Shown: in pieces, positions 1 to 27,000 of the stretch | Position numbering within the stretch: the first letter of the stretch is position 1 | Layout: every line of letters begins with the position of its first letter | Made by a program: the position numbers and the translations under genes | The notes under the pieces: model-generated | Database searches by the model: none | Told to the model about the DNA's origin: nothing | Seen by the model: the letters and a program-made list of their open reading frames with translations, nothing else | Source: Chitinispirillaceae bacterium | GTDB taxonomy: Bacteria; Fibrobacterota; Chitinivibrionia; Chitinivibrionales; Chitinispirillaceae | Length of the DNA: 27,000 bases | Direction of reading: 5' to 3' | NCBI GenBank assembly: GCA_016932075.1 | Contig: JAFGDP010000018.1 | Location: 1-27,000 of the forward strand

Positions 1-1123
1 CCCCCCGCCGGTGAAACAACGCCACGGCAGCACCAAACACCGTCATTCCTATGAGTGTCATATACAGCAATTCCCGCCACAACTCCGCCAATCCAGCGCC
101 CTTGAGAAACATGGCACGCAGGACGAACATGAAGTAGCGCACCGGAGTGACGGCCGACAGGTACTGCGCGGCCCTGGGCATGTTTTCAATGGGAAAGAAA
201 AACCCGGAAAGCAGTATGAAAAAGATCATAACGAAAAAAATCAGAAAAAGTACCTGCTGGGGTGTGCGCGCGACCGTTGAGGTGAAGATGCCGATGCCAA
301 GCGACGACATCATGTAGACCACGCCGAACAGCAGAAATACGAAAAAATTCCCGTGGAATGGGATCCTGAACCAGAGCACGGCAAAAAGCAGGAAAACGCA
401 CATTTCGGCCAGGCCGATAAGCACGTAGGGTATGGTCTTGCCGATAATCACATGGTACGGCTCGATCGGTGTGACCATAAGCTGTTCGAGCGTGCCTGAC
501 TCCTTTTCCCGCACAATGGAAAGGCCGCTCAGGATGCCGGTGATCATGGTGACGAGCAGTACCACCAGGGCCGGCACCATGTACCACCTCGGTTTGAGCA
601 GGGGGTTGAACAGGATCACTGGCGACACGGTCACCGGAATGAGCGATTCCACTCGTACGCCCTGTTTCTCCAGATCGCGACTGAACCGTTTCATGGCCCA
701 TCCTGAGATGATGGCCGAAAGGTAGCCGCGGGACACATTCGCGCTGTTCGCGTCGCCGCCGTCAACCAGCAGCTGCACACGGCCGCCATCGTTTGTGTTC
801 ACATCGGCCGCGAACGTAGGCGGGATCACGAGCGCGACCTTTATCGCGCCCCTGTCAATTGCATCGCGTGCCTCGGCCTCGGTGGCGACCGCGCCTTTCC
901 AGCGGAACAGCCTGTTACCCCGCACGGTTTCAAGAAGCGAGAGCGACTGAGGAGTCCTGCTCTGATCCACCACGGCTATGGCAATGTTTTTCACCTCACT
1001 CGTCAGAGCGTAGCTCAGAACGAAGAGCATGACAAACACCGGAAACACCATGAGCCGCACTGATAATTCATCGGCCCGTATATGGGCAAACTCCTTCCAG
1101 ATCATGAGGTGCACGCGGTTCAT
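1..1123 (-). CDS. ABC-2 type transporter permease, YbhR-like (3' end cut off by window edge)
   Basis: Inner-membrane permease of an ABC exporter. The frame is open from the ATG at 1123 down to the left edge (about 374 residues), so only a few C-terminal residues should be missing for a family of roughly 370-380 aa. It has the ABC-2 layout: an N-terminal membrane helix just after the start (MVFPVFVMLFVLSYAL), a large extracytoplasmic domain with VQLLVDGGDAN, the REKESGTLEQLMVTP motif at the cytoplasmic loop, then four or five hydrophobic helices. The start overlaps the stop of the upstream permease by 4 bp (ATGA), so the two are translationally coupled and probably form a heterodimer. The nearest named arrangement is E. 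coli ybhS-ybhR. The exported substrate cannot be read from sequence. Confidence 0.9.
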   Translation of the reverse strand, partial: MNRVHLMIWKEFAHIRADELSVRLMVFPVFVMLFVLSYALTSEVKNIAIAVVDQSRTPQSLSLLETVRGNRLFRWKGAVATEAEARDAIDRGAIKVALVIPPTFAADVNTNDGGRVQLLVDGGDANSANVSRGYLSAIISGWAMKRFSRDLEKQGVRVESLIPVTVSPVILFNPLLKPRWYMVPALVVLLVTMITGILSGLSIVREKESGTLEQLMVTPIEPYHVIIGKTIPYVLIGLAEMCVFLLFAVLWFRIPFHGNFFVFLLFGVVYMMSSLGIGIFTSTVARTPQQVLFLIFFVMIFFILLSGFFFPIENMPRAAQYLSAVTPVRYFMFVLRAMFLKGAGLAELWRELLYMTLIGMTVFGAAVALFHRRG

Positions 1124-2226
1124 AGGCGCACCCTGAAATTTTTTACCGAAACGGCTATGAGGAAAAGACTCATGCCTCCCAGTACCGCAAGGGACGGCCA
1201 CAGCACCTCAAACCCGATCCCCTTGAGGATCACTCCCCTGATGATTTCTAAAAAATAGGTCGCCGGCACCGCGTAACTGATGCACCGCAGGACTATAGGC
1301 AGGCTGGTAAGGGGAAAAATGAACCCGGAAAGGATGATGGTCGGCATCATGGTGGCCGGCAGCACGATGAGCATGGCCTGCAGCTGATTTTTTACCACGG
1401 TCGAGACCAGGAGGCCGATGGCAAGCGCGGTGAAAATGTAAACCGTGGCCGCACCGGCAAGGAACGTCAGGCTCCCTGCCACCCGCACACCAAAGGCAAC
1501 ATAGCCCACGAGCAGGATGAGCGAGCCGTCAACAGCAGCGAGTAATAGGTAGGGCAGGATTTTTCCCACGATGATTTCGCCGGGACGCAGCGGCGATACG
1601 AGCAGCTGTTCGAGCGTACCCAGCTCCTTTTCTCGCGTGATGGCGAGCGCAGTGAGCAGCGCCGAGATCATGAGCAAAATCACGGCCATAAGCCCGGGTA
1701 CAAAGTAGAGCGCGCTCCGCTGCTCTTGATTGTAGAGAATCCGCTGGTCAATGGTCACGATCGTGGGCTGTTTGATGTGCAGGAGTTCCAGGGCGGCATT
1801 AAGCACGAGCGACCCCACGGCGTTTTTCAGGATTGTACCGACGTTGGGATCGGACCCGTCAATGAGCACCTGCACCGGCGCGCCGCCGCGTCCGCTCCTC
1901 AGATCCTGCGCGAAGTGCGGCGGAAAGCGGAAAATAGCCTTGACATGGTACTTTTTGAACAGTGTACCCGGATCAGGATTCACGGTGACCGATCCGGCCA
2001 CGCGAAACAGCGTGGTCGCATCGATGGACGCGGCAATATGGTTGATCTCCTGTCCCGGCACCGGCGCTTCGATAAGAACGGGTACCTCTTGAAGATCCAT
2101 GGTGAGCGCATAACCGAACATGAACATCATGATCACGGGCAGAAGCAGGATGATCATAAGGGTCTGCCAGTCCCTGGTGATATGGCGGAACTCCTTGGAT
2201 GCTATCGCCCGTACCCGTGCGTTCAT
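1120..2226 (-). CDS. ABC-2 type transporter permease, YbhS-like
   Basis: Permease of 368 aa, the usual length for the YbhS/YbhR/YhhJ group. An N-terminal helix (residues about 24-42, LMIILLLPVIMMFMFGYAL) is followed by an extracytoplasmic domain containing VLIDGSDPN. The conserved loop REKELGTLEQLLVSPLRPGE lies near the middle, and five hydrophobic segments complete the C-terminal half, ending in a basic tail (KNFRVRL). It overlaps the ATPase gene upstream and the second permease downstream by 4 bp each. With those it should form an inner-membrane exporter fed by the adaptor and TolC-like protein of the same operon. Substrate unknown; drug or ion export is an inference from E. coli YbhFSR. 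Confidence 0.93.
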   Translation of the reverse strand: MNARVRAIASKEFRHITRDWQTLMIILLLPVIMMFMFGYALTMDLQEVPVLIEAPVPGQEINHIAASIDATTLFRVAGSVTVNPDPGTLFKKYHVKAIFRFPPHFAQDLRSGRGGAPVQVLIDGSDPNVGTILKNAVGSLVLNAALELLHIKQPTIVTIDQRILYNQEQRSALYFVPGLMAVILLMISALLTALAITREKELGTLEQLLVSPLRPGEIIVGKILPYLLLAAVDGSLILLVGYVAFGVRVAGSLTFLAGAATVYIFTALAIGLLVSTVVKNQLQAMLIVLPATMMPTIILSGFIFPLTSLPIVLRCISYAVPATYFLEIIRGVILKGIGFEVLWPSLAVLGGMSLFLIAVSVKNFRVRL

Positions 2227-2987
2227 GCAGCCTCCTGCGCAGTCGGCGCCGTCACGATCTTCACGAATGCCTCCTGAAGCGTTGCCGCGTTCTGTGATGA
2301 CTTGAGCGTGGCAGGCGAATCGATCGCGGCGATACGGCCGGCCACCATGATGGAAATCCGGTGGCAGTATTCGGCCTCGTCCATGTGGTGCGTGGTCACG
2401 AAGATCGTCGTACCCCGGCGGGAAAGCGTGTCGATGAAGTCCCAGAACGTGCGCCTGCTCAAAGGATCGACCGATCCGGTCGGTTCGTCGAGAAACAGCA
2501 CCTGCGGTTCATGCAGGTTGGCGCAGGCAAGCGAGAGCCGCTGCTGCCAGCCCCACGGCAGCGAGCCGGTCAGGCGGGGCAGCAATTCTTTCATATCAAG
2601 GAACTGCGTCGTTTCGTCAATGCGCGACGCGAGCGTCCTGCCCGTAAGCCCATAGATGGAGCCGAACAGGAACAGGTTGTTTTTCACGGTCAGGTCAGGG
2701 TACAGGCTGAATTTCTGCGACATGTAGCCGATGGCCGACCGTATGCGGGCCGCCTGGCGCATGATGTCGAAGCCGGCGACTTTCCCACTCCCCGAGGTCG
2801 GCTCAAGCAGGCCGCACAACATGCGGATTGCCGTAGTCTTGCCCGCGCCGTTCGCTCCGAGAAACCCGAAAATCTCACCCCTTGTCACGGAAAAGCTGAT
2901 CCCCTCGACCGCAACAAACGATCCAAACCGCTTGGTAAGGTCATGCGCTTCTATGGTGTTCGCATTCACGCCTGATTCCTGATTCAC
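2223..2987 (-). CDS. ABC transporter ATPase, equivalent to one half of YbhF
   Basis: ATPase of 254 aa. Walker A is GANGAGKTT (about residues 44-52) and Walker B is VLFLDEP (163-169), followed by the D-loop SVDP and a switch histidine in TTHHMDEAE. The signature is not LSGGQ: the corresponding segment reads LPWGWQQR (143-150). To my recollection LPxGWxQR is typical of this subfamily, so it is probably a functional variant rather than decay. It is joined by 4-bp overlaps to a second ATPase upstream and a permease downstream. In E. coli YbhF two such ATPase modules are fused in one chain; here they are separate genes, and this one corresponds to the second position. Confidence 0.93.
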   Translation of the reverse strand: MNQESGVNANTIEAHDLTKRFGSFVAVEGISFSVTRGEIFGFLGANGAGKTTAIRMLCGLLEPTSGSGKVAGFDIMRQAARIRSAIGYMSQKFSLYPDLTVKNNLFLFGSIYGLTGRTLASRIDETTQFLDMKELLPRLTGSLPWGWQQRLSLACANLHEPQVLFLDEPTGSVDPLSRRTFWDFIDTLSRRGTTIFVTTHHMDEAEYCHRISIMVAGRIAAIDSPATLKSSQNAATLQEAFVKIVTAPTAQEAA

Positions 2988-3913
2988 GACGCCCCCTTTT
3001 CGCTGATCAGCGCAAAAAGGAGGTCTTCAATATCAGCTTCGACCTTTTCTATCGTATCCGCATACGGTACCAGGCTTTTAATGCCACGCAGCAGGATTTC
3101 CGGGGAAGGACCATCTGTCGCCAGCGCGACATGAAGCGTGCCGGCGTGTGGATACATAAGTGCTGCGCCTTCGGGCCTGGGTAGGCGCTGTGAAACGGTG
3201 ATACTGCCCGTCGCGCTGCGGATGCGGTAGAGGCGATACGGATATCCGGCAAGCAGCGCTTCCGGCGTTCCCTCTTTGATCACTTCACCTTTATGAAGAA
3301 GCAGGAGGGTATCGCAGAACCCCGCTTCGTCCATATACGGCGTTGAGACCAGTATGGTGATTCCCTGGCGCTTGAGGTCAAGGAGGATATCCCAGAACTC
3401 TTTGCGCGACAACGGATCAACGCCGGTGGTCGGTTCGTCGAGAATAAGCAGTTGCGGGGTATGAATGAGGGCGCAGGAGAGCGCGAGCTTCTGCTTCATG
3501 CCGCCGGAAAGATTGGCGGCGCGACGGTCCTGGAAATCCGTTAAACGGGAAAATGAAAGCAGCGTGCGCATCCGGTTTTCACGCTCGGATGCCGATATCC
3601 CGAAAATATCGGCGAAAAAACGCAGGTTCTCCTTTACCGAAAGATCCTGATACAGGGAAAAACGCTGCGGCATATACCCGACACGCCGCCTGATATTATG
3701 CATGTCGGTCGCAGCATTGCTTCCGAGAACCGTGGCGTTCCCCTTGTCAGGAACAAGAAGCGTAACAAGAATGCGCAGAAGCGTCGTCTTGCCCGCGCCA
3801 TCGGCGCCGATGAGTCCGAAGAGCGCCCCCTGCGGAACACGCAACGACACTCCCTGAAGCGCCGGAACTGTTTCGAACTTCTTATGAAGTCCGGTTGCCA
3901 GAATGGCATCCAT
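2984..3913 (-). CDS. ABC transporter ATPase with C-terminal extension
   Basis: ATPase of 309 aa with canonical motifs: Walker A GADGAGKTT (36-44), signature LSGGMKQK (135-142), Walker B LLILDEP (155-161), and TPYMDEA, in which the usual switch histidine is replaced (STPYMDEAGFC; the family norm is STHYMDEA). About 75 residues follow the ATPase core (from RLYRIRSATG onward), a short regulatory extension common in ABC-2 exporter ATPases. The start overlaps nothing upstream: 3 bp separate it from the adaptor stop. Its own stop overlaps the next ATPase start by 4 bp. It probably heterodimerises with that neighbour. The missing switch histidine means one of the two ATP sites may be weakened. Confidence 0.92.
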   Translation of the reverse strand: MDAILATGLHKKFETVPALQGVSLRVPQGALFGLIGADGAGKTTLLRILVTLLVPDKGNATVLGSNAATDMHNIRRRVGYMPQRFSLYQDLSVKENLRFFADIFGISASERENRMRTLLSFSRLTDFQDRRAANLSGGMKQKLALSCALIHTPQLLILDEPTTGVDPLSRKEFWDILLDLKRQGITILVSTPYMDEAGFCDTLLLLHKGEVIKEGTPEALLAGYPYRLYRIRSATGSITVSQRLPRPEGAALMYPHAGTLHVALATDGPSPEILLRGIKSLVPYADTIEKVEADIEDLLFALISEKGAS

Positions 3914-3916
3914 GGG

Positions 3917-4831
3917 TTATCGCCACACCTCGACGGGCAATCCGCGCTTGAGCGACCCTTCTCTGTTGTCGACCTCGGCCCGGACCCGGAACACAAGCTC
4001 ATTCCTGCTCTGCCGGGTCTGGATATTCTTGGGCGAGAACTCCGCCTCGTTGCCGATCCAGATCACGCGCGCAGGAAAGAACTTCTCTTTATCCTTTGTT
4101 GCACCATCATCAAAATCAAGCCTGATCCGCAGCTTTTGGTTGTAGCTGATACTTGCGAGCACTGCCTGGGGCACAAAAAAATCTGCATAGAGCGAGTCGA
4201 ATTCGCCGATCTCCATGATCGGATTGCCCGGGGCCACGACCTCACCGATGTTGCGGTAGCGTGTCAGGACGATCCCGTTTGCCGGCGACCGGACATAACA
4301 GCGGCGCACCTGGTCATCAAGCTCCTCAAGCTTGACCCGCAGCCCGTTCTCTTTCTCCTTGAGCGACAAATGCACGCGGCGGGCCGCCACCAGCCTCATC
4401 TGCGTTGACTGGAAGGCGGTTCCCAGTTTATCCCGCTGCTGTTCGGTCGCCGAGCCTTTTTTCACCAGCTCATCGATACGGGTATACTCACGTTCCGCAC
4501 CGGCGACGTCAGTAACCAGTCCCTTGATTTCGGCCTGCTTTGCTGAAATGGTGGTCATTAATTCCTTAATGTGGGACCGGACCTCCTGCTGCTTGAAAGT
4601 CAGCTGCACGGTATCAATGATCGCGAGCAGCTCATCCTTTTTAACGTTCTGTCCTTCATCCTTGTGCATGGCCACGATCACTCCCTGCGCCGTGGTCGAC
4701 ACCGCATACGTGCGCGCCTCCACGACCGCCGATCCGAGAAAATCCTTATGCGCGGTCTTGTCGCAGGAAAATGCCAGCAGAACCAGCGCCGCAAACACCC
4801 CCCGTGCGATGCAAAACGTCGTCTCTCTCAT
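3917..4831 (-). CDS. HlyD/YbhG-type periplasmic adaptor (membrane fusion) lipoprotein
   Basis: Periplasmic adaptor linking the inner-membrane ABC exporter to the TolC-like channel. The start chosen is the ATG at 4831 (304 aa): an AAAGAGG ribosome site lies 7 nt before it, whereas it would be only 1 nt from the upstream ATG at 4837. The N-terminus is a hydrophobic signal ending LLAFSC, a plausible lipobox with Cys23. A biotinyl-lipoyl-like segment follows (about 46-73, TAQGVIV...DELLAIID), then a long coiled-coil hairpin rich in E, K, R and Q (about 75-190), a second lipoyl half (YVRSPANGIVLTRYRNIGEVV), and a beta-barrel C-terminus. It sits between the outer-membrane gene and the ATPase genes in one operon. 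Confidence 0.92.
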   Translation of the reverse strand: MRETTFCIARGVFAALVLLAFSCDKTAHKDFLGSAVVEARTYAVSTTAQGVIVAMHKDEGQNVKKDELLAIIDTVQLTFKQQEVRSHIKELMTTISAKQAEIKGLVTDVAGAEREYTRIDELVKKGSATEQQRDKLGTAFQSTQMRLVAARRVHLSLKEKENGLRVKLEELDDQVRRCYVRSPANGIVLTRYRNIGEVVAPGNPIMEIGEFDSLYADFFVPQAVLASISYNQKLRIRLDFDDGATKDKEKFFPARVIWIGNEAEFSPKNIQTRQSRNELVFRVRAEVDNREGSLKRGLPVEVWR

Positions 4832-4931
4832 GTGCATACCTCTTTCTTGTTTCCCTCCGACGGCACACCGTGCGCGGATTTGAATCCCTTCACCATATTT
4901 CTAACACCGCCCGCCAGCCCATCCCCGGCTA

Positions 4932-6224
4932 TCAATATTCAAGGTCTTTTCCCATCGCAAAAAACAGCTGCTGCATGGCCATTTTCTTTGCCGTCTTTGC
5001 CTGCTCGACCCGGAGGTCCGCCTCGGCAAGATTGACCAGTGCATCGAGATAGTCGGCTGCCGTGACCACGCCGGCCTCAAGAGAATTTTTCAGGTCGTCT
5101 GCCAACGCCTGTGCGGCTTCGCGTGACGCCATGGTAGCGACGAGTCGCTCGGCGGCATTATTCACCTGCTCATGGGCTATGACGGACGTACGCTCCAGCG
5201 TTTCTATCCGGCGGGTGCGCTCGATATCGATAAGGTCAAGCTGCCGCGTAAACTGCTCATGCTGTGCGCGCACTTTAAGACCATCGAACAGATTCCATTG
5301 TAGCTGCAATCCGGCGAGCCCGTATCCCATGAACGTTGTCGATCCCATGCCAAGACCGGGATTGGCGTACCGATATCCCGCGATCCCCACCAGTGAGGGG
5401 AAATGGCGATATTTCAAAGAGTTTCGCATTTGTTCTATCTGAGCGCCGGCATGCGCAAGCATCACCAGTTCAGGCCGGGCCGTATCAACGAGCGCCCGCT
5501 TCGGGATCGGAAGCGTGTCAAAGGCGGTGCTCGTCGTGTCCGGAAATATCTCCTCATCCTTGCACAACACTAGCGACATGAGCTCCCGGCGCAGACTATC
5601 GGTCCTGTCCTCGGCATCCCCCAGGTCCACATGTGCGAGCTTCAAGCGTGCTTCCGCTTCAAGGCGTTTCGATCTCAGTGCCGTGCCGGCCTCGTGCATT
5701 GCCGTGACCTGGCGGACATACGACTCGAGCCGCTCTATAAGCGCACGCCGGACATCCGCCTGCTTGTACGAAAGCTCCCACTGCAGATATAAAAGGCCCA
5801 ACGAAAGCGTGATCCTGTTGATGGTGCTTTCGAGCATTGCTTTTTTTGACTCGGCATATTCCTGTTTGCTCCGGACCGCGAAATGGCGGGAAAATCCGGT
5901 AAATACTGGATAGGTACAATCAATGCCAAATTCGGTGCGGTCGTATCTTCCTATGGTGGTGTCGATGCTCATACCGGCGGCCGGAACGGCGAACCGGATC
6001 CTGTTTTTTTCCGACAACAGCGTGTACGATGCGCTCGCATCAAGCGAAGGCCACCATGCGGCGCGGGTTTCAACCAGTTCAGCCTCTACTTTTCGCAGCT
6101 CGGCTTCGGCCGCGAGGATGTCCAGATTGTTTTTAAGAAGCCGCTCGCGGGCTTCCCGCAGGGAAAAGGGGCCTGCGACAAGCGGCACTGACGCCAGCAG
6201 CAGCAACAGTAGGTGGCGGCTCAT
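4932..6224 (-). CDS. TolC-like outer membrane efflux protein
   Basis: Protein of 430 aa, the normal TolC-family length. A signal peptide (MSRHLLLLLLASVPLVAG) is followed by two related halves typical of outer-membrane efflux proteins: FSLREARERLLKNNLDILAAEAELRKVEAELVETRAAWWPSLD-type N-half helices, and a second copy from about residue 250 with FPSLVGIAGYRY and LQWNLFDG. The start overlaps the stop of the TetR-type regulator gene by 4 bp (6221-6224), so the channel is co-translated with its regulator. It would supply the outer-membrane exit duct for the exporter. E. coli ybhGFSR lacks such a gene and relies on a shared TolC, so this operon encodes a complete tripartite machine. Confidence 0.92.
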   Translation of the reverse strand: MSRHLLLLLLASVPLVAGPFSLREARERLLKNNLDILAAEAELRKVEAELVETRAAWWPSLDASASYTLLSEKNRIRFAVPAAGMSIDTTIGRYDRTEFGIDCTYPVFTGFSRHFAVRSKQEYAESKKAMLESTINRITLSLGLLYLQWELSYKQADVRRALIERLESYVRQVTAMHEAGTALRSKRLEAEARLKLAHVDLGDAEDRTDSLRRELMSLVLCKDEEIFPDTTSTAFDTLPIPKRALVDTARPELVMLAHAGAQIEQMRNSLKYRHFPSLVGIAGYRYANPGLGMGSTTFMGYGLAGLQLQWNLFDGLKVRAQHEQFTRQLDLIDIERTRRIETLERTSVIAHEQVNNAAERLVATMASREAAQALADDLKNSLEAGVVTAADYLDALVNLAEADLRVEQAKTAKKMAMQQLFFAMGKDLEY

Positions 6225-6892
6225 GCGTGGTGCTCCTTGAAGATACCGTGAAACGCCATGTCCAGGATTGCCTCGATACGGCGGTTGAAAAAAGCGTCGT
6301 CGAATTCGATGCCGAGATTAACCCGTTCGCTTACCGCGCCCACGATCGGCCGGGCGATAAAAGTAAAAATACACATCCCCAGTATGTTAAGGGCAAACTG
6401 GACCGGATCGATCTTCCTGATTTTTTGCCGTTTCATCTGGCCGGACAGCATCCGGTGGATGCGCATGGGAATTTCGCCAAACGAGGTTATGAGCTCATTC
6501 ACCATGACCGGCAGATGGTCGCCGCCATCGACGATCTCGCGCAGCATGAATCGCGGAAAATCCCGGTTAGCGGCAAGCGTTTTGACATAGGTGGTCACGA
6601 TAAGCCGCAGAAGCGATCGCACGTCGTCCTCATCGATTTCACGGGCAAGCTCCAACCGCACCGCTCCAAGCACGGTCTGCATTATGTCCTGCAGCACGGC
6701 ATCATACAGCTTCTCCTTTGAACGGAAATAGTAGTGCAACAGCGCCTTGTTGACCCCTCCGCGGTCGGCAATCGACTGCATGCGTGCCCCGCGAAGGCCG
6801 TTATCGATAAACTCCTGCCGGGCGGCGGCAAGGATTCTGCCTTCGGTCGGCGCGTTCGTTATCCGGACGGTTTTACTTTTCGGTTTAACCAT
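6221..6892 (-). CDS. TetR/AcrR-family transcriptional regulator, CecR-like
   Basis: Regulator of 223 aa. The N-terminal TetR helix-turn-helix is clear: RILAAARQEFIDNGLRGARM, then IADRGGVNKALLHYYFRSKEKLY (about residues 19-63). The C-terminal domain carries the MLREIVDGG-type segment seen in YbiH/CecR-like proteins. The frame is open upstream to 7054, but that extension has no TetR-like content; the ATG at 6892 is chosen because the HTH begins about 15 residues later and because a palindrome and a promoter abut it. As first gene of the exporter operon it is probably an autorepressor released by a transported compound. The identity of the inducer is unknown. Confidence 0.9.
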   Translation of the reverse strand: MVKPKSKTVRITNAPTEGRILAAARQEFIDNGLRGARMQSIADRGGVNKALLHYYFRSKEKLYDAVLQDIMQTVLGAVRLELAREIDEDDVRSLLRLIVTTYVKTLAANRDFPRFMLREIVDGGDHLPVMVNELITSFGEIPMRIHRMLSGQMKRQKIRKIDPVQFALNILGMCIFTFIARPIVGAVSERVNLGIEFDDAFFNRRIEAILDMAFHGIFKEHHA

Positions 6893-6929
6893 TTGGTTAA
6901 AATATACACGATGTAATATGAGAAACCAA
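6884..6929 (-). promoter_or_regulatory. Promoter and palindromic operator of the tetR-efflux operon
   Basis: On the minus strand, TTGGTT (6924-6929) and TATATT (6901-6906) are separated by exactly 17 bp. Immediately downstream lies a perfect 8-bp inverted repeat with a 2-bp spacer, TTTAACCATTTGGTTAAA (6884-6901), which contains the tetR ATG. The predicted transcription start falls at or within a few bases of the ATG, and there is no Shine-Dalgarno sequence. The mRNA is therefore likely leaderless or nearly so, and the regulator would block its own promoter by binding the palindrome. Seen: motifs and spacing. Inferred: that this TetR protein is the ligand of the palindrome. Confidence 0.65.
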
Positions 6930-7166
6930 CTTTTTGAAGGAACGGCAGAAAAGCCTGCCCCTGCCTGCGGCAATACACTGCATATCGCTTGCATGGGATA
7001 CGCGCGAAAAAAATGCAGCAACGCATCACCTAGCCGAGAATGGCGAACCCGCACTCAGCTATGTAATAAAAAGCGTTCTGTTTTTGTGGGAAAACAGCAG
7101 TTATTCAGAATAGATATGCGCTACGCAACGCAATAATCCATTTATAGCAGCCACCGGATCAGCCGA

Positions 7167-7463
7167 CTACCAACGCCCTCTCCCACCTCTGCCACCTCTG
7201 CCACCGCCACCTTCGGCTTTCGGCCGTGCTTCATTGACATTAAGCGCTCGACCCTGGACTTCTTTTCCATTCAACTCTGCAATGGCAGCCGCAGCTTCCT
7301 CATCCGTGCTCATCTCCACGAACCCGAATCCCTTGGCGCGCCCGGTATCACGGTCCGTGATGACCTTGGCAGATACAACGGTTCCAAACGGCGCCAGCAA
7401 CGCTTGAAGGCCGCTGTCGTCAATGTCGTAGCTGAGATTACCAACATACAGCTTCTTACCCAT
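7167..7463 (-). CDS. Glycine-rich RRM RNA-binding protein
   Basis: Single RNA-recognition-motif protein of 98 aa. RNP2 is LYVGNL (5-10) and RNP1 is KGFGFVEM (44-51), both with the aromatic residues that stack on RNA. After the RRM comes a tail of GGGGRGGRGGRGRW type. This is the architecture of the bacterial and cyanobacterial RRM proteins that are often cold-induced and act as RNA chaperones. An AAGGAG site lies 6 nt upstream of the ATG. It stands alone: 274 bp to tetR downstream and 228 bp to the radical SAM gene upstream, all on the minus strand. Confidence 0.95.
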   Translation of the reverse strand: MGKKLYVGNLSYDIDDSGLQALLAPFGTVVSAKVITDRDTGRAKGFGFVEMSTDEEAAAAIAELNGKEVQGRALNVNEARPKAEGGGGRGGRGGRGRW

Positions 7464-7480
7464 ACACTCTCCTTAAACGG

Positions 7481-7492
7481 GGTTTGAAAACC
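7481..7492 (-). promoter_or_regulatory. Small palindrome in the RRM gene leader
   Basis: GGTTTGAAAACC forms GGTTT/AAACC arms with a 2-bp centre about 18-29 bp upstream of the RRM start codon and just before its AAGGAG site. It could be an operator half or a weak hairpin in the leader. I found no convincing sigma70 promoter in the remaining sequence of this 228-bp gap (7464-7691). Confidence 0.25.
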
Positions 7493-7691
7493 AAACGAGC
7501 AACAATATTTTTGCAGCCAATGGTTTCTTCTGGAATTGAAAATATATTACACTCGGCGCGTATCCTAATTAGTATTACCGGAGCGCCTTTAATTATTGAC
7601 TTTCAGACACGACCTTTTCTGCCGCACAACTTCCAAAAACCGCTGGAAAAAATATCCTGGCGACGGCAACGGACCTTTTGCAGGAAAAGGA

Positions 7692-9146
7692 TCAAGGCAC
7701 CTTTGTTGCCGTATTCCCGTGCGTCTGCCAATGCAACCTCGATGCCGCATGCTGGCGCAGGTAAGCCAGATATCCCTGGTTTTTATGCACCCACTGCTTC
7801 ACGATCCGCCTGCCCGCGATTTTCATAAACGACGGGTAGAACGACGGGAAAAACGCTCTCGTGTAAAGCGATCTGACCGTTGCGGTAATGGTTTTGCCGG
7901 TCGCGTTCAACGCGTCGTTGAACGCGTTCATATAGGTGTAAAACTCGTCAAAGCAATCGACCATGCCTTTCTGCAGTTCATTGGCAGTCATGTTGCGCGG
8001 CGCAAATACAGAATGCAGTCCGTCATAAAGGCTCCAGTCCTTATGCAGAAGCCGCCCCTCCTTTTCAAACTGGCGAAACACCCGCGTACCCGGGAGCGGG
8101 GTGAGGATCGAAAACTGGGCGTAATTCAGGCTCATGTCGCGGCAGAAGCGCGACGTGGCCGTGAAAACATCCTTCGTGTCGGCATCGCTGCCAAGCATGA
8201 ACATGCCATGAACATCAATGGCGTTTCTTCGGAAAACCTCAATCGAACGCCGTATGTCCTCAACCGTCTGCCGTTTGTTAAAATCCCTGAGCGTGTCCGG
8301 ATTGATTGATTCAAACCCCACATACACCAGCATGCACCCTGCGCGCCGCATCTTTTCGACAAACGCCGGGTTCTTTGTCACTTCGGTGCGTACCTGTGCG
8401 CTCCACCGGACCCGGAACCGGTTCCGCAGCATGAGATCGAGCAGACGGTCGGTGCGGTCCAGATTCGCCGCAAAATGGTCATCAACAAAAAAGATCCAGC
8501 GCGTGCCGTCGCGGCTCCGAAGCGCAAGCTCCTCCATGACCCGCTCCGGGCTTTGCGACCGGTAGGTGCGGCCGAACATCTCGGTCACCGAGCAGAAATT
8601 GCAGTCATATGGACAGCCGCGCGAGGTCAGTATCGGCGTGACCGGCATTCGCCGCTGGCCACGTACCGTGGAATAATCAGGAACAGGAAGGGAATCAAGA
8701 TCGTCAAGAGGAGTCCCGCGCACGATCCGGTCCTTGATCCTGCCCTCGACAAGATCCAGGAATATATTCTCCGCCTCGCCCGCGACCACCTGGTCAACGT
8801 CCTGCTTCACATCATCGGGCAACATGCTGGCGTGTATGCCGCCGGCCATAACATGCGACGGCCTGCCGGCCGCTTTTCTAACCGCGCGATACTCCTTCGC
8901 GATTTCCCTGCCCCGGTCGATCGTGGCGGTCAGACAGCTCAGGCAGAGAATGTCCGCATCAGCAAGGTCCGGCGGCCCGATCCGCCGTTTCATGATGTTT
9001 TCGTTGAACACGTCGGCCGTATACCCTGCCGCGCGCGCAATGGTCGCGAGGTAGATCGGACCGAGAAGGGGAATGGTCATGAACTTGGCAAACACGTTCG
9101 AGGGCGCGCCCGACGGCTCAACAAACAGAATCCGTGGTTTACTCAT
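7692..9146 (-). CDS. B12-binding-type radical SAM protein
   Basis: Protein of 484 aa. The N-terminal third resembles a cobalamin-binding Rossmann domain (ILFVEPSGAPSN...LGPIYLATIARAAGYTADVFNEN, then ILCLSCLTATI and VMAGGIHASMLPDDV). The radical SAM domain follows with the cluster motif CPYDCNFC (Cys178, Cys182, Cys185). The remainder fits the BchE-like superfamily, for example FFVDDHFAANLDRT, VYVGFESINPDTLRDFNK and FMLGSDADT. The B12 domain lacks an obvious DxHxxG motif, so cobalamin binding is uncertain. An AAGGAG site precedes the ATG. The gene lies 11 bp after the membrane protein gene and is probably co-transcribed with it. The reaction is not predictable; methylation or lipid/cofactor modification is usual for relatives. 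Confidence 0.85.
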   Translation of the reverse strand: MSKPRILFVEPSGAPSNVFAKFMTIPLLGPIYLATIARAAGYTADVFNENIMKRRIGPPDLADADILCLSCLTATIDRGREIAKEYRAVRKAAGRPSHVMAGGIHASMLPDDVKQDVDQVVAGEAENIFLDLVEGRIKDRIVRGTPLDDLDSLPVPDYSTVRGQRRMPVTPILTSRGCPYDCNFCSVTEMFGRTYRSQSPERVMEELALRSRDGTRWIFFVDDHFAANLDRTDRLLDLMLRNRFRVRWSAQVRTEVTKNPAFVEKMRRAGCMLVYVGFESINPDTLRDFNKRQTVEDIRRSIEVFRRNAIDVHGMFMLGSDADTKDVFTATSRFCRDMSLNYAQFSILTPLPGTRVFRQFEKEGRLLHKDWSLYDGLHSVFAPRNMTANELQKGMVDCFDEFYTYMNAFNDALNATGKTITATVRSLYTRAFFPSFYPSFMKIAGRRIVKQWVHKNQGYLAYLRQHAASRLHWQTHGNTATKVP

Positions 9147-9157
9147 GATACGACTCC

Positions 9158-9637
9158 TTATCGCTTTACGTAATAATAATTAACCACCAGCAGGCTCGCG
9201 CCAAAGGCCACAAGCGAAAGCGGCCAGAGATGGAGCGAAACGCCAAAGACCAGGAAAAAGACGGTTGCCAGCATAATAAGACCAGATCCGAGATACAAAA
9301 AAAGCCGTACGCGACTGCTCATGAACATGCCTAGAAATCCTGTTCCGGTAATGCCGAGAAACACCGGCCACAGGGTCGCGGTCATGCGCCAGGTGGTATA
9401 GTTCAAATAAAAGAAAAACAGGGCGCACAGCACCAGAACAATGCCCAAGAAAAGAAGCGCCAGATCGCCCCTGCCGCGCTCGGAAAAAAGCATGAGAAAC
9501 CCTGCGCCCACAATGAGCGGGAACAAAGGCCATAATTTGCTTGCGCCGGAAATAGCCCCGATATTTTCAAGTGTCAGCGCAATGCCGGCAATAATCAGGA
9601 CAACGGCCAGAACAAAAACACTGCGAACCCTGCGCAT
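9158..9637 (-). CDS. Six-helix membrane protein with three-fold LWP repeat (LiaF-TM/DUF5668-like)
   Basis: Small integral membrane protein of 159 aa with hydrophobic segments at about 5-23, 35-51, 58-78, 88-106, 110-131 and 136-156. Every second helix begins with the same motif: LWPLFPLIVGAGFLML (35-50), LWPVFLGITGTGFLGM (89-104) and LWPLSLVAFGASLLVV (137-152). This points to triplication of a two-helix unit. The WPL..LI..G pattern recalls the LiaI/LiaF-type transmembrane domain of envelope-stress proteins, but the soluble domain of LiaF is absent. A GGAG site precedes the ATG. It is the first gene of a two-gene operon with the radical SAM protein. Function unknown. Confidence 0.8.
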   Translation of the reverse strand: MRRVRSVFVLAVVLIIAGIALTLENIGAISGASKLWPLFPLIVGAGFLMLFSERGRGDLALLFLGIVLVLCALFFFYLNYTTWRMTATLWPVFLGITGTGFLGMFMSSRVRLFLYLGSGLIMLATVFFLVFGVSLHLWPLSLVAFGASLLVVNYYYVKR

Positions 9638-9652
9638 ACAAGCTCCGGGGTA

Positions 9653-9680
9653 AATATACCTTATTAATTGCTGCCGGCAA
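9653..9680 (-). promoter_or_regulatory. Candidate sigma70 promoter for the membrane protein / radical SAM operon
   Basis: On the minus strand TTGCCG (9675-9680) and TATATT (9653-9658) are separated by 16 bp, 4/6 and 5/6 matches to the consensus. The predicted start lies just before the GGAG ribosome site of the gene starting at 9637. Confidence 0.5.
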
Positions 9681-9685
9681 AATAA

Positions 9686-9741
9686 TCAGCACACAAGGCA
9701 AATACCGTGCGAACCCACATGACCGTGGCGGGTTGTGCTGA
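9686..9741. other. Nested inverted repeat downstream of the GH1 gene
   Basis: TCAGCACA (9686-9693) pairs with TGTGCTGA (9734-9741), and within it CCAC (9715-9718) pairs with GTGG (9725-9728) around a 6-nt loop. No U-tract follows, so it is not a classical intrinsic terminator. It may be a structured 3' end of the beta-glucosidase mRNA or an operator upstream of the next promoter. Confidence 0.3.
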
Positions 9742-9774
9742 AGGCCTGCCAGCTTATATGATCAAGCTCTGCTT

Positions 9775-11148
9775 TTACGTTTTATCAATACCCGCCCCGT
9801 TCGTCCGTATCACGTCCCGGTACCAGTACCCTGAATCCTTGACCGTCCTCTTCCGGGTCCCGTAATCCACATGCACGAGCCCGAACCGCTTGTCATATCC
9901 GTCGGCCCATTCGAAATTGTCCATAATTGACCAGTGAAAGTACCCCAGTCCCTTTACCCCGTCCCGGAGCGATCGTGCGTATTCCGTCAAATAGCGCGCC
10001 ATGAAATCGATCCGCTGCGGGTCATGCACGCGGCCGTCCCGGTGCACCCAGTCGCAGTTCGCTAAGCCGTTTTCAGTGACCACAAGGGGCAGGAGGTAAC
10101 GCTCGTGATAAAACATGGGGCCCCAATAGAGAGCTTGCGGGGCCACGTGCCACTCCTTTGCCGTAATGGGACGACCGGGCAGTGCCGGCACCATCTCGGG
10201 TGTTCTGTCTTTTGCGGCACGGACCGCCCTTCCCTCGTAAATATTGATGCCGAAAAAATCGAGCGGCTGACGTATGATTTCCATGTCGGCGGGTTCACAG
10301 GACGGCATGTCCTTGCCAAAAAAAGCGACACCCTGCTCAGGATACCTGCCCAGCACCATGGGATCGGAAAACCAGCAGTTGTTGAAAACGTTTTTGGCCG
10401 TTATGGTAAACATGGCGCGCCGCGCCGCGTCGACATCCGCAGGATCACTGGTATCGGGAAACATGACAAAACTGTCAGGCGCAACGCCGACAACCGGCGC
10501 GGTCTTCGCGTGCGCCCGGATCGCGGCGACGGCTTTGCCATGCGCAAGCAGCGCATGGTGTCCCGCCCGCAGGACCCCGCTGAATTCGAGCTTCAGTCCT
10601 GGGGCGTGATACCCGGTCTGGTGTCCGTAGCCGATAAAGCAGCGCGGCTCGTTAAGCGTTATCCAGTGCGTTACCCGGTCTGACAGGGCATCGACTGCAA
10701 CCCGCGTATAGTCGGCAAACCATTCGGCGCTCTCGCGCTTGAGCCAGCCGCCTTTTTCAAACAAGGCAAGCGGATAGTCCCAGTGAAAAAGGGTGATCCA
10801 TGGCTCTATCCCGCTATCGAGCAGTTCGTCGATAAGCGCGGAATAAAACGCGATACCGGCCGGATTCGTTTTGCCGGTGCCTTCAGGAAGAATGCGGGGC
10901 CAGGAGAGAGAGAGGCGGTAAGCCGATACGCCGATCTCCTTGAGCAGGCGAACGTCTTCCCGGAACCGGTGGTAGTGGTCGCAGGCAAGGTCCCCGGACT
11001 CGCCGTGCGCAACCGCTCCCTGCTGCTTGCAGAACCGGTCCCATACCGAGAGACCTTTGCCGTCCTCATACGCCGCTCCTTCAATCTGATAACTTGACGC
11101 GGCAGCGCCCCATATAAAATCCTTTGGAAAGGTAACCGATGTATCCAT
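9775..11148 (-). CDS. Beta-glucosidase, glycoside hydrolase family 1
   Basis: Cytoplasmic retaining beta-glycosidase of 457 aa, a full-length GH1 (TIM barrel). The N-terminal signature FPKDFIWGAAASSYQIEGA is present (about 7-25). The acid/base glutamate is in TLNEP (Glu167) and the nucleophile in TENG (Glu359). Other hallmarks are SLSWPRILPEG, WITLFHWDYP and the C-terminal YFHWSIMDNFEWADGYDKRFGL. The start used is the ATG at 11148: an AAGGAG site lies just ahead of it, while the in-frame ATG at 11163 would place that site inside the coding region. There is no signal peptide. It hydrolyses cellobiose or aryl glucosides to glucose; exact specificity is not readable. It is transcribed divergently from glgB. 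Confidence 0.95.
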   Translation of the reverse strand: MDTSVTFPKDFIWGAAASSYQIEGAAYEDGKGLSVWDRFCKQQGAVAHGESGDLACDHYHRFREDVRLLKEIGVSAYRLSLSWPRILPEGTGKTNPAGIAFYSALIDELLDSGIEPWITLFHWDYPLALFEKGGWLKRESAEWFADYTRVAVDALSDRVTHWITLNEPRCFIGYGHQTGYHAPGLKLEFSGVLRAGHHALLAHGKAVAAIRAHAKTAPVVGVAPDSFVMFPDTSDPADVDAARRAMFTITAKNVFNNCWFSDPMVLGRYPEQGVAFFGKDMPSCEPADMEIIRQPLDFFGINIYEGRAVRAAKDRTPEMVPALPGRPITAKEWHVAPQALYWGPMFYHERYLLPLVVTENGLANCDWVHRDGRVHDPQRIDFMARYLTEYARSLRDGVKGLGYFHWSIMDNFEWADGYDKRFGLVHVDYGTRKRTVKDSGYWYRDVIRTNGAGIDKT

Positions 11149-11159
11149 TGATTCTCCTT

Positions 11160-11178
11160 GCACGGCAATTCACCGTGC
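11160..11178 (-). promoter_or_regulatory. Stem-loop directly upstream of the beta-glucosidase ribosome site
   Basis: GCACGG (11160-11165) and CCGTGC (11173-11178) form a perfect 6-bp GC-rich stem with a 7-nt loop. On the minus strand the stem ends immediately before the AAGGAG site of the GH1 gene. It could affect translation or mRNA stability, or be a DNA operator. Confidence 0.4.
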
Positions 11179-11204
11179 CAGACTTGTTCACAGCATGGTA
11201 TATT

Positions 11205-11262
11205 AGGTACTGTGCGAGAAAAAGGCACGCAGGAAGCGTATGTTGTGCGAATTACAGTACCT
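11205..11262. promoter_or_regulatory. Widely spaced 9-bp inverted repeat in the bglA-glgB divergent region
   Basis: AGGTACTGT (11205-11213) and its exact complement ACAGTACCT (11254-11262) are 40 bp apart, between the GH1 gene (minus) and glgB (plus). Centre-to-centre spacing is 49 bp, close to five helical turns, which would suit a looping or dimer-of-dimers regulator. Inference only. Confidence 0.3.
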
Positions 11263-11331
11263 TATGCCGCGAAACCATCCAATGCCAATTTTTCTTGCTT
11301 TGCCGGCGCAGCAAAATTGCCACATAACCGG

Positions 11332-11360
11332 TTCACAGCAATCGCCTATGAAAATAGTAT
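11332..11360 (+). promoter_or_regulatory. Candidate promoter of glgB
   Basis: TTCACA (11332-11337) and TAGTAT (11355-11360) with a 17-bp spacer, 5/6 and 4/6 matches to the sigma70 consensus. The predicted start is about 35 nt before the glgB ATG. Confidence 0.4.
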
Positions 11361-11402
11361 GTTCACCATCAGGCTCAGAAACAATACAAGGACCCGCGAT
11401 CC

Positions 11403-13445
11403 ATGAGTGATCATATACACGCTCCGGCCAAACCGGATACGGCTGCAAACGGATCTTCCCAATTGAGCGATCTCGACATCTACCTGTTCAGGCAGGGAAA
11501 CCATTGCCGGCTCTATGATAAGCTCGGCGCCCATCCTATCACTCTTGAGGACGGAAGCCTGGGCTACTACTTCGCGGTCTGGGCGCCCAATGCCAGAGCG
11601 GTATCGGTGGTGGGTGATTTCAACGGGTGGAAAAACGACGCCAACCGGCTCACGGCCAGGTCCGACGGTTCCGGCCTGTGGGAGGGGGTGGTCCCCGGTC
11701 TGGACAAGGGAAACCTGTACAAATACCATATCGAATCAGCAACTGACAACTACACGGCAAACCGCGGCGATCCGTACGCGTTTTTCTGGGAAACTCCACC
11801 AGCAACCTCCCCCATCACCTGGAACCTCGATTATACATGGAACGATTCGGCCTGGATGAAAAAACGTAAAAAGCATAATGCGCTCACCGGCCCGATCTCG
11901 GTCTATGAGGTCCACCTCGGATCGTGGCGCAGGAAAAGCGCGTCAAAAGACGATTTCCTTAATTACCGCGAGATCGCACCGCTTCTTGCGGATTATGTGA
12001 AGGAGCTTGGATTTACCCACGTGGAGTTCCTGCCCGTTATGGAGCATCCGTTCTACGGTTCATGGGGATACCAGACCACCGGCTACTTTGCGCCGACCAG
12101 CCGGTACGGCACGCCGCAGGATTTCATGTATCTGGTCGACTTTCTGCATCAGCAGGAAATAGGCGTGATCCTCGACTGGGTGCCGTCGCATTTCCCCAGC
12201 GACGAACACGGCCTGGTGTATTTTGACGGCACGCACCTGTACGAGCACAGCGATCCGCGCGAAGGATTTCATCCGGACTGGAAAAGCTACATTTACAACT
12301 ACGGCCGGGCCGAAGTCCGCTCATTTCTCTTCTCAAGCGCCATGTTCTGGCTTGACAAATACCATGCCGATGGTCTGCGGGTCGATGCCGTGGCATCCAT
12401 GCTCTATCGCGACTACTCACGGCCAGCCGGCCAGTGGATCCCGAACAAATACGGCGGCCGCGAAAACCTCGAGGCCATCGATTTCCTGAAAAAACTGAAT
12501 GTCGAAGTGTACAAGGCGTTTCCTGACGTGCAGATGATCGCCGAGGAGTCCACAGCCTGGCCAATGGTATCGAAACCGACCTATATCGGCGGCCTGGGAT
12601 TCGGCATGAAATGGAACATGGGCTGGATGCACGATACGCTTTATTACATGAGCAAGAATCCGATCCACCGGAAATACCATCATAATGAGCTCACCTTTTC
12701 CATGATTTACGCGTTTTCGGAAAACTACATGCTCCCCCTTTCACACGACGAAGTGGTGCACGGCAAACAGTCACTGGTCAATAAGATGCCGGGCGACGAC
12801 TGGCAGCGGCTCGCCAATCTCCGGCTGCTCTATTCTTATCAGTTTGCGCATCCCGGCAAAAAGCTGCTGTTCATGGGCGGCGAGTTTGCCCAGTGGTCCG
12901 AATGGGCGCACGACAGCTCCCTTGCGTTCGAACTCAGCCAGCATGACCGGCATAAGGGGATCGCGCTTCTGGTTCACGATTGCAATCGGCTTTATCGCTC
13001 GATAAAAGCGCTGCACGAATTTGATTTCGAGGCAACCGGTTTTGAATGGATCGATTTCAAGGACTGGGAGCACAGCGTGATCTCTTTTCTGCGCAAGGGC
13101 AGCGATCCCCATGAGGTGGTCCTGGTGGTGTGCAATTTCACTCCGGTGCCACGCTTTAACTATCGCGTCGGCGTTCCATTCGCCGGATACTGGAAAGAAA
13201 TTCTTAATAGTGATGCCGCGGTGTATGGCGGCAGCAACCTCGGCAACGGCGGAGGCGCGGAAAGTGCGGATCTGGCATGCTTTGGGAAAAAGCAGTCAGT
13301 GCAGCTCACGCTGCCGCCGCTTGCCGCAATCATGCTGCTCTACCAGAAAAAAGAGCCGGAAGCCGATACAATAATTGAAACCACCACAAATAGTAGCGAT
13401 AAAAAACGACAACCACAAAATGACCTCACGGATGCAATTCGCTGA
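11403..13445 (+). CDS. glgB: 1,4-alpha-glucan branching enzyme GlgB
   Basis: Glycogen branching enzyme of 680 aa (GH13). The N-terminal CBM48 domain is visible ([23 protein letters not shown], 54-76). The (beta/alpha)8 barrel carries DWVPSHF (258-264), [11 protein letters not shown] with nucleophile Asp328, IAEEST with acid/base Glu381, and [12 protein letters not shown] with Asp449. The spacing 328/381/449 equals that of E. coli Asp405/Glu458/Asp526, which argues for an active enzyme. It cuts alpha-1,4 glucan chains and re-attaches them in alpha-1,6 linkage in the cytoplasm. No other glycogen gene (glgA, glgC, glgP) is nearby. The last 35 residues are a hydrophilic tail not typical of the family. 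Its 3' end overlaps the next small ORF. Confidence 0.97.
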
Positions 13446-13761
13446 CGCCGTCACGCACCTGAAAAAAAACGGCATATCTGCAATATTGTGCTTATATTTA
13501 CGAAATGGAGTGTTGCCCCTCTCCAGCAACGCGTCATCATCATCCAAAACCACGCGGGCGTTTATGCTTGGAAAGAAATCCTACTTTTTCAATAAAGAGG
13601 GCGGCGAGATCAATCCCGACCTCATTGAAAAACCTCCCCTGTGCCTCTCATGCAGAAAAAACGATGACCCTTCCGAAGAGGTTTTTTGTATTTTAAACCG
13701 GATGGGTCAGCTGGATGCCGAAGGGTTTCACTGCAGCGCCTATCAGCCAGACTCTTTTTAG
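13420..13761 (+). CDS. Small four-cysteine protein, probably metal binding
   Basis: I do not recognise the family. From the ATG at 13420 it has 113 residues (an ATG at 13432 is equally possible; neither has a good ribosome site). It overlaps the glgB 3' end by 26 bp in another frame. The C-terminal half has four cysteines: PLCLSC, then [11 protein letters not shown], then FHCSAYQP, spaced C-x2-C-x12-C-x14-C. That is plausible for a structural Zn or Fe site and for a real, conserved protein. The N-terminal half is a mixed basic/hydrophobic segment with a serine run. No neighbour explains its role. Confidence 0.6.
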
Positions 13762-13920
13762 TCACTGCAGCTGAATGGCCTGCGCTTTTTACGCAGATTA
13801 TTCCTGTGTAGAGTGACTTCTCCGGCGATACCGGCTTACGCCCTGTTTTCGCGGGCCTGTTCATGCGGATGATGTTGTCTCAAACACCTGATCATGTTCG
13901 TTTTTTCATCGACCATAGTG

Positions 13921-14568
13921 ATGAGTCCAACGCTCTTATTTGATTTTGACGGCACCATAGCAGACACGCTCGAAATTTCGATCACGCTCGGGCGATCAGT
14001 ACTGGATTCGGTGAAACTGCACCATTTCACCGAAGAAGATATCATCCAGTTCCGCAACCTCCCTTTCAAGGAATCGGTGCGCAGGCTCAGAATTCCATTG
14101 CGTAAAATCCCGGCACTGGTTCTCCGTATCCGTCGAGGAATCCGGGACCACATTGACGAAATCGCGCCGTTTCCAGGGATTCGTGAAGCGCTTGCGGACA
14201 TCAGGAGCCACTGCTCTTTTCTGGGCATCATCACCTCGAACTCCAGAGAAAACGTAGCGTACTTTTTAAAAAAATTCGATCTGGATTTTTTCGACGCAGG
14301 AGCTTATTCCTCTGCGCTTTCAAATAAAACCTCAAAAATCCGCAGACTCATGCGGAAAAACTGCCTGGGGAAGGAAAACGTCATTTATATCGGCGACACG
14401 ACAAGTGATATCGACGATTGCAGAAACGTGGGGATCAAGGTGGCTGCCGTGACCTGGGGGTACAACACGAAGGCGGTTCTGGAAGCGGCAAAGCCTGATT
14501 TCCTTATAGAAAATGTCGAAGACTTGAAACTTCTTGCTTCACATGACCGACAGCCGCGGAGGGAGTAA
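13921..14568 (+). CDS. HAD-superfamily hydrolase, phosphoglycolate-phosphatase-like
   Basis: Haloacid-dehalogenase-type phosphatase of 215 aa. Motif I is LLFDFDGTIADT (nucleophile Asp8, acid/base Asp10), motif II is GIITSNS, motif III lysine lies in SNKTSKIRRL, and motif IV is IYIGDTTSDID. A helical cap occupies about residues 15-85. The ATG at 13921 is preferred over 13894 because motif I then sits at the usual distance from the N-terminus; GTG at 13918 is possible and no clear ribosome site marks any of them. The stop overlaps the galE start by one base (TAATG), so the two are coupled. Likely substrate: a small sugar phosphate; not determinable. Confidence 0.87.
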   Translation: MSPTLLFDFDGTIADTLEISITLGRSVLDSVKLHHFTEEDIIQFRNLPFKESVRRLRIPLRKIPALVLRIRRGIRDHIDEIAPFPGIREALADIRSHCSFLGIITSNSRENVAYFLKKFDLDFFDAGAYSSALSNKTSKIRRLMRKNCLGKENVIYIGDTTSDIDDCRNVGIKVAAVTWGYNTKAVLEAAKPDFLIENVEDLKLLASHDRQPRRE

Positions 14569-15554
14569 TGGCGGGGTATAAAAAGAACATCCTTGTTGTG
14601 GGCGGCGCAGGGTATATCGGCAGCCATGTGTGCAAAGAGCTTTCTCGAAGCGGTTACACACCGGTAAGTTATGACAACCTAGTGTACGGGCATGAGTGGG
14701 CAGTCAAATGGGGGCCGTTTGCAAAGGGCGATATCCATGATGTCAAACGGCTGCGCGAGGTCATGAGCGCCAACGCCATTGACGCGGTCATCCACCTTGC
14801 CGCGTTTGCCTATGTCGGCGAATCGGTCGCGCACCCGGCAAAGTATTACCGTAACAACGTTGCCGGTTCCCTTTCTCTTTTCGAGGCGATGCGTGAAACG
14901 CAGGTAAAGAATATCGTGTTTTCCAGCACCTGCGCCGTGTACGGGATTCCACAGGAGATTCCCATAACGGAACGCTCGCCGCGCAACCCGGTCAATCCCT
15001 ATGGCGCTTCAAAGCTCATGATCGAGCGGATTCTGGAAGACTATCACCGGGCCTACGGATTCAACAGCGTGTCGTTACGATACTTCAACGCTGCTGGCGC
15101 AGACCCTGACGCCGAAATCGGCGAGGCCCACGATCCTGAAACGCATCTTATCCCGCTTATGCTCGACGCAGGCATGGGCCGGCGCGAAGAGCTCAAGGTG
15201 TTCGGCAATACCTATCCGACCAGGGACGGCACCTGCATCAGGGATTATATTCACGTGACGGACCTGGCGCGGGCGCACGTGCTCGCGCTCGATCTTATTG
15301 AGCGCAAGCAGTCCATGTGCGTTGTCATGAATCTCGGCACAGGACAGGGGCATTCTATCATGGAAATGATCGAAAAAGCGAAAGAGATCATTGGCAGGAA
15401 CATTCCCTATTCCATTGCCCCGCCTCGCGAGGGTGATCCGCCGGTTCTTGTCGCCGATCCGACTGACGCGCTTGCGCAGCTAAACTGGAAAGCCCGGTAT
15501 GCGGACATCGGCCAGATCATTACCCATGCATGGAACTTCCATAAAAATGTATGA
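14568..15554 (+). CDS. galE: UDP-glucose/UDP-sugar 4-epimerase
   Basis: NAD-dependent short-chain-dehydrogenase-type epimerase of 328 aa. The Rossmann motif is VVGGAGYIGSH (10-20), followed by VIHLAA (74-79), FSSTCAVYG with the catalytic serine at about 120, and NPYGASK with Tyr145 and Lys149. The substrate segment SLRYFNAAGADPD and the C-terminal REGDPPVLVADP are typical of GalE. The ribosome site GGAGGGAG lies within the end of the HAD gene. It interconverts UDP-glucose and UDP-galactose; members of this group may also epimerise UDP-xylose and UDP-L-arabinose, which matters here because the next gene resembles an arabinokinase. It supplies precursors for the polysaccharide genes downstream. 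Confidence 0.94.
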   Translation: MAGYKKNILVVGGAGYIGSHVCKELSRSGYTPVSYDNLVYGHEWAVKWGPFAKGDIHDVKRLREVMSANAIDAVIHLAAFAYVGESVAHPAKYYRNNVAGSLSLFEAMRETQVKNIVFSSTCAVYGIPQEIPITERSPRNPVNPYGASKLMIERILEDYHRAYGFNSVSLRYFNAAGADPDAEIGEAHDPETHLIPLMLDAGMGRREELKVFGNTYPTRDGTCIRDYIHVTDLARAHVLALDLIERKQSMCVVMNLGTGQGHSIMEMIEKAKEIIGRNIPYSIAPPREGDPPVLVADPTDALAQLNWKARYADIGQIITHAWNFHKNV

Positions 15555-15636
15555 AAACAGATAAGCAATCCCATGCCTGACTTTTAACCACAAACAGATT
15601 ACATCCATCAACCAACGTCTCAAGGAATAACCAAGA

Positions 15637-17088
15637 ATGAAAAACGAAGCATTGCCCTTTGAAGTGGTCGAGTTTGAACGTCTTCTGAGGAAACCGACGA
15701 GCGATCCCACCGGTCTGGCCGGGTTTTTCAATTGCGGCGAAATCATGGCTGCCCGGGTACCGGCCCGCCTTGACGTCATGGGCGGTATTGCCGACTATTC
15801 CGGGGCAAACGTGTGCGAGGCGGTCCTTGGCCGCGGCATGCTCATGGCGCTGCAGCCGCGCACCGATAGAACGCTGCGCATCAGAACCATGCAGGTGGGG
15901 AAACAGAGCCTTCCGGTGGAGACCCGTATCCCGCTCGACTATTTTGAATCAGGCGAAGGTCTTGGCAGTTATGCCCAAATACGGGGACTCTTTCATGAAA
16001 ATCCGCTCGTCTCCTGGGTGGCATATATCGGCGGCTCCATCTTCACCCTGCTTAAAGAGGAATCCCTGCGGCTTCCCTATGGATTCAGCCTGCTTCTGCT
16101 CAGCGCAGTGCCCATGAATGTCGGTATCGGCAGCTCTGCGGCCGTGGAGATCGGCACGCTCAGCTGCCTGAACGCCTACCTCAGGCTTAACCTTGATGCA
16201 TCGCGGATTGCCCGGCTCGGCCAGATGGCCGAAAACCATGTGGTGGGCGCGCCGTGCGGCATCATGGACCAGATCGCGATCACCAGCGGCAAGCATAGAA
16301 AGCTTATCCATATCTTATGCAGACCCGGTTCGGTCCTTGGTGAGGTGGAGATCCCTGCTGGAACCGGATTCGTCGGCATCAATTCCATGATGCGCCATTC
16401 GGTCGCCGCGAATCCGTACAGCGATGTCAGAATCGGTGCATTCATGGGAAAGAGGATCATCAATGACCTGCGCGCAAAAAAAGGTCACGAGCCGGTCGAT
16501 TATCTGGCTGAAGTATCGGTCGAAGATATGAATTCAATGTATCTGACGCATCTTCCTGAAACCCTGCTCGGTTCGGAATTCACCAAGACCTATAAAACCC
16601 ATGATGACCCGGTGACAAAAATCCAGCCTGACGCGACCTACCGTGTGCGCGGGCCGGCCCTGCACCCGGTGGAAGAAAATGAGCGGGTGCTCTCTTTTAT
16701 CGACGCTCTGCGTCAGGCGTCAAATGGTGGCGGGGAAAAGTCCCTTATTGCCGCAGGTGAGGCAATGTACGGAGCGCACGAAAGCTACCGTGACAACTGC
16801 CACCTCTCGGTCGAAGAGGTGGATTTTCTGGTGGAGGCGGTCCGCCGCAGGGGTCCGAAAAACGGCCTCTACGGTGCAAAAATCACTGGCGGCGGAACCG
16901 GCGGGACCGTGGCGGTGTTTGGAAAAACAGAGGCATTGCACGAGCAAATTCCAAAAATAGCGGTCGATTATTCACGACGCATCGGCGTGCTGCCGGATGT
17001 GTTCGAAGGGACCTCGCCCGGCGCCATGGAGTTCGGCGCGCGGCGGTTCTGTTTCGGGCATGAAGGCTGGTCAGGCGGTCAAATATGA
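15637..17088 (+). CDS. GHMP sugar kinase resembling the kinase part of plant L-arabinokinase
   Basis: Kinase of 483 aa. The galactokinase-type substrate motif is PARLDVMGGIADYSGA (42-57), the ATP motif PMNVGIGSSAAVEIG (159-173), then ENHVVGAPCGIMDQ with presumed catalytic Asp211, and the C-terminal motif YGAKITGGGTGGTVAVFG (412-429). Several stretches look like plant L-arabinokinase (ARA1) as I remember it, rather than bacterial GalK: GINSMMRHSV, VRIGAFMG, ETLLGSEF, THDDPVTKI, RGPALHPVEENERV and FEGTSPGA. It would phosphorylate L-arabinose or galactose at C1. It overlaps the following pyrophosphorylase by 4 bp (ATGA), as expected if its sugar-1-phosphate is passed directly on. Family assignment is confident; the sugar is an inference. 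Confidence 0.85.
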   Translation: MKNEALPFEVVEFERLLRKPTSDPTGLAGFFNCGEIMAARVPARLDVMGGIADYSGANVCEAVLGRGMLMALQPRTDRTLRIRTMQVGKQSLPVETRIPLDYFESGEGLGSYAQIRGLFHENPLVSWVAYIGGSIFTLLKEESLRLPYGFSLLLLSAVPMNVGIGSSAAVEIGTLSCLNAYLRLNLDASRIARLGQMAENHVVGAPCGIMDQIAITSGKHRKLIHILCRPGSVLGEVEIPAGTGFVGINSMMRHSVAANPYSDVRIGAFMGKRIINDLRAKKGHEPVDYLAEVSVEDMNSMYLTHLPETLLGSEFTKTYKTHDDPVTKIQPDATYRVRGPALHPVEENERVLSFIDALRQASNGGGEKSLIAAGEAMYGAHESYRDNCHLSVEEVDFLVEAVRRRGPKNGLYGAKITGGGTGGTVAVFGKTEALHEQIPKIAVDYSRRIGVLPDVFEGTSPGAMEFGARRFCFGHEGWSGGQI

Positions 17089-17981
17089 GCAGCTGTCGTA
17101 TCCGCAAGGCAGTGGTCCCTGCAGCCGGTCTGGGCACCCGCCTTTTCCCGGCTTCACACGCAGTTAAAAAGGAGCTTTTTCCGGTTGTCGGGCCTGACGG
17201 CATTGCCCGGGCGCTCATTCATTATCATCTGATTGAACTCGTTGCAACCGGTATTGAGGAAATCTGCATAATCGTGCAGCCCGGCGATGACGCTGCCATC
17301 CGAAACTACCTGGCCGGTCCGGATGATGCGTATCTCCGCAGAATCGAGAAATATCCCGGGCTCTGCCAGGAGGCGACAACGATGCGTGACTTGATGGGCC
17401 GCGTTCGTTTTGCTGTTCAAAACGAACAGGAAGGATACGGCCACGCCGTGTATCAGACACAAGGATTTGCCGCAGGAGAAATGGTGCTGCTCTGCCTAGG
17501 CGACCATTTATTCAGGGGCACGGAGGTCTCACCGTACAAGGAACTCACCTCCATGGCCTTGATCTCGAATGGTCGGTCGGTTTCAGCAGTGAACCGGATA
17601 CGTCCCGCGGAACTCAGGGGTTTCGGCACGATCGCAGGGAAAAGACAAATCACAAATCCGCGCATCATCGACGTGCATCTTATTATCGAGAAACCGGACA
17701 TCGAAACCGCCCGGACACGGTTGCGGGTGGACGACCTTGGGAGTGACGAGTTCCTGGGCTGGTTCGGCATGCACCTGCTTGCCCCTTCGATCTATGACAT
17801 TCTCGGGCAGATGATCAGGGATAATGTCCGGGATAACAACGAATTCCAGCTTACACGCGCCCAGGAGATCCAGCGGCAGCAGGAGGGGTATCTGGCGCTC
17901 GAAATGGTTGATGCACGGCGCTTTGATTTCGGTACTCCAGACGATTTTATCAGAAATCTTCACGGGTTCAGCCGGCGCTGA
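17085..17981 (+). CDS. GalU-like UTP--sugar-1-phosphate uridylyltransferase
   Basis: Nucleotidyltransferase of 298 aa. The nucleotide-binding motif is VVPAAGLGTRLFPAS (10-24) with KKELFPVV just after it, and EQEGYGHAVYQ, LCLGDHLF and FDFGTPDDFIRN match the GalU fold. Compared with E. coli GalU, the acidic metal-site region reads LGDHLF rather than LPDVLV, so it is a divergent member. Overlapped start with the arabinokinase-like gene suggests it uses that kinase's product, acting like a UDP-sugar pyrophosphorylase of broad specificity, rather than (or as well as) making UDP-glucose. It is the last gene of the sugar-nucleotide cluster; a new promoter follows. Confidence 0.86.
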   Translation: MSSCRIRKAVVPAAGLGTRLFPASHAVKKELFPVVGPDGIARALIHYHLIELVATGIEEICIIVQPGDDAAIRNYLAGPDDAYLRRIEKYPGLCQEATTMRDLMGRVRFAVQNEQEGYGHAVYQTQGFAAGEMVLLCLGDHLFRGTEVSPYKELTSMALISNGRSVSAVNRIRPAELRGFGTIAGKRQITNPRIIDVHLIIEKPDIETARTRLRVDDLGSDEFLGWFGMHLLAPSIYDILGQMIRDNVRDNNEFQLTRAQEIQRQQEGYLALEMVDARRFDFGTPDDFIRNLHGFSRR

Positions 17982-17997
17982 ATCCGCAATGGTTTTC

Positions 17998-18027
17998 TTG
18001 CCTTCCAGCATTTCCCTAATATATAAT
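17998..18027 (+). promoter_or_regulatory. Promoter of the exopolysaccharide locus
   Basis: TTGCCT (17998-18003) and a perfect TATAAT (18022-18027) with an 18-bp spacer lie just after galU and upstream of the MarR-type regulator. The predicted start is near 18034, at the left edge of the palindrome that follows. Confidence 0.65.
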
Positions 18028-18034
18028 AGGTACA

Positions 18035-18051
18035 TGTTCAACTATTGAACA
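18035..18051. promoter_or_regulatory. Palindromic operator candidate at the EPS promoter
   Basis: TGTTCAACTATTGAACA is a perfect 7-bp inverted repeat with a 3-bp centre, spanning about +1 to +17 of the predicted transcript. Size and placement suit a winged-helix dimer of the MarR type, most simply the product of the adjacent gene acting as autorepressor. I did not see a second copy in the window. Confidence 0.6.
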
Positions 18052-18080
18052 ACCTTGAATCACAGGTCCTTATCCACATT

Positions 18081-18410
18081 ATGATAGAATACAAGCTTCT
18101 TAAAGAAATTGAACAAAATCCGGCATCCACCCAGCGCACCCTGGCTGAAAAGCTAGATGTAAGCCTGGGAAAGATCAATTATGTACTCTCCGGACTGATA
18201 AAAAAAGGTTTGATAAAAGCGCAGAAGCTCAAGAATGATCCACGGAACATCCGCTGGTCCTATCTTCTTACGCCCAAAGGCATCAGCGAAAAGATAACCA
18301 TTACCGGTGCGTATCTTGAAAAAAGGCTGCATGAGTTTGATGTGATTCAGCGTGAAATCGCTGAGCTGAAAAAAGAGGTTGCTAAAAACGGCAGTGGAAA
18401 CTGCGATTGA
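18081..18410 (+). CDS. MarR-family EPS-associated transcriptional regulator
   Basis: Small winged-helix regulator, 109 aa from the ATG at 18081. The frame is open to a TTG at 18045, but that codon lies inside the palindrome near the predicted transcript start; neither start has a clear ribosome site. The sequence EYKLLKEIEQNPASTQRTLAEKLDVSLGKINYVLSGLIKKGLIK and LLTPKGISEKI match the family known as MarR_EPS (TIGR04176), found at the head of exopolysaccharide loci. The C-terminus is a short coiled coil (KRLHEFDVIQREIAELKKEV). It probably controls the genes that follow and its own promoter. Confidence 0.87.
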   Translation: MIEYKLLKEIEQNPASTQRTLAEKLDVSLGKINYVLSGLIKKGLIKAQKLKNDPRNIRWSYLLTPKGISEKITITGAYLEKRLHEFDVIQREIAELKKEVAKNGSGNCD

Positions 18411-18510
18411 AGTCACGGCAGCACTGTCGTAATTGGTTGATAGGTATTCCTGAAACAACCTGTCCGCGGAAAAACAGGTACCGCCCACAGGGGGAAGAAG
18501 CGCCCGTTCC

Positions 18511-18689
18511 AATTGCGGATTGCAGATTGCGGAATGCGGAATAAAGAATAAAAAAGATACCGGACGAGATGACCAAGCATACTTCCAAGATCATTCTTTA
18601 CCAAAACGACAATGATACAAGACAATAAAAAATTATCGGAATACCTTTATGATTTATAATCCGCAATCCGCATTCCCCAATCCGCAATT
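18511..18689. repeat. 179-bp element bounded by nested inverted repeats (MITE-like)
   Basis: AATTGCGGATTG (18511-18522) and its exact complement (18678-18689) form the outer arms; GGAATGCGGA (18531-18540) and its complement (18667-18676) form inner arms in mirrored order. The core is AT-rich and has no ORF. The right arm ends 5 bp before the DUF362 start codon. It may be a non-autonomous mobile or REP-like element, or a large RNA hairpin. No target-site duplication was recognised. Confidence 0.5.
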
Positions 18690-18694
18690 CTAAT

Positions 18695-19975
18695 ATGGCT
18701 TCCACCGTCGCCGTCCTCCGCACCTCCCCTGCCACAATCCTGGCTGATTATCACCGGCTCATGAACCTTGCAGGATACCGGAATGTTATTGACCGGACCG
18801 TTGATACTGCCCTGAAAATAAACATCAGCTGGCATTATTTCTTTCCCGGCAGCTCCACGACGCCCTGGCAGCTCGACGGCGTGATCCGCGCCCTGAAGCG
18901 CGACGGATACGATCTTGGCCGCATCCATGCCTGCCATAACCGTACCGTGGTGATCGACGCGCACCTGGGCGAACGGGAGAACAAGCAGCTTCCCGTGGTG
19001 CTGGCCCATGGCATCCGTAATCTCCATCTGTATGAAGGAGAAGAGTGGATAAACATCCGTGACGCAGCCGGCGATCTGACAAAAGAATTCCTCAGCCTCA
19101 ACAAGGTCTATCCCAGAGGTTTCATGATCCCGAAGCGGTTTATGGGCGAGAACATCATCCACCTTCCCACCATCAAGACACATATTTTCACCACCACCAC
19201 CGGCGCCATGAAAAACGCGTTCGGCGGCCTGCTCAACGAGAAACGGCACTGGACGCACCCCGTCATCCACGAAACGCTCGTGGACCTGCTCATGATCCAG
19301 AAGAAAATCCACAAAGGTATTTTTGCCGTCATGGACGGTACGTTCGCCGGAGACGGACCCGGTCCGCGATGCATGATTCCGCACATTAAAAATGTGCTGC
19401 TTGCTTCAAGCGATCAGGTGGCGATCGATGCGGTCGCCGCGAAGCTCATGGGGTTCGATCCATTGCGCGACCTGAAATACGTCCGTCTCGCGCATGAAAA
19501 GGGATTAGGATGCGGTGATGTGCGCGAGATCAACATAACCGGCGACGCAGACGCGGCGCGGGAAAACTGGAATTTCGTGGGCCCGTTTAAAAAGACGACC
19601 TTTGCCAGCCGCATGCAGCACCGGATCTACTGGGGGCCGCTCAAAAAACCACTGGAGTGGACCCTGAAAACCGTTCTCGCGCCATGGTCGTACATTGCCA
19701 GCGTAGTATATCATGATGCGTTCTGGTATCCAACGCATCAGAAAAAGGTCCATGAGATCCTTCACAGTCTTTGGGGGCGTCTCTTTCATAACTGGGAAAA
19801 GGTGGCGATCCCCGCAAATGACCTGACAACTCCCGGCTGGAACGATGTCGGGAACGAACCGGCACGGCTCGAGAAACAGACGCTGCGCCTTATCGGCAGG
19901 GCAATACGCCTGGTCGGTATGGCAATAAGGGAAGCGCCTGAGTTTAGAAATACGAAATCGCTTCGCTCGAAATGA
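18695..19975 (+). CDS. DUF362 domain protein in the EPS locus
   Basis: Protein of 426 aa. The DUF362 core is recognisable: ALKINISWHYFFPG, FMGENIIHLPTIKTHIFTTTTGAMKNAFGGLL (about 150-180), VMDGTFAGDGPGP and SSDQVAIDAVAAKLMGFDP. The ferredoxin cysteines found in many DUF362 proteins are absent; only isolated cysteines occur. The C-terminal 100 residues are hydrophobic/aromatic and may be membrane associated. No ribosome site precedes the ATG, because a repeat element ends 5 bp upstream; translation may be weak or start elsewhere. The last residues (RNTKSLRSK) are encoded by a common repeat sequence. DUF362 proteins occur in EPS loci, but the reaction is unknown. Confidence 0.85.
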   Translation: MASTVAVLRTSPATILADYHRLMNLAGYRNVIDRTVDTALKINISWHYFFPGSSTTPWQLDGVIRALKRDGYDLGRIHACHNRTVVIDAHLGERENKQLPVVLAHGIRNLHLYEGEEWINIRDAAGDLTKEFLSLNKVYPRGFMIPKRFMGENIIHLPTIKTHIFTTTTGAMKNAFGGLLNEKRHWTHPVIHETLVDLLMIQKKIHKGIFAVMDGTFAGDGPGPRCMIPHIKNVLLASSDQVAIDAVAAKLMGFDPLRDLKYVRLAHEKGLGCGDVREINITGDADAARENWNFVGPFKKTTFASRMQHRIYWGPLKKPLEWTLKTVLAPWSYIASVVYHDAFWYPTHQKKVHEILHSLWGRLFHNWEKVAIPANDLTTPGWNDVGNEPARLEKQTLRLIGRAIRLVGMAIREAPEFRNTKSLRSK

Positions 19976-19977
19976 CA
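19954..19977 (-). repeat. Dispersed-repeat sequence covering the DUF362 stop codon
   Basis: On the minus strand this reads TGTCATTTCGAGCGAAGC and continues for a few bases. From memory this matches a short repeat seen between genes in many bacterial genomes and MAGs (consensus close to TGTCATTTCGAGCGAAGCGA). Here it supplies the final codons and the TGA of the DUF362 gene. Confidence 0.4.
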
Positions 19978-20013
19978 ACTAATCCAATCATACAATAAAC
20001 CCTCAATCTTTCC

Positions 20014-20913
20014 ATGTTTCTCAATTCTCCCGTCCTCTCCCTGCTCAAAGCCCTTCGCCCTCACCAGTGGGTGAAAAATCTCCTGCTGTTCGCGCCGCTT
20101 GTCCTTGCCCACAAGTTGAATGATCCCGCCAGTTTCACAACGCTTCTTGTCGCATTCTGCCTGATGAGCATGGCTTCATCGGCAATGTACCTGATAAACG
20201 ACCTGTTCGACCGGGAAGCGGACCGCAAACATCCGGTCAAAAAAAACCGGCCGTTCGCCTCAGGCGCGTTTTCAGTCCGGACAGGTATCGTGATTGCCGG
20301 CGTGCTGCTCATCGCTGCATTTGCAGCGTCAATGGTTTTCCTTCCCGACCGTTTCACCCTCATCCTCACCCTCTATATCGTCTGCGTCCTGCTCTATTCG
20401 CTCGTTTTCAAGCACTGGCTCATGATCGATGTCATCCTGCTGTCGCTCTTTTACGGCCTGCGCATATTCGCCGGCGGCGTTGCCGTGGACATTCCGGTTT
20501 CACCATGGCTTCTGGCGTTTTCCTCGTTCTTCTTTCTGAGTCTTGCCTTTGTAAAACGATACGTGGAGCTGCAGCTTCACGAAGCAAAGCCGTCAGAGGT
20601 GGTGCAGGGCCGCTACTATCGTTTTGACGACCGCCACCTCGTACAGACTGCGGGCATTACCAGCGGATTCTTGAGCGTTCTCGTGTTCCTGCTCTATATC
20701 GCGAACTCAAAAGAGGTCAGCGAGTTTTATCCCCACCCCATGTGGCTCTGGATGATCGCGCCGCTGTTCATCTACTGGCTCATGCGGTTCTGGTTTCTTG
20801 CCGAACGTAAAAAAATCCACTCCGATCCGGTCACCTTTGCCATCAAGGACGGGGCGAGCTGGGCAACGGTGGGATTCTGCATACTGTTTCTGACCCTTGG
20901 ATCCATATCCTGA
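20014..20913 (+). CDS. UbiA-family prenyltransferase, decaprenyl-phosphate phosphoribosyltransferase-like
   Basis: Integral membrane protein of 299 aa with about nine hydrophobic helices. The first aspartate-rich motif is NDLFDREADRKHPVKKNRP (62-80), the UbiA NDxxDxxxD pattern with the K/R-rich loop that binds phosphate. The N-terminal LKALRPHQWVKNLLLFAPL is characteristic of the branch that includes Rv3806c, which transfers phosphoribose to a polyprenyl phosphate. The second motif is represented by HWLMIDVILLSLFYGLR. In an EPS locus it could make a lipid-linked sugar donor. Its stop codon overlaps the ribosome site of the next small ORF, joining it to the nucleotidyltransferase cluster. Confidence 0.88.
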   Translation: MFLNSPVLSLLKALRPHQWVKNLLLFAPLVLAHKLNDPASFTTLLVAFCLMSMASSAMYLINDLFDREADRKHPVKKNRPFASGAFSVRTGIVIAGVLLIAAFAASMVFLPDRFTLILTLYIVCVLLYSLVFKHWLMIDVILLSLFYGLRIFAGGVAVDIPVSPWLLAFSSFFFLSLAFVKRYVELQLHEAKPSEVVQGRYYRFDDRHLVQTAGITSGFLSVLVFLLYIANSKEVSEFYPHPMWLWMIAPLFIYWLMRFWFLAERKKIHSDPVTFAIKDGASWATVGFCILFLTLGSIS

Positions 20914-20922
20914 GGATACTGT

Positions 20923-21180
20923 TTGGGTAAACGTCATTTTGTTAATAGCGGAATTTCACTCCTTTCGGACATTGGAGAAAGCGACGAGTGGCGTTCCTGG
21001 TACTCGCTCACCCCGCAAAACCGCTGGAAGGAAACGGAGAAACTATGGAATTTTTACCTAAAAACCGGAGGGAATCTTGACCCAGAACCCGATTCTCAAA
21101 GTCCTTTCCGTGATGCATGGCTACCGGGTACGTTTTCTGCTCATCGGCGGACAGGCATGCGTACTATACGGAGGGTCTGA
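20923..21180 (+). CDS. Small helical partner protein A of nucleotidyltransferase A
   Basis: Protein of 85 aa from a TTG start; a GAGGA site that overlaps the ubiA stop lies 6 nt upstream. The sequence reads WRSWYSLTPQNRWKETEKLWNFY (about 23-45), then LDPEPDSQSPF (52-62). I recall the LDPEPDxQSPF segment from uncharacterised proteins next to nucleotidyltransferases, so I take it as real. Its last 104 bp overlap the nucleotidyltransferase gene in another frame. The block SLTPQNRW (28-35) resembles blocks in the small proteins at 23277 and 23452. Function unknown; an antitoxin-like or substrate role is an inference. Confidence 0.65.
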   Translation: MGKRHFVNSGISLLSDIGESDEWRSWYSLTPQNRWKETEKLWNFYLKTGGNLDPEPDSQSPFRDAWLPGTFSAHRRTGMRTIRRV

Positions 21181-21826
21181 ATTCAGCCGGGACACGGACC
21201 TTGCGGTTCTGCCGGACCGGGAAAATCTGGAGCGTCTCATGAAAGCTCTTAAACAATTACAGGCAGAAAAAATTGCGATTCCGGATATGTCAATTGATGC
21301 TTTACAAAAAGGCCATGCTGTCCATTTTCGCTGCAAACACCCCGATGTACTTGATATGCGAATCGATATCATGTCGATATTTCGTAATGCGCCCGCTTTT
21401 GAAACAATGTGGGATCGGCGGACAACCATGGATCTGGGCGATGGAATTGAAGTGGACGTCATTTCACTTCCTGATCTTATCGGCATAAAAAAAACGCAGC
21501 GAGACAAGGATTGGTTTCACATCCGAAGGTTAATTGAGGCGCATTATATGGAGAACAAGGAGAATCGCTCGCCTGATAATGCAAGTTTCTGGCTGACTGA
21601 ATCTCGGACACCAACCATGCTTCGATATCTTTTCAAGGAATTTTCAGACATCGCAACCGTAATCAGCCAGAAAAGAACCATTCTGAAACTTCTTCCTGAA
21701 TGCTCTGACGATCAATTATCACAGGCTTTGGCTGACGAAGAAAAATTGTTCAGAGATGCGGATAGAAAATATTGGCAGCCGCTGCTGGAAGAGCTTGAAA
21801 CCCTCAGGCATACCAGGAAAAAATAG
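21077..21826 (+). CDS. Minimal nucleotidyltransferase A
   Basis: Nucleotidyltransferase-fold protein of 249 aa from a TTG start with a strong GGAGGG ribosome site (21067-21072). The active site is complete: GGQ (24-26), the DxD pair in FSRDTDLAVL (Asp39, Asp41), and a third carboxylate in MRIDIMS (Asp97). The segment IKKTQRDKDWFHIRRLIE (about 137-154) is characteristic of an uncharacterised group of stand-alone transferases distantly related to AbiEii toxins and DUF6036. The C-terminal 90 residues are helical. The first 104 bp lie within the 3' part of the small partner gene. Only 3 bp separate it from the following HAD gene. Substrate unknown; NMP transfer to a protein or RNA is the usual reaction of the fold. 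Confidence 0.82.
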   Translation: MTQNPILKVLSVMHGYRVRFLLIGGQACVLYGGSEFSRDTDLAVLPDRENLERLMKALKQLQAEKIAIPDMSIDALQKGHAVHFRCKHPDVLDMRIDIMSIFRNAPAFETMWDRRTTMDLGDGIEVDVISLPDLIGIKKTQRDKDWFHIRRLIEAHYMENKENRSPDNASFWLTESRTPTMLRYLFKEFSDIATVISQKRTILKLLPECSDDQLSQALADEEKLFRDADRKYWQPLLEELETLRHTRKK

Positions 21827-21829
21827 ACC

Positions 21830-22486
21830 GTGCGGATATCTTCACTTATCTACGACTTCGACGGCACACTGGTTGATTCCAGGCAGGACGTTTTTGAAAG
21901 CCTGATGCACGCCTTTTCATCCAACGGTATTCCGGTTGATGCGCTACAGGCCGAAATCATCATGCAGATGCAGCTGCCAGAAGCAGTTACCTATGCCGCA
22001 CCTGGACTTCCCGTAGAAAAGAGAAACGCCATTATCGAGGCTTTCAAAAAACACTACGATGCGAGCGATTACCCGAACACCACACTGATGCCCGGTGCAA
22101 GAGAGCTCCTGGAGAAGTGCTTACAAAAATCGATACCCTGTTATATTGTTTCTAATAAGCGGCAGTATCCTATGCTTAAGATCCTTGAAAAATTCAATCT
22201 GCGAAAATTCTTTTCTGCCGTGTATAATCCGGACGTGATTGAGAGTAAAAAATTATCAAAAGCCGAACTTCTGGCCCAGGCGGTCATGACCCACGGACTC
22301 GACCGGAATTCCACCGCCTACATCGGTGATATGGACGCTGACGTGCAGGCAGCCAGGGAAAATGGATTGATCTCCATGGTCGTGGCAAACGGCTACGGCG
22401 TGGAAGCGGCTAAGGCCAGCAGGCCGGAGGTTGCGGTCAAGAATCTTCTTCAAATCAGGGAATTGATCTTTCCGAGGCAAACATGA
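21830..22486 (+). CDS. HAD-superfamily phosphatase (Gph/PpaX-like)
   Basis: Hydrolase of 218 aa from a GTG start. Motif I LIYDFDGTLVDS (Asp9, Asp11), motif II YIVSNK, motif III lysine in ESKKLSKAELL, and motif IV YIGDMDADVQAA are all intact; residues 20-80 form the helical cap. It belongs to the same broad class as the HAD protein at 13921 but is not closely similar. The stop overlaps the next nucleotidyltransferase start by 4 bp, so within this cluster it is coupled to nucleotidyltransferase B. A weak AGGA lies 12 nt upstream of the GTG. It could remove a phosphate or nucleotide added by its neighbours, which is speculation. Confidence 0.88.
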   Translation: MRISSLIYDFDGTLVDSRQDVFESLMHAFSSNGIPVDALQAEIIMQMQLPEAVTYAAPGLPVEKRNAIIEAFKKHYDASDYPNTTLMPGARELLEKCLQKSIPCYIVSNKRQYPMLKILEKFNLRKFFSAVYNPDVIESKKLSKAELLAQAVMTHGLDRNSTAYIGDMDADVQAARENGLISMVVANGYGVEAAKASRPEVAVKNLLQIRELIFPRQT

Positions 22487-23280
22487 ACAATCCCTATGAA
22501 GGGCTACACCGGGAATTCGCCCGTGCCGGAGCCAGGGTCATGTTGAGTTCCGGTCAAGCCTGTGTGATGTACGGGATTGCCGCGTTTTCCAAAGACGGCG
22601 ATTGGATTATCGAAGAGAGCGAAGAGTCCTGCCGGGTGGTCTTGTCAGTGCTCGAGAAGAACAATGCTTCCTATCGGCTTGGCGCTCCCTTGGATATCCG
22701 ATTCCTTTCGCAGGGATGGACAAGCCATTTTGAATATCAATCCGAAGATATTCGCATGCGCGTCGATTTCTGTTCGCGTCCCCCGCGAATTCAGTCGCTT
22801 GACGCACTCTGGAAAAACATGATTAATAAAAAGGGCATTGCTATCGTTGACGCGGAGTCATTGATACTTCTCAAGCAGACGCGCAGAATCCGCGATTATT
22901 CCGTCATCGGGGCGCTGGCAGAAACGCTCGGATTCAACGCAAACGTTCCGGAAATCGCGCTTGCCTTTCTTCAGGATTACGACTTGTTGAAGAAAGCGGT
23001 TGAAAGATGGCCTGATCAGGCGAGAAAAAGCGATAGAGACGCCGTGCGATTGATCGTATCGGGCGGGAGTCGCAGGGACGTGATCATTGCGATCGCCGTT
23101 GAACAGGACCTGTTGATCCAAAAAGATCAAGCCAGAATCGACTCGATGGTCGACTCGTCCAAGGATTTCAGTTCAAAGTTCTTTCTGCATAGAAAAAAAT
23201 GGAAAGAATGCGGTAGTCCTCTTTCACAACAGCACGCCGAACTGGTCAGCCTTGCTGAACAGTACCTGCAACCCCTTTGA
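22483..23280 (+). CDS. Nucleotidyltransferase-fold protein B (variant active site)
   Basis: Protein of 265 aa distantly similar to nucleotidyltransferase A: SSGQACVMYGIAAFSKDGDWII against IGGQACVLYGGSEFSRDTDLAV, MRVDFCS against MRIDIMS, and LLKQTRRIRDY against IKKTQRDKDW. The two aspartates (Asp38, Asp40) and third carboxylate (Asp95) remain. The first glycine of the GG motif is serine (SSGQ, 22-25), so activity may be altered. The 100-residue C-terminal half is helical. Start overlaps the HAD gene by 4 bp (ATGA); stop overlaps the small ORF that follows (TTGA). The pair A/B looks like an old duplication. Confidence 0.75.
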   Translation: MNNPYEGLHREFARAGARVMLSSGQACVMYGIAAFSKDGDWIIEESEESCRVVLSVLEKNNASYRLGAPLDIRFLSQGWTSHFEYQSEDIRMRVDFCSRPPRIQSLDALWKNMINKKGIAIVDAESLILLKQTRRIRDYSVIGALAETLGFNANVPEIALAFLQDYDLLKKAVERWPDQARKSDRDAVRLIVSGGSRRDVIIAIAVEQDLLIQKDQARIDSMVDSSKDFSSKFFLHRKKWKECGSPLSQQHAELVSLAEQYLQPL

Positions 23281-23465
23281 TTGATCCCAAACTCATCCGA
23301 CAGGCATCGCTCCGGTTATTGGAACCGTATACCATCTCCCCTGACACTCCCTATCTCAGCGAGGACCAGCAGGAGCTCTGTAAAATGACCCTTGAGCAGC
23401 GGAGCGCGTGGCGGGCGGAATGGCTGCGACTCGCTGCAAGCACCGACACCGATGACCGGGAATAA
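23277..23465 (+). CDS. Small helical protein B
   Basis: 62 aa from a TTG that overlaps the stop of nucleotidyltransferase B by 4 bp. It is charged and helical, with KMTLEQRSAWRAEWLRLAAS at 36-55; the block KMTLEQRS aligns with SLTPQNRW and SMSPERKL of the two other small proteins of the cluster. No domain recognised. The tight overlap on both sides and the shared block support a real gene, but the small size leaves doubt. Its last 14 bp overlap the next ORF. Confidence 0.55.
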   Translation: MIDPKLIRQASLRLLEPYTISPDTPYLSEDQQELCKMTLEQRSAWRAEWLRLAASTDTDDRE

Positions 23466-23724
23466 ATTGGACGCGGCTACCGACACCTCTCCTGCAATGG
23501 AAAAAATCCTGATCGAAGGCTACCGTTCAATGTCGCCGGAACGCAAACTGCGACAGGTAACAGCGCTCACTCAGATGGTGCAGCGGTTGGCACTCACGCG
23601 AATCCGCGAGCAATATGGCGCCATGACTGAAAAAGAGGAAAAACTCCGTCTCGCCGCGCTCTGGCTGCCGCGGGAGGACATGATCCGCTGGTTTGACTGG
23701 GACCCGGAGATCAAGGGGTATTAG
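23452..23724 (+). CDS. Small helical partner protein C of nucleotidyltransferase C
   Basis: 90 aa from the ATG at 23452 (an ATG at 23497, giving 75 aa, is an alternative; no clear ribosome site for either). The sequence ILIEGYRSMSPERKLRQVTALTQ (about 19-41) and WLPREDMIRWFDWDPE (71-86) resemble, from memory, small uncharacterised proteins encoded directly before stand-alone nucleotidyltransferases. It is predicted all-helical and cytoplasmic. The block SMSPERKL (26-33) is the clearest copy of the motif shared with the small proteins at 20923 and 23277. The stop is 1 bp from the nucleotidyltransferase C start. Confidence 0.72.
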   Translation: MTGNKLDAATDTSPAMEKILIEGYRSMSPERKLRQVTALTQMVQRLALTRIREQYGAMTEKEEKLRLAALWLPREDMIRWFDWDPEIKGY

Positions 23725-23725
23725 A

Positions 23726-24316
23726 ATGACTTCCGCAGACCCGATCGTCATTGTCGCAAAACTTGCACGCGTACTGGAATCACATTCCATTCCCTATGTG
23801 GTTGGAGGATCCCTCGCCAGTTCGCTCCATGGCATCCCGCGCGCGACCCAGGACGTGGATGTCGTGGTGGATTTAAAAGAACATCAGGTCGACCCTGTTG
23901 CTGAGGCGCTCGACAACGATTTCTTTTTCGACCGGGAAATGGCCAGGGATGCGATACGCAGGCGTTCCTCGTTCAACATCATTGATAAAGAGGAATTTTT
24001 CAAGATCGATCTTTTTATTCAAAAAAACGACGAGGTTTCCGAAGAAGAGCTTTCCCGGAGAAAGCTTCATGCAATCGCGGATGTTCAGGGACAATCGATC
24101 TATCTGTGCAGTCCGGAGGACATCATCGCGCACAAATTGTACTGGTATAAACTCGGCGACGGTGTATCGGAACGGCAATGGAGCGATGCGCTAAATGTCA
24201 TCAAAGTACAAAACCAACGGCTGGACATTGACTATCTGACCCGGGTTTGCGCCGCCCGGGGAGTATCTGATCTGCTGCGCAAGGCGCTTGATTCTGTTTC
24301 TGGAGGGTCTGCCTGA
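23726..24316 (+). CDS. Minimal nucleotidyltransferase C (DUF6036/AbiEii-like)
   Basis: Protein of 196 aa; ATG at 23726 chosen because AAGGGG lies 7 nt upstream and it directly follows the partner gene stop. The active site is complete: VVGGSLASSLHG (25-36) with GGS, the DxD pair in ATQDVDVVVDL (Asp43, Asp45), and the third carboxylate in FKIDLFI (Asp95). SPEDIIAHKLYWYKLG (129-144) is the lysine-containing helix typical of DUF6036/AbiEii-type transferases. With its upstream helical partner it resembles a two-gene toxin-antitoxin-like unit. Its stop overlaps the rfbG start by one base (TGATG), so it is also built into the sugar operon. Confidence 0.85.
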   Translation: MTSADPIVIVAKLARVLESHSIPYVVGGSLASSLHGIPRATQDVDVVVDLKEHQVDPVAEALDNDFFFDREMARDAIRRRSSFNIIDKEEFFKIDLFIQKNDEVSEEELSRRKLHAIADVQGQSIYLCSPEDIIAHKLYWYKLGDGVSERQWSDALNVIKVQNQRLDIDYLTRVCAARGVSDLLRKALDSVSGGSA

Positions 24317-25407
24317 TGACATCCGCATTCTGGAAAAACAAACGCGTCTTTGTCACCGGCCATACCGGGTTCAAAGGCTCCTGGCTTTGCCTTTGGCTGC
24401 ATAAGCTCGGCGCGCAGATAACTGGTTACTCGCTTGCGCCGCCGACAGATCCGAACCTGTTCGAACTAGCCAATATCCGATCATGTACCAGATCCATTCA
24501 TGGCGATGTCCGCAACCAGAAAGCGCTCCACGATGCCATATCACAAGCATACCCTGAAATCATCTTCCATCTCGCGGCCCAGCCGCTGGTACGGGATTCC
24601 TACAAAGTCCCTGTCGAAACCTATGAAACCAATGTAATGGGAACTGTCAACCTGCTCGAAGCGATTAGGACCTCAGCGTCTTCAGTCAGAGCGGTTATCA
24701 ATGTGACGACGGACAAGGTGTACGAAAATCCTGAACGCGACCAGGGATTCAAAGAAGGCGAACCGCTCGGCGGGTATGATCCCTATTCCAACAGCAAAGC
24801 ATGCTCTGAACTGGTCACCGCAGCATATCGGACCTCCTATTTCAATCCCGCAGATTATGAACGCCACCAATGCGGAGTCGCTACAGCTCGTGCCGGCAAC
24901 GTGATCGGCGGCGGCGACTGGGCCACAGACCGGATAGTTCCTGATTGCATTCGCTCCTTTATGAAAAGTGAACGCGTTATTCTGCGCAATCCGCACTCAA
25001 CCAGACCCTGGCAGCATGTACTGGAACCGCTCAGCGGGTATCTGCTGCTTGCGCAGAACCTATTTAACGACGGGAAAAACTTTTCAGAAGCCTGGAATTT
25101 CGGCCCGCATGACAAAGACTGTGTTCCGGTGGTCTCACTTGTTGAAAACCTTTGCACTGCGTGGGGTAATGGCGCAAAGTTTGAACTCAAACCCGACCAC
25201 GGCCCGCACGAAGCATCATATCTCAAGCTTAACTGGTCCAAGGCCGCATCGCGACTCTCTTGGTTTCCGCAATGGCATATCGAAACAGCCATAGCAAAGA
25301 CTGCCAGTTGGTACCGGAATGTCTCTAAAGGGAAAAATGCTCAAGAAGAGTGTTTACAGCAGATTGAGGAGTATGAAAATGCTGAGGGCAAGACGAAGAA
25401 TAAATAG
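24316..25407 (+). CDS. rfbG: CDP-glucose 4,6-dehydratase
   Basis: Extended short-chain dehydrogenase of 363 aa, the usual RfbG length. Motifs: FVTGHTGFKGSWL (12-24) with the GxxGxxG NAD site, FHLAAQPLVRDSY (84-96), INVTTDKVYEN (128-138) with the active-site TDK, and DPYSNSKACSE (155-165) with Tyr157 and Lys161. GNVIGGGDWATDRIVPDC and NPHSTRPWQHVLEPLSGYL are specific to this enzyme rather than dTDP-glucose dehydratase. It makes CDP-4-keto-6-deoxyglucose, the precursor of 3,6-dideoxyhexoses and related sugars. Its usual partners rfbF and rfbH are not in the window; instead it directly follows nucleotidyltransferase C with a 1-bp overlap. Confidence 0.95.
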   Translation: MTSAFWKNKRVFVTGHTGFKGSWLCLWLHKLGAQITGYSLAPPTDPNLFELANIRSCTRSIHGDVRNQKALHDAISQAYPEIIFHLAAQPLVRDSYKVPVETYETNVMGTVNLLEAIRTSASSVRAVINVTTDKVYENPERDQGFKEGEPLGGYDPYSNSKACSELVTAAYRTSYFNPADYERHQCGVATARAGNVIGGGDWATDRIVPDCIRSFMKSERVILRNPHSTRPWQHVLEPLSGYLLLAQNLFNDGKNFSEAWNFGPHDKDCVPVVSLVENLCTAWGNGAKFELKPDHGPHEASYLKLNWSKAASRLSWFPQWHIETAIAKTASWYRNVSKGKNAQEECLQQIEEYENAEGKTKNK

Positions 25408-25544
25408 CCGTGGATAGATCAGCCCTTTATCGAACTCAGTACAGATCAGCGCGGATAAAACAAAAAAAGACAGGTTTGTCGTAACGTATATTATTAACGG
25501 CTGATACCGGATACCTTGAATACCCTTTCATTGCTCATATTCCC
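25408..25544. other. Intergenic gap between rfbG and the MNT-HEPN pair
   Basis: 137 bp, AT-richer than the flanking genes. It holds AGATCAGC twice (25416-25423 and 25443-25450) and a TATATT without a convincing -35 partner. No intrinsic terminator is evident. Confidence 0.4.
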
Positions 25545-25868
25545 ATGATTCCATCAGAAACCCAAGACGAAATCGTTCAAAGAATCCGTCATGTAACAGA
25601 CGCTATTTCCATAGTGCTTTTTGGCTCCCATGCTTATGGGAGCCCCACTGAATCGAGCGATCTTGACATCGCCGTTATCTGTAAAAACATGTCGTCAAAA
25701 ACAAAAGAATGCGTGAAAATACGGCGAGCATTGTCCGGCATCCGGCATTCAATTGACGTCATTGTAGCGACACCGGAAGAATTTGAGACCTATAAAAAAG
25801 AAGCCGGATCTGTATTCAGGACAATCTTTGAAAAAGGAAAAATTCTTTATGCCGGACAAGCCGCCTAA
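25545..25868 (+). CDS. MNT-type minimal nucleotidyltransferase (MntA-like)
   Basis: 107 aa, a complete minimal nucleotidyltransferase domain. The signature is LFGSHAYGSPTESSDLDIAV (GS at 27-28, Asp39 and Asp41), with the third carboxylate in HSIDVIV (Asp71). Such proteins pair with HEPN proteins; in characterised MntA/HepT pairs the MNT protein adenylylates and silences the HEPN toxin. The following HEPN gene starts inside its last 20 bp. Ribosome site weak. It lies alone with its partner between rfbG and the Wzz-like gene, with AT-richer sequence than the sugar genes, suggesting acquisition as a unit. Confidence 0.92.
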   Translation: MIPSETQDEIVQRIRHVTDAISIVLFGSHAYGSPTESSDLDIAVICKNMSSKTKECVKIRRALSGIRHSIDVIVATPEEFETYKKEAGSVFRTIFEKGKILYAGQAA

Positions 25869-26238
25869 ACACTATGAAATATTGCGACAAAAGGCGGATG
25901 TTGATCTGGCTGCGGTTGAACATCTCATACATGCACCGGACATTGACTCTGAGCTGCTCCTGTTTCATCTTCAACAGGCAGCGGAAAAATATTTAAAAGC
26001 GCTTCTTTCACATCGAAATATCCATTTTGAAAAAACCCACGACCTAATCGAGCTCCTTGATTTGTGCGCTGAAAACGATATCATCTTGCCTGATTACGCC
26101 AATGAATTCGAAAATTTATACCCCTATGCGGTTCAGGGAAGATATGAAATGACATCATCCGCGGATGTAGATCCGGGATTATTTCTTAAAAAATTACAGA
26201 TCTTCAAGACCTTTATCCATAAAGAAACTAATCAGTAG
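25849..26238 (+). CDS. HEPN domain protein, partner of the MNT nucleotidyltransferase
   Basis: 129 aa from the ATG at 25849, which overlaps the MNT gene by 20 bp; the longer frame from 25783 only adds a shadow of the MNT coding region. HEPN features: LRQKADVDLAAVEHLI (12-27), FHLQQAAEKYLKALL (39-53), FEKTHDLIELLDLC (60-73) and YPYAVQGRYEM (91-101). This is the PF05168-type HEPN. The RNase motif Rx4-6H is not found, nor the RX4HXY motif of HepT, so ribonuclease activity is doubtful. It is all-helical and probably forms a complex with the MNT protein. Confidence 0.88.
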   Translation: MPDKPPKHYEILRQKADVDLAAVEHLIHAPDIDSELLLFHLQQAAEKYLKALLSHRNIHFEKTHDLIELLDLCAENDIILPDYANEFENLYPYAVQGRYEMTSSADVDPGLFLKKLQIFKTFIHKETNQ

Positions 26239-26272
26239 AAACTGACATACCTCTTTAAAGCGATTTTTCACA

Positions 26273-27000
26273 ATGAATACTGAAAACCAAACACCTTTAG
26301 GTGCGACTTCCAACCCCGACGAAATCAACCTCCTGGAATACATCTACGCCCTGGTCAAGCACAAATGGCTGATCATCGGCATCACCCTGCTCGGGCTCAT
26401 TGGCGGCTACATTGCCGCCCTCGTTAAAGGCCCCACCTGGGTAGCCGAAGCGGTCATCGCCCCGCGCGAAACCGAATCGCAAAAATCACCCTCATTCGCC
26501 GGCCTCGGCGCGCTCGGCGGCATCGTGGCAAGCCAGCTTAACCTCGGCGGCAACGCCAGCCTGGAAAACATCGACCTGATCCTGGATTCCCGTGAATTCG
26601 GGGCAAAACTGATCGACCATTACTCGCTGCTTCCGGCCATCTACAAACAACAATGGCCTAAAGCCTATAAAAAGTACCGTGACACGACCGCCAAATCCTG
26701 GAAACCCGAATTCATTCCCCCCAAACCACTCGAAATGGGCGCCTTCATCAAATCCAACTACCTGAAGAAAACCCTGAATAAGAACAACACCCTGACCATG
26801 GAAATCAAATCTCCCGACTCCGCGTTTTCCCTCCACCTCGGCAACCACTACGTCGAATTTCTCAACGACTACATCAAATCAAGCGTCCAAACCGAAGCCC
26901 GCGAAAACGTCGCCTACCTCGAAAAGCAGCTTGTCGCCATCTCCGACCCGCTCCTGCGCGAAAAAATTCAGTCGCTCATTGCCAATGAGATCGAAAAAGA
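26273..27000 (+). CDS. Wzz-type polysaccharide chain-length determinant (3' end outside window)
   Basis: The frame from the ATG at 26273 is open to the right edge, giving 242 residues. INLLEYIYALVKHKWLIIGITLLGLIGGYIAAL (about 19-50) contains the first transmembrane helix in the usual Wzz position, followed by WVAEAVIAP and the periplasmic part with LDSREFGAKLIDHYSLLP and a coiled coil beginning near VAYLEKQLVAI. The second helix should lie beyond the window. It would set chain length for a Wzy-dependent or related polysaccharide. No clear ribosome site. Codon use is strongly C-ending, unlike the AT-richer MNT/HEPN genes just upstream, consistent with return to core EPS genes. Confidence 0.9.
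   Translation, partial: MNTENQTPLGATSNPDEINLLEYIYALVKHKWLIIGITLLGLIGGYIAALVKGPTWVAEAVIAPRETESQKSPSFAGLGALGGIVASQLNLGGNASLENIDLILDSREFGAKLIDHYSLLPAIYKQQWPKAYKKYRDTTAKSWKPEFIPPKPLEMGAFIKSNYLKKTLNKNNTLTMEIKSPDSAFSLHLGNHYVEFLNDYIKSSVQTEARENVAYLEKQLVAISDPLLREKIQSLIANEIEK

Follow-up and report, generated by a model that had tools for sequence, protein, structure and literature searches.

MenT1 is the tRNA-modifying toxin of the MenAT1 system (Rv0078B–Rv0078A), and its small partner is the antitoxin. PMC10435456 reports 21 menA1 genes, 15 of which lie upstream of a menT-like gene, and describes the AbiEi-type antitoxins as two-domain proteins. The AbiE and MenAT3-4 systems, composed of a DUF1814/AbiEii toxin and an AbiEi-type antitoxin, draw their toxins from the same nucleotidyltransferase (NTase) superfamily. 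The HEPN/MNT systems (HepT–MntA, type VII) are also two-gene NTase modules, in which MntA is reported to modify HepT (PMC7641770).

We compared these systems with a locus in a 27,000-nucleotide stretch of a Chitinispirillaceae genome (contig JAFGDP010000018.1, referred to as the window). The sugar-coat gene cluster of the window holds three different two-gene pairs, each consisting of an NTase (NT1, NT2, and NT3) and its own small partner (SM1, SM2, and SM3). All six genes are packed between ubiA and rfbG. The features of the locus are as follows:

20923–21180, + strand: SM1, small partner of NT1, 85 aa by its TTG start, core at 20977–21114
21067–21072, + strand: GGAGGG, Shine–Dalgarno-like site of NT1, encoding Gly-Gly of SM1
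21076–21108, + strand: 33-nt stretch constrained in two frames, SM1 LDPEPDSQSPF / NT1 start and TQNPILKVLS
21077–21826, + strand: NT1, MenT-like nucleotidyltransferase, predicted toxin, TTG start
21830–22486, + strand: phosphatase of the HAD family (PF13419), not conserved as a partner
22483–23280, + strand: NT2, homologue of NT1 and likewise a nucleotidyltransferase and predicted toxin
23277–23465, + strand: SM2, small partner of NT2, downstream of NT2
23452–23724, + strand: SM3, small partner of NT3, alternative start at 23497
23726–24316, + strand: NT3, DUF6036/AbiEii-like nucleotidyltransferase, best solved profile match MenT1
24316–25407, + strand: rfbG, CDP-glucose 4,6-dehydratase of the host locus (TIGR02622, 497.8 bits, cut-off 278.45)
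25545–25868, + strand: MNT-type nucleotidyltransferase of a HEPN/MNT pair (MntA model NF047752, 41.6 bits, below the cut-off of 60)
25849–26238, + strand: HEPN-domain protein, start approximate (PF05168, 3.1e-17, scanned as 25783–26235)

A preliminary description of this DNA had proposed three NTase-fold genes with a small ORF beside each, as is indeed the case. It had also described the run from ubiA to rfbG as gapless. The overlaps are real (SM1/NT1 104 bp, HAD/NT2 4 bp, NT2/SM2 4 bp, SM2/SM3 14 bp, and NT3/rfbG 1 bp), but short gaps separate ubiA from SM1 (9 bp), NT1 from the HAD gene (3 bp), and SM3 from NT3 (1 bp). The separate HEPN/MNT pair at 25545–26238 represents a fourth NTase module of the same locus.

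The window NTases have the MenT fold. The predicted catalytic carboxylates following the G-[GS]/SSG loop and the conserved Lys and Asp of the C-terminal motifs are present in NT1–NT3, as mapped onto MenT1 by profile alignments, for NT2 through NT1. In the alignment with NT1, MenT1 D149 has a conserved counterpart, whereas D152 has none. Also conserved is a Ser/Thr located two positions ahead of the first catalytic Asp (NT1 S37, NT2 S36, and NT3 T41), so that fold, Asp/Lys pattern, and this Ser/Thr are common to MenAT1 and the window NTases. NT1 and NT2, with 249 and 265 aa, differ from MenT1 in their greater length and extra C-terminal helices. MenT1 is the top fold match of NT1 by a small margin, and MenT3 is also among the structural matches. 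For NT2, the top Foldseek matches are structures of JHP933 of Helicobacter pylori (4ok0_A, 2.0e-6; 4o8s, 3.4e-6), yet at about 15% identity. Because LnuA and ANT(2")-Ia rank among the top structural matches, with LnuA tying with MenT1 for NT2, the NTases might instead modify small molecules such as antibiotics with the aid of an accessory subunit. We regard this as very unlikely, since the sequence profiles of NT1 and NT3 match MenT1 in the PDB, every close copy of NT1 has the small partner, and the overlapping gene arrangement is conserved (see below).

Profile–profile comparison finds NT1 homologous to NT2 with a probability of 99.2% and to NT3 with one of 97%, whereas the direct comparison of NT2 with NT3 gives only 6%. 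As for known families, NT1 and NT2 of the window match neither AbiEii (PF08843) nor DUF6036 (PF19502), and NT3 shows weak similarity below the cut-offs of both (16.3 bits against 22.5 for PF08843; 19.2 bits against 23.6 for PF19502). NT1 nevertheless borders on DUF6036, as precomputed PF19502 matches occur in 3/120 NT1 homologues and in 0/120 NT2 homologues among the matches listed. Among the family models that we tried, none fits SM1, SM2, or NT2, and the partners are far smaller than the AbiEi-type antitoxins, whose families they do not match either. None of SM1, SM2, and SM3 matches the MenA1 model (PF18993, cut-off 27.1 bits). Remote similarity to it appears at E ≤ 0.1 in 3/37 relatives of SM3, the best of which (P0311, 22.7 bits) stays below the cut-off.

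The small proteins had been thought to share a helical block and thereby to mark a repeated module. Compared with each other by profile–profile alignment, they give probabilities of only 0.2%, 1.0%, and 0.1%. The best alignment of SM1 with SM3, which is not significant, covers eight columns and coincides with the proposed block, whose three-way 8-mer BLOSUM62 score of 33 was equalled or beaten in 99 of 100 shufflings. Homology through this block is thus rejected; the resemblance likely stems from an [LM]-[ST]-P type of helix N-cap. The two-gene organization stands, with its pairs conserved in 80/80 and 23/23 loci, but not as a single repeat: the profiles indicate three partner families associated with related NTases rather than one module repeated.

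In a genome scan, the SM1 gene runs over the start of NT1 in all 80 loci kept, the best 80 of 388 NT1 places. Loci were taken above 150 bits, a cut that removed two NT1-like rows: L113, at 133 bits, and a fragment of 23 bits in L163. NT1 itself has 3859 homologues at E ≤ 1e-3. SM1, with a conserved core of about 45 residues, EW..WY.LTP..RW.....LW..Y...GG.LDPEPD.QSPF (20977–21114), shows mean entropies of 0.68/0.61/1.26 at codon positions 1/2/3 (81 rows), which marks SM1 as a selected protein. In contrast to the layout of MenAT1, the overlap with NT1 is dual-coded. At 21076–21108, a run of 33 nt is under constraint in each of the two frames (mean entropies 0.22/0.04/0.34), and a GGAG lies within 13 nt upstream of the NT1 start in 74/81 rows. 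Together, the dual-frame segment and the Shine–Dalgarno-like site inside SM1 fix a TTG start of the NTase. The SM1 frame loses its constraint near codon +14, whereas that of NT1 keeps it. The N-terminal Asn-Pro of NT1 is near-invariant also in NT2, the start of which is free of such an overlap in the window; selection thus probably acts on the NT1 frame in its own right. We considered an operator or a recombination site behind the conserved 33 nt. Such a DNA-level element is not needed as the cause because a sequence that encodes two conserved proteins in different frames has little room to vary and because the SM1-frame constraint stops where that of NT1 continues, although an additional DNA-level constraint on top of the coding may exist. 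Across phyla, this overlap offers a clean example from nature of selection acting on two frames at once.

SM2 is located downstream of its NTase, unlike the partner in MenAT1, and follows NT2 in 23/23 loci, including all seven outside the set from which the SM2 profile was built. Its mean entropies of 0.83/0.69/1.46 at codon positions 1/2/3, from 22 of 24 rows (the two left out lack the anchor motif), indicate a gene under selection. We found 366 NT2 homologues at E ≤ 1e-3; in the phylum to which genome G192 belongs, a search of 296 genomes at E ≤ 1e-25 was empty and, having no positive control, is uninformative alone. SM3 has 96 protein homologues. Pairing is less general here: SM3 adjoins NT3 in 8/27 NT3 rows, with strong scores in only three distinct places. 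The expected co-occurrence across genomes therefore holds for SM1–NT1 and NT2–SM2 and is clear for SM3–NT3 in those three places only. SM1 and SM3 lie directly upstream of their NTases, as the small partner does in MenAT1.

The HAD phosphatase, previously described as coupled to the second NTase gene, occurs only in the window: no homologue was found at E ≤ 0.1 in 147 fetched loci, whose flanks are often only about 1.5 kb. We rejected it as a module member. This also bears on the proposal of a regulatory system in which proteins are nucleotidylated to control the synthesis of polysaccharide and the HAD protein acts as eraser. The modules do lie in exopolysaccharide (EPS) operons of the window and of two further loci. 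In L173, SM1–NT1 and SM3–NT3 are flanked by homologues of two window genes, the MarR-type regulator on one side and the Wzz-type gene on the other, and in L169 NT2–SM2 adjoins homologues of the MarR-type regulator and rfbG; a few other genomes likewise have NTase modules, sometimes stacked, in their polysaccharide loci. However, once queries from a locus are excluded when that locus is scored, polysaccharide-type homologues occur within 5 kb of 4/23 NT2 and 4/80 NT1 loci (Fisher p 0.072), and with window queries alone near 2/23 and 2/80 (p 0.21); neither comparison is significant or phylum-matched. A first count of 7/23 against 4/80 (p 0.002) was inflated by own-locus queries, and in a hand-corrected 5/23 (p 0.025) L177 was still included through queries of its own. 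That NT2 modules are overrepresented in such loci is not established. The neighbouring genes are unrelated, and those of NT1, counted from 120 aa upwards, lie on either strand, as predicted by a simple gene caller that admits some false ORFs. Regulation of polysaccharide synthesis, which gained no positive evidence, appears highly improbable.

Location beside phage-receptor genes could also suggest phage defence, in which the same NTase/partner chemistry would be triggered by infection rather than serve addiction. The weak AbiEii match of NT3 and, in a few genomes, a position among surface-polysaccharide genes are consistent with it. The NT1 neighbours gave no clear defence signal (overlong neighbours were trimmed to 500 aa before scanning), and we consider this reading unlikely. 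It concerns role rather than mechanism and overlaps with a toxin–antitoxin explanation.

We consider it probable that three adjacent, distinct MenAT/AbiE-like toxin–antitoxin-type modules are carried as cargo by a surface-polysaccharide operon. The earlier suggestion of stacked units of this type is supported by the conserved pairing and the resemblance to MenT, and the patchy spread is compatible with it. NT1–NT3, of the polymerase-beta-fold MenT/AbiEii kind, would attack translation by extending an RNA end with added nucleotides, for which tRNA is the presumable target by the precedent of MenT1 and MenT3. The mutually unrelated SM1, SM2, and SM3 would each bind their own NTase and keep it inactive. 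By analogy with MenA1–MenT1, one helix may suffice for silencing, and the partner might also drive phosphorylation of the conserved Ser/Thr (S37, S36, and T41). In module 1, the antitoxin gene would come first, with the Shine–Dalgarno-like site of the toxin gene inside its Gly-Gly codons. Whereas the overlap, the TTG start, and the dual-frame constraint are observed, the coupling of toxin to antitoxin translation and a resulting dosage control are inferred. The HEPN/MNT pair would likewise be accessory cargo inside the operon.

The roles could also be inverse, as in HEPN/MNT, with a toxic or effector small protein silenced by nucleotidylation. The HEPN/MNT pair in the same locus, the reported modification of HepT by MntA (PMC7641770), and the strict co-conservation of SM1 and SM2 with their NTases speak for this layout. 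Unlike the partner at 25849–26238, however, SM1–SM3 match neither HEPN (PF05168) nor any other toxin family in our scans, the SM1 core has only about 45 residues, and the profiles of NT1 and NT3 match MenT1, whose known small partner is the antitoxin. We find an inverse layout rather unlikely.

Taken as toxin–antitoxin modules, SM1–NT1 and NT2–SM2 might constitute two undescribed families of this NTase-based kind, the 33-nt two-frame stretch might weld SM1 to NT1 across phyla by preventing their recombination apart, and stacks might anchor exchangeable surface-polysaccharide loci. This extended proposal is tentative and on balance doubtful, its odds being lowered by the unestablished enrichment in such loci. 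The partners in these two widespread pairs are nameless in the family libraries searched; if they are antitoxins, they would be new small antitoxins for the MenT kind, and the proposed rule that a single helix suffices for silencing an NTase toxin could be tested on unrelated partners. The stacking in some polysaccharide loci similarly offers a testable idea on how such loci are kept or guarded. Our searches of viral contigs, plasmids, and phages returned no module copy, and we found no published description of these pairs in the open-access PMC literature. The modules are patchily distributed, and bacteria that are only distantly related have two of the three pairs in common.

Three nucleotidyltransferase (NTase) genes of the window, NT1, NT2 and NT3, are each accompanied by a gene for a small partner protein (SM1, SM2 and SM3, respectively), in the following order:

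20014–20913, ubiA (name presumed from the sequence)
20923–21180, +, SM1, small partner of NT1
21077–21826, +, NT1, NTase
21830–22486, +, HAD phosphatase (family match)
22483–23280, +, NT2, NTase
23277–23465, +, SM2, small partner of NT2
23452–23724, +, SM3, small partner of NT3
23726–24316, +, NT3, NTase
24316–25407, +, rfbG (family match)
25545–25868, +, MNT gene (family match)
ends at 26238, +, HEPN gene (family match)
from 26273, Wzz-type chain-length protein (name presumed from the sequence)

For ubiA, Wzz and MarR-EPS, we presume the names from the sequences, with no family match behind them. The HEPN/MNT pair (25545-26238), located between rfbG and the Wzz-type gene, is a fourth NTase-containing module of the same locus. 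A second HAD-family gene at 13894-14568 is similar to the HAD gene at 21830 (40 bits). In the scan of named genomes, the locus had its nearest named relative in a Chitinispirillaceae contig (L001/L173), to whose organism the host of the window is probably related.

The pairing of SM1 with NT1 is conserved. NT1 has 3859 homologues at E <= 1e-3, 120 of which were listed, and a scan with the NT1 alignment located 388 NT1-encoding places in named genomes. Among the best 80 of these 388 places, an SM1 homologue overlaps the NT1 start on the same strand at 80/80 loci, in line with the two-gene module proposed in the preliminary description. A plain motif search upstream, made before the profile count and using no SM1 profile, had recovered SM1 at 71 of the 80. 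Over all loci, with same-place repeats counted, SM1 is present with 122/122 NT1 rows above 150 bits, and 0 of 122 SM1 matches lie away from NT1; a weaker NT1-like match (L113, 133 bits) is without SM1. One genome, G173, has two close NT1 copies, on contigs C51 and C42 (L210 and L214).

The 104-bp overlap of SM1 and NT1 noticed in the preliminary description is real. Position-specific variation over 81 rows (the 80 loci and the window), with codons numbered around the SM1 Gly-Gly, revealed three zones. Codons −27 to +2 vary mostly at SM1-frame third positions (mean entropy 0.68/0.61/1.26), indicating selection on SM1 as a protein. In codons +3 to +13, which read LDPEPDxQSPF in SM1 and the start followed by xPNPILKVLS in NT1, all three positions show little variation, codon +9 excepted (means 0.22/0.04/0.34), and hence constraint acts on both frames. 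Codons +14 to +38 are most variable at the NT1-frame third position (1.11/0.43/0.34), which suggests a passive SM1 tail. The start codon of NT1 is TTG in 80/81 rows, and GGAG occurs <=13 nt upstream of the start in 74/81 rows, within the Gly-Gly codons of SM1. The zones, the start codon and the GGAG together identify the overlap as a conserved design rather than an annotation accident.

NT2 has 366 homologues and no Pfam match. Comparison by hhalign nevertheless shows homology to NT1 (99.2%), and the NT2 profile matches 42/42 genomes picked for having NT1, mostly with NT1-typical scores. An SM2 homologue lies directly downstream of NT2 in 17/18 NT2 rows, the window counted, the exception being L162 (66 bits). 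In a second, larger set, to which L162 does not belong, SM2 is downstream of NT2 in 23/23 loci; seven of these (L224–L230) come from a phylum sample fetched after the SM2 profile had been built and are thus an independent test. This pairing, too, is conserved. SM2 is under selection and falls into two sub-types, that of the window also being found in L082, L088 and L148, and the other, more frequent, having Y-[STA]-HGVF or a near variant at its end.

As for the third pair, SM3 has 96 homologues and lies <=300 nt from NT3 in 8/27 NT3 rows scoring above 100 bits; strong cases come from three distinct places, namely the window, L001 (including re-fetches) and L119. Weak SM3 scores near NT3 occur in L121 (34 bits), L128 (18) and L131 (17). 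In L240, NT3 is overlapped by a different 69-residue ORF (5243-5452) with an LSPARKW stretch, which looks like a further small partner. NT2-SM2 of L169/L082 is preceded by a homologue of SM3 (94 bits; L169 3996-4163), and NT3 was not seen on that contig.

The three small proteins are not detectable relatives by sequence. A common block had been noticed in them, but pairwise comparison of their profiles gave probabilities of 0.2%, 1.0% and 0.1%, and the block score of 33 was equalled or bettered by 99/100 shuffles. Nonetheless, the best alignment of SM1 and SM3 is this block, which also opens the stretch of P0311, an SM3 relative, that matches PF18993, the model of the Rv0078B/MenA1 antitoxin. 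A similar helix start in SM1 and SM3 is therefore possible; it does not count as evidence of common descent. Two SM3 relatives match PF18993 at 9.8e-5 and 9.8e-4, under the cut-off, and 3/37 do so at E <= 0.1.

The NT3 profile matches MenT1, the tRNA-modifying toxin of MenAT1 (8an4, 7.5e-13). The NTases have their fold in common with MenT1, and their predicted catalytic residues are intact. As a single sequence, the window NT3 matched 5uvd (0.0027) and did not find MenT1. By analogy, the pairs probably work like MenAT1 in outline, although they miss the curated membership thresholds. Each NTase would be a toxin blocking translation and its small partner the antitoxin, acting by binding and possibly also by induced phosphorylation; the SM1/NT1 overlap would tie toxin output to antitoxin output. 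The window SM1, SM2 and NT2 gave no match in Pfam, NCBIfam or PADLOC at the thresholds used, and the best Pfam match of NT1 is at 0.061. Among the 120 NT1 homologues listed, 3 have a precomputed DUF6036 (PF19502) match, which places NT1 at the border of this family of unknown function. Our searches of open-access PMC articles returned no description of the pairs.

The 147 nearest NT1 neighbours at the 80 loci (excluding proteins <120 aa) have matches to 126 Pfam families, none of the 25 families among the matches listed occurring in more than three proteins, and occur on both strands, as expected of an independent, portable unit. In the phylum of L001, 20/167 genomes have some match, one of the 20 with a close NT1; in the family of G173, 5/11 genomes have matches, three of them close, the seed counted.

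The module stack is probably accessory cargo of the polysaccharide locus. Polysaccharide-type homologues within 5 kb, own-locus queries left out, occur at 4/23 NT2 versus 4/80 NT1 loci (p 0.072); restricting the queries to those from the window gives 2/23 versus 2/80 (p 0.21), so enrichment of NT2 modules is not established and the following loci serve as examples. In L173, SM1–NT1 and SM3–NT3 are flanked by homologues of two genes of the window, the MarR-type regulator and the Wzz-type gene, in a window-like placement. In L169, NT2–SM2 adjoins homologues of the MarR-type regulator and rfbG. In L239, GDP-mannose dehydratase-type and epimerase-type genes precede NT2–SM2 and two more NTase-like genes (12563-13075 and 15628-16068). 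In L240, wecG-type and family-9 glycosyltransferase genes are followed by NT2–SM2, then a gmhA-like gene (so named by eye), and then NT3. Truncated and intact gmhA-like ORFs (2601-2942 and 4640-5230) flank NT2-SM2 there, as though a duplication had brought the module along. Immediately upstream of SM1 in L173 lies a short HEPN-like ORF (2715-2954, named by eye), with no MNT partner seen. Further stacking is hinted at by homologues listed on contigs of equal size: NT1 and NT2 (6969 and 3093 bases), NT2 and SM3 (4504 and 20951 bases), and NT1 and SM3 (4864 bases).
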